Of a stretch of DNA of 64,000 nt, positions 1-64,000 are shown one piece after another. This DNA is from an uncultured Bacteroidota bacterium (GTDB taxonomy: Bacteria > Bacteroidota > Bacteroidia > B-17B0 > Aurantibacillaceae). The first letter of the stretch is position 1. The number at the start of each line of letters is the position of its first letter. The notes beneath the pieces are model-generated. The model worked only from the letters and a program-made list of their open reading frames with translations. It ran no database searches and was not told the DNA's origin. Both the position numbers and the translations under genes were made by a program. The DNA lies in contig CALMVZ010000010.1 in assembly GCA_937873155.1 (NCBI GenBank), forward strand, positions 434,001 to 498,000, given 5' to 3'.

Positions 1-2
1 TA

Positions 3-1055
3 GGTCATCACCGCGCTTTCCGTCCTGCTTTAGGAGGATTCTATACGTTCATGGTGAGTTTCATTGAGATATTGTCTGTGTTAGCGTTTATAGGAACGAT
101 TGCATTCTTATCACGCCGTAATTTATTAAAAGTCCCGCGCCTTGTAAAAAGCGAATTGAATGGCTGGCCAAAATTAGATGCGAATTTTATTTTATTGGGA
201 GAATTAACTTTGATCTGTTTCATCTTCATGATGAACGGTGCTGATGAAGTTCTGTATTCAAGAGGAGCATCTCATGCTAAGAATTTAGGTGATGGATCTT
301 TAGGGTTAACGATCTCTTCTCATTTAGGCCCGGTCTTATTCGGAGGGATGTCAGATGGCGCGCTTCATGTAATCGAGCGTATCGGATGGTGGGGGCATAT
401 TGTAATGGTATTTGGTTTCCTGAACTACTTACCATTCTCAAAGCACATTCATATCCTATTAGCATTTCCGAATACGTATTTCTCGAATCTTAAACCAAAA
501 GGTGAATTCAGGAATTTATTTGAAGTAACTGATGTTGTTAAACCGAATTTCGATCCATCGTATCAACCTGTGCTAGATCCGAATGCTCCTGTAAAGTTTG
601 GGGCGAAAGATGCAACCGATCTTACCTGGAAACAATTATTGGATGCATACACTTGTACAGAGTGCGGAAGATGCACTTCGGCTTGTCCGCAGAATATAAC
701 AGGAAAGAAATTGTCACCGCGTAAGATCATGATGGATACGCGTGACAGGATAGAAGATATCGGAAAGAACATTGATAAGAACGATGGAAAGTTTGTGGAT
801 GACGGCAAATCTCTATTAGGGGATTATATCACAGCAGAAGAGATCTGGGCATGTAACACTTGTAATGCTTGTGTTCAGGAATGTCCTGTGAATATCGATC
901 CTTTAGGAATTATCATGGACCTCCGTCAGCAATTAGTATTGGAACAAAGTGCTGCACCGGCTGCATTAAATAATATGTTTGGGAATATAGAGAATAACGG
1001 AGCCCCTTGGCAATTCTCTCCTAACGACCGTGCAAATTGGATAAACGAAAATTAG
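3..1055 (+). CDS. HdrC-like 4Fe-4S dicluster membrane protein, 5' partial
   Basis: The reading frame is open to the left edge, so the gene starts outside the window; the ATG at 51 is internal (the residues before it, ending GGFYTF, read as part of the family's membrane region). The visible 350 residues begin with hydrophobic membrane segments followed by a cytosolic ferredoxin domain. Two complete 4Fe-4S motifs are seen: CTECGRCTSACP at 654-689 and CNTCNACVQECP at 852-887. This is the arrangement of HdrC-like/GlpC-like Fe-S oxidoreductase subunits that take electrons from or give them to the quinone pool. A CCG-domain HdrB-like partner lies one gene downstream (1510), so the two probably form one complex. 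The electron donor is not evident. Confidence 0.85.
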   Translation, partial: GHHRAFRPALGGFYTFMVSFIEILSVLAFIGTIAFLSRRNLLKVPRLVKSELNGWPKLDANFILLGELTLICFIFMMNGADEVLYSRGASHAKNLGDGSLGLTISSHLGPVLFGGMSDGALHVIERIGWWGHIVMVFGFLNYLPFSKHIHILLAFPNTYFSNLKPKGEFRNLFEVTDVVKPNFDPSYQPVLDPNAPVKFGAKDATDLTWKQLLDAYTCTECGRCTSACPQNITGKKLSPRKIMMDTRDRIEDIGKNIDKNDGKFVDDGKSLLGDYITAEEIWACNTCNACVQECPVNIDPLGIIMDLRQQLVLEQSAAPAALNNMFGNIENNGAPWQFSPNDRANWINEN

Positions 1056-1056
1056 T

Positions 1057-1476
1057 ATGACAAAGAATTTGATTGAAATAGAAGAGAACGGAAAAAAGTT
1101 GAGTCCTGTATTGCCGGAGAATATCAAGAATTATTTGATTGATATCGATGGAACCATCTGTGATGATATTCCTAACGAAGAACCAGAAAGAATGGTTACA
1201 GCTAAATTGTATCCGGATGCTTTGGTGACCTTGAATAAATGGTTCGATGAAGGGCATATCATTACTTTTTTTACTTCAAGAACAGAAGAGCACAGAAAAG
1301 TAACAGAAGAGTGGTTAAAAGTGAATGGGTTTAAGTATCACGGATTATTAATGGGAAAGCCACGTGGAGGAAATTACCATTGGATAGATAATCATATGGT
1401 AAGAGCAACGCGTTTTACCGGAAAATTTACGGATCTGATTGAGAAAGAAACAACGATACAGGTATTCGAAAATTAA
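1057..1476 (+). CDS. Small HAD-like phosphatase
   Basis: 139 residues. It has a HAD-superfamily catalytic motif DIDGT (residues about 29-33, nucleophile Asp and acid/base Asp), a motif II Ser in FFTSR, a conserved Lys region (MGKPRGG) and WIDNH in the motif IV position. The protein is short, with no large cap domain, so it probably acts on a small or exposed phosphorylated substrate; the substrate cannot be told. Homologues in Bacteroidota are sometimes labelled phosphoheptose isomerase, which these motifs do not support. It starts one base after the stop of the Fe-S subunit and precedes the HdrB-like gene, so it is co-transcribed with an electron-transfer complex. Confidence 0.75.
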   Translation: MTKNLIEIEENGKKLSPVLPENIKNYLIDIDGTICDDIPNEEPERMVTAKLYPDALVTLNKWFDEGHIITFFTSRTEEHRKVTEEWLKVNGFKYHGLLMGKPRGGNYHWIDNHMVRATRFTGKFTDLIEKETTIQVFEN

Positions 1477-1480
1477 ATTT

Positions 1481-1504
1481 GGCGTCTTTGCGCCTTTGCG
1501 AGAA
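1481..1504 (+). repeat. Dispersed GCGTCTTTGCG-type intergenic repeat, copy 1
   Basis: The leader of the next gene reads GGCGTCTTTGCG followed by CCTTTGCGAGAAA, ending five bases before the ATG at 1510. A near-identical sequence occurs at 25621-25644. I recall similar strings between genes in many Bacteroidota genomes. The function is unknown; here it would form the whole ribosome-binding region of the downstream gene. Confidence 0.55.
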
Positions 1505-1509
1505 ACAAA

Positions 1510-2304
1510 ATGACTGAAAAAAAGATAATAGTCCCTACAATGGCAGAGATGATCGCAAAAGGCGAGACTCCTGAGATCTTATTTTGGGTGGGTTGCTCTG
1601 GTAGTTTTGACGATCGCGCTAAAAAGATCACAAAAGCTATTGTTCGTATTTTAAATCACGTTGGAGTTAAATTTGCGGTACTTGGTACTGAAGAAAGTTG
1701 TACCGGTGATCCGGCAAAACGCGCAGGAAACGAATTCTTATTCCAAATGCAGGCTTTTCAGAATATAACTGTGCTGAATGGTTATGCAGTGAAGAAGATC
1801 GTTACCGGTTGTCCGCATTGCTTTAATACGATCAGGAATGAATATCCTGAATTAGGAGGAAAGTATGAGGTTGTTCATCATACACAATTAGTGCAGGAAT
1901 TAATTAATTCAGGAAAGTTAAAAGTTCAGGGTGGTGAATTCAAAGGAAAGAAAATAGTTTATCACGATCCATGTTATTTAGGGCGTGCTAATGATGTTTA
2001 TGAAGCTCCCCGTAATGTAATTCAAAAATTAGATGTGGAGTTAGCCGAAATGAAACGCAGCCGTGCAAACGGATTATGTTGCGGTGCAGGTGGAGCCCAA
2101 ATGTTCAAGGAGGCAGAAAAAGGAAATAAAGAAGTGAATAACGAAAGAGCAGAGGAGGCTTTAGCTTTGAATCCTGATGTTATCGCGGTAGGTTGTCCGT
2201 TCTGTAATACAATGATGACAGATGGTGTAAAGCACTTCAATAAAGAAGGAAAAACAAAAGTATTGGATGTAGCTGAACTGATCGCTTCGGCAAATGATCT
2301 TTAA
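1510..2304 (+). CDS. HdrB-like (Fe-S)-binding protein with two CCG domains
   Basis: 264 residues, soluble. It carries two cysteine-rich CCG-type modules. The first includes GCSGSF, ESCTGDPAKR and the CPHC of GCPHCF. The second includes YHDPCYLGR, NGLCCGAGG and GCPFCNTM. This is the fold of heterodisulfide reductase subunit B, LutA/GlpC C-terminal halves and related quinone-linked oxidoreductases, which bind a non-cubane cluster through CCG cysteines. Together with the dicluster membrane subunit at 3-1055 it makes an HdrBC-like pair. The natural substrate is not deducible. The ATG at 1510 is preceded by a dispersed intergenic repeat and not by a clear Shine-Dalgarno sequence. Confidence 0.85.
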   Translation: MTEKKIIVPTMAEMIAKGETPEILFWVGCSGSFDDRAKKITKAIVRILNHVGVKFAVLGTEESCTGDPAKRAGNEFLFQMQAFQNITVLNGYAVKKIVTGCPHCFNTIRNEYPELGGKYEVVHHTQLVQELINSGKLKVQGGEFKGKKIVYHDPCYLGRANDVYEAPRNVIQKLDVELAEMKRSRANGLCCGAGGAQMFKEAEKGNKEVNNERAEEALALNPDVIAVGCPFCNTMMTDGVKHFNKEGKTKVLDVAELIASANDL

Positions 2305-2307
2305 ACG

Positions 2308-3336
2308 ATGAAAAAAATTGGTTTTATAGTCTTTATACTTTCTCTCAGTATAATTTCATGTTCTCCAAAAGAGAAAGTTGAAGAAACTGTTCCTGTAAAG
2401 TATGATTCTCTATTGGCGAAGATCAGTTCTCCTGAACTGAAAGCTATTAACGAATTATTAAAAGCGGATCCTAATAATGATTCATTATACAACGAACGTG
2501 CAGGGATTTATATACAGTTAAAACAACTGCAAGAAGCAATGGGCGATGCCAGCCGTGCATTAAAGCTGGATAGTACAAAAGCTAAATATTATGTTACCCT
2601 GGCGGATGTTTATTTTGCTTCTAATAAAACGCGTTTATCGAAAGAAACCCTTGAAGCTACAGTAAAGAAATTCCCGAATAATACGGAAGCGCTTTTAAAA
2701 CTGGCAGAGTTATTTTATCTCGTGCGTCAATATGAGAATGCTATAACACATATCAACAAAGCTTTAAAGATCGATGAGAATATCGCGAATGCTTATTTCT
2801 TAAAAGGATGTGTATTTAAGGAAATGGGAGATACCAACAAAGCGATCTCAAGTATGCAAACAGCTATTGAACAGGATAATAAATTCTTTGACGCCTTCTA
2901 TGATGTCGGCCTGTTGTATGCATCACGTAAAAACCCTTTGGCTTTCGAGTATTTTAACAATGCGCTGAGATTAAGGCCAAGCAGTGAAAGTGCGGTCTTC
3001 GCAAAAGCAAAACTGTTGCAGGATCTAAATAGGATCGATGAGAGCCTGGCTTTGTATGAGGAGATCTTACGGAATAATAAAAACAATGTGAATGTGCTTT
3101 ATAACCTGGGTGCTATCAATTTCACCAGGAAAAGGGATGTAAACGTGGCGATCGATTATTTTTCAAAAGCAATTGCGGTGGACCCTAAATACACAGAAGC
3201 TTATTTAGCGCGTGGTGCATGTTTCGAAAGTTTAAAAGACTATAAGAATGCTAAAGCAGATTACGAAATGTGTTTAAAGATCACGCCGAATTATGGCCCT
3301 GCTATTGCTTCTTTAAATTCAATGGAGAAAAAATAA
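2308..3336 (+). CDS. TPR-repeat lipoprotein
   Basis: 342 residues. An N-terminal lipoprotein signal peptide (MKKIGFIVFILSLSIISC, lipobox IISC with Cys at about residue 18) is followed by at least seven tetratricopeptide repeats across residues 50-340, recognisable by spaced A..Y...G....A...... patterns such as ANAYFLKGCVFKEMGDTNKAISS and TEAYLARGACFESLKDYKNAKAD. TPR lipoproteins act as protein-interaction scaffolds in the envelope; no enzymatic domain is present. The gene starts three bases after the upstream stop and is probably in the same operon. It ends directly against the convergent gene at 3337, with no spacer and no visible terminator between them. Confidence 0.85.
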   Translation: MKKIGFIVFILSLSIISCSPKEKVEETVPVKYDSLLAKISSPELKAINELLKADPNNDSLYNERAGIYIQLKQLQEAMGDASRALKLDSTKAKYYVTLADVYFASNKTRLSKETLEATVKKFPNNTEALLKLAELFYLVRQYENAITHINKALKIDENIANAYFLKGCVFKEMGDTNKAISSMQTAIEQDNKFFDAFYDVGLLYASRKNPLAFEYFNNALRLRPSSESAVFAKAKLLQDLNRIDESLALYEEILRNNKNNVNVLYNLGAINFTRKRDVNVAIDYFSKAIAVDPKYTEAYLARGACFESLKDYKNAKADYEMCLKITPNYGPAIASLNSMEKK

Positions 3337-4944
3337 TTACTGTTTAATTATTTTCTTTACCAGTGTGTTATTTCCTGTTCTTACCTGTATAAAATATATT
3401 CCTGCCGCTAAACCTTTGAGGTCGATCTTACTTTTTTCAGAGTCAAAAGAATAGTCCTTAACTAAAATCCCTAATGAATTGAAAAGAGAGATCTCCGAAT
3501 GTTGATTTGTGATAATAATTAAATAATTCTCGGTTGGATTTGGATAAATTAAGAATTGATTATCATTTTGTAATTCTGAAATAGCAGTAGTTGATACCGA
3601 AGCGACTACCATTGTGTCCAATTGTAATTGCCAGCCGGGATTTGTGCAGCAGCCTGAATAAGCGCCTCTGTAGATCCAGTTATATAATGTGTTATTAAAG
3701 TCTTTGTCCCAATTAGTATAAGGCATAAACACAGAACCTGGAGTTAACGTTCCCGTCAATTGTCCGCTTTTGGGATATAGATTCAGTGTTGCAATATTTG
3801 TTGTCGGAGAGATGACATGAACGCCTGCGTTTGCATAAGTATCAGTTATATTATCAACCATATTGGCAAAGTTGGTAATAGGAGAAGGTGCAAATACGGC
3901 GTTACTATAACAATGTTGGGTGTAACTTGTGTTAGCATTAAAGAGGCGCATTCCACCGGAAGAATTCACAGCCCACATGGTATTATGAAATACTTTTATA
4001 TTCTGAGGCTGGACTCCGTTTTGCGGTGTAATGTAAACCGCACGGTAACCTGCAGGATCAACATGGTTCACAAAAATGTTCTCGTACAGGATAATATTTC
4101 CGGTTCCCTGGAAAAGTGCTTCGGTTGGATTTTGATAAAAGAAATTGCCATAGATGTCATAATAGTCATTCAAACCGAAACCTGTCAACGGAAATCCGCC
4201 CACCAAAAGATTAGGGCGTGCATTTCCTCCGGTCGCAGCGTTCAGTTCTTTACAAAAAACATTATTCCTGATTATTGTTTTTCCATTAATAGCCGTTCCG
4301 GTGAATTTACTGCGTACAGTATCTGACTGGTGTTTTATCTCAATATTATAACCAATAGTATTTGAAATGAAATTATTTTCGATGATCCCATTCACGAAAG
4401 GACGGTCGCCATTCGAATTCCCTAAATACATTCCTGTTCCTGCTCCGATAATTCTGTTCTTGCGTATGATCCAATCCCAGGCGTGACATTTTGTACTGAT
4501 TCCAACTATTTGCTGATTGTTACCGTAATTAATGATGTTCAGATATTCAATTGTAATATGATGAGCAAAATTTCCATAGGTACCTTCGCCTTTCACTGCA
4601 TCCACAGGCTGATTCAACCCGTTCAATTGTAATTTTTTAATGACGATGTAAGAACATTTAGTTATGCTAACCGTATTGCAACACGATTGCGCATTGAAAA
4701 TTGTGGAGTACAAATTAGGACTTCCCATTATGACAATAGGGGCAAGTGCGGTACCATTGAGGTTATTTAGTGTTAAGTTATTCGTGTAAGTTCCCGCTGC
4801 TAAATACAAAGTGTCACCTGCAACTAATGAACTTATAAATGTGGTATAATTGGAGGGATTCGCATTAATAAAATTAGCAGTGCCGGTTTTCGTACCCAAT
4901 AAAAAGATACCGAGCGAAAAGAAAAGTACTTTTAATTTTTTCAT
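3337..4944 (-). CDS. Secreted right-handed beta-helix protein with T9SS type A sorting domain
   Basis: 535 residues. It has a signal peptide at 1-23 (MKKLKVLFFSLGIFLLGTKTGTA), then a parallel beta-helix region at about 40-400. Repeated NNV/NNF turns (IIRKNRIIGAG, IIENNFISN, TIIRNNVF, IYGNFFYQN, NIILYENIFVN) resemble pectate-lyase/PbH1 repeats. The last 80 residues are a type A T9SS sorting domain (FLIYPNPTENYLIIIT ... KGLAAGIYFIQV ... KKIIKQ). It is therefore exported by Sec, carried across the outer membrane by T9SS and left on the surface or released. Polysaccharide binding or cleavage is plausible from the fold, but no catalytic residues can be assigned. The start lies 11 bases after the stop of the upstream peptidase gene. 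Confidence 0.85.
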   Translation of the reverse strand: MKKLKVLFFSLGIFLLGTKTGTANFINANPSNYTTFISSLVAGDTLYLAAGTYTNNLTLNNLNGTALAPIVIMGSPNLYSTIFNAQSCCNTVSITKCSYIVIKKLQLNGLNQPVDAVKGEGTYGNFAHHITIEYLNIINYGNNQQIVGISTKCHAWDWIIRKNRIIGAGTGMYLGNSNGDRPFVNGIIENNFISNTIGYNIEIKHQSDTVRSKFTGTAINGKTIIRNNVFCKELNAATGGNARPNLLVGGFPLTGFGLNDYYDIYGNFFYQNPTEALFQGTGNIILYENIFVNHVDPAGYRAVYITPQNGVQPQNIKVFHNTMWAVNSSGGMRLFNANTSYTQHCYSNAVFAPSPITNFANMVDNITDTYANAGVHVISPTTNIATLNLYPKSGQLTGTLTPGSVFMPYTNWDKDFNNTLYNWIYRGAYSGCCTNPGWQLQLDTMVVASVSTTAISELQNDNQFLIYPNPTENYLIIITNQHSEISLFNSLGILVKDYSFDSEKSKIDLKGLAAGIYFIQVRTGNNTLVKKIIKQ

Positions 4945-4955
4945 ACGTTTGGTTT

Positions 4956-5903
4956 CTATAATTCTTTCATTAAAGTTCTGTAAAGCGTCAACATACTTTC
5001 AATGTCTTTTTTATGAACCTTTTCATTTGGAGAATGTACAAATTGTTCAGCTGCACCGATAAAACACCAGTCCCAGGGATATTCTGCCATTTGTAATTCT
5101 TTGGCATCGCTTCCGCCGGAACCTTCTACTTCTAACTGATAAAGTAATTTGTTTTTCGAGGCAGTTTTAATGATCTTATCCACGAAACTTCTTCTTGGCA
5201 CCAAACTGTCACGCATAGAAATAACGGCACCTTTGGCAGGATGAACGCCATCTGATATCCATGAAATATCTGAGATCAGTGCCTGTGAGATCTTATATTT
5301 TTCAGCTAAATATTTTTGAAGATAAGACACACTTCCGCCGCCATGTTCTTCCCAGCAACTGAAAACTATTGCGCCATCTTTTAATGTCTCTGCTAATTTT
5401 AGAGCATTGTAAACCCCGAGACGGTTATCCATGTAACAACATTGAACATAGTCTTTATCTTCCCGCCAATATGGTTTAAAAGTTAATTCAGTTCCGGTTT
5501 CCAGGTCACGTTTATAAGTGTATTCTAATTTCGGGTAACCATTCTTGTCCTTAGTCACTTTTAATTTCACTTCTGCTTTACCTTTTCTGTCTTTTCCTAC
5601 AAGATCAATTCCGCTATCTGTAACAGGTCCTCCGATCTTCACTAGTTGTTTTCCATAACGTACGGTAAAACCAATGCTGTCCAGGTGCGCAAATACCGCG
5701 GTGCGTGGTTTCCCGAAAATTAAAATAATGCAATCCTGCAAACCTTCTCCATGGATGATCTTTGGTTCATGTTTCCAGTTCTTTCTGTTTTTTTTGATGT
5801 ATTCAAGTACGAATTCTTTCATCGGTCCTTCGTTTCCTGAAGGAGCATGAATAGCGCACATAGTTTTTAAAAGTTGAAATTCTGAAGCAGTTTTTTTGGC
5901 CAT
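4956..5903 (-). CDS. M20/M42-type metallopeptidase
   Basis: 315 residues, no signal peptide, so cytoplasmic. Conserved metal-ligand motifs of the clan MH aminopeptidases are visible: AHLDSIGF (His and Asp, residues about 72-79), MDNRLGVY (bridging Asp), CWEEHGGG (catalytic/ligand Glu pair), SDISW (Asp) and VHSPNEKV (final His). The insert between the first and second motifs (GKDRKGKAEVKLKV) fits the M42 small domain. The likely role is removal of N-terminal residues from peptides. Its specificity is not visible. It is transcribed divergently from the large secreted protein at 6133. Confidence 0.75.
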   Translation of the reverse strand: MAKKTASEFQLLKTMCAIHAPSGNEGPMKEFVLEYIKKNRKNWKHEPKIIHGEGLQDCIILIFGKPRTAVFAHLDSIGFTVRYGKQLVKIGGPVTDSGIDLVGKDRKGKAEVKLKVTKDKNGYPKLEYTYKRDLETGTELTFKPYWREDKDYVQCCYMDNRLGVYNALKLAETLKDGAIVFSCWEEHGGGSVSYLQKYLAEKYKISQALISDISWISDGVHPAKGAVISMRDSLVPRRSFVDKIIKTASKNKLLYQLEVEGSGGSDAKELQMAEYPWDWCFIGAAEQFVHSPNEKVHKKDIESMLTLYRTLMKEL

Positions 5904-6083
5904 AAAAGTATTGTTGATGCGAAGATAACCCCAATTGTGCCAGAATACCGAAAAGCCTCAAAAAATCGCTAAAAAGGATTTAGTTTGTTCACTCATTTGG
6001 GGCATTTGGTAAAACCACCCTTATTTTGAGTAGAACTGCCCTTATTATTAGGGGTTAAAAAGCCCAAATTAGCTTGATTATCA

Positions 6084-6091
6084 TATCTTTG
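6084..6091 (+). promoter_or_regulatory. -7 box of Bacteroidota promoter for the first large secreted protein
   Basis: TATCTTTG matches the Bacteroidota sigma-70 -7 consensus TAnnTTTG and lies 41 bp upstream of the ATG at 6133, in a 229-bp divergent intergenic region. No good -33 TTTG is visible at 19-21 bp, so the call rests on the -7 element alone. Confidence 0.5.
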
Positions 6092-6132
6092 AAAAGAGCT
6101 AACACTAATATTCAAACTACAACATACATCCC

Positions 6133-9100
6133 ATGGGAAATTCAATCAAAACCTTACTTATTTGCGCAGGTTTATTCAGCGTAACTTTTTTGAACTCGCA
6201 GGTAGCAAGACAAGCCAATCAATGGAGCGGAGTTCCGTGTTCAGATTGTTCAGGTAATGCCGGAAATAATTCAGGTAATAAAAGTGACAACGCAAAAGGC
6301 TCGCCGAATACTGTTCAGAATGGTAACGGTACTATCGCAACTTCGTATACTGTTACGCAATGTGGATTAGGGTTTACAACTGCTTCCGTGCGTTTGAATC
6401 AACGGGCATTTACAGGTATGACAGTTCAAAAAGGCGTTTTACAGCCAGCAGCTATGCTTGTAAGTGGTATTCCTCCTTGTTTCCAGGTTGTGAAAGCTTT
6501 CTTATATGTCGGAGGTTCCGGTAATGGTGTAGCAATAAATGCAACGATTGTTAATCCTGCTTTAGCGTCTAACACATATCCAATGACAATGATCGGTACC
6601 CATACTGATAAGTGTTGGGGATATTCAGGAACTTATAATTACCGTGCAGATGTTACTTCTTGTATCACAGGTAACGGAACTTATAACTTAAGTGGTATTC
6701 CTTGTCTGGGTACAACACCTAATGATATGGACGGGGCTACTTTAATTGTTATTTATGCCGATCCTTCTCAAACTTTTACAGGCCACATGGTTATTGGTGA
6801 CGGTTGCCGTGAAGTATCGGGCGGTACAATTACTAATAACATCACAGGATTCAATGTTTGCGGTGCTGTAACTGCAGGTTCTACTCAAAATTTCGTGATC
6901 GTTTCAGATCTTCAGGCGATTGCCGCTACACCAATCAATTTAAATTCAGCAACTGCTAATTATACTTATCCTGCTGCAAGTAATAAAGTATGGGATTACA
7001 TTCAACAACCCGGCGCTCCTGCTGTAGCAGGACAAACAAGCGCAACTTACGGATTCAGTAATGCAAGTGATTGTTATAATTTCGTTGCCGCAGGTATGTA
7101 CTATCGCACGGCCTGTCAGGTTTGTTCTTCTCCGGCCTTAACTATTACACCTGTTACTACTTCATCTTGTTCTGCAGGATCTGCAACAGCTAACGTTGTG
7201 GGAGGTACCGGACCGTATACTTATACATGGAGCCCTACAGGAGGAAATGCCCAATCAGTTTCTTCTGTGCCAACCGGTAATTACACTGTAACAGTAAAAG
7301 ATGCTACCGGATGTAACCAGGGAACTGCAACAATTGCGATCAATGCAGCATCCGGCCCGACTATCACTGCTAATGCAGGAACAGTTTGTGCAGGTTCATC
7401 TGCTAACTTAACTGCAAACGGTGCTTTAACTTATACTTGGTCTCCTAGCGCAAGTTTAAATACTGCAACAGGTCCAAACGTTATTGCAACACCTGCTGCA
7501 ACGCAAGTTTATTCTATTAGCGGAACAAATGGTGCAGGTTGTGTTTCAACAATTACAACACAGGTATTAGTAAATCCAATGCCTGTTCCAACTATCGGAA
7601 GCAATAGCCCCGTTTGTTTGAATAGTCCAATAAACTTAACATCAGGTGGAGGCACTTCCTTTGTATGGACGGGTCCGAACTCATTTAGTTCTACATTACA
7701 AAACCCGACTGTTCCTGCTGCTACAACAGCTAATGCAGGTGTATATAACGTAACAGTTACAGCTTTAGGTTGTTCAACTGCTACTAATATCACAGTTTCA
7801 GTTATTACGCCTACAACATCTGCAAGTAATACCGGTCCATATTGCGCCGGTTCAACTGTACAGTTGAATTGTCCTACCGCTGCTTCGTCTTACGCGTGGA
7901 CAGGACCATCATTCAGTTCCGGTTCACAAAATCCGACTATCGGATCTTCTACACCTGCAATGTCAGGAAACTATACAGTATTAGTTACTATCGGTACTTG
8001 TACTGCAACAGCTACAACTTCGGTTACTGTAAATGCTTTACCTACACCTGCTCCAAGTAATACAGGACCTTATTGTCCTGGTGCAACCATCCAATTGAAT
8101 GTTGGCGCATACTCTACTTATACATGGACAGGCCCGTCATTTACTTCAAACGTTCAGAATCCAACTATAGCTAATGCCCAGGTTGCTCATTCAGGTATGT
8201 ATGCTGTAACCGTTCAGGATGCGAATGGTTGTATCAATACTTCAAACACTAACGTATTGGTAAATCCAACCCCGGTGATCACAAACAATAATCCGGGAAC
8301 TTGTGTTAACCAAACTATAAATTTAACTTCAACAGGCGGTGGTACATATTTATGGACCGGCCCTATGAGCTTTAGTTCAACAGCTCAAAATCCAAGTATT
8401 CCTAATGCTGTGTTAGGTATGTCAGGCCCTTACAATTTACTGGTAACAAGTGCTGCAGGTTGTACAAACTCAGCAGTATCTAACGTTACAGTTTATCCTT
8501 TGCCAAATCCGAACATTACCAGTAACAGTCCTGTTTGTGTAGGAAATACATTGAATCTATTCGGAACAGGTGGCGCTACTTATGCATGGAGTGGGCCGGG
8601 ATATACAGGCCCGACACAAAATCCTACTATTAACAACGTTACTTCTTCTGCAAACGGAGTTTATACTTTATTGGTTTCTTCAGGAACTTGTACAGCAAGC
8701 ACAACTTTCACAGTAGTGATCAATCCGCTTCCTGTTTTCAATTTCTCAGGAACAAATGTATTGTGTAACGGACAAAGCAACGGAACTTCTACAGTGAACG
8801 TAACTGTCGGTACAGGTCCATTCAATTATAACTGGAGTACAATTCCAAGTCAGAACACACAAGTTGCAACTTCGTTACCCGCAGGAACATTCTCTTGTAC
8901 TGTAACTGACGCTAACAACTGTACCAGTATGGCTTCAACACAAATTACACAGCCAACTCAATTCTCTGTTTCTGTGGTGAGCAATACATTATCAGCTTGT
9001 GCTAATACACCGATCAACGTAAATGCAATTGGTGCCGGTGGAACCGGTCCTTATACTTATAATTGGGTGTCAGGTCCTGCTACAAGTGCGCTTGTTGCGA

Positions 9101-10194
9101 ATGAGCCTAACGCAGGAAACTACATGTATACAATGAATGCAGTGGATGCTTACAACTGTCCTGCTACTGCAAATATCAATTTAACGTTCTTCCCGTTACC
9201 AACTGTTACTGCAACAAGCGGTACAATTTGTGCGGGACAAACTACTTCGCTTACAGCCAGTGGTGCTAATACTTATATCTGGCAGCCCGGTAATATTACA
9301 GGACCAACTTATCCTTTCTCAGGAAGTACATCACAAAACATTACCGTGATCGGTACCGCTAACGGGTGTAGTAATTCAGCGAATACAGCAGTTCTTGTTA
9401 ACCCGAATCCTGTATCGACCATCAATGTTGGTAACGCAAAAGGTTGTGTGCCTACTTGTGTGACATTTACTGCAGGTTCAAGTTCATCTATCCAAAGTTA
9501 TAACTGGATACTGAATGGTGCCGGAATTACAGGGTCTGTAAATGGTGCTTATTGTTTTGATGAATCCGCTTCTTACACTTTAGGATTAACTGTAATGGAT
9601 GGAAATGGCTGTACAAGTACAGTTGTTCCTGTAACAATTGATATTTATCCTCAACCGGTTGCTGACTTTAACCACGCACCGATCAAGCCAATCGTAAACC
9701 AGGATCCATTCGTAACATTTACAGACGCCTCATGGAATGCAACTATTGTAAGCTGGAACTGGTATTTCATGAATACAGCTCAACACACTTCAATAGAACA
9801 AAATCCAACATTCTCATATACTGAACCCGGAACGTATCCTGTTGTTCTTGTTGTGAAGAGTGATAAAGGTTGTACTGATACTCTCATCAGGCCGTTAGTT
9901 GTAGGAGAAGATTTCGGATTATATGTGCCGAATGCATTTACACCGAATGGTGATGGATTGAATGATATATTCCAGCCTAAAGGATTCGGCGTGGTGAAAT
10001 ATGAAATATTCATGTTCGACCGTTGGGGTGAAAAAGTATTCGCTACAAAAGAATTTACTGAAGGATGGGACGGATCATTCCAGGGACGCGGAACAAAATC
10101 TTGTGAAGAAGGAACTTATACATGGTTGATCCAATGTACGGATGTGTTTGGTAAATCACATGAATTAAAAGGTCACGTGACTTTAATGAAATAA
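6133..10194 (+). CDS. Large secreted Ig-like/SprB-repeat protein with T9SS type B sorting domain (paralogue 1)
   Basis: 1353 residues. A signal peptide (to about residue 22) precedes a conserved N-terminal domain (about 50-315; landmarks KAFLYVGGSGNG, YNYRADVTS, NDMDGATLIVIYADPS). A SprB-like repeat follows (about 336-405, GGTGPYTYTWSPTGG), then six Ig-like modules of about 77 residues (about 408-866; core C.G....LT...Y.WTGP..F.S..QNPTI), another SprB repeat (about 867), three more beta-sandwich modules, a PKD domain (about 1175-1255) and a gliding-motility-associated C-terminal domain (VPNAFTPNGDG ... FDRWGEKVF ... GHVTLMK). The last is the type B T9SS signal, so the protein is exposed on the surface or shed. 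An adhesin or gliding-matrix role is inferred from the architecture. It is the first of three adjacent paralogues. Confidence 0.85.
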   Translation: MGNSIKTLLICAGLFSVTFLNSQVARQANQWSGVPCSDCSGNAGNNSGNKSDNAKGSPNTVQNGNGTIATSYTVTQCGLGFTTASVRLNQRAFTGMTVQKGVLQPAAMLVSGIPPCFQVVKAFLYVGGSGNGVAINATIVNPALASNTYPMTMIGTHTDKCWGYSGTYNYRADVTSCITGNGTYNLSGIPCLGTTPNDMDGATLIVIYADPSQTFTGHMVIGDGCREVSGGTITNNITGFNVCGAVTAGSTQNFVIVSDLQAIAATPINLNSATANYTYPAASNKVWDYIQQPGAPAVAGQTSATYGFSNASDCYNFVAAGMYYRTACQVCSSPALTITPVTTSSCSAGSATANVVGGTGPYTYTWSPTGGNAQSVSSVPTGNYTVTVKDATGCNQGTATIAINAASGPTITANAGTVCAGSSANLTANGALTYTWSPSASLNTATGPNVIATPAATQVYSISGTNGAGCVSTITTQVLVNPMPVPTIGSNSPVCLNSPINLTSGGGTSFVWTGPNSFSSTLQNPTVPAATTANAGVYNVTVTALGCSTATNITVSVITPTTSASNTGPYCAGSTVQLNCPTAASSYAWTGPSFSSGSQNPTIGSSTPAMSGNYTVLVTIGTCTATATTSVTVNALPTPAPSNTGPYCPGATIQLNVGAYSTYTWTGPSFTSNVQNPTIANAQVAHSGMYAVTVQDANGCINTSNTNVLVNPTPVITNNNPGTCVNQTINLTSTGGGTYLWTGPMSFSSTAQNPSIPNAVLGMSGPYNLLVTSAAGCTNSAVSNVTVYPLPNPNITSNSPVCVGNTLNLFGTGGATYAWSGPGYTGPTQNPTINNVTSSANGVYTLLVSSGTCTASTTFTVVINPLPVFNFSGTNVLCNGQSNGTSTVNVTVGTGPFNYNWSTIPSQNTQVATSLPAGTFSCTVTDANNCTSMASTQITQPTQFSVSVVSNTLSACANTPINVNAIGAGGTGPYTYNWVSGPATSALVANEPNAGNYMYTMNAVDAYNCPATANINLTFFPLPTVTATSGTICAGQTTSLTASGANTYIWQPGNITGPTYPFSGSTSQNITVIGTANGCSNSANTAVLVNPNPVSTINVGNAKGCVPTCVTFTAGSSSSIQSYNWILNGAGITGSVNGAYCFDESASYTLGLTVMDGNGCTSTVVPVTIDIYPQPVADFNHAPIKPIVNQDPFVTFTDASWNATIVSWNWYFMNTAQHTSIEQNPTFSYTEPGTYPVVLVVKSDKGCTDTLIRPLVVGEDFGLYVPNAFTPNGDGLNDIFQPKGFGVVKYEIFMFDRWGEKVFATKEFTEGWDGSFQGRGTKSCEEGTYTWLIQCTDVFGKSHELKGHVTLMK

Positions 10195-10216
10195 TTAAAT
10201 TTCCAACAAAAAATTT

Positions 10217-10240
10217 AAGGGGACTTCGGTCCCCTTTTTG
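10217..10240 (+). terminator. Rho-independent terminator after the first large secreted protein
   Basis: AAGGGGAC, a TTCG tetraloop, then GTCCCCTT run straight into a T tract, 22 bases after the stop codon. This is a perfect 8-bp stem and one of the clearest terminators in the window. Confidence 0.85.
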
Positions 10241-10449
10241 TTTTATAGACTTCCAAAAGATTTTTCTAAATGGTTGTATTTCTATTGTTTGGTCGGTTCA
10301 AAACTTGTTAATAATGACCAAACCAGCTGTTTTTTGAGTGAAAGCACTCATATTCTTAGTCATTTGACTGGTAAAAAGAAGTTTGGTTTCCTATATTTAT
10401 GGGAATAGGACCAGCTTTTAATCAATTACTTACATAGAACTTCATCCCG

Positions 10450-13400
10450 ATGAAAAAATCACTATCAGCTTTATCTTTAAGTCTCGCATTTTTATCAGCA
10501 ACTTTTTTGAATGCGCAGACGAATAGTACATGGCTTCCGGGTACCAAGTGTACCAGCAATTCATGTTTCCCTGTGAATTCAGTTGGAAAGGGGTCCGGTA
10601 ACTCAGTACAGAATGGTAACGGCAGTGTTGCCACAACCTACACACAAACTGCCTGCGGTTTAAATTGGACCAGCGCTTCAGTGCGTTTGCATAAACGGGC
10701 ATTTACAGGTATGGCTGTGCAGACAGGAGTGAACCAACCGGCAACTATGTCGATCAGTGGTCTGCCTGCGTGTTTTCAAATTCAGAAGGCGTTTTTGTAT
10801 TGTGGTGGTTCCGGAAATGGAATTGCTATCACAGCTAATATCACCAATCCGGCGTCTGCATCCGCAAGTTTTCCAATGACAATGATCGGTCAGCATACAG
10901 ATAAATGCTGGGGATATACAGGAACTTATAATTACCGTGCAGATGTCACTTCAATTATTTCCGGAAACGGAAATTATGTGTTAAGCGGAATTCCTGTTAC
11001 ACCGGGAAGCAACGATATGGATGGTGCATCTTTATTCATTATTTATACAGATCCTTCTCAAACTTATACAGGAAGTTTTATAATTGCTGACGGCTGCCGT
11101 GTTGCCCAGGGTGGGGCTTTCACACAAGTGATAACAGGTTTCAATGTTTGCGGTGCTGTAACTGCAGGTTCTACTTCGAATTTCGTTGTGGTATCCGATC
11201 TTCAGGGAGTTGGTCCGACGCCAATGAATTTAAATTCAGCAACAGCAAATTATACTTATCCACAGGCGAGCAACCAGGTTTGGGATCATGTGATCCAGCC
11301 CGGAGCACCGGCTACTGCGGGACAAACTTCTGCTACTTACGGTTTCAATAATGCGAATGGTGATTGTTATAATTTTGTTTGCGGCGGGATGTATTACCGT
11401 ACAGCTTGTAACGTTTGTACAGCGGGTTCTAACTTAACTGTAACAGCAGTAACCTCTTCTTCTTGTTCTGCAGGTTCTGCTACTGCAACTGTTGCAGGTG
11501 GTACCGGTCCATATACTTATACATGGAGCCCGACTGGCGGTAACACTGCTACTATCACGGGAGCTTCAACGGGTAACTACACCGTTGTTGTAAAAGATGC
11601 TACAGGTTGTAAAACAGGAACTGCTGTTGTAGCAATTTCATCTGCTGCATCACCAACAGTTACTATTGCAAGTGCAACTACAATTTGTGCGGGATCTTCA
11701 GCTAACTTAACAGCAAGCGGCGCTTCAACTTATACATGGAGCCCGGGCGCATCACTTAATACAACTAACGGACCTAACGTAGTGGCTACACCGGCAAGTA
11801 CGCAGATCTATACTGTGAATGGTACAAATGGAGCAGGATGTGTCGGAACAGGAACTGTCCAGGTAACAGTGAATCCGATCCCTAATCCAATAGCAGGAAG
11901 TAATAGCCCGGTTTGTTTAGGTGCTCCAATAAATTTGACATCAAGCGGAGGTACAACCTATTCGTGGACAGGTCCGAACTCATTCAGTTCTTCGTTACAA
12001 AATCCAACAATACCATCTGCTGCAGTTGCAAACGCAGGGGTTTATACTGTTAACGTAACTTCATTAGGTTGTTCTCAAACAGCAACGGTGAGTGTGACAA
12101 TTACAACACCTACAACTACAGCAACAAATACTGGTCCTTATTGTGCCGGAAATTCAATTCAATTGAATTCACCTACTGCAACAAGCTATTCATGGACAGG
12201 TCCTTCTGCTTTTTCTTCATCGGCACAGAATCCAAATATCCCTAGTTCCACAACAGCGATGACAGGGATATATACTGTTTCTGCTAATATTGGCGGATGT
12301 ATTGCAACAGCTACCACAATGGTAACAGTAAATGCATTGCCAACACCTTCACCTACTAACACCGGACCATATTGCCCTGGTAATACCATTCAATTGAATG
12401 TTGGTTCATTCTCAACATACACATGGAGCGGGCCGAGTTCATTTAGTTCCAATCTTCAAAATCCAACTCAGTCGAATGCACAAACAACAAATGGTGGAAA
12501 TTACATTGTGACTGTAACGAATGCTGCAGGTTGTACAAATACAGCCGTTACTAACGTGATTGTAAATCCAACTCCTGTGGTTGTGATCGGAAGCAACAGT
12601 CCGGTTTGTTTGAATTCACCGATCAACTTAACTTCAAATGGCGGCACAGGTTATTCATGGAGCGGCCCGAATGCCTTCAGTTCTACTACTCAAAACCCTA
12701 CAATACCTTCAGCATCTACTGCTAATGCAGGTGTTTATACTGTTACAGTAACATCGGCAGCAGGCTGTACAAATACAGGAACAGTGAGCGTTTCAGTTTT
12801 AACACCAACTACTTCAGCAACCAATGGCGGACCATTCTGTGCGGGTCAAACAATAACTTTAACGACACCTGCAGCCGGATCTTATACATGGACAGGCCCG
12901 AATGCATTTTCTTCAAGTATACAAAATCCAACAATACCTAATGCCACCGCTGCAATGGCCGGAACATACAGTGTATTAGTTTCAGTAGGTACTTGTACAG
13001 CTAATGCAACTACTATAGTAGTCGTAAATCCATTACCTACACCTGCACCAACTAATACCGGACCATATTGTCCGGGGAATACAATTCAGTTGAATGTTGG
13101 TTCATTCACAACTTACACATGGAGTGGCCCGGGTTCATTCAGTTCTAATCTTCAGAATCCAACCCAGGCAAACGCTCAAACAACCAATAGCGGAAATTAT
13201 ACTGTTACTGTATCGAGTGCTGCAGGTTGTACAAATACAGCAGTAACTAACGTGATTGTTAATCCAACCCCGGTAATTGTAATAGGAAGTAATAGCCCTG
13301 TTTGTTTGAACTTCCCAATTAATTTAACTTCTTCCGGTGGTGGAACTTATGCCTGGACAGGTCCAAACTCATTTGCATCAACAGCGCAAAATCCGACAAT

Positions 13401-15891
13401 TCCTTCAGCGCAACCTGTAAACGCAGGTACGTATAACGTTACAGTAACAAATTTAGGTTGTACAAATACAGCTTCAGTGAATGTAGTGGTGACCACACCA
13501 ACAACATCCGCATCTAACAGCGGTCCTTATTGTGCGGGAGCTACTATTAGTATGACTGCAGCTACAGCTTCTTCTTATACCTGGAGCGGACCGGGAGGTT
13601 ATTCTTCAAACTCTGCAAATGCAACTCAACCAAATTCAACGCCTGCAATGTCGGGGACTTATACAGTATTAGTTTCTATCGGTACTTGTACAGCAACGGC
13701 AACAACTAACGTTCTTGTAAATGCTTTACCTGTTCCGACTGCTAATAGTAACAGTCCGCTTTGCGCAGGACAAACTATTAACTTAACAGGAACTGGCGGA
13801 ACAACTTATACCTGGACAGGTCCGGGTTCTTTCAATTCGAACTCAGCTACACCATCTATTCCAACAGCTTCACCAAGCAACAGTGGTAATTATATTTTAA
13901 ATGTTACTGATGTCAATGGTTGTACAAACACTGCAAATACTATTGTTACAGTTAATGCTTTGCCAACTATCGTAGTGAACAGTCCTACTAATTGTGTTAA
14001 TACAACTATCAACTTAACATCTAACGGTGGTGTTACCTACGCATGGACAGGCCCGGGTGGATTTACTTCTACTGCACAAAATCCAAACATTCCTTCAGCG
14101 CAGTTAACAATGTCAGGAACTTATGTTGTCACTGTAACTGACGCGAATGGCTGTGTGAATACAGCTAATGCTACCGTTTCGGTATTGCCTTTACCAACTC
14201 CTAATATTACTAGTAACAGCCCTGTGTGTGCCGGTCAAACTTTAAATTTATTCGGATCCGGCGGAGCAACTTATGCATGGAGCGGTCCTGGTTATACAGG
14301 TCTTGCACAAAACCCAACTATCAATAATGTGAATGCATCTGCAAATGGTGTTTATACTTTATTGGTAAGTTCAGGAAGTTGTACTGCAAGCACAACGTTC
14401 ACTGTAGTGATCAATCCTGTTCCTGTATTTAACTTTACAGGAAGCAATGTAACATGTAACGGATTAAGCAATGGTTCATCAACCGTGAATGTAACCGTTG
14501 GTACCGGTCCGTTCAATTACAACTGGAGTACAATTCCAATGCAAAACACCCAGAACGCAAGCTCACTTCCTGCGGGATCTTATACTTGCGTTGTAACCGA
14601 TGCGAACAACTGTACAAGTGCAGCTTCAACTCAAATTACACAACCAACCCAATTCAGTGTTTCAATTAACACGGCAACATTCTCTGCTTGTGCCGGAACA
14701 CCGATTAACATTAATGCAATTGGAGCAGGCGGAACCGGCCCTTATTCTTATAATTGGGTTTCAGGCCCTGCAACATCTCCGTATTCAGTTAATGAAACAG
14801 TTTCAGGAAATTACATGTATACTGTGAATGCAGTTGACGCTTATAACTGTCCTGCTACAGCAAACATTAATTTAACTTTCAATCCTCAGCCAACTGTAAC
14901 TGCTACAAGCGCTACTCTATGTGCTGGTCAGAGTACTGCGCAATTGGTTGCAAGCGGTGCAACAACTTATATCTGGCAGCCGGGTAACATAACCGGGCCA
15001 ACTTATCCTTACAGCGGAAATACTTCTGTGAACGTTTCAGTTATAGGTACATCTAACGGTTGTAGTAATTCTGCTAACGCGGCTATCATTGTAAATCCAA
15101 CACCTAATACAAACATCACAGTAAGTAATGCAAAAGGTTGTGTGCCGTCTTGTGTAACATTCAGTGCAGGCGGTGCATCTAACATCACCAGTTATGGCTG
15201 GATATTGAATGGGGCCGGTATCACCGGATCTGTGAATGGCGCTTATTGTTTTGATGAAGCTGCTTCGTATACTTTAGGGTTAACAGTAATGGATGCTAAC
15301 GGTTGTACAGGCACTGTTGTTCCTGTTACAATTGATATTCATCCTCAACCTGTGGCAGATTTTAACCACGCGCCAATTAAACCAATTGTGAACCAGGATC
15401 CATTCGTAACATTTACTGATGCATCATGGGGCGCTCCGATAGTAAGCTGGAACTGGTATTTCATGAATACTGCACAGTATACTTCCATTGAACAAAATCC
15501 AACCTTCTCTTATACAGAACCGGGAACATATCCTGTAGTGTTAGTTGTGAAGAGTGATATGGGTTGTACGGATACTTTGATCCGTCCTTTAGTGGTAGGT
15601 GAAGATTTCGGAATCTATGTGCCGAATGCATTTACGCCGAATGCAGACGGCGTGAATGACATCTTCCAGCCAAAAGGATTTGGAGTTGTAGAATATGAAT
15701 TGAATATTTTCGACCGCTGGGGAGAGAAAGTATTCTCTACTAAAGAATTCACTGAAGGTTGGGATGGTACATTCCAGGGGCGCAAAGGTAATGAGATCAT
15801 GAAGGAAGATTCTTATACATGGTTAATTAACTGTACTAGTGTATTCGGTAAATCACACGAGTTAAAAGGTCACGTCACTTTAATGAAATAA
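10450..15891 (+). CDS. Giant secreted Ig-like/SprB-repeat protein with T9SS type B sorting domain (paralogue 2)
   Basis: 1813 residues, the largest gene here. The signal peptide is MKKSLSALSLSLAFLSATF with cleavage near AQT. It has the same N-terminal domain as the neighbour (about 45-315), a SprB repeat (about 328-398), twelve Ig-like modules (about 400-1324), a SprB repeat (about 1325), three beta-sandwich modules, a PKD domain (about 1635-1715) and a CHU_C/type B sorting domain (about 1723-1813). The C-terminal 500 residues are nearly collinear with paralogue 1. The 460-residue length difference is all in the Ig array, which was expanded as three-module blocks. Synonymous positions differ widely between the two copies, so the similarity is kept by selection and not by recent copying. 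It is a surface or matrix protein by architecture; its ligand is unknown. It has its own terminator. Confidence 0.85.
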   Translation: MKKSLSALSLSLAFLSATFLNAQTNSTWLPGTKCTSNSCFPVNSVGKGSGNSVQNGNGSVATTYTQTACGLNWTSASVRLHKRAFTGMAVQTGVNQPATMSISGLPACFQIQKAFLYCGGSGNGIAITANITNPASASASFPMTMIGQHTDKCWGYTGTYNYRADVTSIISGNGNYVLSGIPVTPGSNDMDGASLFIIYTDPSQTYTGSFIIADGCRVAQGGAFTQVITGFNVCGAVTAGSTSNFVVVSDLQGVGPTPMNLNSATANYTYPQASNQVWDHVIQPGAPATAGQTSATYGFNNANGDCYNFVCGGMYYRTACNVCTAGSNLTVTAVTSSSCSAGSATATVAGGTGPYTYTWSPTGGNTATITGASTGNYTVVVKDATGCKTGTAVVAISSAASPTVTIASATTICAGSSANLTASGASTYTWSPGASLNTTNGPNVVATPASTQIYTVNGTNGAGCVGTGTVQVTVNPIPNPIAGSNSPVCLGAPINLTSSGGTTYSWTGPNSFSSSLQNPTIPSAAVANAGVYTVNVTSLGCSQTATVSVTITTPTTTATNTGPYCAGNSIQLNSPTATSYSWTGPSAFSSSAQNPNIPSSTTAMTGIYTVSANIGGCIATATTMVTVNALPTPSPTNTGPYCPGNTIQLNVGSFSTYTWSGPSSFSSNLQNPTQSNAQTTNGGNYIVTVTNAAGCTNTAVTNVIVNPTPVVVIGSNSPVCLNSPINLTSNGGTGYSWSGPNAFSSTTQNPTIPSASTANAGVYTVTVTSAAGCTNTGTVSVSVLTPTTSATNGGPFCAGQTITLTTPAAGSYTWTGPNAFSSSIQNPTIPNATAAMAGTYSVLVSVGTCTANATTIVVVNPLPTPAPTNTGPYCPGNTIQLNVGSFTTYTWSGPGSFSSNLQNPTQANAQTTNSGNYTVTVSSAAGCTNTAVTNVIVNPTPVIVIGSNSPVCLNFPINLTSSGGGTYAWTGPNSFASTAQNPTIPSAQPVNAGTYNVTVTNLGCTNTASVNVVVTTPTTSASNSGPYCAGATISMTAATASSYTWSGPGGYSSNSANATQPNSTPAMSGTYTVLVSIGTCTATATTNVLVNALPVPTANSNSPLCAGQTINLTGTGGTTYTWTGPGSFNSNSATPSIPTASPSNSGNYILNVTDVNGCTNTANTIVTVNALPTIVVNSPTNCVNTTINLTSNGGVTYAWTGPGGFTSTAQNPNIPSAQLTMSGTYVVTVTDANGCVNTANATVSVLPLPTPNITSNSPVCAGQTLNLFGSGGATYAWSGPGYTGLAQNPTINNVNASANGVYTLLVSSGSCTASTTFTVVINPVPVFNFTGSNVTCNGLSNGSSTVNVTVGTGPFNYNWSTIPMQNTQNASSLPAGSYTCVVTDANNCTSAASTQITQPTQFSVSINTATFSACAGTPININAIGAGGTGPYSYNWVSGPATSPYSVNETVSGNYMYTVNAVDAYNCPATANINLTFNPQPTVTATSATLCAGQSTAQLVASGATTYIWQPGNITGPTYPYSGNTSVNVSVIGTSNGCSNSANAAIIVNPTPNTNITVSNAKGCVPSCVTFSAGGASNITSYGWILNGAGITGSVNGAYCFDEAASYTLGLTVMDANGCTGTVVPVTIDIHPQPVADFNHAPIKPIVNQDPFVTFTDASWGAPIVSWNWYFMNTAQYTSIEQNPTFSYTEPGTYPVVLVVKSDMGCTDTLIRPLVVGEDFGIYVPNAFTPNADGVNDIFQPKGFGVVEYELNIFDRWGEKVFSTKEFTEGWDGTFQGRKGNEIMKEDSYTWLINCTSVFGKSHELKGHVTLMK
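11881..13965 (+). repeat. Coding super-repeat: three-module Ig block repeated three times
   Basis: Within the giant protein, modules alternate in a fixed order with distinct starts: GSNSPVC, then TGPYCAG or GPFCAG, then TNTGPYCPGN. Blocks begin near 11881, 12574 and 13270, a spacing of about 693-696 bases (about 231 residues). The first two blocks are complete; in the third the last module has been replaced by a different type (SNSPLCAGQT). Paralogue 1 has only one such block. Confidence 0.75.
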
Positions 15892-15907
15892 AAAATTATA
15901 AAAATGA

Positions 15908-15937
15908 AAAGAGGGGCCAGGTGTTCCCTCTTTTTTT
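15908..15937 (+). terminator. Rho-independent terminator after the giant secreted protein
   Basis: AAAGAGGG and CCCTCTTT form an 8-bp stem around a 10-base loop, followed by a run of T, 16 bases after the stop codon. Confidence 0.75.
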
Positions 15938-15961
15938 ACTTAGCACTAAAATAATTTTATT

Positions 15962-18232
15962 ATGAGGATACTTTACAACCTGGTCTTATTGATTTTCATT
16001 GCCACTTCTTTAAATTCACAAGAACAAAAACGTGTTTTAGGAACGCCTTCAAATGTTTCAGTTCAGCTTCAAAAAAATCAACCGGCTACCGTGCAAAATG
16101 GAAATGGGACTATTAATACCAGTTACACGGTTTCAGCTTGCGGCTTAAATTTTGTTCAGGCATCAGTCAGACTTCATCAAAGATCAACAGCTATGACTCC
16201 TCCAAAAGGAGTGATCCAGCCGGCTACTTTGTCAATTTCCGGCATTCCTCCATGCGCTACTATAACAAAAGCATTTTTATATACCGGTGGATCGGGTAAT
16301 GGAGTTGCGATAACAGCCAATTTGACGAATCCGGCTTTAACACCCAATTCTTTTCCGATGACAATGATTGGTACCCATATTGATAAGTGCTGGAGTTATG
16401 TTGGTACCTACATGTATAGGGCCGATGTAACATCTGCTATTTCAGGGAACGGGACTTATACTTTAAGCGGCATCCCATGTTTAGGAGGACCGCCGAATGA
16501 TATGGACGGTGCTACTTTAATAATAATTTATGCTGATCCTACACAGAGTTATACAGGAAGTTTTGTTATTGCAGATGGTGCATGGGTATCTAACGGTGGG
16601 CCCCTGTCAAAAGTTATTTCGGGTTTTAATGTTTGTGCAACACCAATTCTCACAAATCATTTTATGATCGTGGATGATCTTCAGCAGATCGCTACTGCCC
16701 AGGTAACTTTTAATTCAAGTTCTTCAAACTATATGTTCACTGCAGCCAGCCAAAATATGTGGGATTTTATCCAGGCTCCCGGAGCGCCATTGGTAGGTGG
16801 ACAAACATCAGCGAACTACGGACTTTCTAATTCTTCAGATTGTTTTGCGATTGCTGCAGCAGGGGCGTATTTCCGGACATCATGTATAGCATGTACAGGC
16901 CCGACCTTTTCTTTAACAGTTGCCGCTACTTCTTCATGTACCGTTGGATCTGCAACAGCAACACCTGCGGGAGGAGTTGGTCCTTATACCTACACCTGGA
17001 GTCCGACAGGAGGAAATGCGTCAACAGTTACCGGTGTACCGCCGGGAATTTATACGGTTGCGGTTAAAGATGCTTCTTGTGGTATTGCAACACGAACTAT
17101 CAATATTCCGGGCTCGCCAACAGTGTCAGTAACAAACTCAACAATTTGTGCAGGCAATAATGCAACATTAACAGCGAATGGCGCATCAACTTATTCATGG
17201 AATACCGGAGCTACAACTTCACAGATAGTAGTTTCACCAACGGTTAGTACAAGCTATACTGTAACAGGATCTAACGGAAGTTGTAACGATACAAAAACAG
17301 TTTCTGTAACGGTAAATGCTTCACCAACAGTAAATATTTCCGCGAGTAATACTATTATTTGTACGGGACAAACAGTAACGTTAACAGCTAGCGGCGGGAA
17401 TACATATTTGTGGAGCACTAGTTCAACCAATACAACAATTGTAGTTGGTCCCTTTTCAACTACAACATATTCAGTTACCGGTTCTGTTCCCGGTTGCAGT
17501 GTAACAAAAACTATTTCTATATCAGTTAGCGCCCTTCCGACTGTAAGTGTGTCTTCAAGTAATTCAGTGGTGTGTTCAGGTAGTTCTACATTAACAGTGA
17601 GTGGAACAGCAACAAGCTTTACATGGAGTACCGGAGCCACAACTTCACAGATCGTTGTTTCTCCTACTGTAAATACAATTTATACAGTTGTAGGATCTAA
17701 CGGGGTTTGCAGCGTATCCAGAAGTATTGCAGTTGCTGCAGGTGTTACACCAACAGTGACTGCTGCCACAAGCAATAGTTTTATTTGTGCAGGACAAACA
17801 GTTACACTTTCGGCTTCAGGAGCTTCTTCTTACACGTTCAATCCGGGAGGAATTACAGGAAATCCGATCGCATTGGCGCCATCATCGAGTGTAACATATA
17901 CGGTTTTAGGAAATAGCGGCGGGCCATGTACAGGTTCCGCTTCGATCTCCCAGGTAGTTTCACCTTGTACCGGAATTAGCCAACTATCCGGAATGGATCC
18001 TGAGTTTTCAGTTTACCCTAATCCGAATAGCGGAGAGTTTACTTTGACCATGGCTACTTTTGAGAACTGTTCAATTGAAATCTACAATACACTTGGTCAA
18101 TTAGTAAGAAAGAATAGCATAACACAAAATGTTGTTAAGATAGATCTGGCTGATGAGGTAAACGGTGTATACTATTTGAGATTGATCATAAATGGCTCGC
18201 CTGTACAAAAGACCAAGATCGTAAAAGAATAG
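15962..18232 (+). CDS. Secreted Ig-like repeat protein with T9SS type A sorting domain (paralogue 3)
   Basis: 756 residues, starting 25 bases after the preceding terminator. A signal peptide (MRILYNLVLLIFIATSLNSQ) precedes the same N-terminal domain as the two upstream proteins (about 35-305; KAFLYTGGSGNG, YMYRADVTS, NDMDGATLIIIYADP). Next come one SprB-like repeat (GGVGPYTYTWSPTGG) and four shorter beta-sandwich modules of about 70 residues (C.G...TLTA.G...Y.WNTGATTSQIVVSP). The C-terminus differs from the neighbours: it is a type A sorting domain (FSVYPNPNSGEFTL ... LGQLVRKNS ... NGVYYLRLI ... KTKIVKE). The shared head with a different tail shows that the N-terminal domain is the constant functional part of the family. 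Confidence 0.85.
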   Translation: MRILYNLVLLIFIATSLNSQEQKRVLGTPSNVSVQLQKNQPATVQNGNGTINTSYTVSACGLNFVQASVRLHQRSTAMTPPKGVIQPATLSISGIPPCATITKAFLYTGGSGNGVAITANLTNPALTPNSFPMTMIGTHIDKCWSYVGTYMYRADVTSAISGNGTYTLSGIPCLGGPPNDMDGATLIIIYADPTQSYTGSFVIADGAWVSNGGPLSKVISGFNVCATPILTNHFMIVDDLQQIATAQVTFNSSSSNYMFTAASQNMWDFIQAPGAPLVGGQTSANYGLSNSSDCFAIAAAGAYFRTSCIACTGPTFSLTVAATSSCTVGSATATPAGGVGPYTYTWSPTGGNASTVTGVPPGIYTVAVKDASCGIATRTINIPGSPTVSVTNSTICAGNNATLTANGASTYSWNTGATTSQIVVSPTVSTSYTVTGSNGSCNDTKTVSVTVNASPTVNISASNTIICTGQTVTLTASGGNTYLWSTSSTNTTIVVGPFSTTTYSVTGSVPGCSVTKTISISVSALPTVSVSSSNSVVCSGSSTLTVSGTATSFTWSTGATTSQIVVSPTVNTIYTVVGSNGVCSVSRSIAVAAGVTPTVTAATSNSFICAGQTVTLSASGASSYTFNPGGITGNPIALAPSSSVTYTVLGNSGGPCTGSASISQVVSPCTGISQLSGMDPEFSVYPNPNSGEFTLTMATFENCSIEIYNTLGQLVRKNSITQNVVKIDLADEVNGVYYLRLIINGSPVQKTKIVKE

Positions 18233-18362
18233 TTTTTCTTCGTGTAGTTATTACTCGTATTCCGCTTGAGCGAAACTCAAAAATGAGCGAGTGAAAATTT
18301 GACGGATGAGTCAAATACCCTTTTAGTTTATTTAAAAATCAGAGTAAAAGCCATGGCTATTC

Positions 18363-18370
18363 TAGCTTTG
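18363..18370 (+). promoter_or_regulatory. -7 box upstream of the T9SS protein at 18387
   Basis: TAGCTTTG matches TAnnTTTG and ends 16 bases before the ATG. A clear -33 element is not seen. A small hairpin (TTTGAC/GTCAAA, 18298-18315) lies upstream, without a T tract. Confidence 0.5.
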
Positions 18371-18386
18371 TATAAAATATTAAACC

Positions 18387-19937
18387 ATGAAAAAAATATT
18401 TACCCTTTTTACCCTTTTAACTTTCGGCGCGCAATTGAACGCGCAGATATTCCATAAGCGTTATAATTACACAAGCGAGATCATGCAAAATCAAACCTCG
18501 TGCGTAAACAACAATCGTATCTATACTGCTTCCTCGAGTTTTATGTTGCAGGGACAGATTTCAATTCAGAAAACAGACCTGGCCGGAAATCTTGTTTTCA
18601 CTAAAACGGTTCTTTTCGGTACATCATTTCCTGCAATTAGTATTAAGAAGATGATCACTTCGGGAGATAAACTATTTTTAGTAGGAAGCGTTAATCCGGG
18701 CTCAGCAACCGACGGTGTTCTTTTGGTAGTTGATACAAATGTTACCAATCCTGTTGTTTATGCTAAGTCATATGGTACCGCTTCAGGAAAAGAAGATTTC
18801 TATGATATTTTACAGGCATCGAATACGGATCTCGTAATGGTCGGCCATTCTACAGTGCCGACTTCAACTGTTGGTGTTGACAGATATCTTCCGTTTGTTG
18901 TTCGTGTTGCAGTGGCAACAGGAAATGTGGTCTATCAAAAAATATTTGATGACGGACAAAGTAAAATGTGTTTTTCAGTGGCAGAAGATGCTCCTAACAA
19001 CAGTTTGTTCATTGCAGGCGGCATGCAAAGCGCTAACTCTACTCATATTTTCAAAATTACTGATGACGCTTTAGGAAATGTGGTGGCAGCCAAGAACATG
19101 TATTTCTCTTCTCAGCCAATGAACGTGAAAAAATTGCAGGTATACGGATCAAAAGTTTTCATGATCGGCGGAGATCTTATGAATAATTTAATGACCGTAG
19201 AAACAGACCTTACATTAAATGCAATTGTAATGCCTAAATACTATACCAATTTCAGGTATCATGATATGGTTAAAGTTGGAAGCAGGAATTATATTGCAGG
19301 TGTTGCGGCAATAACAGGTACCGTAGGTTATCTTTCTGCTTTAAGAATGGATTCTGTATTCAATTATCAAATAGGAACAACTTATTCTTTAGTTCCGGTA
19401 CCGGTTTTTAATTACCACGCTGTTAATGTTGTGAACAAGAATAATACTATGTATTGGATAGCACAGGAAGGCTGGACGGCTCCCGCACCATATACAAACC
19501 GCTATATTGTAGCTTCTGACATGGCTCTGAATGCAACTTGTAATACTCCATTGACATTAACTCCGGGAAACAATATCAATACAATTGGTATGACCACATT
19601 TACAACGCCATTAAATACGTTCACTGTGGTTAACTACAATCCATTCCCAAATGCATTAACACCAGGTATTACAACATTATGTTCACCAACAGGAATTGAG
19701 AATGTAAATGAGAATTTCGAAAAATTCGTTATTAAGAATGGTGTTGATAAAGTGATCATCGAGTCGCCTTATTCAGATTATTCAGTAAGTATGTTTGATA
19801 TTTCAGGAAAAATGATCTCTGCAGAGAAAGTGAGCGAGCAAACTAAAGAGATCGGTCTTTCAACATTTGCAAATGGTATTTATATTCTGAAAATAGAGTA
19901 TAAAGGATATGAACAGCGTCAGAAAATAATACACTAA
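18387..19937 (+). CDS. Secreted protein with T9SS type A sorting domain
   Basis: 516 residues. The signal peptide is MKKIFTLFTLLTFGAQLNAQ. The body (25-430) has repeated short beta motifs of the type GNLVFTKTV, DKLFLVGSV, TDLVMVGHS, NSLFIAGGM and SKVFMIGGD, spaced like blades of a beta-propeller, as in other Bacteroidota 'delta-60 repeat'-like secreted proteins. The last 75 residues form a type A sorting domain (YSVSMFDISGKMIS ... GLSTFANGIYILKIEYKG ... QRQKIIH), although the usual YPNP is replaced by IIESPYSDY. The function is unknown; by its signals the protein is surface-attached or released. It is transcribed alone, with a terminator that overlaps the end of ribD. Confidence 0.75.
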   Translation: MKKIFTLFTLLTFGAQLNAQIFHKRYNYTSEIMQNQTSCVNNNRIYTASSSFMLQGQISIQKTDLAGNLVFTKTVLFGTSFPAISIKKMITSGDKLFLVGSVNPGSATDGVLLVVDTNVTNPVVYAKSYGTASGKEDFYDILQASNTDLVMVGHSTVPTSTVGVDRYLPFVVRVAVATGNVVYQKIFDDGQSKMCFSVAEDAPNNSLFIAGGMQSANSTHIFKITDDALGNVVAAKNMYFSSQPMNVKKLQVYGSKVFMIGGDLMNNLMTVETDLTLNAIVMPKYYTNFRYHDMVKVGSRNYIAGVAAITGTVGYLSALRMDSVFNYQIGTTYSLVPVPVFNYHAVNVVNKNNTMYWIAQEGWTAPAPYTNRYIVASDMALNATCNTPLTLTPGNNINTIGMTTFTTPLNTFTVVNYNPFPNALTPGITTLCSPTGIENVNENFEKFVIKNGVDKVIIESPYSDYSVSMFDISGKMISAEKVSEQTKEIGLSTFANGIYILKIEYKGYEQRQKIIH

Positions 19938-19967
19938 GGAGAGTAAACTGATGTTGTTTAAAACAGG

Positions 19968-20010
19968 CCCGCTTGAATCTATGACCTTGTCAGGATAAGA
20001 GCGGGTTTTT
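19968..20010 (+). terminator. Probable rho-independent terminator overlapping ribD 3' end
   Basis: CCCGCT (19968-19973) pairs with AGCGGG (20000-20005), followed by TTTTTT. The loop is long (26 bases). The right arm and T tract are also the last codons of ribD on the other strand. Confidence 0.5.
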
Positions 20011-21039
20011 TATTATCAATAAGTAGTCTGTTCCTGATTTTTCCTGTAATGCTTTGCTAAGATCAAGTTGAGGTGCTTTTATGCCGCTATTAAAATTCTT
20101 ATCAGGATTTTTAAATATGCGCGCCTCGTCCCATAAATTTTCATTGATAAAACTTTGGAGCAAAGTAGTGCCGCCTTCAACAATAAGGCTCGAAATATTT
20201 GAATCCGCCAGTTTGTTTAAGATCTGTTGAAGAATATTCTTGCTAAAATCTATCTGAATATAAAACGTATTCCCGAAAGATGGTTTTTGATGCCCGGTGA
20301 AAACTAAAGTTTCAGCTTCATCATTGAATATTTTGGAATCCGGTTTTAATTTCAGGTCTTTATCAATGAGAATACGAATAGGATTTTTTCCTTCAACTAA
20401 CCTTACTGTTAATTCAGGATCATCGCATGCAACAGTTTTTGTTCCTACCATTATGGCTTGTTCCTGTGAGCGCCAAATGTGAACTAATTTCCTGTTATCA
20501 TCGCAAGTGATCCAATTTTCATTCTTATTTTCAGGTACAGGATCCAGGCTGATAAATCCATCGTTGGTTTGCGCCCATTTTAAAATAATGTACGGACGTT
20601 TCTTCTCATAAAAAGTAAAAAAGCGTTTATTTAATTCGCGCCCTTCTTTTTCTAAAACACCACTTTCAACTTCAATGCCGGCTTTTTTTAATTTCTCAAT
20701 TCCTTTTCCGCCGACCAGTGGATTTGTATCGACGTTGCATATAACAACTTTCTTAAATTTTTTAGCAATGATCAGATCAGAACAAGGAGGCGTTTTTCCA
20801 TGATGTGAGCAAGGTTCCAATGTCACATACAAAGTACAATCACTGAAATCAAAGCCAGGTTCCAAAGAATTGATCGCATTCACTTCTGCATGCGCCTCTC
20901 CGAATTTCTGATGATAGCCTTCTGCAATTATCTTATTATCTTTTATGATCACACATCCCACCATTGGATTAGGCGCCACCGCCGGCCAGCCAAGTTTAGC
21001 CAGGTCCAGCGCTTTTTGCATATAAGTGGAATGATTCAT
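19990..21039 (-). CDS. ribD: RibD: bifunctional riboflavin deaminase/reductase
   Basis: 349 residues. The N-terminal half is a cytidine-deaminase-fold domain with zinc motifs HAEVNAI (His and catalytic Glu, about residue 49) and PCSHHGKTPPC (two Cys ligands, about 74-84), deaminating the pyrimidine intermediate. The C-terminal half (about 150-349) is an HTP/dihydrofolate-reductase-like domain with LKWAQTNDGFIS, ILIDKDLKL and VEGGTTLLQSFI, which reduces the ribose side chain. Together they carry out the second and third steps of riboflavin synthesis in the cytoplasm. The length is normal for the family. No other rib gene is adjacent, and no FMN riboswitch is visible in the 62-base gap to the divergent gene. 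Confidence 0.95.
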   Translation of the reverse strand: MNHSTYMQKALDLAKLGWPAVAPNPMVGCVIIKDNKIIAEGYHQKFGEAHAEVNAINSLEPGFDFSDCTLYVTLEPCSHHGKTPPCSDLIIAKKFKKVVICNVDTNPLVGGKGIEKLKKAGIEVESGVLEKEGRELNKRFFTFYEKKRPYIILKWAQTNDGFISLDPVPENKNENWITCDDNRKLVHIWRSQEQAIMVGTKTVACDDPELTVRLVEGKNPIRILIDKDLKLKPDSKIFNDEAETLVFTGHQKPSFGNTFYIQIDFSKNILQQILNKLADSNISSLIVEGGTTLLQSFINENLWDEARIFKNPDKNFNSGIKAPQLDLSKALQEKSGTDYLLIIKNPLLS

Positions 21040-21101
21040 AAATTAGATACGAAATTAACGAAAAGATACGGTAAATTTATGCCTTCATCAGTACTGAAAC
21101 T

Positions 21102-22838
21102 ATGAGTCACGCCAAAACATCTTTTTTTGAGAATCAACGGATCTCCATTCTCATTCTGGTTGGCATCACCTTGGTTATTTATTTAAAAAGTTTCTTTTAT
21201 GGATTCTCTCCAATGGATGAAGATTGGCTTATCATCCGTGACCAGCCCTACCTTGCTAATTGGCATAGTATAAAAACAGCTTTTCAGGATGCTATCCAGG
21301 GATTATATTACCGCCCTGTACAGATCGTCACTTATATTATAGATTATCATATCGGCGGAGCCAATCCGTTCATTTACCATTTCAATAATGTGCTTCTGCA
21401 TACATTATCGGTAGTGATGTTGTATAAGCTTTTATTGGAATTCAATATTAAAAAAGTAAATGCGTTCTTTTTAACAGCAGTGTTTGCTGTGCATCCGGTT
21501 GCTTTGCATGCAGTGGCCTGGATCCCGGGAAGACACGATCTTTTGCTGTGTTTATTTACAATAGCTTCGTGTTATCATTTGATAAAGTACATTAAAACCG
21601 GAAGTATATTTAATGCTCTTAGCCAGCTTGTTTTCTTTACGCTTGCACTTTTCACAAAGGAGAATTCTGTTTTTCTTTTTCCTGTCTTCGTTTTTATCTT
21701 TATTATTTTTCCTCCGGTAAATAAGAAAAAAGCAGCAATACTTAGTGCAGTTTGGTTATTGCAGATCTCTGTTTGGTATTATATGTTAACGGCCGTGATC
21801 AAAACGACTTTAACTGCAGGCGCAGGTTTTTTCACAACACTAAAAAGTTTCACTTATGCCATGCTAATGTTCATTGGTAAATCTTTCATTCCTGTCAATC
21901 AATCCGTAGCGCCAATCTACGACACCATAAGCGTTATTGCAGGAATTGTTGTGATCATTTTGATTTTTCTAGTCTGGTATAAGTGGGGCGTTGCCAATAA
22001 AAAGATAGCGATGCTTGGTGTCGGTATTTATTTTGCATTGTTAGCGGTCGCAGTTTGGTTTGGTTCAACTTTACCAACAGGAGAACATCTCGAGCATCGC
22101 GTCTATACTTCAATGATAGGAGTAATTATATTATTAAGCCAATTCAGGATAGATCTCAATTCAAAAACAGTCAGAAGGGTCTTTTCCCTGGTAATAATTG
22201 CTTTGGGACTTAAAACATTTGTAAGGCTGAATGTGTATAGCAATGAAGTTTCTTATTTAAGTGAAGCAGTAAAAGATTGCCCGAAGAACTATTTTTATCA
22301 TGCTCGTTTAGGAAATTTTTTATCTGATAGAAAAGAATACAGGAAGGCTTTGGATTGTTACAATACCGCCATTGGTTTATACAATAAAAAGCCGCAAGTG
22401 TATAACGATCGTGCTAATGCATACTTTAATTTAAATAAAAAGGACGAAGCAATAGCTGATTATACAAAAGCATACGAGTTAGGAAAAAATCCGCAGGTTC
22501 TATTGTTCCGCTGCCTAGCCTATAAAAAGTTCGGTGATCTTCAAAATGCATTCCGGGACCTCACAGTACTGAGCCAATGTTGCAGGGATCTCCTCCCGCC
22601 CGGGTTGGAACAGGAAATAGTTTCAGGACTTGTTACTACCAGGATGGATGAATTGAATAGGATGATAGCTGCAGAGCCAACCAACGCTTTATTATACGTT
22701 AACAGGGCTAAATTCTATATAGATTACAGGATGGGAAAAGAAGCCCTTGCTGACCTTAAAAAAGCCTGTGAATTAGAGCCGGATAACAAGGAATATAAGG
22801 GATATTACAACGAGCTTAATAACTCTTTTCCTCATTAA
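21102..22838 (+). CDS. Polytopic GT-C-like membrane protein with C-terminal TPRs
   Basis: 578 residues. About nine or ten hydrophobic segments span residues 15-370. After the first comes an acidic loop FSPMDEDWLI and then YYRPVQIVTYIIDYHIGG, a pattern shared by GT-C glycosyltransferases (PMT/TMTC type) that use lipid-linked sugars. The C-terminal third (about 390-570) holds TPRs (YFYHARLGNFLSDRKEYRKAL, PQVYNDRANAYFNLNKKDEA). This layout matches the Bacteroidota 'O-mannosyltransferase-like, TPR' proteins. A glycosyl-transfer role is likely by fold, but the donor and acceptor are unknown. It is divergent from ribD. Confidence 0.7.
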   Translation: MSHAKTSFFENQRISILILVGITLVIYLKSFFYGFSPMDEDWLIIRDQPYLANWHSIKTAFQDAIQGLYYRPVQIVTYIIDYHIGGANPFIYHFNNVLLHTLSVVMLYKLLLEFNIKKVNAFFLTAVFAVHPVALHAVAWIPGRHDLLLCLFTIASCYHLIKYIKTGSIFNALSQLVFFTLALFTKENSVFLFPVFVFIFIIFPPVNKKKAAILSAVWLLQISVWYYMLTAVIKTTLTAGAGFFTTLKSFTYAMLMFIGKSFIPVNQSVAPIYDTISVIAGIVVIILIFLVWYKWGVANKKIAMLGVGIYFALLAVAVWFGSTLPTGEHLEHRVYTSMIGVIILLSQFRIDLNSKTVRRVFSLVIIALGLKTFVRLNVYSNEVSYLSEAVKDCPKNYFYHARLGNFLSDRKEYRKALDCYNTAIGLYNKKPQVYNDRANAYFNLNKKDEAIADYTKAYELGKNPQVLLFRCLAYKKFGDLQNAFRDLTVLSQCCRDLLPPGLEQEIVSGLVTTRMDELNRMIAAEPTNALLYVNRAKFYIDYRMGKEALADLKKACELEPDNKEYKGYYNELNNSFPH

Positions 22839-22866
22839 TTTTTAGCCGATAATCCCATAAAAATCC

Positions 22867-22874
22867 TAAATTTG
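22867..22874 (+). promoter_or_regulatory. -7 box upstream of ffh
   Basis: TAAATTTG matches TAnnTTTG and ends 20 bases before the ffh ATG. The -33 region is not convincing. Confidence 0.5.
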
Positions 22875-22894
22875 TCTTCCTTAGGATTGATACC

Positions 22895-24238
22895 ATGTTT
22901 GATAATTTAAGTGATAAACTCGACCGCGCCTTTAAAGTTTTAAAAGGCCATGGAAAAATTACAGAGATCAACGTTGCTGAAACGCTGAAAGAAGTTCGTA
23001 AAGCATTATTAGACGCCGACGTTAACTTTAAAGTAGCGAAGCAATTTACCGATACAATTAAAGAAAAAGCACTCGGGCAAAATGTATTAACTTCCGTTTC
23101 GCCGGGACAACTTTTAATTAAGATCACTCACGATGAGTTGACCAACTTAATGGGCGGCCAGAAAGAAGAGATCTTCTTAGGTGGAAACCCAACGGTCATT
23201 TTAATGAGTGGTTTACAGGGTTCGGGTAAAACAACTTTTACCGGAAAGCTCGCCAATTATTTAAAAACTAAAAAAGGAAAAAGCCCATTGATGGTGGCGT
23301 GCGACGTTTATCGTCCTGCAGCTATTGATCAGTTACATGTTTTAGGAGAGCAAATTGGTGTTCCTGTTTTCTCGAATAAAGAAGAAAAGAATCCGACTAA
23401 AATTGCAGAAGCAGCTATTAAACAAGCGAAAGAGAATGGAAATTCTGTTGTCCTTATAGATACCGCCGGCCGTTTAGCGATCGACGAGATGATGATGAAT
23501 GAAATTTCGGATCTGAAAAAGGCGATCAAGCCAAACGAGATTTTATTTGTTGTGGATGCAATGACCGGCCAGGATGCGGTGAATACTGCAAAAGCCTTCA
23601 ATGATAGATTAGATTTTGACGGTGTTATCTTAACCAAATTAGATGGTGATACCAGGGGCGGTGCGGCTTTATCAATTAAATCTGTAGTCAATAAACCGAT
23701 CAAGTTTGTTGGTACCGGCGAGAAAATGGAAGCGCTCGATGTGTTCTATCCTGAACGTATGAGCGATCGTATATTAGGAATGGGTGACGTGGTTACTTTA
23801 GTAGAGCGCGCCCAGGAACAATACAATGAAGAAGAGGCAAGGAAATTATCGAAGAAGATCGCGAAGAACCAATTCGATCTGAACGATTTCTTGAGCCAGT
23901 TACAGCAAATTAAAAAGATGGGTAATATCAAGGATTTAGTTGGTATGATCCCCGGTGTTGGAAAAGCGATTAAAGATGCGGATATAAAAGATGACGCGTT
24001 CAAACACATTGAAGCGATCATTTATTCAATGACACCGACTGAAAGGAATAAACCGGAAACAATTAACGGCAGCCGCAGACAACGTATTGCAAAAGGAAGC
24101 GGCTTGAATATTACAGAAGTAAACAAATTATTAAAGCAGTTTGAAGATACCCGCAAAATGATGCGCATGATGAACGATAAGAATGCTATGGCAAAAATGA
24201 TGCGCAATATGCCGAAAATGCCGGGCGGACCACAATAG
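22895..24238 (+). CDS. ffh: Ffh: signal recognition particle GTPase (SRP54)
   Basis: 447 residues. An N domain (1-90) is followed by the G domain with P-loop GLQGSGKTT (about 106), the DTAGR motif (about 189), TKLDGDTRGG (about 247) and a closing GTGEK. A methionine-rich M domain (about 325-447) ends MMRNMPKMPGGPQ. It binds SRP RNA and signal sequences of nascent inner-membrane and exported proteins and docks with FtsY. The length and all motifs are standard, and the gene is intact. Confidence 0.98.
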   Translation: MFDNLSDKLDRAFKVLKGHGKITEINVAETLKEVRKALLDADVNFKVAKQFTDTIKEKALGQNVLTSVSPGQLLIKITHDELTNLMGGQKEEIFLGGNPTVILMSGLQGSGKTTFTGKLANYLKTKKGKSPLMVACDVYRPAAIDQLHVLGEQIGVPVFSNKEEKNPTKIAEAAIKQAKENGNSVVLIDTAGRLAIDEMMMNEISDLKKAIKPNEILFVVDAMTGQDAVNTAKAFNDRLDFDGVILTKLDGDTRGGAALSIKSVVNKPIKFVGTGEKMEALDVFYPERMSDRILGMGDVVTLVERAQEQYNEEEARKLSKKIAKNQFDLNDFLSQLQQIKKMGNIKDLVGMIPGVGKAIKDADIKDDAFKHIEAIIYSMTPTERNKPETINGSRRQRIAKGSGLNITEVNKLLKQFEDTRKMMRMMNDKNAMAKMMRNMPKMPGGPQ

Positions 24239-24243
24239 TTCGG

Positions 24244-24323
24244 AGTTGGTAGTTGGTAGTTCGTAGAATGCCATCTCCCGATAAGTAAAACCTCTACGAA
24301 CTACAAGCTATGAACTACCAACT
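24244..24323 (+). promoter_or_regulatory. Nested inverted repeats covering the folD start codon
   Basis: Two perfect 11-bp inverted repeats are nested. AGTTGGTAGTT (24244-24254) pairs with AACTACCAACT (24313-24323), and GTAGTTCGTAG (24256-24266) pairs with CTACGAACTAC (24294-24304). The outer right arm is the first codons of folD. In RNA this would make a 22-bp helix with a small internal asymmetry that buries the folD start at 24310. There is no T tract, so it is not an ordinary terminator for ffh. It could control folD translation, or be a dispersed palindromic repeat. Confidence 0.55.
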
Positions 24324-25197
24324 AATCGACGGAAAAAAGATATCATTGCAAATGCAGGAAGAAATTGCTGCAGAAGTAAAAGCATTTACTGCTAAAGGAG
24401 GAAAAACGCCTCATTTAGCCGCTGTACTGGTTGGTGATGATCCGGCTTCAAAAGCATACGTTGGTTCAAAAGTAAAGACTTGTGAGAAGGTCGGATTCAA
24501 ATCAACACTCGTTACATTTCCTTCTACAATTACCGAGCAGGAATTATTAAATAAACTTGAAGAATTAAATAACGACAAAGATATTGATGGTTATATCGTT
24601 CAGTTACCATTGCCAAAACACATTAACGAACATAAGATCATTGAAGCTGTAAAGCCGAGTAAAGACGTTGATGGTTTTCATCCGATCAATGTTGGCCGTT
24701 TGGTTTTAGATCTTCCGACTTATATCAGTGCAACACCTTATGGCATCACTCAATTATTAGAACGTTACAATATTGAAACCTCAGGAAAGAATTGTGTGGT
24801 AATCGGAAGAAGTCATATTGTAGGCTCGCCAATGAGTATTTTAATGGCAAAGAATTCTAAATTCGCGAATTGTACGGTTACACTTTGTCATTCAAGAACA
24901 AAAGATCTGAAAGCACATTGTTTAAATGCTGATATCATTATCGCTGCCATCGGCAAGCCAAATTTCGTTACCGCCGATATGGTAAAACAAGGTTGCGTGA
25001 TCATTGATGTTGGTATCAACCGCGTTGATGATGCATCACTCCCTAAAGGTTATAAATTAGTTGGTGATGTTGATTTTGATAATTGCGCACCAAAATGTTC
25101 TTACATAACTCCTGTTCCCGGCGGAGTAGGGCCAATGACCATCGCATCTCTCTTAAAAAACACTTTGCTCTCGGCGAAGAAGGAGATCTATAAATAA
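24310..25197 (+). CDS. folD: FolD: methylenetetrahydrofolate dehydrogenase/cyclohydrolase
   Basis: 295 residues. Catalytic YVGSK (Tyr and Lys of the cyclohydrolase site, about residue 55), [16 protein letters not shown], the Rossmann segment [13 protein letters not shown] and the C-terminal signature [10 protein letters not shown] are all present. The cytoplasmic enzyme interconverts 5,10-methylene- and 10-formyl-tetrahydrofolate using NADP. The length is normal. The start codon lies inside an 11-bp arm of an inverted repeat, which may limit translation initiation. Confidence 0.97.
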
Positions 25198-25223
25198 CAG
25201 TTGACTAAAAATAAAAGAGAGTA

Positions 25224-25604
25224 ATGATTTCAAAGTCTTTACTGAAATTCTTAAAGTTCTGCTTTGTTTCCAATATTTTAATATTTGTGACAGGAATAAT
25301 AGGCATGGTGTTAGAAGTCTTAGATAAAAAATTTATTTCTTCACCGGGAAATAGCATTTTAATGTCAATTCATTTCTTTTTTGGAATTTTTGCCTTTATC
25401 CTTTGGTTTTATTGTATTTATTTTTTCTATAAGTATGACAGATATTCAAAGGTTGTTATAAAACTATTTGTGCTAAATGTAGCATACGCACCGTATTATT
25501 TCTATAAAGTTATTTGGAAACGAAAACGTCCTTTAGAAAACACGATAGATCATGATCATGATCCGGTTCTTGGAAATACAATTCACCTTGAGTCGGAAGA
25601 ATAA
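25224..25604 (+). CDS. Small three-helix membrane protein
   Basis: 126 residues. Three hydrophobic segments are visible, at about 12-34 (FCFVSNILIFVTGIIGMVL), 48-70 (IHFFFGIFAFILWFYCIYFFY) and 78-93 (IKLFVLNVAYAPYYFY), followed by a charged tail with HDHD. I do not recognise a family. It follows folD by 26 bases on the same strand and may be co-transcribed. Confidence 0.6.
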   Translation: MISKSLLKFLKFCFVSNILIFVTGIIGMVLEVLDKKFISSPGNSILMSIHFFFGIFAFILWFYCIYFFYKYDRYSKVVIKLFVLNVAYAPYYFYKVIWKRKRPLENTIDHDHDPVLGNTIHLESEE

Positions 25605-25620
25605 ACAGACAGCAAACCTT

Positions 25621-25644
25621 AGCGTCTTCGCGTCTTTGCAAACA
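25621..25644 (+). repeat. Dispersed GCGTCTTTGCG-type intergenic repeat, copy 2
   Basis: AGCGTCTTCGCGTCTTTGC followed by AAACAAA lies between two convergent genes. It matches the copy at 1481-1504 over the core CGTCTT(T/C)GCG.CTTTGC. Confidence 0.5.
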
Positions 25645-25648
25645 AAAT

Positions 25649-26926
25649 TTACTGGTCAATATAACTCACAGTTTCCTTAACAGCTTTTTTACTCGCTGAA
25701 GCTTTCCAGCCTGGCATGTTCAGGAGGATCTTTTCCAATTCTTTTTTACAGTTCGGACAATTACTATTGAACGGAGTTAAGAAATTCACACCAGTAACAA
25801 TACCTTTTTCGTTGATTGTCAATTCAGCTTTGAACGCTTTTACATTCGTCTTCAGCATTTCACTCTTATTGATCTCCACTTTTAAATAATCCTGTGGTTT
25901 GCTGTAAACATTACTTGAATATTCCAGGTTATGAACATAGCCGCTCTCATCACGTTTTGTTTCTCCTGCAACTCCGCCAACAGCCTGGTTGGTTTGTACT
26001 GCAGAAATTTCTTCGGCAGGTGCATCTTCATTACCTAAATGTTCGTCACTGCTTTTCTTCCTGTCTTTACCACCCGATTTTTTTGCAGGTTCTTTTGCAG
26101 ATTCCTTCGCAGGCTTATTTGTAGCAAGCGCAGTACTTGTTTCAGGACTTGCAGGTACAGAATTCGCGTTACCCTTTACAACAGTTTTTTCATTTGCTCC
26201 TGATTCTTGTTCTTTCGTTTTTTGTTTGGCGTCAACAACCATAGAAGGGGGACCTTCAGATTTCCACTCATCATTTTGATCTAGGTTCTTATCCATTTCC
26301 GCATCAGTAGTTTTATTGGTCTCAGCTTTTTTCTCTTTTAAAACCATGCGTGGAGTCAAACCATCATCATTTGGTTGGGATTCTGCCCGCGTTGTATTAC
26401 CAGGAATATCTTTTGTACCGGTCGCGCTTTTAGTTACCGCATCCTGTAAAGGTTTTGAATCAAGATCACTACCACCGCCATCACCACCTGAAACTTTTCC
26501 TTCTTTCTTTAGTTCTTCAGCTTCAGTTTCTGCAACCGCAGCAGGAGGAGCTGAAAGATCAGTAGGATCCGCAACATTATTGGCAACAGTTTCAGAAGTT
26601 ACGGGAGCTTCCATTGCCATTTCTTTTTTGTCGCCCATTATATTCATAAAGAAAATACTCAAGCCAACTACCAGAACTAATCCGGCGGCTAAACTCAAGT
26701 ACATCATTCCTTTTTTATTACTACCGCTTTCCTTTTGAAAATATTTTTCGTCGATCTTCTTGTTTAAAGAATCCGTTAAATTTTTCGCAAGTTCCGTATT
26801 ATCCAAACTGTCAAAACCTTCCAGCGCTTCTTTTTCAAAGTCATCCAGTCCGCCTGAATCGTTCGAATTCAATCGTTTCAATAGCTCTTCGCTATCCGGG
26901 GTATGTTTATTAAGCCCTTTGGCCAT
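25649..26926 (-). CDS. Single-pass membrane protein with TonB-like C-terminus, candidate anti-sigma factor
   Basis: 425 residues. A cytoplasmic acidic N-terminus of about 70 residues (with SEELLKRLNSNDSGGLDDFEKEALEGFDSL) precedes one transmembrane helix (YLSLAAGLVLVVGLSIFFM), a long low-complexity linker rich in Lys, Glu, Ser and Ala, and a C-terminal domain (about 330-425) resembling the TonB C-terminal fold (FKAELTINEKGIVTGVNFLTPFN ... LEKILLNMPGWKAS). That domain carries a CPNC pair, which may form a disulfide. The gene overlaps the end of the sigma-factor gene by 17 bases, implying translational coupling, so the N-terminus is a candidate sigma-binding region. No ZAS zinc motif is seen, so the anti-sigma role is inferred from context. 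Confidence 0.6.
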   Translation of the reverse strand: MAKGLNKHTPDSEELLKRLNSNDSGGLDDFEKEALEGFDSLDNTELAKNLTDSLNKKIDEKYFQKESGSNKKGMMYLSLAAGLVLVVGLSIFFMNIMGDKKEMAMEAPVTSETVANNVADPTDLSAPPAAVAETEAEELKKEGKVSGGDGGGSDLDSKPLQDAVTKSATGTKDIPGNTTRAESQPNDDGLTPRMVLKEKKAETNKTTDAEMDKNLDQNDEWKSEGPPSMVVDAKQKTKEQESGANEKTVVKGNANSVPASPETSTALATNKPAKESAKEPAKKSGGKDRKKSSDEHLGNEDAPAEEISAVQTNQAVGGVAGETKRDESGYVHNLEYSSNVYSKPQDYLKVEINKSEMLKTNVKAFKAELTINEKGIVTGVNFLTPFNSNCPNCKKELEKILLNMPGWKASASKKAVKETVSYIDQ

Positions 26927-27506
26927 TTTGTAGTTCCTCTATCTTTAATTTCAAGTTCCGTTTTCCATTCTGTATATAACTCTTCACCGCATTCGTATCA
27001 TAACCGGTTATATCCACAATTTCGTTGTACGATTTGTTCTTATAATAGAACAGTATCACACACTGTTTTTGTTCTTTGTTAAGGCTGCTTAGTGCAGTTT
27101 CTAATTGCAAAATAGCATTTTCCTTTTCATCTGCTTTAGTATTGAGATGATGATCTTCGCCGGAATCCATAAAAAGAACATTACTTTCCTGTAGCTCAAT
27201 GTCTTTCTTCAACTTTACGCTCTTCTTTCTCAACTCCATCAAGCACATGTTTTTTGAATATGTATAAAGCCAGCTTTTAAAGAATTCGATCTTATGTTTC
27301 TTAAGATCCACGGTCAGTTTTTCGAAAATCTGCATCACCACATCCTGGGCATCATCCTCATTTTTGAGGTATTTAATGCAGAGACCTAAAACGAGGTGGG
27401 AATAACGCTTAAAAAGGATGCCTAAAAACACGGAATCGCCCTTTTCGGAATAATGGCTAATTAGCTCATTATCACTAAGGTTATTATATTCCGCATTGTA
27501 CAGCAT
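26910..27506 (-). CDS. ECF-type sigma-70 factor
   Basis: 198 residues. Region 2 (about 25-95: FKRYSHLVLGLCIKYLKNEDDAQDVVMQIFEKL ... FFKSWLYTYSKNMCLMELRK) and region 4 (about 130-190: LNKEQKQCVILFYYKNKSYNEIVDITGYDTNAVKSYIQNGKRNLK) are both complete. The linker is short, as in ECF factors. It directs RNA polymerase to a small regulon. The next gene, overlapping by 17 bases, codes a membrane protein that may control it. It is divergent from the YfiR-like operon. Confidence 0.85.
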   Translation of the reverse strand: MLYNAEYNNLSDNELISHYSEKGDSVFLGILFKRYSHLVLGLCIKYLKNEDDAQDVVMQIFEKLTVDLKKHKIEFFKSWLYTYSKNMCLMELRKKSVKLKKDIELQESNVLFMDSGEDHHLNTKADEKENAILQLETALSSLNKEQKQCVILFYYKNKSYNEIVDITGYDTNAVKSYIQNGKRNLKLKIEELQNGQRA

Positions 27507-27569
27507 TTATCCCTAAAATTAGGCATTTTATGAACAAATTAACATATCGGCAGGTTAATTATTATTAAA

Positions 27570-27600
27570 TTGGATAGGCAGGGTGCAAATGCTATATTTG
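27570..27600 (+). promoter_or_regulatory. Strong Bacteroidota promoter for the YfiR-like/TPR/SpoIIE operon
   Basis: TTG (27570-27572), a 20-bp spacer, then TATATTTG (27593-27600) match the -33/-7 consensus well. Transcription should start near 27606, so coding starts upstream of that are excluded. Confidence 0.7.
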
Positions 27601-27638
27601 TGGGTTATTGTGGCAAGGATTTTGCCACTGAAATCGGA

Positions 27639-28163
27639 TTGGCTCGTTTATTAAAATATTTAGTCGTTATAGTGGTCATAACCAGTAGTTTTGGCTTTGT
27701 CCAGAATTTTGACACAAACGCAAAAATAAAGGCCGTATTCTTATACAATTTCACGCGTTATTTTGAGTGGCCATCAGCCAAAAAAACCGGCAATTTCATT
27801 ATACATGTTGTAGGAAAAAATGAAGCTTTAATGAAAGAGCTTACAAAAATGGCAGAAAGCAAAACGGTTGGTAACCAGAAAATGGAAGTGATCAACACGC
27901 CTGAGTTCGACCCGAAAGCCAAACCCCATATGTTGTTTTTGCTGCCCGACGTTAGTAAGTCTTTAAGTGATGCCACGTCTAAGTTAAAAGGGAAAGGTGC
28001 ATTGATTATTGCTGAGAATAAAGACGCTGCAAAAAGTGGTGCGGCTATCAACTTCGTTATTATTGAAAACAAACAAAAATTTGAATATAGTAAGAACAGT
28101 GCTGTAAAGGCGGGACTAAAAACAAGTGAGGATTTTAAAGCTTTAGCAATAGCAGTAGATTAA
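27639..28163 (+). CDS. YfiR-like (DUF4154) periplasmic protein
   Basis: About 174 residues from a TTG start at 27639, chosen because the frame upstream overlaps the promoter at 27570-27600. From there it begins MARLLKYLVVIVVITSSFGF, a good signal peptide. The mature start AKIKAVFLYNFTRYFEWP is the hallmark of the YfiR/DUF4154 family, followed by IIHVVGKNEALMKELTKMA, PHMLFLLP and the closing AAINFVIIENKQKFEYS. YfiR proteins are periplasmic and inhibit an inner-membrane signalling partner. Here the downstream partner is a HAMP-SpoIIE protein instead of a diguanylate cyclase. The start codon is the least certain part. Confidence 0.8.
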   Translation: MARLLKYLVVIVVITSSFGFVQNFDTNAKIKAVFLYNFTRYFEWPSAKKTGNFIIHVVGKNEALMKELTKMAESKTVGNQKMEVINTPEFDPKAKPHMLFLLPDVSKSLSDATSKLKGKGALIIAENKDAAKSGAAINFVIIENKQKFEYSKNSAVKAGLKTSEDFKALAIAVD

Positions 28164-28165
28164 CA

Positions 28166-29053
28166 ATGAAAAATAAAGTCAAATATTTGTTAGTCGTAAT
28201 AAGCATCATGCTTAGCTCGGTTTCGTTTGCCCAATATGACAAGTTGGAGCGCGTAATGGAGTGCATAAAAGCAAAAGATGTGAATTGCGCGAAGAATGCC
28301 GTAGATTCAGCATTCATGTCAGCCGAAGTGCGTAAAGATGCACAAGCCTGGTATTACCGCGCATTCGTTTATTTCGAATTAGCGAAGAAAGAAAAATTCA
28401 ATTATTACTCTGCTTACCGCGATACATCGCTGAACTCTATCCGCATTTCCAATTCATTGAAACCTGAGCCTCCGGTAAAAGACGCTACAAACCAGATATT
28501 GAAGAAACATTCTGAAACCTATTACAACATGTGTATCAAATTACTTTACGATTCACTGAACTACGACAGAAGCCAGGCCGCCTACAAAAAATACAAAGAG
28601 TACTACGCAGCTGTAGATAGTACAGTTGATTTCAAAGCTAAGGATATTGAATATTACTCCGGAGTTGGTTCTCATTTTGCTGATCTGTTCAATAACAATA
28701 ACGCCAAAGGCGAATTTGGTGAAGCTGGTAAATTAGCATTGATGAAAGTTCTTGAATTAGATCCGAAGAACGTTAGTGCAACATTCAACCTCGGTATCAT
28801 TTACTACAACCAGGGAGTTAACTTAATTAACTCTATGGACCTGGATACACCGCTCGATAAATTAGAAGTGATCCAGGACAACTCAACAAAATTATTCAAA
28901 CAATCATTGCCGTTCATGAGCAAAGTATATCAGCTGGATCCTAAGAACCAAAAAGCTCTTGAAAGTTTGCGTCAGATCTATCAGGCCTTAAATGACACTG
29001 AGAAATCATTAGAGTTCAACAAAAAATTAGAAGACGCTAAAAAAGGAAACTAA
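28166..29053 (+). CDS. Exported TPR-type protein
   Basis: 295 residues. The signal peptide is MKNKVKYLLVVISIMLSSVSFAQ. Helical repeats follow (QAWYYRAFVYFELAKKEK, VSATFNLGIIYYNQGVNLINSMD, KALESLRQIYQALNDTEKSLEF) that read as two or three degenerate TPRs. It is probably periplasmic and a protein-interaction partner. It lies two bases after the YfiR-like gene and seven bases before the HAMP-SpoIIE gene, so the three are one operon and likely one sensing pathway. Confidence 0.75.
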   Translation: MKNKVKYLLVVISIMLSSVSFAQYDKLERVMECIKAKDVNCAKNAVDSAFMSAEVRKDAQAWYYRAFVYFELAKKEKFNYYSAYRDTSLNSIRISNSLKPEPPVKDATNQILKKHSETYYNMCIKLLYDSLNYDRSQAAYKKYKEYYAAVDSTVDFKAKDIEYYSGVGSHFADLFNNNNAKGEFGEAGKLALMKVLELDPKNVSATFNLGIIYYNQGVNLINSMDLDTPLDKLEVIQDNSTKLFKQSLPFMSKVYQLDPKNQKALESLRQIYQALNDTEKSLEFNKKLEDAKKGN

Positions 29054-29060
29054 AGGGTTT

Positions 29061-30842
29061 ATGGCATTCAGATTCACTATTGGAAAACGGATTGGTACAG
29101 GTTTCAGCACCTTAATAGGGCTGACGATCGTGGCATTCATCCTGACGCTTTCCACTGTATTTGAGAGTAAAAAGAAGACCGAAGAGGTGGTGGACCAGGT
29201 GGCACCGAGTGTGGCTGCATTGAAAGAGTACAACTTTTTATTACAGCGTTCCCAAACCTTAATTTCAAAATGGTATTACAGTAAGAACGTAAACGATCCC
29301 GGCCGTGAAGAATTATTTAATTTAATTCAGCATGATTATCCTAATAAAAAAGAAAGTATCCGTGAGTTATCCAAGCAATGGAAAAGCAGTGATGAGTTAA
29401 AAGCGTGGAGACAAATTTTGCAGAAAACAGATGAATTATTCCTTCAGTATCAGCAGGAGATAATGACACCTTTAAATTCATTAGAATCTTACGAAGACGT
29501 GTCGATCTATTTCCTTGCGAAAGATGCTTTGGATAATTCGGAAGAAAGTTTAAAAAGTATTTATGCGCATCTCGGAAAATTAATTGATTCAAAACAAAAG
29601 ACAGCTGAGACGGTGCGTGATGAAATGTTCTCATCTTTCAATTTCCTTGAGCGTTTCGTGAAATATCTGGGGATCATATTGGTGGTAGGTGGTATTTTCG
29701 TAGCCTTCTTCACAGCCCGTTCTATTGTGAAACCGGTACAGGAACTGAAGAAAATGTTATTGTCAATGGGTTTAGGTATATTACCGAAAGAGCGAATTGA
29801 TTACCGTACAGATGAGATCGGGGAGATGGGTGGGGCCCTGAATAGTTTGATCGAGTCGATGGAAAGCACAACTGAATTCGCGAAACAAACGGGTTCGGGT
29901 AATTTTGACGCCACCTACAAACCATTAAGCGATCAGGATAGTCTTGGATTAGCACTCGTAAAGATGCGTGACGACTTAGCTGAGAACGAGCGTTTCCTCG
30001 AGCAAAAAGTAGTGGAACGTACTGAAGAGGTGGTTCGCCAGAAAGAAGAGATCCAGAATAAGAACGGCGAGTTAGAAATCCTTTACAAGCAGGTAACTGA
30101 TAGTATCCATTATGCAAAACGCATCCAGGAAGCGATCTTACCACCGGCAGCATTGTTCGATCAGTTATTGCCGAATTCCTTTGTGTTATACAAACCAAAA
30201 GACATTGTATCAGGCGACTTCTATTGGTTAGATAAAAAAGGCGACAGCGTTTATTTTGCTGCGGTAGATTGTACGGGTCACGGTGTACCGGGAGCGTTCA
30301 TGAGTATCGTAGGATCCAATCTGTTAAAGGATGCAGTGAACAATACAGATCTGTATGCACCGGCTGAGATCATGGACAAACTGAACGAAGGTGTTGCAAC
30401 AACATTACATGTTGGTATCACCGAAAAACAAACCAAAGACGGAATGGACATGACCCTCTGCGCTTTGGATTATAAGAAATTGAAATTGCAGTTCGCTGCA
30501 GCCTTCAATCCATTGTACATTATCCGCGACGGAGAGTTGATCCAGCACAAGGCTGATAAATTCCCGGTAGGAGCTTTCATTGGGGAAAAGCGTAAGTTCA
30601 CGAACAATACCATCGACCTTAAAAAAGGAGATATGGTGTATATTTTCTCTGATGGATACGCAGATCAGTTCGGCGGTCCGAAAGGAAAAAAATTCATGGC
30701 AGGGAATTTCAGGAATTTATTATTTGAGGTAAGTAAACTGCCGGCTGAGAAACAACGCCAGCAATTGAATGAAACGATTGAGAGCTGGAGAGGCGAATTA
30801 GAGCAGGTAGATGACATATTGATCATCGGTATTAAAATATAA
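29061..30842 (+). CDS. Membrane sensor with HAMP and SpoIIE (PP2C) phosphatase domains
   Basis: 593 residues. TM1 (about 13-33), an extracytoplasmic helical sensor region (35-195) and TM2 (about 200-220) are followed by a HAMP domain (SIVKPVQELKKMLLSMG ... DEIGEMGGALNSL), a coiled coil (about 310-350) and a SpoIIE/PP2C phosphatase (about 365-593). Metal-site motifs are VSGDFYWL, DCTGHGVPGAFMS and FSDGYADQFGG; the closing DDILIIGIKI is typical. Such proteins dephosphorylate anti-sigma-factor antagonists or other regulators. Its operon mates are two periplasmic proteins (YfiR-like and TPR), which probably set its activity. No HPK or GGDEF domain is present. Confidence 0.88.
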   Translation: MAFRFTIGKRIGTGFSTLIGLTIVAFILTLSTVFESKKKTEEVVDQVAPSVAALKEYNFLLQRSQTLISKWYYSKNVNDPGREELFNLIQHDYPNKKESIRELSKQWKSSDELKAWRQILQKTDELFLQYQQEIMTPLNSLESYEDVSIYFLAKDALDNSEESLKSIYAHLGKLIDSKQKTAETVRDEMFSSFNFLERFVKYLGIILVVGGIFVAFFTARSIVKPVQELKKMLLSMGLGILPKERIDYRTDEIGEMGGALNSLIESMESTTEFAKQTGSGNFDATYKPLSDQDSLGLALVKMRDDLAENERFLEQKVVERTEEVVRQKEEIQNKNGELEILYKQVTDSIHYAKRIQEAILPPAALFDQLLPNSFVLYKPKDIVSGDFYWLDKKGDSVYFAAVDCTGHGVPGAFMSIVGSNLLKDAVNNTDLYAPAEIMDKLNEGVATTLHVGITEKQTKDGMDMTLCALDYKKLKLQFAAAFNPLYIIRDGELIQHKADKFPVGAFIGEKRKFTNNTIDLKKGDMVYIFSDGYADQFGGPKGKKFMAGNFRNLLFEVSKLPAEKQRQQLNETIESWRGELEQVDDILIIGIKI

Positions 30843-30864
30843 TTAATCTGTCGCAAATAAAGTT

Positions 30865-30872
30865 TATTTTTG
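30865..30872 (+). promoter_or_regulatory. -7 box upstream of the E2 gene
   Basis: TATTTTTG matches TAnnTTTG and ends 21 bases before the ATG at 30894. It overlaps a possible TTG start at 30870, which supports the ATG. Confidence 0.45.
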
Positions 30873-30893
30873 CGGCAATACAACAGAATTAAA

Positions 30894-32204
30894 ATGGCAC
30901 AATTTGATCTTATAATGCCTAAAATGGGCGAGAGTGTTGCGGAAGCGACCATCATTAAATGGACCAAAAACGAAGGCGACACCATTAAAATTGACGAAAC
31001 AGTTTTAGAGATCGCGACCGATAAAGTTGACAGCGAGATCCCATCGCCGTTCGAAGGTACTTTGATCAAAAAATTATTTAAAGAAGGTGATGTTGTACAA
31101 GTTGGTGCTGTGATCGCTCAGATATCTTCTGAAGCAGGCGCTAAAGTTGCTGAAACACCAAAAACAACTGCACCGGAAGTGAAAAAAGAAGTGGTTGCTG
31201 AAACAAAAACCGCTTCTGTAAGTTCATCTCCTGCAACAAAAGTTGATTTCAGTAGATCAGAAAAATTCTATTCACCGCTGGTGAAAAATATCGCCAAAGA
31301 AGAAGGAGTCAGCATTGCTGAATTAGATAACATTAAAGGAAGCGGTCAGGATGGCCGTGTGACCAAAGCAGATATTTTAGCCTATTTACCGAATAGAAAT
31401 AAAAGTGTTTCCACTGCATCAGTACAAAGCAATGGATCTGCGAAAACAGAAAGTGTTCAGATCAACAAGCCTGCTGTTTCAGTAAGTGCCGGTGATGAGA
31501 TCATTGAAATGGACCGTATGCGTAAGATGATCTCTGATCATATGGTAATGAGTAAACACGTTTCACCTCACGTTACTTCATTTGTTGAAGCAGATGTGAC
31601 AAACCTTGTGATGTGGAGAGATAAAACAAAGAAAGAATTCGAAAAGCGCGAAGGTGAAAAATTAACTTTCACACCATTATTCATTGAGGCGGTTACAAAA
31701 GCGATCCGCGATTTCCCGATGATAAATGTGTCGGTTGACCAAACCGGAACTAAGATCATCAAGCGTAAAAATATCAACATCGGCATGGCAGCTGCTTTGC
31801 CAAGCGGGAATTTAATTGTACCTGTTATAAAGAATGCTGACGGGCTAAACCTTTTAGGGATAACTAAACAGGTAAATGATTTAGCCGCACGCGCACGTGC
31901 AAACAAATTATCGCCTGATGAAATTTCAGGCGGCACATTCACATTGACCAATGTTGGTAACTTCGGGAATGTAATGGGAACGCCTATCATCAACCAGCCG
32001 CAAGTGGCAATTTTAGCTGTGGGAACCATTAAGAAAAAGCCGGCTGTTATTGAAACACCACAGGGAGATCTTATCGGTATCCGTCATATGATGTTCCTTT
32101 CATTATCTTACGATCACAGGGTAGTGGATGGCTCTTTAGGAGGTACTTTCCTTCGTAAAGTAGCCGATTATCTCGAGCAATGGGATATCAACAGGCAAGC
32201 TTAA
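30894..32204 (+). CDS. Dihydrolipoamide acyltransferase (E2) of a 2-oxoacid dehydrogenase complex
   Basis: 436 residues from ATG 30894 (MAQFDLIMPKMGESV). A lipoyl domain (1-78; lipoylated Lys in EIATDKVDSEIPS) and a linker are followed by an E3/E1-binding peripheral domain (about 120-157; YSPLVKNIAKEEGVS ... GSGQDGRVTKADIL) and the catalytic acyltransferase domain (about 205-436) with the active-site DHRVVDG near the end. It transfers the acyl group from lipoate to CoA in the cytoplasm. The single lipoyl domain fits a branched-chain or 2-oxoglutarate type, but the sequence does not decide between them, so no symbol is given. E1 and E3 genes are not next to it. Confidence 0.9.
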   Translation: MAQFDLIMPKMGESVAEATIIKWTKNEGDTIKIDETVLEIATDKVDSEIPSPFEGTLIKKLFKEGDVVQVGAVIAQISSEAGAKVAETPKTTAPEVKKEVVAETKTASVSSSPATKVDFSRSEKFYSPLVKNIAKEEGVSIAELDNIKGSGQDGRVTKADILAYLPNRNKSVSTASVQSNGSAKTESVQINKPAVSVSAGDEIIEMDRMRKMISDHMVMSKHVSPHVTSFVEADVTNLVMWRDKTKKEFEKREGEKLTFTPLFIEAVTKAIRDFPMINVSVDQTGTKIIKRKNINIGMAAALPSGNLIVPVIKNADGLNLLGITKQVNDLAARARANKLSPDEISGGTFTLTNVGNFGNVMGTPIINQPQVAILAVGTIKKKPAVIETPQGDLIGIRHMMFLSLSYDHRVVDGSLGGTFLRKVADYLEQWDINRQA

Positions 32205-32308
32205 ACGCTCTATCGCTTACTCTTTTATGACACTGGGATGACAAGAAATTTGTAATCCTAAATCGTTTAATTCAACGGTAAAAAAGTGCTTTTTATCGGA
32301 TATTTATA

Positions 32309-32316
32309 TATATTTG
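32309..32316 (+). promoter_or_regulatory. -7 box upstream of the TPR-PD40 protein
   Basis: TATATTTG is a perfect TAnnTTTG match, 24 bases before the ATG at 32341. It overlaps an alternative TTG start at 32314, which is therefore rejected. Confidence 0.55.
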
Positions 32317-32340
32317 TTTCCATTACAAACTAAAGGCAAA

Positions 32341-34911
32341 ATGAAGAAATTTTTAGTGCTGTTTTTCTCCCTGGTTATGCTGTCAGCGCAAGCGCAGTTA
32401 CCGACCGGTTCTTATAAAGATTATTTTAAGGAAGGCTCGTTCCTGATGCTGGAAGAAAATTATGACCTCGCATTACGTAACTTTTTGCGCGCGTACGAAA
32501 TGGATTCTTCAAACGCCAATATCAATTACAACGTTGGAGTGTGTTATTTAAAATCAGCTAACGAAAAAGCAAAAGCAGAAAATTTCCTTACCAAAGCAGT
32601 AGCAAAGATCGAGAAGAATTATAAAATGGATGACCCGAGCGAAAAAGCAGCTCCTCCATTAGCACATTTCTATTACGGACAAGCATTACACATCAATTAC
32701 CGTTTCGACGATGCGATAGCGCAATACGAAAAGTTCGCAACGTATATCGGAACCGATAAGGATTGGAAAAAAGATATCGAGTATTACAAAAAGCAAAGTG
32801 TGTTCGCGAAAGAAGTTGTCGCAGCGCCCATCAATGTTCAGATCTCGAATATGGGTGATAGTATCAACAGCGAGTATCCTGATTACAGCCCGGTATTAAG
32901 TTCAGATGAAAGAACAATGATCTATACAACCCGTCGTTCCTCAAGTACAGGTGGTGAAAAAACGCCTGATGGTGCTTTCTTCGAAGATATCGTTGTATCA
33001 TATAAAGATGATAAAGGAAAATGGTCAAAGCCTCATGCTTTAAGTCCGAATGTAAATACGAACGGACACGAAGCTTCAATTAACTTAAGTGCTGATGGGC
33101 AAACTTTGATCGTATTCCGTGATGACGGAGGGAACGGAAATATTTATTATTCAACCTGGGATGGAAAAACATGGACCTCTTTACAAGAGTTCGGTTCCGA
33201 CATCAACACAAAAGCATGGGAATCTCACGCTTGTTTAACTGCCGATGGTAACACGATCTATTTCGTATCTGACCGTCCGGGTGGATTTGGAGGCCGTGAC
33301 ATTTATCGTTGCGTGAAATTACCGAATGGAAAATGGAGTAAAGCCCTTAACGTTGGTCCGGTTATCAATACGGAGTATGATGAGGACGGAGCGTTCATGC
33401 ATCCTGATGGAAAAACATTCTTCTTCGCTTCAAAAGGTCATAAATCAATGGGAGGATTTGACTTAATGTTCTCTATCCTTGATGAAGACAATAAATTCAC
33501 AGAGCCGTTCAACTTATGGCACCCGATCAATACACCGGATGACGATGTGTTCTATTCAACATCACCTGACGGGAAACGCGCTTATTACTCTTCTGCAAAA
33601 GAAGGCGGACAAGGAGAGAAAGATATTTACATGATCTCCATTCCCGGACAAGTTGAGAAACCTCTCGCTTTATTCCGCGGACAAATTATCGCTGCTGAAG
33701 GTGAGACATTGCCTGAGGACATCATGATCACTGTAAGAGATAAAGCGAGCGGAGAGATCGTTGGTACTTATCGTCCGAAGATCGTGAACGGAACTTTCTC
33801 AACCATCTTACCTCCCGGCAAAGAGTATAACTTCTCTTACTCTTCCGATGGAAATGAGTTCTATAATGAAGATGTTTATGTAACAAACGACTTAAGCTAC
33901 CAGGAGATCCGCAAAGAGATCTCTTTGGAGCCGGTTAAATTATTAGGAAAAGTAAAAGTTAAAGACAAAGGTATTCTTGCAAGCTTAGTTGTATTGAACA
34001 ACTCTAAAGATAAAAAACCGGTTGCAGGCGCTAAGATCACCATCACTGATAAAAATGGTGCTGTTCAGACTTTTGAAGCTGACGATAAAGGAAAAAAAGA
34101 AGGAATTGTTTTAGTTGGTGAGGATAACTACACGATCGTTGCTGAATCTAACGGCAAGAAAAGTGCGGTATCAACCATCAGCACCAAAGGGATCTCCGGA
34201 AGCAAGAATATTACACAGTTATTATTTTTAGACGGAAAAAAATCAAGCCAGTACAGCTTAACGCTTGATGTAACTGTACTAAACAATGCTAAACAGAAAA
34301 AGCCTGTTGCTAATGCGAACATTGTCCTGATGGGTAACGATGGTAGTAAGTATGAGGGCACTACAAATGAAAAAGGTGTATTGAAAGGGATTGTTTTGGA
34401 TTCAGATGTTAGTTACGATCTATCTGCATCAACCGGAGATGTTTCTTCTGAAAAAACATATTTAACTACTAACAGCACTAAAGAAAATAAAGTTTACAAG
34501 AAAACATTATATGTTGAAGCAGGTGCGCCGTCAAAATTGCCTTCAACGAAATATGAATTCTACTTCAAGTATAACAAACACCGTGTGGATTCAGTTCAGG
34601 ATACATGGGTGGCATTTATCGACCGTTTAGTTGAGATCAGCAAGAAGAAAAGCATCAACATAAAGATCGAAGCAAGTGCATCAAAAGTACCTTGTATGAT
34701 TGTATTCAGGAACAATAACGAATTAGCCGCAGCGCGCGCTACAATAACAATGAACAAAATTAAAGAAGCAGTAGCAGCAAAAGGCGGAGATGTTTCCAAA
34801 TTAAAATTCAGCAAGTCTTCAAAAGTACAAGGCCCTGCATGGCATAATGATCACTTAGAACGCCGTGAGGAGTTTGAGAAGTATCAGTATGTTAAGGTAT
34901 CGGCTAATTAG
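32341..34911 (+). CDS. TPR-PD40-OmpA-like envelope protein
   Basis: 856 residues from ATG 32341. The signal peptide is MKKFLVLFFSLVMLSAQAQ. TPRs (about 25-150; YDLALRNFLRAYEMDSSNANINYNVGVCYL) precede PD40/WD40-like beta-propeller repeats (about 175-440; SEYPDYSPVLSSDERTMIYTTRR, SADGQTLIVFRDDG, YFVSDRPGGFGGRDIY, PDGKTFFFASKGH). Carboxypeptidase-regulatory-like beta domains follow (about 455-730). The C-terminal segment (about 745-856) resembles an OmpA domain but with a weakened peptidoglycan motif (NNELAAARA in place of N..LS..RA). This order matches PorE-like and related Bacteroidota proteins that tether envelope machinery to peptidoglycan. A link to T9SS is possible but not shown here. Confidence 0.75.
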   Translation: MKKFLVLFFSLVMLSAQAQLPTGSYKDYFKEGSFLMLEENYDLALRNFLRAYEMDSSNANINYNVGVCYLKSANEKAKAENFLTKAVAKIEKNYKMDDPSEKAAPPLAHFYYGQALHINYRFDDAIAQYEKFATYIGTDKDWKKDIEYYKKQSVFAKEVVAAPINVQISNMGDSINSEYPDYSPVLSSDERTMIYTTRRSSSTGGEKTPDGAFFEDIVVSYKDDKGKWSKPHALSPNVNTNGHEASINLSADGQTLIVFRDDGGNGNIYYSTWDGKTWTSLQEFGSDINTKAWESHACLTADGNTIYFVSDRPGGFGGRDIYRCVKLPNGKWSKALNVGPVINTEYDEDGAFMHPDGKTFFFASKGHKSMGGFDLMFSILDEDNKFTEPFNLWHPINTPDDDVFYSTSPDGKRAYYSSAKEGGQGEKDIYMISIPGQVEKPLALFRGQIIAAEGETLPEDIMITVRDKASGEIVGTYRPKIVNGTFSTILPPGKEYNFSYSSDGNEFYNEDVYVTNDLSYQEIRKEISLEPVKLLGKVKVKDKGILASLVVLNNSKDKKPVAGAKITITDKNGAVQTFEADDKGKKEGIVLVGEDNYTIVAESNGKKSAVSTISTKGISGSKNITQLLFLDGKKSSQYSLTLDVTVLNNAKQKKPVANANIVLMGNDGSKYEGTTNEKGVLKGIVLDSDVSYDLSASTGDVSSEKTYLTTNSTKENKVYKKTLYVEAGAPSKLPSTKYEFYFKYNKHRVDSVQDTWVAFIDRLVEISKKKSINIKIEASASKVPCMIVFRNNNELAAARATITMNKIKEAVAAKGGDVSKLKFSKSSKVQGPAWHNDHLERREEFEKYQYVKVSAN

Positions 34912-34921
34912 GATTTTTGGC

Positions 34922-34966
34922 GTGGCTTCGACAAGCTCTTCCGGTGGCTGAGCTTGTCGAAGCCAC
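34922..34966. repeat. REP-like palindromic element pair (one truncated)
   Basis: GTGGCTTCGACAAGCTC (34922-34938) is the perfect reverse complement of GAGCTTGTCGAAGCCAC (34950-34966). The right-hand unit is a complete hairpin: GTGGCT, loop GAGCTTGTCGA, AGCCAC (34944-34966). It lies immediately after the TPR-PD40 gene. Confidence 0.85.
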
Positions 34967-34988
34967 CGGGAGAGCTAATGTAAATATT

Positions 34989-35020
34989 AAACCCGTTGAT
35001 CGAAAGGTTAACGGGTTTTT
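34989..35020 (+). terminator. Rho-independent terminator after the TPR-PD40 gene
   Basis: AAACCCGTT (34989-34997) pairs with AACGGGTTT (35010-35018) across a 12-base loop, followed by a T tract. Confidence 0.75.
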
Positions 35021-35034
35021 GTCTTTTTTAATCA

Positions 35035-35123
35035 GTGCCTTCGACAAGCTCAGGCACCTCTTTATGCAATGAATCATTCCGGAGATTAAGTTATAAATCG
35101 GTGGCTGAGCTTGTCGAAGCCAC
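35035..35123. repeat. Inverted pair of REP-like palindromes upstream of the GIY-YIG gene
   Basis: Unit one (35035-35057) has stem GTGCCT/AGGCAC with loop TCGACAAGCTC. Unit two (35101-35123) has stem GTGGCT/AGCCAC with the loop in the opposite orientation, GAGCTTGTCGA, followed by the tail CACTTCCAT. The stems differ but each stays fully paired. The pair ends 71 bases before the nuclease start codon. Confidence 0.85.
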
Positions 35124-35194
35124 TTCCATTAGCTCTATCAAAAATGCTACAATCCGTAGCAACAATTCCTGGTTTTCAGATATAGCTTTGTGTT

Positions 35195-35542
35195 ATGGAA
35201 GGATACATGTATATACTCGAATGCTGTGATGGAAGTTATTACACTGGCAGCACAAATGATCTTGACCTTCGTCTTCAACAACATCAAAACGGCGAAGGGT
35301 CTAATCATACAAGAAAAAGATTGCCTGTGGAACTGGTTTATTATGAGAAATTCGATAGGATAGACGAAGCTTTTTACAGGGAAAAACAAGTTCAGGGATG
35401 GAGCAGGAAAAAGAAGGAGGCGTTGATAAACGGTTGTAATAACGATCTTCCATTGCTTTCTAAAAACCGTACAGAATATCCACTGGCATCCCGGTTTCAA
35501 GCAGTGCCTTCAACAAGCTCGGGCACCGGATCACTTACTTAA
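35195..35542 (+). CDS. Single-domain GIY-YIG nuclease (UPF0213/URI-like) flanked by palindromic repeats
   Basis: 115 residues; the GIY-YIG domain occupies about 1-85. The motifs are YMYILECCDGSYYTGST (the two Tyr elements of GIY-YIG), DLDLRLQQHQ (catalytic Arg) and AFYREKQVQGWSRKKKEALI (metal-binding Glu and the family's C-terminal signature). Such enzymes cut DNA with one metal ion. The domain ends near LPLLSKN. The remaining residues, AVPSTSSGTGSLT, are the translation of a palindromic repeat that supplies the stop region. Palindromes of the same family lie 71 bases upstream (35035-35123), at the 3' end (35504-35526) and in a 60-bp array downstream (35567-35770). No DNA-binding or transposase domain is fused. 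A role in moving or maintaining these repeats is my inference. Confidence 0.85.
   Translation: MEGYMYILECCDGSYYTGSTNDLDLRLQQHQNGEGSNHTRKRLPVELVYYEKFDRIDEAFYREKQVQGWSRKKKEALINGCNNDLPLLSKNRTEYPLASRFQAVPSTSSGTGSLT
35504..35526. repeat. REP-like palindrome forming the 3' end of the GIY-YIG gene
   Basis: The stem is GTGCCT/GGGCAC (one G-T wobble) and the loop TCAACAAGCTC. It encodes the VPSTSSGT tail of the nuclease in frame. Confidence 0.8.
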
Positions 35543-35566
35543 AAAAACAGATAAATTGAAACAGGA

Positions 35567-35770
35567 GGTGGTTGAGCTTGTCGAAACCACTGCTTCCAGA
35601 GCAGCCGAAGCCACTTCCATGAGTCCGGTGGTTGAGCTTGTCGAAACCACTGCTTCCAGAGCAGCCGAAACCACTTCCATGAATCCGGTGGTTAAGCTTG
35701 TCGAAACCTCTGCTTCCAGAGCAGCCGAAGCCACTTCCATGAGTCCGGTGGTTGAGCTTGTCGAAACCAT
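35567..35770. repeat. 60-bp tandem array of REP-like palindromes (three full copies plus a partial)
   Basis: Units start at 35567, 35627, 35687 and 35747 with an exact 60-base period. Each has a hairpin (stem GTGGTT/AACCAC, loop GAGCTTGTCGA), a second palindrome CTGCTTCCAGAGCAG, and the tail GAAGCCACTTCCATGAGTCC with few substitutions. The fourth copy stops after the first hairpin. Because 60 is a multiple of three, the array is open in several frames, but it does not look like a real gene. It fills the 304-base gap between the nuclease and the methyltransferase. Confidence 0.9.
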
Positions 35771-35834
35771 CCGGATAGAGAAGGAAAAATATCCACAAAA
35801 CGCCTCTCGAACCAATGAAGGCTATAGAATTTCT

Positions 35835-35842
35835 TAACTTTG
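35835..35842 (+). promoter_or_regulatory. -7 box abutting the methyltransferase start
   Basis: TAACTTTG matches TAnnTTTG and ends only four bases before the ATG at 35847, so the transcript would be nearly leaderless. No -33 element is clear. Confidence 0.4.
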
Positions 35843-35846
35843 AAAT

Positions 35847-36602
35847 ATGTCCGATAAGCTCTGGTTCAAAGATTGGTTCAACTCGCCTTATTATCACATT
35901 CTATACAAAAAACGTGATGATAAAGAAGCGCAATTCTTTATGGATGCGTTGGCAAAACATTTGCAATTGAACGCATCGCATAAGATCTGGGACCTCGCCT
36001 GTGGGAAAGGAAGACACTCCATTTATTTAAATTCAAAAAGACTCAACGTCATCGGCACCGATCTTTCGGAGAACAGTATTAAAGAAGCTTTAAAAAATTC
36101 CAACGACACATTAGAATTCTACACACACGACATGCGCACGCCGTTCCGGATAAATTATTTCACGCATGTATTTAATTTATTTACCAGCATTGGTTATTTC
36201 GAAGACGAGCGCGATAATTTAAAAGTATTTAAGAATGTGTTTCAATCATTGAAGCCGGGTGGTTTGTTCGTTGTGGACTTTTTTAATGTACTGGACGTAA
36301 AAGCCTGCATGATCCCGGATAATAAAATGATAGTAGAAGGTATCGAATTTCACATCTGCAAAAAGATCGAAAACAATAAGATCATTAAACGTATCGAATT
36401 CTCTGATAAAGGCAAAGACTATTTCTTCGAAGAGAAAGTCTCTCTCTTAAATAAATTCTCATTTGAAAGTATGGCTGCCGCTGCAGGTTTTAAATTAGAA
36501 AATGTATTTGGCGATTACCAATTGAATCCTTTCGATGAGAAAAAGTCCGACCGATTAATTTTAATGTTTCGCAAGGAGGCGTCCCTTTCGGGAAGAAAGT
36601 AA
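35847..36602 (+). CDS. Class I SAM-dependent methyltransferase
   Basis: 251 residues. The Rossmann methyltransferase motifs are motif I IWDLACGKGRHS (about residues 46-57), the acidic ribose-binding end of strand two VIGTDLS (about 69), the YTHDMR region, motif IV/post-I FNLFTSIGYF and LKPGGLFVVDFFNV. The protein uses S-adenosylmethionine. Its acceptor is not visible, though the type is common among small-molecule methylases. It is followed one base later by priA and is probably in its operon. Confidence 0.85.
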   Translation: MSDKLWFKDWFNSPYYHILYKKRDDKEAQFFMDALAKHLQLNASHKIWDLACGKGRHSIYLNSKRLNVIGTDLSENSIKEALKNSNDTLEFYTHDMRTPFRINYFTHVFNLFTSIGYFEDERDNLKVFKNVFQSLKPGGLFVVDFFNVLDVKACMIPDNKMIVEGIEFHICKKIENNKIIKRIEFSDKGKDYFFEEKVSLLNKFSFESMAAAAGFKLENVFGDYQLNPFDEKKSDRLILMFRKEASLSGRK

Positions 36603-36603
36603 A

Positions 36604-39312
36604 ATGGAGCGCACCACTTTATTTGTTGATGTCATAGTGCCTTTAGCTGTACCGCAAAAATACACCTATCGTGTGCCTGTGGAATTGAACGATGAAGTGG
36701 AAATAGGAAAACGCGTCCTTGTGCAATTCGGGAAATCAAAATTCTATTCGGCTATTGTTTCTAAAGTTCATGACAAAGCGCCGGTAGATTATGTGGCTAA
36801 ATATATCGATTCGGTGATCGATGAAAAACCAATCGTGTTAGAAAAACAACTCACGTTCTGGGATTGGATGGCGTATTACTATATGTGCGGTCCCGGTGAA
36901 GTGATGAATGCGGCTCTTCCATCAGCTCTAAAACTTAGTTCAGTCGCCAATATCCAATTGAACCCCGGTTTTAATTTCGAAGAGAGTGATCATTCTCAGT
37001 TTTCCGATAAAGAACATTTGATCATTGATGCGCTGCATCATAATGACACTCTGAGTTTCGAGGATGTAAGCAAGATCCTGAAAATAAGATCCATTCATAA
37101 AACAGTTAATGATCTGATCAAAAAAGGAGCGATAGAGGTTTATGAAGAAGTAAAAGATAAATACAAACCGAAATTAGTTTCGTTCGTAAAATTAGATCCC
37201 GGGTACAAAGACGAATCAAAATTGAAAGAGCTGTTGGATAAACTCGAGAAGAAAGCTTTCAAGCAAGCAGAGGCCCTGTTGTATTTTTTGCATATTGCAA
37301 AAACAACAGGAGATCCTGATAAGCGTCCTTCGGACGGTCAGGATGACAGCTCGCTCCAGAAGGGAAATCCGGATAACAAGAGCATTCCTGTAACCCCGGA
37401 CTTTAGTCCGGGGACAGACGACACTGCCCCCACCACCAAGCGGACCGGGCAAAGCGAAGGTCCGTGGATACAGAAGAACGAACTCTCTAAGAAATGCGAC
37501 GTCGCTGCGATAAATTCGCTTGTGAAGAAAGGCGTGTTCACCGAAGAAAAATTCGAGATCGGACGTTTGCAATTCTCTAATTCTAAAAAACAAAAGAAAA
37601 CACTCACCAAAGAACAAACCAAAGCATACGCAGAAATTAAAAAGTCTTTCGAAAAACATTCTGTCAATTTATTGCATGGCGTAACCGGTTCCGGGAAAAC
37701 AGAATTGTATGCGAAATTAATTGAAGAAACTATCGGTAACGGACAACAGGTTCTTTTCCTATTACCCGAGATCGCTTTAACTACACAGCTCATCACTCGT
37801 ATGCGTACTTATTTTGGTGATAAAGTAGGGGTGTACCATTCCAAATTCAGTGAGAACGAGCGGGTGGAGATCTGGAACAATGTTCTGAACAACACCGGAG
37901 AAAATACTTACAGTGTTGTAATGGGTGCCCGTTCCGCTTTGTTTTTGCCATACGCGAATTTGGGTTTAATTATTATTGACGAAGAGCATGATTACTCTTA
38001 CAAGCAGCACGATCCTGCACCGCGCTACCACGCAAGAGATGCTGCTATTTATTTATCGACGTTGCACAATGCAAAAGTATTATTAGGCTCCGCAACTCCA
38101 TCACTCGAAACCTACAATAACGCGGCAACAGGTAAATATGGTTTAATTGAATTGAACAAACGCTTCACCGATGGCGCAGCCAACGAAATGGTGATCTGTG
38201 ATATTAAACAATCCGAACATTCGGTGCCTTCGACAAGCTCAGGCACCGCCTCCTTCGATTCAGCGGCTGATAAAAAGAACCAGGTGCCTGAACTCGTCGA
38301 AGGCACTTCCATGAGGCACAAATCGATCCTGACTCACCCATTACACGAAGCCATTAAAACCGCTCTAAAGAACAAAGAACAAATTATCCTATTTCAGAAC
38401 CGCCGGGGCTTTGCGCCTTATACGGAATGTGCTTCCTGTGGTTGGATCCCCCATTGCAGGCAATGTGATGTGTCTTTGATTTTTCATAAACATTCCAATA
38501 AATTAACCTGTCACTATTGCGGTTATACCATTTCTCCGCCGAGTGCCTGTGCAGCTTGCGGACATAATGATCTTCGTTACAAAGGCATGGGCACTGAGAA
38601 GATAGAAGAAGAGATTGAGATCTTATTTCCCGAAGCAAAGATCGCGCGCATGGATCTGGATACCACCCGCAGCAAATACGCCTACAAACAAATTATTGAT
38701 GATTTTGAAGAACAGAACATTGATATATTGATTGGTACGCAAATGGTAACAAAAGGACTCGACTTCGATCATGTGAGTGTGGTGGGAATTTTAAACGCAG
38801 ATTCATTATTCTCCTTTCCTGATTTCCGCTCGCACGAGAGAGGTTACCAGTTAATAACACAGGTAAGCGGAAGGGCAGGGCGTAAACACAAACAGGGAAA
38901 AGTATTCATCCAAACTTTGCAACCACAGCATCCGGTGATCCAGTATGTGATCCGGGATGATCTGAAATTATTTTACAATAACCAGTTACTCGAGCGTAAG
39001 CAATACCATTACCCGCCATACTCGCGCCTCATCCAGTTAAGTGTAGTAGCCAAAGATGTGAACCTCGTAAACAACATGAGCGAAGAACTCGCCAAACGTT
39101 TAAAAGGCACCTTCGGCAAAGATCTCCTCGGCCCTCAATTCCCCTTAGTAAGCAAAATAAAGAACAACTACTACAAACGCATCATTTTAAAAATAGATAA
39201 ATCTTTAGGTCCGCAGAATGTCCGCCATATTTTGAATTCGGAAATCAATAACTTACATCAAAGCTTTAGGGAAGAAAATTTTAGAATACAAATAGATGTC
39301 GATCCCTACTAG
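36604..39312 (+). CDS. priA: PriA: primosomal replication restart helicase, with two in-frame repeat insertions
   Basis: 902 residues; I judge about 820 to be usual in this phylum. The N-terminal 3'-DNA-binding domain (1-105) and winged helix are followed by Walker A GVTGSGKTE (about 358), Walker B DEEH (about 458), GSATPSLETY, an eight-Cys zinc module (CASCGW, CRQC, CHYCGY, CAACG; about 608-660) and helicase motifs GTQMVTKGLDFD and QVSGRAGR. PriA reloads DnaB at stalled forks. Two segments look foreign: about residues 239-290 (37320-37470), holding several palindromes, and about 540-568 (38224-38306), an inverted pair of the REP-like element read as VPSTSSGT and VPELVEGT. Both keep the frame, so the protein is probably functional. 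A diverged second copy of its last codons follows the stop. Confidence 0.93.
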   Translation: MERTTLFVDVIVPLAVPQKYTYRVPVELNDEVEIGKRVLVQFGKSKFYSAIVSKVHDKAPVDYVAKYIDSVIDEKPIVLEKQLTFWDWMAYYYMCGPGEVMNAALPSALKLSSVANIQLNPGFNFEESDHSQFSDKEHLIIDALHHNDTLSFEDVSKILKIRSIHKTVNDLIKKGAIEVYEEVKDKYKPKLVSFVKLDPGYKDESKLKELLDKLEKKAFKQAEALLYFLHIAKTTGDPDKRPSDGQDDSSLQKGNPDNKSIPVTPDFSPGTDDTAPTTKRTGQSEGPWIQKNELSKKCDVAAINSLVKKGVFTEEKFEIGRLQFSNSKKQKKTLTKEQTKAYAEIKKSFEKHSVNLLHGVTGSGKTELYAKLIEETIGNGQQVLFLLPEIALTTQLITRMRTYFGDKVGVYHSKFSENERVEIWNNVLNNTGENTYSVVMGARSALFLPYANLGLIIIDEEHDYSYKQHDPAPRYHARDAAIYLSTLHNAKVLLGSATPSLETYNNAATGKYGLIELNKRFTDGAANEMVICDIKQSEHSVPSTSSGTASFDSAADKKNQVPELVEGTSMRHKSILTHPLHEAIKTALKNKEQIILFQNRRGFAPYTECASCGWIPHCRQCDVSLIFHKHSNKLTCHYCGYTISPPSACAACGHNDLRYKGMGTEKIEEEIEILFPEAKIARMDLDTTRSKYAYKQIIDDFEEQNIDILIGTQMVTKGLDFDHVSVVGILNADSLFSFPDFRSHERGYQLITQVSGRAGRKHKQGKVFIQTLQPQHPVIQYVIRDDLKLFYNNQLLERKQYHYPPYSRLIQLSVVAKDVNLVNNMSEELAKRLKGTFGKDLLGPQFPLVSKIKNNYYKRIILKIDKSLGPQNVRHILNSEINNLHQSFREENFRIQIDVDPY
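37320..37470. repeat. Palindrome cluster inserted in frame in priA
   Basis: The palindrome CCCCGGACTTTAGTCCGGGG (37394-37413) is the same family as those at 51150 and 51247. Nearby are GTCCTTCGGAC (from about 37325) and CGGACC/GGTCCG (37441-37464). The encoded stretch is low-complexity (PSDGQDDSSLQKGNPDNK ...) and interrupts the winged-helix region of PriA between AKTTG and KNELSKK. Confidence 0.7.
38224..38306. repeat. Inverted REP-like pair inserted in frame in priA
   Basis: Unit one (38224-38246) has stem GTGCCT/AGGCAC with loop TCGACAAGCTC. Unit two (38284-38306) has the same stem with the reversed loop GAACTCGTCGA, followed by CACTTCCATGAG. The layout matches the pair at 35035-35123. 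It lies in the linker before the PriA zinc module. Confidence 0.85.
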
Positions 39313-39316
39313 CGCC

Positions 39317-39340
39317 GTCATCCTGAGCTTGCTGAAGGGC
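39317..39340. repeat. TCCTGAGCTTGCTGAAGG-type repeat between priA and its vestigial 3' copy
   Basis: GTCATCCTGAGCTTGCTGAA followed by GGGC starts a few bases after the priA stop. Its core resembles the CCTGAGCTTGTCGAAGG form of the REP-like family, but the stem is not complete. Confidence 0.5.
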
Positions 39341-39345
39341 TGAAC

Positions 39346-39393
39346 TACAGAGACGAAACCTTCAAAGTACAAATAGACGTAGCCCATTATTAA
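39346..39393 (+). pseudogene. Vestigial duplicate of the priA 3' end
   Basis: Codons at 39346-39393 read YRDETFKVQIDVAHY and then TAA. The true end of PriA reads FREENFRIQIDVDPY and then TAG. Nine of 15 residues are identical and most others are conservative, and both are followed by a stop. The two copies are separated by a repeat element (39317-39340). The second copy has no upstream coding frame. Confidence 0.7.
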
Positions 39394-39405
39394 TACACGA
39401 ATGTT

Positions 39406-39442
39406 CTCCCCCTTTTTTCAAGGGGGAGTACGGCTTTAGCCG
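39406..39442. repeat. Intergenic palindromes CTCCCCCTT/AAGGGGGAG and CGGCTTTAGCCG
   Basis: A perfect 9-bp inverted repeat (39406-39414 with 39420-39428) is followed at once by the palindrome CGGCTTTAGCCG (39431-39442). Both are common intergenic types in this phylum as I know them. Confidence 0.65.
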
Positions 39443-39510
39443 GGAGGGGGTTGATGAATTGAAGAAGAAAGCTTATACAAAAACGAGAAGGAGTCTTTTG
39501 ATCGAAAAAT

Positions 39511-39536
39511 AAACACCTCTGAGAGTAGGTGTTTTT
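39511..39536 (+). terminator. Rho-independent terminator downstream of priA
   Basis: AAACACCT (39511-39518) pairs with AGGTGTTT (39527-39534) across an 8-base loop, followed by further T. It is the only clear terminator between priA and the next gene. Confidence 0.75.
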
Positions 39537-39591
39537 ACCTATAGTTAGTCTCATTTTTTTTGCTTTATTTTACTTGACCCCATTTTAGAAT

Positions 39592-41091
39592 TTGAATTCC
39601 ATCAAAAAATATCTTGGTATATTTTTGGCTCTCGTTGCCACAGGTACAAGCTATGTCTTTCAATTAAAACATATTTTCGAATCTTATATCACGCTCATAA
39701 TTGCATTTCTTGCAATTGGATATATAATAATTGATAAATGTATTAAGACGCGAAATTCAAAATCACCAGGTTTAGGTAAAGGCTATGAGTTTTCTGAAGA
39801 AAAGCGAAAAAGAGCAAAGGTGGTAATAGTTGCTACGCTCATTTTAGTTTTGTTATTGGTGTTTGGAACGATTTATTTCAATATTATTTATAAAAACAAA
39901 GTAAATGAAAATGATATAGGGATTATTGTTACAGAATTTAATAATTCAGGTAATGATTTGTTTACTAATGATCTTTATTCAGATTTGAGTAATCAGCCCG
40001 ATATAAGAAAAAGCGATTCGATAAAAGTCATTATTCATAATTGTTTTATTGCAGTTCAGCCAAATAAGGAATCAGACACATTGAAGAATATTTTTAAAAG
40101 GAATAAATTAAATAAAGGATTAATAGTTTTTGGGGAGAGAAATGAAGATAAAATCTCGAACCAGAAAATTTTTAGATGCATGATTTATGTGAATAATCTT
40201 AGAGGATTATTTGTTGATTCAGTTATGATAGACGTCGAAGGGTCTGACGAAAAAGTAATTTACATTAAGACACCTCTACTTATTGACTTTAAACTGAAGG
40301 AACAAAGTAAAAAATTGGCAACCTTTATTCTTGGATTACTCCAATTTAACTCAAAGCAATATGAAAAATCCGAAAAAACATTCAATAAGATTATAAGCGA
40401 ATCAGATTCTGTAACATATAGCAAAAAGTTAATAGCTGCATGTAAGTTATTTATTGGAAATGGTAATTTCGGTCTTGGAAAATATAAGGAAGCTATTCAA
40501 CAGTATCGTGTCGGTGTTGAATTTGATTCTACCAACGCCCACCTGTATTATAATTTGGGGTCTCTTTCCTTAATGAACAAAAAACTTGCAGAAGCTTATT
40601 TATTCTATAAAAAGGCGCATCAAATTGATGACGATCTTTTAATTCCAGACATCGACCTTAAAAAGGAAAAAAAGAAAGCAGAAAATAAACGCTTTGATTC
40701 GAAAGACAAAGATGTATTTTCAATTGATGATTCTGAATTTAAGAAATTAGAAACAAAGGTTGACTGGTCTAAACTTGGCCTCTCTAATGAAAATGAACCT
40801 AAAGTATGTGGAGATTTTTTGCCGTCTGACAATAACTATTTGATTGAAAATATACCCTATATAGTATTATTCAAGTCTGATAATACAGTTCAAATGTATA
40901 TAGACCAGAACGATAATTTACTGTTATTTAATAAAGATGGGACATATTTTTTTATGATAGGTCGTGTGATCAAAAAAGAGAACGTTAGGTTTTTAGTGGA
41001 TAATTGTAAAAATATTTGGTTGATAGATGAAAAGGGGTACATTGTTTCCAAAAAAGGAATAGTGGGTAGGATGTATCCGCAAAAAAAATAA
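39592..41091 (+). CDS. Membrane-anchored TPR protein, AT-rich, unknown function
   Basis: 499 residues from a TTG start; no ATG lies near the apparent N-terminus. Three hydrophobic segments (about 7-20, 31-48, 78-98) precede an extracytoplasmic or cytosolic region with DIGIIVTEFNNSGND near 115-130. A TPR stretch follows (about 235-345; LGKYKEAIQQYRVGVEFDSTNAHLYYNLGSLSLMNKKLAEAYLFYKKA), and then a C-terminal beta-rich domain (about 385-499). I do not recognise the whole protein. Base composition and codon use are visibly more AT-rich than in priA and the methyltransferase. It is bracketed by repeats (39317-39442 and 41223-41500), which suggests an accessory gene. Confidence 0.65.
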   Translation: MNSIKKYLGIFLALVATGTSYVFQLKHIFESYITLIIAFLAIGYIIIDKCIKTRNSKSPGLGKGYEFSEEKRKRAKVVIVATLILVLLLVFGTIYFNIIYKNKVNENDIGIIVTEFNNSGNDLFTNDLYSDLSNQPDIRKSDSIKVIIHNCFIAVQPNKESDTLKNIFKRNKLNKGLIVFGERNEDKISNQKIFRCMIYVNNLRGLFVDSVMIDVEGSDEKVIYIKTPLLIDFKLKEQSKKLATFILGLLQFNSKQYEKSEKTFNKIISESDSVTYSKKLIAACKLFIGNGNFGLGKYKEAIQQYRVGVEFDSTNAHLYYNLGSLSLMNKKLAEAYLFYKKAHQIDDDLLIPDIDLKKEKKKAENKRFDSKDKDVFSIDDSEFKKLETKVDWSKLGLSNENEPKVCGDFLPSDNNYLIENIPYIVLFKSDNTVQMYIDQNDNLLLFNKDGTYFFMIGRVIKKENVRFLVDNCKNIWLIDEKGYIVSKKGIVGRMYPQKK

Positions 41092-41222
41092 CCCCGTTGT
41101 AGCGGATTACAATCCATTCCTATCTAAACTGATAGTATCCAGTTAATAACCTGTTAAAACATTTAACAAACCCGCACCGGAGTTTGAGTTTATTTCAAAT
41201 TAGATTTGTCAACTTGCATGGG

Positions 41223-41500
41223 AGTTCAGTAAACTACCTTGGCAGTTCAGTCAGCAAGGACGGGAGCAGAGTAAGCTACTTCGGGAGTTCAGTCAGCAAG
41301 CACGGGAGCAGAGTGACCTGTCTCGGGAGTTCAGTCAGCAAGGACGGGAGCAGAGTGACCTAAGTTGGAAGTTCAGTCAGCAAGCACGGGAGCAGAGTGA
41401 CCTACGTTAGGAGTTCAGTCAGGAAGCACGGGAGCAGAGTGACCTACGTTAGGAGTTCAGTCAGCAAGTGCGGGAGCAGAGTAAACTACCTCGGGAGCTT
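41223..41500. repeat. 42-bp tandem repeat (six copies) built from two related 21-bp halves
   Basis: The motif AGTTCAGTCAG starts at 41244, 41286, 41328, 41370, 41412 and 41454, always 42 bases apart; a half-unit precedes at 41223. Each unit is a 21-mer of the form GGGAGTTCAGTCAGCAAG followed by a 21-mer of the form CGGGAGCAGAGTGACCTA. The outermost copies at both ends carry AGTAAACTACCT in place of AGTGACCT. The frames are closed by TAA at 41361, so it is not a continuous coding repeat. It fills most of the 738-base gap between the AT-rich gene and the GAF gene. Confidence 0.9.
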
Positions 41501-41616
41501 TGCAAAAATGCCGCATATCGCACCGGTTTATCCAATATCTTACATAAGTAATCATCAGCTTCTTTCAGGTTTTAAATTCCTTCATGCATGCCGTTACTTT
41601 GCTAAAAAATAACGAC

Positions 41617-41700
41617 ATGAAAAAACCAACATTAAACGCAGTAATACAATTTACACTTCTGGTAATTTACCTCGCAATTAAAACAAAAGGCACGTATTGA
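41617..41700 (+). CDS. Possible 27-residue hydrophobic peptide
   Basis: ATG at 41617 to TGA at 41700 encodes MKKPTLNAVIQFTLLVIYLA then IKTKGTY, a single short transmembrane-like segment with a basic start. It lies between the 42-bp array and the GAF gene. Its length and composition fit a small membrane peptide, but chance is a real alternative. Confidence 0.25.
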   Translation: MKKPTLNAVIQFTLLVIYLAIKTKGTY

Positions 41701-41829
41701 CAGCAGGCGTATCTAAAATCTAAGCCTCATTTAGCCTACGTGTTTTATACGATTCTTTTCTGTTTCCTATGCTCTACCTTCGTAAAGCAGATCCTGTCCT
41801 ATTACAGAAATTTAAAACCTTACTATATC

Positions 41830-42540
41830 ATGGATATTCAGAAATTAAAATTATTGGTGAACACCATTCAAAAATTATCGCTCGCCCGCGATATTGATAC
41901 CGTTACAAGTGTTGTACGCAAAGCCGCAAGGGAATTAACAGGTGCCGACGGCGCCACATTCGTTCTGAAAGATGAAGGCAAATGTTACTATGCCGACGAG
42001 GATGCCATCGCCCCATTATGGAAAGGACAAAGATTTCCAATGTCAGCATGCGTAAGCGGCTGGACAATGATCAATAAAAAATCAGTAGCGATAAAAGATA
42101 TTTATAAGGACGACAGGATACCTGTGGAAGCTTACAGGTCAACCTTTGTAAAAAGTCTCGCGATGGTACCCATACGCACAATGGAACCAATAGGAGCTAT
42201 CGGGAATTATTGGGCTGATCAGCATGAGCCTACAGAAGAAGAGATCGAGCTCCTGCAAACACTGGCTGATATTACTTCTATATCAATTGAAAATGTTTAC
42301 GTCTTCAACGAACTGAAAGAACAAAATAAAAAATTGTACGAAATTGCTTTTATGCAATCTCACCAGGTAAGAGTCCCGGTAGCACAAATTCAGGGCTTAT
42401 TCAATTTATTCGATTTCGAAAACCCAAAACACCCCCATAACCCCGAGATCTTTAAAAAACTAAAAGTAACTATAGATTCTTTCGATGGGATAATTAAAGA
42501 AATCACTCAATTGACAAGCAAAATAAAAATTTCCCCATAA
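41830..42540 (+). CDS. GAF-domain sensor with HisKA-like helix but no ATPase domain
   Basis: 236 residues from ATG 41830 (MDIQKLKLLVNTIQKLS). A GTG 90 bases upstream would add a hydrophobic stretch, but it is less likely for this cytosolic family. The GAF domain spans about 10-165 (AARELTGADGATFVLKDEGKCYYADED ... SACVSGWTMINKKSVAIKDIYKDDRIP). The final 60 residues hold FMQSHQVRVPVAQIQGLFNLF, which matches the dimerisation H-box (SH..R.P) of histidine kinases, and end after the second helix. No N, G1 or G2 boxes follow, so it cannot autophosphorylate as a normal kinase. It may be phosphorylated in trans or act as a dimerising sensor. It converges with two MEDS genes. Confidence 0.8.
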   Translation: MDIQKLKLLVNTIQKLSLARDIDTVTSVVRKAARELTGADGATFVLKDEGKCYYADEDAIAPLWKGQRFPMSACVSGWTMINKKSVAIKDIYKDDRIPVEAYRSTFVKSLAMVPIRTMEPIGAIGNYWADQHEPTEEEIELLQTLADITSISIENVYVFNELKEQNKKLYEIAFMQSHQVRVPVAQIQGLFNLFDFENPKHPHNPEIFKKLKVTIDSFDGIIKEITQLTSKIKISP

Positions 42541-42574
42541 CCGGAATATTTTCAGTTTGTAGCTGTTGGGATCA

Positions 42575-43189
42575 TCACTTCCCGCAAAGAACCGCGATCA
42601 TTTGATCCAGTTCAAGATGTATAGTTGGATGGGAAGCTAATTTTAAATAATGCGGATTTATTTGTGTTATCGTATCGCTGATCACAATACTTTTATGCGC
42701 AAGTAAACTTTGACGCATTGCTTCCTGCGGTAATGTATCCCTGTGATATTGACAAACGCCGGATAATTCTTTTCTTCTTTTAAATACTTCTTCAAGTCCC
42801 AATTCATAATCCAGTAATTTAGAAAAATCTTTTTCCGGCCCGAATTCCCAGGTCATGTCCCCCGAAGCCCATAAACCTTTATAACCCTTGTTCAATGCAA
42901 CATCCAAAAGATCTTCAAGCTTCTCTAACATTAACCTGCTGTCAAAACGCCCGTTGATAGATAGGGGCTCTGAAGAAAGGATCAAGCGTCCTTTTTCTAA
43001 TTCAGAAGTCACATCTACCCCAATAGAAGAAAGTGTAGAACCCATGCCGGCCGTCATCGGAACGCTGTTAAGATACAGGCACTGGTAACCTTCTGCAAGT
43101 TTACGCTGAATCATTAAAGCTAAGATCGGTAACTTTTGAGAGGGAGACCCTTCATAGATCATACACTGGTGTCGCGATTCGGTTTCCAT
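42575..43189 (-). CDS. Stand-alone MEDS-domain protein (1)
   Basis: 204 residues, all one MEDS (DcmR-type sensory) domain: HQCMIYEGSPSQKLPILALMIQRKLAEGYQCLYLNS, then GRLILSSEP, GYKGLWASGDMTWEFGPEKDFSKLLDYELGLEEVF and SGVCQYHRDTLP. The fold is related to RecA/KaiC ATPases but lacks a Walker A. MEDS domains are usually sensors fused to kinases or regulators; here nothing is fused. It is distantly similar to the next gene. It converges with the GAF protein, 34 bases apart. Confidence 0.8.
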   Translation of the reverse strand: METESRHQCMIYEGSPSQKLPILALMIQRKLAEGYQCLYLNSVPMTAGMGSTLSSIGVDVTSELEKGRLILSSEPLSINGRFDSRLMLEKLEDLLDVALNKGYKGLWASGDMTWEFGPEKDFSKLLDYELGLEEVFKRRKELSGVCQYHRDTLPQEAMRQSLLAHKSIVISDTITQINPHYLKLASHPTIHLELDQMIAVLCGK

Positions 43190-43275
43190 AATTCTGTCCG
43201 TAGCTAAAGATACTATTATTTAAAAACAGGTTCATTCTGAAAATAAAATGTCCAGGATCATTCATATCACATTCG

Positions 43276-43929
43276 TTAACACCCCGAAGCCCTGCTTGAA
43301 AGTGGCCGCTTTGGCCGTTGGATCAGTTTTCCCAATAATTCAACAGGCTCTATATAATGAGGATTGTTGTGGATCCTTCCGTTCATAATCGCATAAGGAT
43401 GTGTTGCCAGGATATCAGCAACAGCACTGCCACTGAAACGGTTGATATCATAAGCGCAAACGATCGAACAGGCATATTTTGTTGCGAAGGTATTTATCCG
43501 CGCTTCATATTCTATCAGTTCATCCGTACCCGGTAGATTACTTAAAGCCCATTCCATATCACCATACCCCCTGAATGTTCCGTAAGGTCCGTTTTGAGCA
43601 TTGATCAGGGCGTCTTCAAGAAGCTTCACCATTCGCTCTGCCGCAAAAGCATTGCCGTGAAGATAAGTATCTTCCGACTTAAGGATCTTAAGCTGACCGT
43701 TTTTCTTAGCGTCCTCAACCGGAATACCGGCTTGCGACAACTGATCGCAATGGTCGCAGTGCTGGTCACTGTGCAGAATGTTTATGACTTCTTCTTTGTT
43801 ATTAATACCTTCCTTTATCCAGGGAAGCAAAGTTTTGTACTGTTCATCACGGGAATCAAAAAAAGCACAGATGTGCATAGGTCCGGTTAAAGTTTCACCA
43901 CAAATAGAGAACGTTTGTTTTTTCTTCAT
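43276..43929 (-). CDS. Stand-alone MEDS-domain protein (2)
   Basis: 217 residues. It has the MEDS landmarks GPMHICAFFDSRDEQYKTLLPWIKEG, EEVINILHSDQ, DTYLHGNAFAAERMVKLLEDAL, FRGYGDMEWALS, IEYEARINTF and VCAYDINRFSG. It also has a HCDHCDQL stretch (His and Cys) that could bind a metal and is absent from the neighbour. It lies 86 bases upstream of the other MEDS gene on the same strand; the gap is long enough for a separate promoter. It probably senses a small molecule or redox/metal state, but the ligand is unknown. Confidence 0.78.
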   Translation of the reverse strand: MKKKQTFSICGETLTGPMHICAFFDSRDEQYKTLLPWIKEGINNKEEVINILHSDQHCDHCDQLSQAGIPVEDAKKNGQLKILKSEDTYLHGNAFAAERMVKLLEDALINAQNGPYGTFRGYGDMEWALSNLPGTDELIEYEARINTFATKYACSIVCAYDINRFSGSAVADILATHPYAIMNGRIHNNPHYIEPVELLGKLIQRPKRPLSSRASGC

Positions 43930-44241
43930 TTAATTCAGATCAGATTATGATAACTAAGTTAAGGATAAATCAAGTTCGATGCACGGAAATTCGGCCATAT
44001 GTATTGCAAGTTTCAAAGGTTTAACTCAATTATTAGTTCCTTTATACAACAAGCCGGATTTCTTATCCAAGCAACCTTTTTAAATGAAAAAAGGTTCATA
44101 GAGAAAATAATTTAGCGCAAAAGTTAATAACTATTAGATATGAACTTAAAAATGTAAATAACCTTTATGCATTACGCGGAAAAATGTAACAGCGATTAAT
44201 TTTTCACTGGGTAATTTTGTGAAAATTATAAAATACCACTT
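43930..44241. other. Divergent intergenic region with a small hairpin
   Basis: 312 bases with no gene that I can support. A perfect inverted repeat AACCTTTTT (44073-44081)/AAAAAGGTT (44088-44096) with a 6-base loop could act as a weak terminator or operator. A promoter -7 box for the rightward gene lies at 44212-44219. Confidence 0.5.
44212..44219 (+). promoter_or_regulatory. -7 box upstream of the bactofilin-like gene
   Basis: TAATTTTG matches TAnnTTTG and ends 22 bases before the ATG at 44242. No TTG is seen 19-21 bases upstream. Confidence 0.45.
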
Positions 44242-44484
44242 ATGTCCGAACTCAAAGTAATTAAGGACCTGGTTCAGGGTACAGTCAGTATAAAAGAAAA
44301 TTGTCAGTATAATAATATAGAAGCCGACGTTGTCACCGTCCACCCATATATTTCTGCCCGCTTGTATGGTACAGTGAAGGATGTGATCATAAATAAAGAG
44401 TCAAAGATCTTCCTTCATGGAGAGCTTTCCGGGAATGTCCTGAACCTTGGCGGTGAGATCCACGTTTATGCGGGTGATAAATAG
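44242..44484 (+). CDS. Short bactofilin-like beta-solenoid protein
   Basis: 80 residues. Alternating hydrophobic short strands separated by Gly or Asn (VIKDLVQGTVSIKENCQYNNIEADVVTVHPYISARLYGTVKDVIINKESKIFLHGELSGNV in outline) resemble one half of a bactofilin right-handed beta-helix, where strands of 5-7 residues stack. Bactofilins polymerise without nucleotide; this one is shorter than the usual 100-plus residues and could be a minimal form. The gene is monocistronic, with its own promoter and terminator. Confidence 0.45.
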   Translation: MSELKVIKDLVQGTVSIKENCQYNNIEADVVTVHPYISARLYGTVKDVIINKESKIFLHGELSGNVLNLGGEIHVYAGDK

Positions 44485-44489
44485 AGCAT

Positions 44490-44539
44490 CCGGTGCCGTA
44501 CCCGCAAGCACACATGCAGTTCAGGCACCGGTTCTTTTT
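44490..44539 (+). terminator. Rho-independent terminator after the bactofilin-like gene
   Basis: CCGGTGCC (44490-44497) pairs with GGCACCGG (44524-44531), followed by TTCTTTTT. The loop is 26 bases and may pair internally. Confidence 0.7.
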
Positions 44540-44728
44540 AAAACATTAATCAACTCCACGCCTGTTGGGGAGGGGACAGTCTTCACTGAAAGTGAGACAA
44601 GGAGGTCAAACTCCCAAATAATCCCAAAAACCTTCCCTTTATCCTGATCCCTACACCCCGGATCCTGATTTTTTCCTCTTTTTTGTACCTTTCTGTCAAA
44701 ACCTGCATTGCATAGGGAAAGAACCTGA

Positions 44729-45307
44729 ATGAAGCATCTTTTACTCATATTAAGCCTTTCCGCATTAACTGTATTTTCACAACAGGAACTCCCAACTCCG
44801 CCGGGATGGGGAACAGAGAAAATTCCGTTTCCGATTAGTTTCGCGCCTTCTATAGAATACAAAGGAATAGAAGAGATCCGTTTTATGCCTGGATGGGCAA
44901 AAAAAGACAGCGCAGATTATTGGAGTTATACATTTGCCTGGTATTTAGAAGGAACAATAATTTTTGAACCTTCTGTACTCGAAGAAAAAATGAAAGTGTA
45001 TTACGAAGGCCTCGCTTCAGCTACAAAATCTGTTCCGCGGGAAAAATTGATCCCGGTTACAGCAAAATTCAAGTACGTTTCAACACCAAAAGGACAGAAC
45101 AGGGATTTTACAGGTGCAATTGAAATGTTGGATTACATGCAGCAGAAAAAACAAGTATTGAATGCGAAAGTGCATTCGATGGTATCAAGGGACAACAAAA
45201 CATTTGTGTACTTCGAATTATCGCCCCAGCCATTCTCTCACCCGCTTTGGAAAGACCTGGAGAAAATAAGGAAAGAAGCGAAATGTATTGTAAAAGAAAA
45301 AAAATAA
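44729..45307 (+). CDS. Exported protein of unknown function
   Basis: 192 residues. The signal peptide is MKHLLLILSLSALTVFSQ. The mature part begins ELPTPPGWGTEKIPFPISFAPSIEYKGIEEIRFMPGWAKKDS and is followed by a mixed alpha/beta domain with few Cys. I do not recognise a family with confidence. It is periplasmic or secreted by its signal, with no T9SS tail and no lipobox. It precedes a sigma-factor gene by 13 bases on the same strand and may be co-transcribed with it. Confidence 0.65.
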   Translation: MKHLLLILSLSALTVFSQQELPTPPGWGTEKIPFPISFAPSIEYKGIEEIRFMPGWAKKDSADYWSYTFAWYLEGTIIFEPSVLEEKMKVYYEGLASATKSVPREKLIPVTAKFKYVSTPKGQNRDFTGAIEMLDYMQQKKQVLNAKVHSMVSRDNKTFVYFELSPQPFSHPLWKDLEKIRKEAKCIVKEKK

Positions 45308-45320
45308 GCCCGCGCTTTAT

Positions 45321-45857
45321 ATGGATAGCGAAATAGAAAAACAACTCATAGAAAAAAGTAAAACGGACCCGCAAAGTTTCGAGCGGCTCTATATTAAGTA
45401 TTATGAGCAGATCTTAAAATTCGTTTACAAAAGGGTGGAGAGTTTGGACGATGCACGCGATATCACTTCTTCTGTTTTTATCAAGGCACTCGCGGGCATT
45501 CCAAAATATAAGGACATGGGTTTTCCTTTTTCAAGCTGGTTATACAGGATCGCGATCAACGAGATCAATATGTTCTACAGGAGATCGAAAAAAGCCCGCG
45601 TGATCAGTTTAGATGAAAGAGGATTAAAGAATATGTCGAACGAAACAAACGAAGTGGATCCGGAAGCATTAATGACATTGAAAAGATCATTACTGCATTT
45701 GAGCCCGGATGAATTGTTCTTAATAGAACTCCGTTTCTTCGAGGATAAAGCTTTCGCGGAAATGGGCGAGATTTTAGATATCACAGAAGCGAATGCGAAG
45801 ATAAGAACTTACAGGACGCTTGATAAACTGAGAGAGATATATAGTAAAGTAGCGTAG
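45321..45857 (+). CDS. Sigma-70 family (ECF-like) RNA polymerase sigma factor
   Basis: 178 residues. Region 2 covers about 15-90 (FERLYIKYYEQILKFVYKRVESLDDARDITSSVFIKALAGIP ... FSSWLYRIAINEINMFYRR) and region 4 about 120-175 (LSPDELFLIELRFFEDKAFAEMGEILDITEANAKIRTYRTLDKLREIY). The next gene downstream codes a single-pass membrane protein, a likely partner. It is distinct from the sigma factor at 26910. Confidence 0.85.
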   Translation: MDSEIEKQLIEKSKTDPQSFERLYIKYYEQILKFVYKRVESLDDARDITSSVFIKALAGIPKYKDMGFPFSSWLYRIAINEINMFYRRSKKARVISLDERGLKNMSNETNEVDPEALMTLKRSLLHLSPDELFLIELRFFEDKAFAEMGEILDITEANAKIRTYRTLDKLREIYSKVA

Positions 45858-45917
45858 CAAGTACGAGTTACGAAGCACGATTGATGAATAAAGAATAAAA
45901 AATTAAAAAATAAGAGT

Positions 45918-47024
45918 ATGAATAACTACATTATTTTAGAGAACAGGCCCGAGCTTACTACCGCACAAGTGTTAGGCGGCATGAATTTCTCGGCTATCGT
46001 TGCAGGAGCTGCTTCTGCATCAAAAGATGCTTTTGACAGTAATTCTTTCGGATTAAGATTTATGTCGAAAGGATTTTTAGCAGTACTGATCGTTGTTGGC
46101 GGCGTGGCAATTTATAAGAATTACACTACTTATAAAGATGGATCACCTTCTCCTTATACAGAACTGAATTCGGATGAGAATATATTAATTAGAAAAAGCG
46201 GGAAAGGACCTGACCTGGTCATAGAAACAATTCCTCCAAAGAATCCGAAGTACCTGGTCGAAGGTCCTAATGCAGCCTGTCAGCCCGCAGGTTCCGATCA
46301 TACTACAAATGATATTCAAAATCACATGACAACTCCTTCAGGCCCTCATCTTCCTCTCGAGAATATTGATTCACTGATCGCAGTTGAAGATGCTATGAGA
46401 GCGGCGGGAACAATGACGAAAGGCCCGGTTCTGCCAGCGCAAATGGTACAAATGCCGCAACAGCAAATAGCTTGCAGAAAAGAGGGTGATAATGTTGGGA
46501 ATGGAATGACAGAGGAAACGAAAACATTTAATACAGCACCGCCTTTTAATAATGCAATGCCGGTATTTAAGCCGAGCCCGAATGCCAAATCCTATTTATG
46601 GCAGCCGATTTCTTTCAATAAAAACGTTGATGCTGCAACAGGCCAGTTCAAACTGGATTGTAATGGTTGTGATTTTAGTTATATATCCGGCACACAGCTT
46701 GATGGTAAGAATTATAAAGGTGTGTGGATGCGGGTGACCAAAGACAAAAAGATCAAATTCAAGTTGGAAACCGGTTTAAAGAATATTACGCTGACCAGAA
46801 CTGTAGGGGATAAACAAATTACAATGCATCCCGTAGCTGTAGGTATTGATGGCCCGCAATGGCGTCAGAAAGAGTGGACCTATATCAGCAACCAATTCAA
46901 AACAGAAGGAGCTACTTATACTTTCGGGAATCATATTGATTTCTATATCATCTTTGAAGATGCTAAAGCAGGTGATAAGTTGGTAATAGATGACTTTGTA
47001 GAGACACTTGTAATGGAAAAGTAA
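45918..47024 (+). CDS. Single-pass membrane protein downstream of a sigma factor
   Basis: 368 residues. A cytoplasmic start (MNNYIILENRPELTTAQVLGGMNFSAIVAGA) precedes one transmembrane helix at about 51-66 (GFLAVLIVVGGVAIYKN), a Pro/Gly-rich linker (about 70-215) and a C-terminal domain (about 225-368) with YLWQPISFNKN, DCNGCDFSYISGTQLDGKNYKGVWMRVTKDKK and an ending KLVIDDFVETLV. I do not recognise the C-terminal domain. The topology resembles membrane regulators of ECF sigma factors, but the N-terminus is short and no anti-sigma motif is seen. Context alone suggests a link to the gene at 45321. Confidence 0.6.
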   Translation: MNNYIILENRPELTTAQVLGGMNFSAIVAGAASASKDAFDSNSFGLRFMSKGFLAVLIVVGGVAIYKNYTTYKDGSPSPYTELNSDENILIRKSGKGPDLVIETIPPKNPKYLVEGPNAACQPAGSDHTTNDIQNHMTTPSGPHLPLENIDSLIAVEDAMRAAGTMTKGPVLPAQMVQMPQQQIACRKEGDNVGNGMTEETKTFNTAPPFNNAMPVFKPSPNAKSYLWQPISFNKNVDAATGQFKLDCNGCDFSYISGTQLDGKNYKGVWMRVTKDKKIKFKLETGLKNITLTRTVGDKQITMHPVAVGIDGPQWRQKEWTYISNQFKTEGATYTFGNHIDFYIIFEDAKAGDKLVIDDFVETLVMEK

Positions 47025-47230
47025 CCCCTCGGCGGATGATTTGGCTGGTCTCCCCTTCAAAAAATGGAGAAGTTACTCCGTACTCTAAAGCAACCTTTTA
47101 ATTTTATGGCGTACTTAAACTTTTAACCTTGAACTTTAAACCGCCTGACATGTACTAAAAAAGTTAAGATTAAGTTAAAGTTTAGAACCCAATTGTAACT
47201 ATTGTTAATTTGCCGCATTATAAACCCTAT

Positions 47231-49639
47231 ATGACAAAAATCCCCCTTCTGTTTGTCGTGCTATGCATTAGCATTTCTTCCTATTCCCAAAACTTTATCA
47301 AAGGCTCCGTTACCGACAGCACACAAAGTCCCGTCTCATTTTGCGCGATGGCTTTGATGAATGCTAAAGACAGCGGTCTGGTAAAAGGTAATATCAGCGA
47401 CAGTGCCGGAAATTATATTTTCGAGAAGATCAAAAGCGGAGATTACTTCGTAAAATTTACCGCAGTAGGTTATAAAGCAACTAGCACTGGTACTTTTAGC
47501 GTGGATTCACTTTCTCAGATCACTTTGCCAACCCAAATTGTAAAAAATGAAGGCGTGAACTTAAAAGAAGTTTCAGTTGCTGTTTATAAACCAGCCATAG
47601 AATTTAAAAAAGGGATGATCGTGATGAATGTGGAGAACGATATCATCGCAAAAGGAAATACTGTTCTGGATCTTTTAAGACGCCTGCCCGGAGTAATGGT
47701 CGATGCTCAAAACAATATTACCATCAACGGCGCAGGTGATGCAAAATTTATGATAGATGAACGTTTGCAACAAATGCCTTCTCCGCAGGTAGTAGATATG
47801 CTGGCCGGCATGAGTGCAGATAATGTTTCAAAGATCGAATTGATTAAAAACCCGCCCGCCCGTTATGATGCTGCAGGCACAGGAGGATTAATTAACATCG
47901 TCACTAAAAGAGCAAAGGTAAAAGGCTACAATGGAAATATAGCTTTTGGTGCCAGTCAGGGAGAAAGATCACGTTGGGGCCCTAGCGCTTCTTTTAATTA
48001 TAAAGCTAAAAAATTAAGTCTCTTCTCGAGTTTCTCTTACGGACATTGGGATCATATCAATCACCAGAAATTAGAACGGACGATCACTACTGACGGATCA
48101 ACAGAAACCATTAATTCATATGGCATCAATGAAGGCTGGCAAAGTGTATTCTCAGGCAGCGGTGGTATTGAATATGATGTTACAAAGAATATGTTGATCG
48201 GATTTTACGTGAACGGCAATAAGAACGATGACCGTTGGCTCCAGACCTACAATACAGGAGTTGGGAACAGTACATTCTTTAATTATAGCAAAACCAATTC
48301 GAGTGTCGAAGAAAAATATGATACCCGTTCACCAAACTATAATTTAAGCCTTTTGCAAAAGATAGATTCAACCGGCGGACAGATCAGGTTGAGTCTCGCT
48401 TACAGTAATTATTTCGAGAAGGTAGATAAAAAAATGAATTATCAGTTCTTCGACAATAATGATATTGAAGTAACGCCGGCTAGTAAGTACACAAGTCTGG
48501 CCAACCGTGATTATAATAACTACAATGGAAAACTTGACCTTAATAAAACATTTAAAAATAAGTTAACCCTCGAATCAGGAATTAAAGCAAGTTACCAGGA
48601 TGATCAGGATAATACGAAATGGAATTTATCAAATCTTGCCACCGGTTTTTTTGTGGGTGATACAACTTTTAATATCAAGTACAATTACAGGGAGCGGATT
48701 TTAGCAGCGTACACAACTTTATCAAGAAGCTGGGATAAAATTGGTTTCAGTATTGGTTTACGCGCCGAGGAAACAGATGTCGATATTAATTTTAAAAGTT
48801 CAAATTATCGCTACAAACGTAATTATCTTACATTTTTTCCAAGCGGAAGTTTAGACTTTAATCTAAACAAGAAAAACACACTTACTATGGCTTACAGTTA
48901 CCGTCTGCGCCGGCCCCATTCAAGTATGTTAAACCCGGTAAGGCAATTCAACGATCAGTTAAATTACGGAGTAGGAAATTCGGAGATAAGGCCGCAATTT
49001 AATCATCATATGAACCTGGATTATAACTGGAACCAGGTGGTAACAGTAAGTTTAGGTTATGATAAGCAGAAAGATTTTACATTCTATTATTCCTATACAC
49101 CGGATTCTTCCAGGGTAGTTATTGATACACTTGCTAACCTGCCGAAAATGGATAATGGTTATTTAAGTTTGTCGGCGCAACACAGAATTAAATGGTATAG
49201 TTTCCAAACGTTTGTTGTAGGCCAATACCAGGCTTTTTATGGAGAACTGAATGGTGAAGATGTAACTTCTCAAACCATGAGCGTATATTTTAATTTAAAC
49301 CAGGAGTTTTATTTGCCCAAAGATTTCAAAATTGCACTTTGGGTGGGACGAGGTTCTGAGTTTCAGCATGGCCCGCAAACTTATCACCCGAGGAGTGCTG
49401 TGCATTTAAGTGTTGATAAGGCATTCTTCAATAAGAAATTAAACATCACGTTAGCGCTGCATGATGTGCTTTACAAAGATTATTTTTCGCTTACTACTAA
49501 ATATTCAGACCAAAGTTCATACTGGTACGATCGGATGGACACAAGAAGATTCCGAATTAGAATAAGTTATCGTTTCGGAAAAATGCAAATACAACAAAGG
49601 ATGGGGAATGACGGAGAAGGAGTGAAACAGGGTAAATAA
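47231..49639 (+). CDS. TonB-dependent-type outer membrane beta-barrel protein
   Basis: 802 residues from ATG 47231, which gives the signal peptide MTKIPLLFVVLCISISSYSQ; a TTG 21 bases upstream is less likely. A carboxypeptidase-regulatory-like beta domain (about 22-110; IKGSVTDSTQSPVSFCAMALMNAKDSG) precedes a plug-like domain (about 120-225; GNTVLDLLRRLPGVMVDAQNNITINGAGDAKFMIDE ... IELIKNPPARYDAAGTGGLINIVTK). A long beta-barrel of the OMP_b-brl_3 type runs to the end (RFRIRISYRFGKMQ). It is a transporter or outer-membrane enzyme-associated receptor whose substrate is unknown. No SusD gene follows, so a glycan-uptake pair is unlikely. Confidence 0.88.
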   Translation: MTKIPLLFVVLCISISSYSQNFIKGSVTDSTQSPVSFCAMALMNAKDSGLVKGNISDSAGNYIFEKIKSGDYFVKFTAVGYKATSTGTFSVDSLSQITLPTQIVKNEGVNLKEVSVAVYKPAIEFKKGMIVMNVENDIIAKGNTVLDLLRRLPGVMVDAQNNITINGAGDAKFMIDERLQQMPSPQVVDMLAGMSADNVSKIELIKNPPARYDAAGTGGLINIVTKRAKVKGYNGNIAFGASQGERSRWGPSASFNYKAKKLSLFSSFSYGHWDHINHQKLERTITTDGSTETINSYGINEGWQSVFSGSGGIEYDVTKNMLIGFYVNGNKNDDRWLQTYNTGVGNSTFFNYSKTNSSVEEKYDTRSPNYNLSLLQKIDSTGGQIRLSLAYSNYFEKVDKKMNYQFFDNNDIEVTPASKYTSLANRDYNNYNGKLDLNKTFKNKLTLESGIKASYQDDQDNTKWNLSNLATGFFVGDTTFNIKYNYRERILAAYTTLSRSWDKIGFSIGLRAEETDVDINFKSSNYRYKRNYLTFFPSGSLDFNLNKKNTLTMAYSYRLRRPHSSMLNPVRQFNDQLNYGVGNSEIRPQFNHHMNLDYNWNQVVTVSLGYDKQKDFTFYYSYTPDSSRVVIDTLANLPKMDNGYLSLSAQHRIKWYSFQTFVVGQYQAFYGELNGEDVTSQTMSVYFNLNQEFYLPKDFKIALWVGRGSEFQHGPQTYHPRSAVHLSVDKAFFNKKLNITLALHDVLYKDYFSLTTKYSDQSSYWYDRMDTRRFRIRISYRFGKMQIQQRMGNDGEGVKQGK

Positions 49640-49841
49640 AATCAACAAAACTTTCAGCTTTGCGTAAATGCGTTACGACCCTTTCGAACAGGTAGATGAT
49701 ACTCTATCGAACACGATAACTAAAGTGACACCAAACACGGGCGGAGGATGTCTTACTGATATCAAATGTCTGTGAAATCTGAAACAAAAAAGTCCAATTA
49801 TTTTGTATATTAGTATCCCTAAACCTAAAAATTCTATTACT

Positions 49842-50258
49842 ATGTCATTTAAAAAGGTAACTGTTGAAGCTACAGTTAACGCGCCGGTAGATAAAGTTTG
49901 GAAACTTTGGAATGACCCGGAACATATTATGAAATGGAATACCGCCTCATCGGATTGGCATACAACAAAGTCGGAAGTTGATCTGAAGCCGGGAGGTAAA
50001 TTCAGTTCACGAATGGAAGCAAAAGATGGAAGTTTTGGATTTGATTTCGCCGGAGTTTATGACGTTATTAAGCCCAACCAACAGATCGATTATACAATGG
50101 GCGATGGACGTAAGGTCAATAATGTATTTTCTTCGCAGGGAAGCAGTACAAAAATGACGGTAACTTTTGATGCAGAGAATGAAAACCCGGTTGAAATGCA
50201 AAAAGGCGGCTGGCAGGCCATTTTAGATAGTTTTAAATCTTACGCAGAAAAAAAATAA
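49842..50258 (+). CDS. SRPBCC/AHSA1-type protein (1)
   Basis: 138 residues from ATG 49842 (MSFKKVTVEATVNAPVDKVWKLWNDPEHIMKWN). This is the standard opening of the AHSA1 subgroup of the START/Bet v 1 fold, with TVNAPVDKVW, PGGKFSSRMEAKDGSFGFDFAGVYDVI and the closing helix GGWQAILDSFKSYAEKK. The fold holds a hydrophobic ligand cavity; the ligand is unknown. It is followed five bases later by a VOC gene, and a second SRPBCC gene lies beyond that. Such clusters are common in soil and aquatic Bacteroidota. Confidence 0.85.
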   Translation: MSFKKVTVEATVNAPVDKVWKLWNDPEHIMKWNTASSDWHTTKSEVDLKPGGKFSSRMEAKDGSFGFDFAGVYDVIKPNQQIDYTMGDGRKVNNVFSSQGSSTKMTVTFDAENENPVEMQKGGWQAILDSFKSYAEKK

Positions 50259-50263
50259 TAAAA

Positions 50264-51103
50264 ATGAAAGGTCAAATTCACCCATGCCTGTGGTTCGATG
50301 GTAAAGCGAAAGAAGCTGCAGAATTCTATTGTTCATTATTTAAAAATTCAAAGATCACATCTGAAAACCCAATGGTGGTGATGTGGGAACTAAATGGTTT
50401 AAAAGTAATGGGACTGAATGGCGGACCGATGTTCAAAATGAATCCCGGTATCTCTTTATTCGTTCTGTGTGAAACTATTGAGGAGACAAATAAACTTTGG
50501 AGCAAACTGATCGAAGGCGGAAAGGCATTGATCCCAATTGGAAAACAAGAGTGGAGCGAACTTTACGGATGGTTGCAGGATAAATTCGGTTTCACGTGGC
50601 AAATTTCTGTTGTGCCTAAGAAGGGTGATAAACAAAGTATTATTCCTTCTATGCTGTTCACTGATAAATATTTTGGTAAAGCTGAAGAAGCCGCTAAGTT
50701 TTATACTTCCGTATTTGTAAACTCAAAGCAGGATTTGACAATGTTGTACCCTAGCGGGGATCCAAATAATGGGAAGGTGATGTACTCCGAATTTAACCTG
50801 GATGGTTATAAGATCGCCGCGATGGATGGTCCGGGTGTACATGATTATCATTTTGATGAAGGTGTTTCGTTTGTTGTAAATTGTAAGTCGCAAACGGAGA
50901 TCGACTATTATTGGAACAGATTTACATCGGATGGCGGACAAGAGAGTATGTGTGGCTGGTGTAAAGATAAATTTGGCGTATGGTGGCAGGTTGTACCGGC
51001 TAATTTAGGAGAAATGGTAAACGATCCTGTAAGAGGCCGGAAAGTGGTTGCCGCTTTTATGAAAATGAAAAAGTTTAACATCGCAGAATTAGAGAACGCT
51101 TAA
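50264..51103 (+). CDS. Two-domain VOC (PhnB-like) protein
   Basis: 279 residues with two glyoxalase-fold modules: IHPCLWFDGKAKEAAEFYCSLFKNSKI (1-125) and IPSMLFTDKYFGKAEEAAKFYTSVFVNSK (about 130-265). The modules end with SELYGWLQDKFGFTWQISVVP and SMCGWCKDKFGVWWQVVP, the signature of the PhnB/3-demethylubiquinone methyltransferase-like VOC subgroup, usually of unknown function. The last codons (IAELENA and stop) lie in a 97-base segment that is duplicated in tandem directly downstream. Confidence 0.85.
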   Translation: MKGQIHPCLWFDGKAKEAAEFYCSLFKNSKITSENPMVVMWELNGLKVMGLNGGPMFKMNPGISLFVLCETIEETNKLWSKLIEGGKALIPIGKQEWSELYGWLQDKFGFTWQISVVPKKGDKQSIIPSMLFTDKYFGKAEEAAKFYTSVFVNSKQDLTMLYPSGDPNNGKVMYSEFNLDGYKIAAMDGPGVHDYHFDEGVSFVVNCKSQTEIDYYWNRFTSDGGQESMCGWCKDKFGVWWQVVPANLGEMVNDPVRGRKVVAAFMKMKKFNIAELENA

Positions 51104-51267
51104 GTCAACTCAGCCAGGACTAAAGTCCGCTTGTAAAAGTGCACACTAACCCCGGACTTAAGTCCGGGGTTTTAATATCGCAGAATTAGAGAACGCTTAA
51201 GTCAACTCAGCCAGGACTAAAGTCCGCTTGTAAAAGGGTACACTAACCCCGGACTTAAGTCCGGGGT
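51074..51267. repeat. 97-bp tandem duplication containing the VOC gene 3' end and two palindromes
   Basis: Copy one (51074-51170) and copy two (51171-51267) differ at only a few bases. Each has the last codons of the VOC gene, then GGACTAAAGTCC (51117-51128; 51214-51225), then CCCCGGACTTAAGTCCGGGG with TTTT (51150-51169; 51247-51266). The second copy repeats IAELENA-stop out of context. The long palindrome plus T tract could also terminate transcription. Confidence 0.9.
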
Positions 51268-51287
51268 TTTAAACTCAGAGCAAGAAT

Positions 51288-51299
51288 GGGCTTTAGCCC
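51288..51299. repeat. GGGCTTTAGCCC palindrome
   Basis: A 12-base perfect palindrome of the GG.CTTTAG.CC type lies 25 bases before the second SRPBCC start. It is related to CGGCTTTAGCCG at 39431 and the GGACTTTAGTCC core in priA. Confidence 0.5.
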
Positions 51300-51324
51300 T
51301 GAAATTTTTTTAATAATATTTAGT

Positions 51325-51747
51325 ATGAAAAAGATAGAATTCAATATTACAATAAATGCTCCCCGCGAAAAAGTTTGGAATGCCCTGTGGGAAGATAAGA
51401 ATTACAGAAAGTGGACATCGGCTTTTGCTGAAGGTTCAAATGCGCAGAGCGATTGGAAAGAAGGAAGTAAAGTTCACTTCAATGATGGAAAAGGAAATGG
51501 AATGTATTCGATCATCGAGACAAAGATCGGCAACACGCAAATGACCTTCAGGCATCTTGGTGAAATAAAAGATGGAAAAGAAACACCAGGTACCTGGGGA
51601 GAATCCCGCGAAAGTTATTTTCTCACAGAGAATAATGGTAAAACGGATCTTAAAGTTGAATTGGACACACTCCCGGATTGGGAAGGGTATATGAATGAAA
51701 CTTTTCCTAAGGCGCTGGCTTTGTTGAAGGAGATCGCGGAGAAGTAA
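51325..51747 (+). CDS. SRPBCC/AHSA1-type protein (2)
   Basis: 140 residues from ATG 51325 (MKKIEFNITINAPREKVWNALWEDKNYRKWT). An ATG at 51286 would add residues encoded by a palindromic repeat and is rejected. The same AHSA1 fold as the gene at 49842 is seen, with INAPREKVW, WKEGSKVHFNDGKGNGMYSII, TDLKVELDTLPDW and a final helix MNETFPKALALLKEIAEK. Ligand unknown. It ends at a bidirectional hairpin region. Confidence 0.85.
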   Translation: MKKIEFNITINAPREKVWNALWEDKNYRKWTSAFAEGSNAQSDWKEGSKVHFNDGKGNGMYSIIETKIGNTQMTFRHLGEIKDGKETPGTWGESRESYFLTENNGKTDLKVELDTLPDWEGYMNETFPKALALLKEIAEK

Positions 51748-51756
51748 ACCCTTCTG

Positions 51757-51795
51757 TTTTTGCTTAGCAAAAAACTGTCTTCCCTTAAGGGGAAG
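51757..51795. terminator. Probable bidirectional terminator between convergent genes
   Basis: TTTTTGCT (51757-51764)/AGCAAAAA (51766-51773) and CTTCCC/GGGAAG within 51779-51795 are two adjacent perfect hairpins between genes ending at 51747 (+) and 51808 (-). The first has A and T runs that could serve either strand. Confidence 0.5.
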
Positions 51796-51807
51796 AATAA
51801 ATTCCGG

Positions 51808-53664
51808 TCAGAAAACGGATTTGTCTATTACCGGCTCGTACGATTGTAACATCAGATCGTCGATATAGATATTCTTATCACTGCTGTTGATGAAGTAAAT
51901 GCAGATCTTATCTTTTTTACTTCTAAGGTCATCCGGCGTGAGATAATAATATTCCAGTTTATTCCATTGTCCCGGTTTTAAATTGTTCAAAGGATATTTT
52001 ACCGGTTTGAAGATCCAGTTCTTGTGGGTCATGTGAATCTCGAAACGTGTATCAGGATCTTCGATCGGAGAAGTAGGATACACCCAAACACTTGCTTTTA
52101 TCCAGGTGTAGGATTTTTTGGTCACTTCGTTATGTGGGATCACAATGGAATCCATTCTGAATGCCGGGTTAGTGATCAGCGAATGTTTTCCGCTACATGA
52201 AAGTGTATCACAACTAAAAGGACCATTCTTATTCTCATAATTATTCAGTACAGCATAACTTAACGAATGACTTTCTGCATCATCTGCGGCAAAGGTTTCA
52301 ATCTCTTTATTCGATTTTCCTTTTAATAATAATTTGGATTGTTCATGAGTTGGAGGTGTAGTTTGCAGGAAAGTAGAGAAGTAATAAGCTCTCGACATAT
52401 TAGTAGTATCTAAAATACCCTCGCGCATTTGCCACGATTGAAATAAATTCAATCCAATAAACAGAATGAATACGGATAAATAAATTAATTTTAGTTTACT
52501 GTTAAGAGCGTGATCAATAAAATATCCCAACGGGATACAAAGAGCAGCATAACTCGCAATTAAAGCCCTGTTCCCAAAACAACTGCCAAACCACCAACAC
52601 GACCAACTGGAAACAATATACAGATCCAATAAAATGTAAAGCAGAACAGAAAGAAAAACAGTTCCGTTCTTTTTATACATCTGAACAAATCCTATTACAA
52701 TAAAGATCATCAGAGGTGTATAAATGAACCACCCTTTCCGGAAACTGAACAATACTTCTAATAAATGTGGTTTAAATAACTCTAATCCTTCGCCGGGATT
52801 TCCTGAACCATATGGATTAATTAAAAAATGTCCCGAAGCGTATTTATAATAAGAAAGCTGGATCATTCCAACAAAAATAAGAGAAAAGCAAAACCAGAAT
52901 AATTGTTTTTTCAAGCCAAACAGATAAATGATTTTCGCCTTGAAAGTTCGCCATCCTGTCACGCCCCAGAATAAAGGAATAAGCCCGCTGATGATCTCCG
53001 ATGGCCTGCAAAGTGTTGCTAAACCAATGCAGGCCCCTAACAGAACAGAATTCTTAGCTGAAAAATCTTTATTCCATTTAATACTTAAATAAATAATGAT
53101 CGCATACAATGTAAATAATAAGTTGTGCGACATAGCGCCTTGTCCGTGAATGCTTGTATGAAAGAAGTAATTTGTTCCCAGTGCTATGCCAATTAATGTA
53201 AGAGCAGAAGTCTTATCATTAAAAAAATGGGCCAACACTTTCTTAATAAAATACAAGCCTATCAATGTATAAATTAAACAACCATAGAGAATTGATAGTT
53301 GATAAGGGCGAGAAAATCCATCTGCCGGATAGTTGGTATGAGGCGCAATAAGATCAGCAATAAAATAGAAGGGGCAATAAAGAATAGCAAGGCCGATGGG
53401 ATAGCGCATCACCCAATTCCCATTGTCCCATTTCACAGCCTGGTAAAACGTTTCGCTGGCATGATAGGTATTGAGCGTTTCAGTAATGACATTATAATCC
53501 TGAAGGGTTAAATTATCGTACTTGAATGATAGAGGCAGGTACATGTAGTACCCGAAAACATCATAGGCCAGAACATTCCCGGGAGGAAATAGCACGACGA
53601 TGAGCGAAAGAATAAGTGCAATACAATAATAGGTTACATTAGTTATTTTATGGCCGTTTGGCAT
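51808..53664 (-). CDS. Polytopic membrane protein, GT-C glycosyltransferase-like
   Basis: 618 residues. About ten to twelve hydrophobic helices span 1-410, with the first periplasmic loop holding YDVFGYYMYLP (acidic Asp after TM1) and a WVMRYPIG stretch. Polar turns include TLCRPSEIISGLIPLFWG and SCWWFGSCFGNRAL. The final 200 residues are an extracytoplasmic domain with FEIHMTHKNW, KPGQWNKLEYYYLTP and KNIYIDDLMLQ, a carbohydrate-binding-like beta sandwich. The fold is consistent with a lipid-sugar-dependent glycosyltransferase; the donor and acceptor are unknown. It is the last gene of a likely four-gene leftward operon. Confidence 0.65.
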   Translation of the reverse strand: MPNGHKITNVTYYCIALILSLIVVLFPPGNVLAYDVFGYYMYLPLSFKYDNLTLQDYNVITETLNTYHASETFYQAVKWDNGNWVMRYPIGLAILYCPFYFIADLIAPHTNYPADGFSRPYQLSILYGCLIYTLIGLYFIKKVLAHFFNDKTSALTLIGIALGTNYFFHTSIHGQGAMSHNLLFTLYAIIIYLSIKWNKDFSAKNSVLLGACIGLATLCRPSEIISGLIPLFWGVTGWRTFKAKIIYLFGLKKQLFWFCFSLIFVGMIQLSYYKYASGHFLINPYGSGNPGEGLELFKPHLLEVLFSFRKGWFIYTPLMIFIVIGFVQMYKKNGTVFLSVLLYILLDLYIVSSWSCWWFGSCFGNRALIASYAALCIPLGYFIDHALNSKLKLIYLSVFILFIGLNLFQSWQMREGILDTTNMSRAYYFSTFLQTTPPTHEQSKLLLKGKSNKEIETFAADDAESHSLSYAVLNNYENKNGPFSCDTLSCSGKHSLITNPAFRMDSIVIPHNEVTKKSYTWIKASVWVYPTSPIEDPDTRFEIHMTHKNWIFKPVKYPLNNLKPGQWNKLEYYYLTPDDLRSKKDKICIYFINSSDKNIYIDDLMLQSYEPVIDKSVF

Positions 53665-53685
53665 GAGATGTTGAAGATAGAATTA

Positions 53686-54117
53686 TTATTCTTTAAAGTC
53701 AACCTTTACAAAATATTCAGTTTTACCAATAAGTTTCACACCGACATATCCTCTTATTGCCACATTCCCTTCTTTGTCCCTGGTGATCTTTGCTTTGAAT
53801 ATTTTTCCTTTATTGGCGTCGTAAATATGGCCTTTTGTCCAGGCATTCTTGCCGTCAAATTCAAAATCCCATAAAATAATTGAACCAAGGATCTTCTGTT
53901 TGCGTTTTGCAGGATCAGGATTCAGTTCGTCTAAGCGTTGGGGACGTTTCATCCAAACGGGTTTGGCATAATATTTATTGCCTTGCTTATAAAATTTAAA
54001 AATGCTTTCTCCGCCGGGAGCCGAATAATAAGCAATCAACTCTTCTTTACTATTTTGGGAGAACAAGAAAAAAGAGCAGAAAAGAAAACAAATTGTAAGT
54101 AATGACCGGACAGGCAT
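53686..54117 (-). CDS. DUF2147 exported protein (1)
   Basis: 143 residues. The signal peptide is MPVRSLLTICFLFCSFFLFSQ. The DUF2147 core follows: ELIAYYSAPGGESIFKFYKQGNKYYAKPVWMKRPQRLDELNPDPAKRKQKILGSIILWDFEF ... AWTKGHIYDANKGKIFKAKITRDKEGNVAIRGYVGVKLIGKTEYFVKV in outline. It begins directly after the stop of its paralogue (54118). The function of the family is not established; it is a small beta-barrel periplasmic protein. It differs from its twin by losing the usual D-VVGYW-like opening. Confidence 0.88.
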   Translation of the reverse strand: MPVRSLLTICFLFCSFFLFSQNSKEELIAYYSAPGGESIFKFYKQGNKYYAKPVWMKRPQRLDELNPDPAKRKQKILGSIILWDFEFDGKNAWTKGHIYDANKGKIFKAKITRDKEGNVAIRGYVGVKLIGKTEYFVKVDFKE

Positions 54118-54549
54118 CTATTCCTTAAAGTTAACCTTCACAAAATAATCTGTTCTGCCTAATAAGGAAATGCCGATAAAGCCACGGATATTCAAATTCC
54201 CTTTTTCATCACGTGAAATTTTACAGTCGTAAGTTTTTCCATTCTTCGGATCATAAATGCTTCCGTCTTTCCAGATCTCCCCATCAAATACAAAATCATG
54301 CATGATGTTCGATCCCAGTATTTTTTGGGTTTGTTTGGATTTATCAGGATTTTTGGCATCGAGCTTTTCAGGATTTTTCATCCAAACTAATTTTCCATTG
54401 TACTTTCCGGAAGCTTCGTAGATCTTTAGGATAGCTTCTCCGCTTGGATTCATGTAATATCCAACAACGTCATTCGCTTTTGTTTGGGCAAACCCGCTTA
54501 CCGAAGCAAGTAATGCAATAAGAACAATTAGTTTTTTCATATTATTCAT
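54118..54549 (-). CDS. DUF2147 exported protein (2)
   Basis: 143 residues. The signal peptide is MNNMKKLIVLIALLASVSGFAQ. The domain is typical: NDVVGYYMNPSGEAILKIYEASGKYNGKLVWM ... QKILGSNIMHDFVFDGEIWKDGSIYDPKNGKTYDCKI ... RGFIGISLLGRTDYFVKVNFKE in outline. It is the same length as, and about half identical to, the next gene, so this is a tandem duplication. Its start overlaps the end of the VPS10/BNR gene by eight bases, indicating one operon. Function unknown. Confidence 0.9.
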   Translation of the reverse strand: MNNMKKLIVLIALLASVSGFAQTKANDVVGYYMNPSGEAILKIYEASGKYNGKLVWMKNPEKLDAKNPDKSKQTQKILGSNIMHDFVFDGEIWKDGSIYDPKNGKTYDCKISRDEKGNLNIRGFIGISLLGRTDYFVKVNFKE

Positions 54550-57500
54550 ATTTTGGTAAGCGTCCGGGCGTAGCAGGTAATTTCATGCTTTCAGCTTTAG
54601 CTTCAAGATCAGCTAGTTTTTTGGAGGCATCAGAAATTTGTCCGTACACCGTTTTGAATTTATCTTTTATCTCACTTAGTTTTTCTTTGTAAGTGGTGGT
54701 AGCACCTAATGAACTGCTCCATGTGCCATAAACCATATTCTCTAATGAACCTGTTAGTCCCGGTAAAGTTTCAAACTCACGTTTTGCTAAACTGCCATCA
54801 CCGTGCATTGCAAACGAAATGTCTTTTAATTGCGTTTCTATCGATTTCAGGTCAGTCAGGAGACTTATAGAACTGGTAGGGCCTTTTTGTAAACCTGCTT
54901 TTAAATATTTAATCCGCTCATTCATATTGCCGATATAAGCATCACTTCCCATTACCACACGTCTGAATTCCCCGAGTGTTTTATTGAAATCCATCATTTC
55001 TTTCTGTTCAGGTAAAGGTAAAGTAGAATTTTGCAGAGTTGTTATATTGAAAGCCGTTTTCTCGCTTAAAGCTTCTGCTTTTCCTTCATAAACTTTTAAG
55101 ATCTGCACAAAATATTTTCCGGGAACAGCAACAGGACCCTGATCCGCACCTTCGTATGGATTATCCGGATTTGGTGTATAGAAACTCACAGGTCCGGTAA
55201 CTTCCAAACGGCCATCCCAAATAATTTTCTTCATTCCTTTCGAAGCATCTTGTTTTAATTTCCGTATCTCGTTGCCTTGTTCATCAGTGATAACAACTAA
55301 AGTGTAAGCAGCCTCCTCATTATCTTCAGCACGGATACTGTCAGCGCTTGGATAATAAACATCTTTATTCGCTTTTATTTTTTCTTTCTCACTCTCTTTG
55401 CGTTTATCTTTTATGCTCAGGAAACCATCTTTTACATGGTAGGTGATAACCGCCCCGACAGGAGGATTACTTGCAGTAAACATGGAAGCACCCTGGAAAG
55501 ACCTTCCTTTATGTCCGTACGGAGTAGATTCATTATACACCAAGCCATCCTTTATAGGAAAGATAAATGCTTTTTTATCAAGGTCTTCTTTCCTTATATC
55601 TCTCAATAAACTATAATTATCGATCACATAAAATCCGCGGCCAAACGTTGCAAGCACAATGTCGTTCTCTCTTTTTTGAATCGCGATATCTTTAATACAA
55701 ACAGCTTCAGGTAAACCGTTTTTCAATTCGATCCAATTTTTGCCGCCGTCATTACTGAAATAAAAGCCAAACTCAGTTCCGCAGAATAATAAATTCTTAT
55801 TCACATGATCTTCTGCCATGCTGTAAGTTGAACCCTTCTCCGGTAAATTGCCTGTGATACTTGTCCATGTTTTTCCTTTGTCAGATGTTTTTACTAAATA
55901 AGGTTTGAAATCGCCGTTACGGTGATTATTCAATACAGCATAAGCCACATTCTCATCATGCTGTGAAGCCATAATGAAATTCACTAACGGGCCTAAAGTA
56001 ACACCTGCAACTGTATTAGCCGGTTGCTGTGAAACTTTGTTCCAAGTTTTTCCGCCATCAGCTGTGGTTTGGATTAATCCGTCGTCGGTCCCTGCATAAA
56101 TGATATTCTCATTTTTCGGAGATTCTCCAAGTGCTGTAATGTTACCATAAATAGAAGTGGATTGATTTTTAGCAACTGCATCCATGCTCCAGACTTTTCC
56201 CATCACCGGAAATTTGTTTCTGTCAACCTGTCGGGTCAGATCAGGACTAATTACTTTCCATGTATTTCCCCTGTCATCACTTTTGAAAACTTTATTCGCA
56301 GCGAAATAAACACGTTTGTTATCGAAATTACTGATCAATAATGGCGCATCCCAATTGTAACGGTAAGCAGGTTCTCCCGGTTTTTCCTGGGGCCTGATAT
56401 CAACAGCTTCTCCTGATTTACGATCGAAGCGGACCAGGCCGCCATATTGCCATTCAGAATAAACAATGTTTGGTTCTGTCGGATCAACCCTGCTTTGAAA
56501 CCCATCTCCGCCAACAGTTACGAACCAATCTGCATTTATAATTCCCGAAGCGCTGATATTGCGGCTCGGACCACCTAAGGTGTTATTATCCTGTGTTCCG
56601 CCATATATATTATAAAATGGTTTTGCGTTGTCAGTACACACACGATAGAATTGTGTTACAGGTAAATTGTTTTTGAAATCCCATGTTGCAGCATTATCAA
56701 ACGTTTCATATAAGCCACCATCACAACCAACTAACATATGCCCTGTGTTTTTAGGATCAACATAAATAGCGTGATTATCCACATGTTTATTTTTTTCTCC
56801 TAGACCTTTAAACGTTTTTCCGCCATCAGTTGTTACTTGCAGCCATGTATCCATCGAATACACTTTATCTGCATTCTTCGGATCACAAAAAATTTCCTGG
56901 TAATAATTTCCGGCAGTCGACCAATCACTTTGCTTACTCCAACTGGCACCTCTGTCGGTACTTTTATAAAAACCTTTTCCTTCTGTTGCTTCGATGATAG
57001 CATATATTATATCTGTATTAACAGGTGAAATGGCCAAAGAAATTCTTCCCATGTCATTTGCAGGTATACCATTGGTTAATTTATTCCATGTTGAACCGCT
57101 GTCGGTACTTTTGTAAATAGCGCTTTCAGGACCACCACTGATGTATGTCCATTCATGACGACGGCGTTGGTGTGCTGTTGCGTATAAAATATTATTGTGT
57201 TTCGGATCTATATGAACTTCATTGAAACCTGTATTCTCACTCACATTCAAAACTTGTTTCCATGTTTTACCACCGTCAGTTGTTTTGTAAATGCCGCGTT
57301 CACCGCCGGCACTCCATAACGGTCCGTATGCAGAAACATAAACTACATCCCCGTTCTTTTCATCGATCTCAATATTTCCGATGTGTTCAGATTTTCCTAA
57401 ACCAACATTTTTCCAAGTCTTACCACCGTCCTCACTTTTATAAACGCCGTCTCCATATCCGACAGCACGTTGATTGTTATTTTCACCGGTTCCAACCCAG

Positions 57501-57847
57501 ATCACATTCGGGTTAGTCGGATCAATTGAAACGCAGCCAATCGAGTAAGCACTTTGTCCGTCGAAGACCGGCGAGAAAGTAACACCGGCATTTGAAGTTT
57601 TCCAAACACCACCTGCAGCTGCAGCAATGTACCATTCGTTTTTATTTTTAGGATTAACCGCAATATCAATGATCCGGCCGGAAGTAACAGCAGGACCAAT
57701 ACTTCTGAAAGAAAGTGAAGAATAGGTCTCAGGTTTTAATAAAGGATCTGAAGGTCCGGCAGGCTTAGTATCCTTTTTGTCCTGCGCATTAGAAATAGTT
57801 GAAGCAATTAATGCTCCTGTAACGAGTAATAAATTTAGTTTTTTCAT
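54542..57847 (-). CDS. Exported VPS10/BNR-repeat propeller protein
   Basis: 1101 residues. After a signal peptide (MKKLNLLLVTGALIASTISNAQ) come many Asp-box/BNR turns (KSEDGGKTWKNV, KTTDGGKTWKQV, KSTDSGSTWNKL, KSTDRGASWSKQ, KSDDRGNTWKVI, FSNDGGKNWIEL) across about 55-740, which form sortilin/VPS10-like ten-bladed propellers. Further on are a FlgD-like Ig segment (IRKLKQDASKGMKKIIWDGR, about 865) and a C-terminal helical region (about 960-1101). It is secreted or periplasmic with no clear T9SS tail. Related proteins are annotated as glycosyl hydrolases, but no catalytic residues can be assigned. A good promoter precedes it (57864-57894). Confidence 0.85.
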   Translation of the reverse strand: MKKLNLLLVTGALIASTISNAQDKKDTKPAGPSDPLLKPETYSSLSFRSIGPAVTSGRIIDIAVNPKNKNEWYIAAAAGGVWKTSNAGVTFSPVFDGQSAYSIGCVSIDPTNPNVIWVGTGENNNQRAVGYGDGVYKSEDGGKTWKNVGLGKSEHIGNIEIDEKNGDVVYVSAYGPLWSAGGERGIYKTTDGGKTWKQVLNVSENTGFNEVHIDPKHNNILYATAHQRRRHEWTYISGGPESAIYKSTDSGSTWNKLTNGIPANDMGRISLAISPVNTDIIYAIIEATEGKGFYKSTDRGASWSKQSDWSTAGNYYQEIFCDPKNADKVYSMDTWLQVTTDGGKTFKGLGEKNKHVDNHAIYVDPKNTGHMLVGCDGGLYETFDNAATWDFKNNLPVTQFYRVCTDNAKPFYNIYGGTQDNNTLGGPSRNISASGIINADWFVTVGGDGFQSRVDPTEPNIVYSEWQYGGLVRFDRKSGEAVDIRPQEKPGEPAYRYNWDAPLLISNFDNKRVYFAANKVFKSDDRGNTWKVISPDLTRQVDRNKFPVMGKVWSMDAVAKNQSTSIYGNITALGESPKNENIIYAGTDDGLIQTTADGGKTWNKVSQQPANTVAGVTLGPLVNFIMASQHDENVAYAVLNNHRNGDFKPYLVKTSDKGKTWTSITGNLPEKGSTYSMAEDHVNKNLLFCGTEFGFYFSNDGGKNWIELKNGLPEAVCIKDIAIQKRENDIVLATFGRGFYVIDNYSLLRDIRKEDLDKKAFIFPIKDGLVYNESTPYGHKGRSFQGASMFTASNPPVGAVITYHVKDGFLSIKDKRKESEKEKIKANKDVYYPSADSIRAEDNEEAAYTLVVITDEQGNEIRKLKQDASKGMKKIIWDGRLEVTGPVSFYTPNPDNPYEGADQGPVAVPGKYFVQILKVYEGKAEALSEKTAFNITTLQNSTLPLPEQKEMMDFNKTLGEFRRVVMGSDAYIGNMNERIKYLKAGLQKGPTSSISLLTDLKSIETQLKDISFAMHGDGSLAKREFETLPGLTGSLENMVYGTWSSSLGATTTYKEKLSEIKDKFKTVYGQISDASKKLADLEAKAESMKLPATPGRLPKYE

Positions 57848-57863
57848 AGTATTGAATGGTATA

Positions 57864-57894
57864 CAAATCTAACATTTTTGAGGAAAGAGCCAAA
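57864..57894 (-). promoter_or_regulatory. Strong Bacteroidota promoter for the leftward VPS10/DUF2147 operon
   Basis: On the minus strand TTTG (57894-57891), a 19-bp spacer and TAGATTTG (57871-57864) match the full -33/-7 consensus. The -7 box ends 16 bases before the ATG at 57847. Confidence 0.75.
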
Positions 57895-57942
57895 GCACCC
57901 AAATTGGGGGATAAAAATAAGGTTTTTCGCCCTATTTTAGTC

Positions 57943-57966
57943 TAACCTAAAAATTTGTTTAGGTTA
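57943..57966. promoter_or_regulatory. Dyad operator at the mntR promoter (MntR/DtxR-type half-sites)
   Basis: TAACCTAAA (57943-57951), a 6-base spacer and TTTAGGTTA (57958-57966) make a perfect 9-bp inverted repeat. The half-site TTTAGGTTA is that of DtxR/MntR operators, although the usual facing order is reversed. The dyad covers the -33 element TTTG (57954-57957), so a bound repressor would block the polymerase. Autoregulation by the adjacent MntR is inferred. Confidence 0.65.
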
Positions 57967-57985
57967 ATATAAATTGTTATATTTG
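57954..57985 (+). promoter_or_regulatory. Strong Bacteroidota promoter of the mntR-mntH operon
   Basis: TTTG (57954-57957), a 20-bp spacer and TATATTTG (57978-57985) match the consensus completely. The -7 box ends four bases before the ATG at 57990, so the mRNA should start at or very near the initiation codon. Confidence 0.75.
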
Positions 57986-57989
57986 CGCC

Positions 57990-58655
57990 ATGTTAGTATC
58001 GTATACAGAAGAAAATTACCTGAAAGCGATCTTTGCTTTGAGTCGTTTGTATAACGATCAGGAGGTAAGTACTAACCAGATATCTGAGCATTTAAAGAAT
58101 AAGGCGGCTTCTGTTACTGATATGCTAAAACGCCTGGCTGATAAAAAGCTTATCGATTATAAACCTTACAAAGGTGTTAAGCTTACCGATAAAGGTAAGA
58201 AGACAGCGGTTAAAGTAATTCGCAAACATCGCCTCTGGGAAGTGTTCTTAGTGGAGAAGTTGAATTTCAAATGGGATGAAGTGCATGATATAGCAGAGCA
58301 ACTGGAACATATTGATAGTGATAAATTAATTGAAAAGCTGGATGATTTTTTAGGAAAACCAAAGGCTGATCCGCATGGAGATCCGATTCCCGATGCAAGT
58401 GGAAAATTTGGAGTACAGAAGTCTGTTGCCTTATCTGATGCATCGAAAAGATCTGCATTGATCGTAACAGGCGTTTCTGATCACAGTACAGAATTCCTTC
58501 AATTCTTATCGAATTCAGGAATAAGTTTAGGAAACCAATTAAAGATCGAGGAATATAATGATTATGACAGATCGATCACGGTAAAAATAAATAACAAACG
58601 CTCTTTGTTTTTAAGTCACAAAGCGGCTTCAAATATTTTAGTGGAAATTAAATAG
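57990..58655 (+). CDS. mntR: MntR/DtxR-family metal-dependent repressor
   Basis: 221 residues. A winged helix-turn-helix (1-65; YTEENYLKAIFALSRLYNDQEVSTNQISEHLKNKAASVTDMLKRL in outline) is followed by a dimerisation/metal-binding domain (about 66-140; VIRKHRLWEVFLVEKLNFKWDEVHDIAEQLEHI ... DPHGDPIPD) and a FeoA/SH3-like domain (about 150-221). The family binds Mn(II) or Fe(II) and represses uptake genes. It overlaps the Nramp gene by one base (TAGTG), so regulator and transporter are co-expressed. A matching dyad lies over its own promoter. Whether Mn or Fe is the main metal cannot be told. Confidence 0.9.
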   Translation: MLVSYTEENYLKAIFALSRLYNDQEVSTNQISEHLKNKAASVTDMLKRLADKKLIDYKPYKGVKLTDKGKKTAVKVIRKHRLWEVFLVEKLNFKWDEVHDIAEQLEHIDSDKLIEKLDDFLGKPKADPHGDPIPDASGKFGVQKSVALSDASKRSALIVTGVSDHSTEFLQFLSNSGISLGNQLKIEEYNDYDRSITVKINNKRSLFLSHKAASNILVEIK

Positions 58656-60526
58656 TGAATAAGGCCTCAAATAAATCGTTAGAAGAAGTTCATGCTTCGG
58701 TAAACACAAGCGGTAAGAGCCGTTGGAAAAGTTTGCTGGCGTTCTTTGGTCCGGCTTACATGATAAGTGTAGGCTATATGGATCCCGGTAACTGGGCTAC
58801 TGATATTGCCGGAGGAAGTCAATTCGGTTATAGTTTGATCTGGGTCCTGTTAATGAGTAACCTTACGGCATTATTATTACAAAGTCATTGCGCACGTTTA
58901 GGAATTGTAACAGGAAAGGATCTTGCACAGGCGAGCAGGGAGAATTATCCGCCTTTCATTAATTTGTTTTTGTACGGACTTGCTGAGATAGCGATCGCGG
59001 CTTGTGATCTTGCTGAAGTAATAGGGATGGCTATAGGTATTCATTTATTGTTTCCTTCAGTTTCTATTTTAATGGGCGTTTGTATTACAGTATTAGATAG
59101 TTTTATTCTTTTATTCTTATTGAACCGTGGCATCAGAAAACTAGAAGCATTTATTATTTCATTAGTATTATTGATCGGTGTTTCTTTTTTAATACAATTG
59201 ATCATTGCAAAACCTGATCTTGGTGAAGTGGCAAAAGGGATCATTCCGGGAATTGCGAATGAAGATGCTTTGTATATCGCGATTGGAATTATTGGTGCAA
59301 CGGTGATGCCTCACAATCTGTATTTGCACAGTTCGCTTGTACAAACGCGGCAATTCAAGCGAACCTCTGCTGATATTAAAAAAGCTATAAAGTATAATGT
59401 TATTGATAGTACCATTGCTTTGAACTTTGCCCTTTTTGTGAATGCGGCGATCTTAATTTTAGCTGCGGCTTCTTTCTTTGAAAACGGAATTCATAATGTA
59501 ACTGATATTGAAGACGCACATAAATTATTAGAGCCCATGTTAGGCAGCACCATGGCGCCATTGTTATTTGCAGTTGCTTTAATTGCGGCAGGACAAAGCT
59601 CAACTGTTACCGGAACTTTGGCAGGACAAGTTGTAATGGAAGGATATTTGAATTTACGTCTCCAGCCATGGATCAGGAGATTATTGACACGTTTAATAGC
59701 TATTGTTCCTGCTTTACTTACCATTTTAATTTTAGGAGACGGAAGCACCGGAAAACTTTTAATTCTCAGCCAGGTAATTTTAAGCCTGCAATTAGGTTTT
59801 GCGGTTATTCCATTAATTCACTTTGTGAGTGACAGGAATAGAATGGGGGAGTTCACCATTCCAATGTGGCAAAAAGCATTTTCATGGATCGCAGCTATCA
59901 TCATTATTTCACTGAATATAAAACTGGTGTATTCTCAGTTAGTAGATTGGATCAATTCTTCAGATAACCCGATATTGATCAGTTTCACAATAGTGCCGCT
60001 TTGTTTGTTCTGTATGATCATGTTATTATACATTGCCATTGTACCTTTCATTACCAGGAACAAAATTAAAGCTGTAAAATTCCATACGGATTTTGCACCA
60101 ATTCAGTTTGAAGAAACAGCGGGCTACAGGAAAATAGCTGTTACGGTTGATTTTAGTACAAGTGACAGTAAAGCGATCAACCGCGCTATTAGTTTAGGAG
60201 AAAAGGATTCTGAATTTGTTTTAATGCACGTTTTAGAAAGTACAAATGCATTCGTATACGGTGAAGATGCGTTCGACATGGAAAGCGAAGATGATTATCA
60301 GTTCTTAAAACAATACGCACAACAATTGATCGATAAAGGTTATAAATGCACAGTTGTTCTGGGATATGGCAGGCCGAAAACTGTAATTCCAACCCTTGTT
60401 TCAAAAAACAATTGTGATCTTTTAGTGATGGGAACGCATGGTCATAAAACCTTCAAGGATATTTTATTGGGAACTACAATAGAAGGGGTGAGGCACAATA
60501 TTAGTGTTCCTTTGGTGTTGGTTTAA
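58655..60526 (+). CDS. mntH: Nramp-family divalent metal transporter fused to a UspA domain
   Basis: 623 residues from GTG 58655, overlapping the mntR stop. Residues about 25-470 are an Nramp transporter with TM1 DPGNWATDIAGG (metal-binding Asp and Asn), a TM6 MPHNLYLHSSLVQTR motif (Met and His ligands) and about 11 helices. Residues about 485-623 are a universal stress (UspA) domain (KIAVTVDFSTSDSKAINRAISLG ... LLVMGTHGHKTFKDILLGTTIEGVRHNISVPLVLV) with the G..G.........G(S/T) nucleotide motif largely kept. Nramp proteins import Mn(II)/Fe(II) with protons; the UspA tail may sense ATP or stress. Its end overlaps the convergent gene by four bases. Confidence 0.92.
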   Translation: MNKASNKSLEEVHASVNTSGKSRWKSLLAFFGPAYMISVGYMDPGNWATDIAGGSQFGYSLIWVLLMSNLTALLLQSHCARLGIVTGKDLAQASRENYPPFINLFLYGLAEIAIAACDLAEVIGMAIGIHLLFPSVSILMGVCITVLDSFILLFLLNRGIRKLEAFIISLVLLIGVSFLIQLIIAKPDLGEVAKGIIPGIANEDALYIAIGIIGATVMPHNLYLHSSLVQTRQFKRTSADIKKAIKYNVIDSTIALNFALFVNAAILILAAASFFENGIHNVTDIEDAHKLLEPMLGSTMAPLLFAVALIAAGQSSTVTGTLAGQVVMEGYLNLRLQPWIRRLLTRLIAIVPALLTILILGDGSTGKLLILSQVILSLQLGFAVIPLIHFVSDRNRMGEFTIPMWQKAFSWIAAIIIISLNIKLVYSQLVDWINSSDNPILISFTIVPLCLFCMIMLLYIAIVPFITRNKIKAVKFHTDFAPIQFEETAGYRKIAVTVDFSTSDSKAINRAISLGEKDSEFVLMHVLESTNAFVYGEDAFDMESEDDYQFLKQYAQQLIDKGYKCTVVLGYGRPKTVIPTLVSKNNCDLLVMGTHGHKTFKDILLGTTIEGVRHNISVPLVLV

Positions 60527-63500
60527 GACCCGCTGAATAATTCGAAAGCGAAGAAGCAAATATCGTCTACCTGGGGAGCTATATCTTTCCATAGTAAAAA
60601 CTCAGTAATAACATACTCGCACTCTTCATCAAAAGGCATATCAGGATGTTTTTCAAGTGCGTCAATGATCCTTTTCGAAGAGAATTTTTTCATGGCAGGT
60701 CCGCCGAACTGATCCTGTATCCCATCAGAATGTAAATACACTCTTAATCCTTTGTTGAATGGTATCTTGATCACTTCGAGAGACGAAAGGTCCTCGTCAT
60801 ATCCTACGGATTGTACGTTTCCTCTTTGTAATACCAATTCATTTTCTATCTTGTATAGTATAGGTCGTCCAGCTCCGCAATATTCAACTGTTTTCGAAGG
60901 ATAATCGATAACGCAGATGGAAATTACTAATCCTTCAAAATTCTTATGATCCTCAGGCGCATGTGTATCGAAGAAACTTCTAAGTTCTAAATTCAAATTC
61001 TCAATGATAGCATCCGGTTCGTAGATTTCTTTATCTATAATGATCTTATTTAAGAATGCTTTTGAAATAACAGTTAAAAAGGCGCCGGGAACACCATGCC
61101 CGGTACAATCGATCAGGAACACAATGGTCTTATCTTTACTTACATTATAGAAGCCGTAGTAATCACCGCTCACCACATCTTTCGGTTGGAAGTATAAAAA
61201 TGTTTTCAGGTTTTTCTGAGCGTGATTCAGGTCGGGAAGGATGTAGGATTGGATCTTCTTAGCATAATTGATACTGTCCTTCAGATCTTTCAGAACCACA
61301 TTCAGGTTTTCGTTGATCTTCGCAATAAGTTCTTTTTCATTGCTGATCTCAACAGTTTTTTGCGCAATGATATCCTGTAATATTTTTTGTTTACGGACGA
61401 GGCTCCTGGTTCTTGAGCGGATCAGGAAAACAAACAGCACGATCAAAGCGATGAAAACAATAATATAGAACAGCGCTTCCTTCCAGAATGGTTTTTTGAT
61501 AGTGAGTTTAAATTTTACAGGGACAGAAGACCATAATCCGTCGTTATTAGCCGCGTACAACAAGAATGTATATTCGCCATCCTTTAATTTAGGAAAACTT
61601 AGTTTACTGGTTTCACTTCCAACAATTTCCCAGCTGTCGGTCAATCCTTCAAGTTTGAATTTGTATTTTAATTTAAGAGGATCCTGCAAACAAATGCCAA
61701 TGAAATCGATGGTAAGATTATAAGAGTTATAGGTCAGAACGGTGTCTTTGTATAATGGAATTACAGAATCATTAAGAGTCACCTTCAAAAGGTTTACAGT
61801 TGGCTCAACTTCATTGAAACGCTGCTTGCTTGTATTAATACGCGCGATCCCGTCAGCTGTACCGAAAATGATCTCATTATTGATTTTATCATAATAAACC
61901 GAATTTTCTTTAAAAGCAGTTTGAAATAATTCTGAGTTACCATCCACCCTGTTAAAATTCTTTTTGTTCGCGTTCTTATACGAGATGCCGTTGGAATGGC
62001 TGATCCAAACGCCATTCTTATAATCGGCAGCTATCCCATAGCAGAAATTTGATCTGAGTCCATTTGAAACTGTAAAATTCTCAAAGTATTTTCCATTGTA
62101 TTTAAAAACCCCGTCTCCTATTGTTGAGATCCAGATGTTACCATTCTTGTCTTCGCAAACCCCGTTTGTATGAAAGTTCTTAAGACCAGTTACATCGTTG
62201 AATTTTTTCACGTCCTTTAAGTCAGTTAAATAATAGATCAAAGTACCGGGAGAACAAACCCACAAATGTTTTTTCGAATCAGAAAACACAAATTTCACGT
62301 TATTATGTAGCAAACCCGATTCAGTATTTAATAAGTTGTAGGAATATTTCTCGGGATCTACCACATATAATCCGGAAGTTGTACATATCAGCAAATGCTC
62401 ATCATCAAAAGCTAAAGAATTGACATTGAGTTTTTGGTTTACAGTTTTCAGATCGATCTTTGTTATTTTTTTGAATAGTGTATCACTGTAAAATAATTCG
62501 CCATCTGTATTTGAGAAAATGAATTTAGACCTGAAAAAGATAAGTGTATTAATGTTTTTGTTATTCACGTAAGGATGTTTTACAAAATCAATATGTCCTT
62601 GATTATAATAACCGATACCTTTATCAGAAGCCAAAATTATTTTGTCATTCAACTCAACAGGAGCATTGATCGCTAATTTTTGTCCCAGGTCGCTTACATA
62701 ACTATAACTGTATAGTTCATTACATAATTGCTGCAAGCCGTTTCCATAAGTTCCGATCCATAAATTATCTTCCCTGTCAAGATAAATACTTTGAATGGCG
62801 TTCGAGTTTAAACCGTTAGCAGTGGTGTAATTGGAAATAAGACGGGTCTTAGTATTTATTTTAAAAACGCCATTATCAGTTGTCGATAAATAAATATCTG
62901 AGAATCGGTCGATGACTATTTTAGTGAATTCCGAACCGTCATTCTTTTTGATCCGGAAAGTATCAATTGGAGTGAAGTTATCATCGGCGCCAAAGATCAA
63001 CAGGCCATAAATATTATCAGCAACGCAAAGATTACCCGAAGAGAGATTCAGTCTCATTCGGTTACCGTCCTGAACATTCAGTCGTTTGCTGAGTTTATAA
63101 TTTTTCGCAAGAAGGGCTTTTATCTTAATACTATAAATGCCATCAGGTTTCATTAATAAAAGTTCGTCTTTTCTCTGCGTAACACTTAAGATCTCATTAA
63201 ACGCTTCGTCTTCCAGGTTCACATAATCTTTAGTTTCCTCATTATACAGAATGATCCCGGTATTATTTTTCAGGAAAAGATAATTGTTAGTAGAGATCTC
63301 CATGATCTGAATGATCCTTGATCGGATCTCTTCTTTGAATTTCACAGCCTCTTTCTTTCCATTGGGATGAACAATACTAATGCCTCCTTCTAAATGACCC
63401 AGCCAGATCTTATCTTCATGATCGGGATAAATGTATGTAACAAAATCGTTCGCGAGACCGTTCGATGAAGTGAAGACCTCAAATTTAGTCCCACCGTAAA

Positions 63501-63672
63501 TAGTTAAGCCGCTGCCCGTACCAATGTATAAAAAGCCACGCTTATCCTGTTTGATGTCATTAATAAAAGATTGCGACAATCCATCATCTTCAGTAAACGT
63601 TTTAAATGAATAGATCTGCGAGGAAACTGATAAAGAAATGAAGCAGAACAGGTATAATAATTTGTTTTTCAT
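60523..63672 (-). CDS. Reg_prop/Y_Y_Y sensor with SpoIIE (PP2C) phosphatase
   Basis: 1049 residues. A signal peptide (to about 19) precedes two-component-regulator propeller repeats (about 25-620; DDGLSQSFINDIKQDKRGFLYIGTGSGL, DREDNLWIGTYGNGLQQL, DKNGNIWISTIGDGVFKYNG) and a Y_Y_Y domain (about 665-745; LTYNSYNLTIDFIGICLQDPLKLKYKFKLEGL). After one transmembrane helix (about 757-778; EALFYIIVFIALIVLFVFLI) and a coiled coil come the SpoIIE/PP2C phosphatase (about 835-1045), with VSGDYYGFY, DCTGHGVPGAFL and HSDGIQDQFGG. The architecture is a periplasmic sensor coupled to a cytoplasmic phosphatase in place of a histidine kinase. Its ligand is unknown. Confidence 0.9.
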   Translation of the reverse strand: MKNKLLYLFCFISLSVSSQIYSFKTFTEDDGLSQSFINDIKQDKRGFLYIGTGSGLTIYGGTKFEVFTSSNGLANDFVTYIYPDHEDKIWLGHLEGGISIVHPNGKKEAVKFKEEIRSRIIQIMEISTNNYLFLKNNTGIILYNEETKDYVNLEDEAFNEILSVTQRKDELLLMKPDGIYSIKIKALLAKNYKLSKRLNVQDGNRMRLNLSSGNLCVADNIYGLLIFGADDNFTPIDTFRIKKNDGSEFTKIVIDRFSDIYLSTTDNGVFKINTKTRLISNYTTANGLNSNAIQSIYLDREDNLWIGTYGNGLQQLCNELYSYSYVSDLGQKLAINAPVELNDKIILASDKGIGYYNQGHIDFVKHPYVNNKNINTLIFFRSKFIFSNTDGELFYSDTLFKKITKIDLKTVNQKLNVNSLAFDDEHLLICTTSGLYVVDPEKYSYNLLNTESGLLHNNVKFVFSDSKKHLWVCSPGTLIYYLTDLKDVKKFNDVTGLKNFHTNGVCEDKNGNIWISTIGDGVFKYNGKYFENFTVSNGLRSNFCYGIAADYKNGVWISHSNGISYKNANKKNFNRVDGNSELFQTAFKENSVYYDKINNEIIFGTADGIARINTSKQRFNEVEPTVNLLKVTLNDSVIPLYKDTVLTYNSYNLTIDFIGICLQDPLKLKYKFKLEGLTDSWEIVGSETSKLSFPKLKDGEYTFLLYAANNDGLWSSVPVKFKLTIKKPFWKEALFYIIVFIALIVLFVFLIRSRTRSLVRKQKILQDIIAQKTVEISNEKELIAKINENLNVVLKDLKDSINYAKKIQSYILPDLNHAQKNLKTFLYFQPKDVVSGDYYGFYNVSKDKTIVFLIDCTGHGVPGAFLTVISKAFLNKIIIDKEIYEPDAIIENLNLELRSFFDTHAPEDHKNFEGLVISICVIDYPSKTVEYCGAGRPILYKIENELVLQRGNVQSVGYDEDLSSLEVIKIPFNKGLRVYLHSDGIQDQFGGPAMKKFSSKRIIDALEKHPDMPFDEECEYVITEFLLWKDIAPQVDDICFFAFELFSGS

Positions 63673-63678
63673 CCCGCC

Positions 63679-64000
63679 TTACTTGGTAACTTTAATTTTA
63701 TAGTTATACTTAGGCACCCCCCCGATAGGAACCGTGTAGAAGGGCATCGTCTCTCCGTATTGATTGACAATGAAAACTGTGATATTATTATTCTTTACCG
63801 GTTTTTTCTTTATGAATTGAACATCCAGTGATGTGTTTAATTCTTCAGGCATGATTTTATGTTCAGACACTTCCCAGTTCGGTGCTTTACTGATCGAACT
63901 TTCTTCTCCTTTTTTTGAAACTGAAATTATACGTATCAAACCTTCTGCATCATAATCATATACATTAACTTTTATAGAAGTGATCCCTTTGGCAACAAAA
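63679..64000 (-). CDS. Partial gene upstream of the Reg_prop-SpoIIE gene
   Basis: The frame is open to the right edge: residues FVAKGITSIKVNVYDYDAEG precede the TTG at 63939, so the gene begins beyond the window. At least 106 residues are visible, ending VPIGGVPKYNYKIKVTK. It reads as a small beta-rich domain (SIKVNVYDYDAEGLIRIISVSKKG, NNITVFIVNQYGETMPFYTVPIGG in outline), and I do not recognise a family. It ends six bases before the start of the next gene, so the two are probably co-transcribed. Confidence 0.6.
   Translation of the reverse strand, partial: FVAKGITSIKVNVYDYDAEGLIRIISVSKKGEESSISKAPNWEVSEHKIMPEELNTSLDVQFIKKKPVKNNNITVFIVNQYGETMPFYTVPIGGVPKYNYKIKVTK

Follow-up and report, generated by a model that had tools for sequence, protein, structure and literature searches.

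Stand-alone GIY-YIG nuclease genes recurrently flanked by tagged hairpin elements: a candidate REP-like mobile system

The stretch of DNA that was analysed (64,000 nucleotides from an uncultured Bacteroidota bacterium; hereafter the window) carries a lone UPF0213-type GIY-YIG nuclease gene on the plus strand at 35195-35542. The gene encodes 115 residues, with residues 3-74 making up the catalytic domain. Eight whole elements and one half element, all of one hairpin family, surround it, and a further pair lies within priA. Upstream, a half element (34922-34938, +) and a whole element (34942-34966, -) provide perfect inverted arms of 17 bases. They are followed by the hairpin GTGCC-TTCGACAAGCTCA-GGCAC-C (35035-35059, +) and by an inverted counterpart (35099-35123, -), which is the nearest element on the left of the gene and has its tag side facing away from it. 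Another hairpin, with two core mismatches, forms the 3′ end of the nuclease gene (35504-35528, +); genome G054 has the same element at the same place. Downstream, four elements are arrayed in tandem, all on the minus strand (35566-35590, 35626-35650, 35686-35710 and 35746-35770), the last two with four of five stem positions paired. The pair in priA (38224-38248, +; 38282-38306, -, the minus copy with two core mismatches) is an in-frame insert. A sequence-only reading had already described the lone nuclease gene, the inverted hairpin pair upstream (35035-35123), the element at the 3′ end of the gene and the copies at 34922-34966 and in priA, and each of these was found again here. Its "60-bp array" downstream exists too, but 60 bp is the period of the array and the total length is about 200 bp. 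In general, the elements of the window consist of a 5-base stem, the core with at most two changes, the second arm, then C and usually G. No Rfam family reached its gathering score in 34000-39500. As side observations, the C-terminal tail of the nuclease, VPSTSSGTG, is a read-through of the hairpin element (35504-35542), and the pair at 38224-38306 adds about 30 residues in frame to PriA.

The enzyme was then characterized from its sequence and predicted fold. Pfam assigned a GIY-YIG domain (E 2.3e-18) and no further domain. The AF2 model had a mean pLDDT of 92.4, and its first fold neighbours in Foldseek were the UPF0213 structures 1zg2 and 1ywl, followed by Slx1, whose structure title refers to the processing of branched DNA. 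The match to 1zg2 had E values of 3.8e-17 with phmmer and 2e-7 with Foldseek. Thus, the window nuclease, with its single GIY-YIG domain of about 90 residues, is BH0048-like and resembles the UPF0213 proteins (Bacillus BH0048, Enterococcus EF2693; YazA) in both sequence and fold. By Pfam and by fold, what the hairpins flank is a GIY-YIG gene and not an HUH/Y1 transposase gene. Residues Y6, Y15, Y16, G18, R26 and E63 are among those invariant across 24 homologues; they are of the type that serves catalysis in GIY-YIG enzymes.

Within the window, 16 matches to the 12-bp core were found with up to two mismatches, as compared to a mean of 4.81 and a maximum of 11 in 100 shuffles. The 12-base core occurs 45 times without mismatch in the genome of the window, G000 (4.85 Mb, 39 contigs), and the reversed pattern not at all. 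Eight of the 45 fall in the 3.3 kb from the nuclease gene to priA (C10:468927-472240), and two flank a truncated copy of the nuclease on contig C32. At least four of five stem positions are paired in 30 of the 44 distinct core contexts, so that about one third of the contexts are single decayed or unpaired cores. Isolated pairs have their tags inward, opposite to the arrangement of the gene unit. The truncated copy (C32:7328-7575, L043) is 79% identical to the window nuclease over residues 30-91; it is without the first 29 residues, and a hairpin element sits at the break. The gene ahead of it is presumably rpmH-like, a name given by reading. There are 14 PF01541 matches in this genome. The GIY-YIG gene at C10:223684 has a sister hairpin with core TTCGTCAGGCTC on both flanks, and that at C13:25829 is flanked by the palindromes ATGCTGACCTAAGTCAGCAT and ATGCTGACTTAGGTCAGCAT. 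These genes with flanking hairpins of their own suggest a wider rule.

Separately, another kind of lone GIY-YIG gene adjoins tRNA genes (Ser, Met, Leu, Arg) in G000 (C12:152832, C13:232156, C13:232512, C6:29418 and C10:380337; L004, L007, L008, L044 and L045). On their opposite side these genes carry an apparent partial copy of the same tRNA, and they look as if inserted in tRNA genes while restoring them. The Met-tRNA case is a tandem duplicate.

The adjacency of nuclease and hairpins was examined in homologous loci. Thirty nuclease loci were taken from 87 genomes of the family. TTCGNCANGCTC was present within 1.5 kb of the nuclease in 12 of the 30, and several others had sister cores on both sides; these first scans kept genes of the minus strand in their original orientation, so that positions are mirrored but nothing else changes. 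For named genomes, the best 80 of 560 confirmed nuclease loci were scanned. By record title these 80 belong to Bacteroidota, Ignavibacteria, Cloacimonadota, Calditrichia, Gammaproteobacteria, Sulfurovum, Termititenax, Anaerolineales, Leptospiraceae and cyanobacteria. A motif-free test, searching for a 15-mer common to the 400 bases left and the 400 bases right of the gene, detected such a string at 45 of 76 nuclease loci (four of the 80 were dropped for short flanks), as compared to 7 of 481 other ORFs of the same contigs, as called by a simple ORF finder, and to 19 among 1161 windows placed at random. This test is independent of the class I-III patterns used below, which were written after the sequences were seen. 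Among the same best 80 loci, the pattern TTCG[AG]...CTCA with a stem gave 192 matches within 250 bp of the genes (4.88/kb), against 0.014-0.054/kb beyond 2 kb and none in reversed sequence. Within 600 bp, stem-pattern elements were found on both sides at 41 of 75 loci, five of the 80 being dropped for short flanks, on one side at 22 and on neither at 12. The tag was mostly turned outward, the nearest left element being on the minus strand in a ratio of 39:17 and the nearest right element on the plus strand in a ratio of 45:17. One locus, L147, had no class-I element within 600 bp though its genome has 159. Overall, the data show that the link between nuclease and hairpins is solid and that it is two-sided.

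Hot intergenic spots, assembly errors or chance might produce such neighbourhoods, and the loci do come mostly from draft genomes or MAGs. Against this, the same-contig controls did not reproduce the sharing of flanks, reversed-pattern counts were zero or few, none of 20000 permutations equalled the match between gene-side and dispersed cores described below, and hairpins were also seen in plasmid-collection records, most of which are titled complete. We therefore consider an artefact to be a negligible prospect.

The structure of the element was derived from 309 distinct near-gene elements, collected with no stem required. Watson-Crick pairing at stem positions 1 to 5 amounted to 92, 90, 86, 76 and 56%, with several pair types at each position, as compared to 31-54% for 122 cores located more than 2 kb from the genes. 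Of the elements that combined an outer stem with a core of 13 bases (118 in all), 54 had G-C as their innermost pair, 50 C-G, 11 T-A and 3 another. The stem thus shows compensatory changes and, from the pairing pattern and the innermost-pair types, the TTCGA/CTCA step is an internal mismatch flanked by two pairs of variable sequence. A conserved mismatch also occurs in E. coli REPs and is required by their RAYT, according to the accessible part of PMC8266576. Position +6 is C in 274 of the 309 elements and position +7 is G in 188, so the tag is not GTAG; read on the other strand, these bases give a CGG tag. The predicted single-strand energy of three class I elements ranged from -4.8 to -5.2 kcal/mol (z -1.6 to -2.2). 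An Azospirillum element reached -9.7 kcal/mol (z -4.05), and the one Bacteroidota class III element tested, at -3.7 kcal/mol (z -0.33), was no better than shuffles.

In order to relate nucleases to element classes, loci were assigned to groups 1-3, named by the query that found them and then checked on the protein tree, and identical proteins were counted once. L062 and L076 were left out because they lie at contig ends, and L073 was not included. Group 1 had a tree support of 96, group 2 of 68 and group 3 of 99, with few alignment columns and many open forks. In group 1, to which the window nuclease belongs, the class-I core followed by CG was found in 68 of 92 loci (221 elements), the GTCA-tagged core in a single locus (one element), and classes II and III in none of the 92; 157 of the 379 class-I elements had neither CG nor GTCA at the place of the tag. 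In group 2, the CG-tagged core was found in none of the 12 loci and the same core with GTCA in five (25 elements), with class II in two loci and class III in one. Of the 29 loci of group 3, 19 had class III hairpins (CGTCATTGCGAG..GAAGCAATC), one had class II and one the CG-tagged core. Within 600 bp, 12 of the 92 loci of group 1, 5 of the 12 of group 2 and 10 of the 29 of group 3 showed no class pattern. Mapped on the protein tree (94 labelled loci of 135 rows), the tag class changed once, as compared to a mean of 22.3 and a minimum of 18 after shuffling. The type of core on the group-1 tree required 19 changes, against a shuffled mean of 29.9 and a minimum of 25, and its congruence is therefore only partial. 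Nuclease subfamily and element class are thus co-specialised.

Class III resembles a known family of repeats. CGTC-tagged palindromes occur in many bacteria and include Neisseria dRS3 and Rickettsia RPE-4 and RPE-6, and Di Nocera et al. 2013 state that these REPs "apparently lack a dedicated transposase" (both from the accessible part of PMC3733652). Within the main text of that paper, as far as it was accessible, no word starts with GIY, and the accessible text of a 2025 REP survey citing it (PMC12306157) has no word starting with transposase or nuclease. A Moraxella gene table enters RayT and a GIY-YIG gene separately (PMC9465073, in the part at hand). Among the matches listed in our search of open-access literature, no paper coupling GIY-YIG to these repeats was found. 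We selected 20 plasmid-collection nuclease loci, mostly from Proteobacteria, out of 47 rows; the skipped rows were mostly near-identical strains or the same genus, with exceptions such as H34, H35, H37, H38 and H47. CGTC- or TGTC-tagged hairpins were detected by pattern at 11 of the 20 loci, and a tagged or equivalent palindrome was recognised at five more by reading shared strings. None was found at the remaining four, in Spirosoma, Rhizobium K1/93, B. subtilis and Radiobacillus. At the Photobacterium locus, tagged hairpins lay on one side only, over a high background. In total, 36 tagged hairpins were counted in 18 kb near the nucleases and 23 in 95.2 kb far from them, 13 of the latter in Photobacterium. 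Tags pointed outward in seven of the nine CGTC loci scored on both sides.

Group-3 and proteobacterial elements have the features of CGTC-tagged REPs, namely a CGTC, TGTC or CCTC tag at one end, dispersal and frequent dimers. The published account, as far as it was available, describes a tag, an AT where the stem starts and a dimer arrangement; class III agrees with it on all three, as do the CGTCATCC/CGTCATTCC hairpins of Proteobacteria. Unlike the published repeats, they flank GIY-YIG genes, and the reported lack of a dedicated enzyme gene is not upheld at these loci. The elements of the window's own class carry CGG instead of the CGTC tag. A separate element class goes with each of at least three nuclease subfamilies, and known CGTC-tagged REPs belong to the wider set. 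The suggestion from sequence alone that the gene and its palindromes form a REP-like system with a different nuclease is thus borne out in part, as regards recurrent association and co-specialisation; a restriction to this gene or to Bacteroidota does not hold.

We then asked whether the hairpins could be ordinary RAYT-mobilised REPs with the GIY-YIG gene as a passenger. The genome of the window does contain four Y1_Tnp (RAYT-type) genes, and one RAYT locus of the family, L231, has class I elements. However, none of the four own RAYT loci carries the hairpin core, and one of these genes, L040, has a different palindrome of its own. Among the 31 of 33 RAYT loci of the family with long enough flanks, L231 was the only one with class I elements within 600 bp; class II and III elements were found at none, and a 15-mer was common to both flanks at six. 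In addition, six element-bearing genomes (G016, G030, 81% complete, G060, G069, 76% complete, G074 and G078) gave no Y1_Tnp match. A RAYT origin was therefore rejected and is, in our view, highly improbable; the hairpins are not explained by RAYTs, a possibility that the sequence-only reading had named as fatal to its proposal.

The anatomy is nevertheless similar to that of RAYT/TnpA-REP systems (REPtron, REPIN). In both, tagged imperfect hairpins lie on either side of a small enzyme gene and are scattered as single copies and as inverted pairs, one enzyme type goes with one hairpin type, and the hairpin has a conserved mismatch; the RAYT side of this likeness is taken from the accessible parts of PMC8266576, PMC3116915 and PMC6006769. 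In contrast, the enzyme here is GIY-YIG and not HUH/Y1, and the tags are CGG, GTCA or CGTC and not GTAG. Since neither the HUH enzyme nor the GTAG tag was found, the system stands outside RAYT membership. By analogy, it is best read as resembling a RAYT REPtron in which GIY-YIG would replace HUH.

The elements that flank the enzyme gene are also dispersed through the genome. Across the 87 family genomes, the total of three cores had a median of 14 in the 67 genomes with a nuclease match and of 0.5 in the 20 without (Mann-Whitney p 1.7e-6, kinship uncorrected). At completeness of at least 90, the medians were 14.5 and 1.0 (p 1.2e-4, kinship again uncorrected). In 14 of 20 genomes, the gene-side core was also the one of the three with most copies away from the gene, a number attained in none of 20000 permutations; 10 of the 30 loci had none of the three cores and did not enter this test. 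Another core outnumbered the gene-side core in the other six. G067 has 76 copies of its core TTCGAGAGCCTCA away from the gene, and G065 has 79 copies of TTCGACAAGCTCA elsewhere and none of the other two cores. In G009, all three copies of the gene-side core are at the gene and another core is dispersed in 46 copies. In the 19 named genomes counted, TTCGACN{2,3}GCTCA and its reversed pattern gave, for example, 97 and 6 matches (L131), 102 and 2 (L134), 159 and 2 (L147), 14 and 6 (L162), 7 and 1 (L156), and 1 and 0 (L115). Some element-rich genomes had no group-1 or group-3 query match: G029 (32 cores, 99% complete), G001 (17, 78%), and G005 and G019 (10 each, 99%). Within the genus, G055 has 34 cores without a close gene, as compared to 43 and 55 in two genomes with the gene and 3-13 in five others. 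The expectation that element number follows gene presence thus has a mixed outcome, though mostly a favourable one.

Presence and absence of the units was compared between relatives. A methyltransferase match was obtained in seven of the eight genus genomes searched, and in all seven this gene stands between an OmpA-family gene and priA, in the same order; nuclease plus hairpins separate it from the OmpA-family gene in two of the seven, G000 and G054 only. The hairpin pair in priA is present in G000, G054 and G055 and absent from G052, G053, G056 and G058. G052 has a group-2 nuclease and four elements after a gene that we take, by reading, to be radC-like; G053 is without 613 bp there and keeps 29 others, with flanks 98% identical. 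In Azospirillum lipoferum 4B, the order is sufB, CGTC pair, nuclease, CGTC pair, sufC, and the sufB/sufC site is without a nuclease in the four other Azospirillum read (A. oryzae, A. ramasamyi, strain B510 and A. brasilense). Shinella H4-D48 is without the gene and hairpins that are present in strain WSC3-e. In S. meliloti Ak57, a full nuclease copy stands beside a copy with most of the gene missing between the hairpins, as would be expected if non-autonomous elements arise by internal deletion. Aquimarina nucleases that are 79-91% identical (ungapped) lie in unrelated neighbourhoods, with 0-1 shared ORFs in six pairs; a conserved place was observed for Winogradskyella L128/L148, with 11 shared ORFs of 15, and for Lutibacter L114/L155, with 8 of 13. 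Overall, relatives differ in their units of gene and elements, one having them where others do not.

Two further differences were noted. In G055 (L175), the OmpA-family gene and the methyltransferase enclose a pair of a different hairpin class (TGTCAGTTCGAACGTAGTCGAGAAC...) at the site that the nuclease unit occupies in G000 and G054. The group-3 loci L181 (G052:C81) and L182 (G053:C2) differ by about 105 bases of element and spacer; as these lie between direct repeats, deletion or duplication is possible.

Insertions are visible at the compared sites, yet the neighbouring intergenic or junction bases differ. No clean target site, duplication or excision was seen at the five places considered (OmpA-methyltransferase and priA; G052/G053; the group-3 element indel; Azospirillum, Sinorhizobium and Shinella), and because the junctions are not clean, no target duplication can be claimed.

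These comparisons bear on the main rival explanation, in which a selfish nuclease gene cuts and inserts at pre-existing hairpins that were spread otherwise, the repeats on its sides being homology arms. S. meliloti K101, with flanks 95.7% identical, has hairpins only where Ak57 has gene copies, as this explanation would predict. At 37 of 47 flank-test loci, the longest string that the left and right flanks have in common is repeated in direct orientation, some genomes have elements without the gene, and known REPs are reported to serve as targets for some insertion sequences (PMC1525189). Like GIY-YIG homing endonucleases, the nuclease belongs to this superfamily and has a selfish-looking pattern of presence and absence; unlike them, it has no extra DNA-binding domain by Pfam and has dispersed hairpins on its flanks, and no intron or intein was seen at the window locus. 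Insertion into hairpins fits poorly with the flanking hairpins, which on reading are whole and not split, and with the empty sites of A. oryzae, A. ramasamyi, Shinella H4-D48, G052, G053, G056 and G058, where no matching hairpin was recognised by reading. It also leaves aside that element number and core type track the gene. In G009, where the gene-side core is found only at the gene, the gene seems to have brought its elements. We regard homing into pre-existing hairpins as unlikely, though it deserves serious attention.

A second rival assigns the nuclease to the host: a UPF0213/Slx1-like enzyme would resolve cruciforms or hairpins formed by the repeats, and would be kept together with them as protection from nearby hairpins. 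The fold relation to Slx1 is consistent with this. So are the B. subtilis and Radiobacillus loci, two Bacillota loci with yazA-type genes in the same operon order and without such hairpins, which indicate that a housekeeping role may exist in the family. The window nuclease differs from these two loci in this respect; the solved UPF0213 members are titled hypothetical. Host repair, however, does not account for the closeness of the gene to hairpins (within 250 bp), for the subfamily-specific tag beside an identical hairpin core, or for the joint coming and going of gene and elements. We judge it improbable.

We rather favour the explanation that the nuclease is the cognate enzyme of the hairpins and probably their mobiliser; spreading of the hairpins by this enzyme best explains the data, and we hold it to be somewhat probable. 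The GIY-YIG nuclease is a good candidate because the same kind of hairpin flanks the gene and scatters through the genome in many unrelated bacteria. Stand-alone nuclease and short tagged hairpins would then make up one mobile system. Its unit would be tag-hairpin, gene, hairpin-tag, with the tag mostly outward and the gene and hairpins coming and going together. Scattered hairpins and hairpin pairs would be non-autonomous derivatives recognised by the same nuclease, each subfamily having its own tag and hairpin class. The enzyme most likely recognises the folded hairpin, with its outer stem, unpaired TTCGA/CTCA step and inner base pair, together with the tag. It may nick beside the hairpin, as RAYT does at GTAG hairpins, using a GIY-YIG active site for which Slx1, a branched-DNA nuclease, would be the best-studied structural neighbour. 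New places could then receive copies of hairpin pairs, and at times of the gene as well, by repair or strand exchange. Recognition of the hairpin, its cutting, and cutting as the driver of spread are all inferred.

A broader proposal, which to us is as easily wrong as right, is that these units represent a class of bacterial transposable elements in which a single-domain GIY-YIG transposase acts on tagged hairpins. This enzyme would be the one so far missing for the superfamily of CGTC-tagged REPs and for the sister groups with CGG and GTCA tags in many phyla, and would give REPs a second, chemically different origin besides RAYT. The known kind consists of tagged hairpins with a cognate enzyme gene; proof of the mechanism would make the present system a class of its own. 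If so, there would have been two or more separate origins of REP-like systems, by unrelated chemistries, and the large family that annotation knows only as "GIY-YIG nuclease family protein" would gain a role. The finding names a concrete enzyme of 90 residues, with a substrate predicted down to the tag and the mismatch. Finally, on the Planktothrix agardhii plasmid p1 (L248), a nuclease gene with CTGTCATTCTGAG palindromes on both sides was observed between an MmeI-type restriction enzyme and DISARM drmA.
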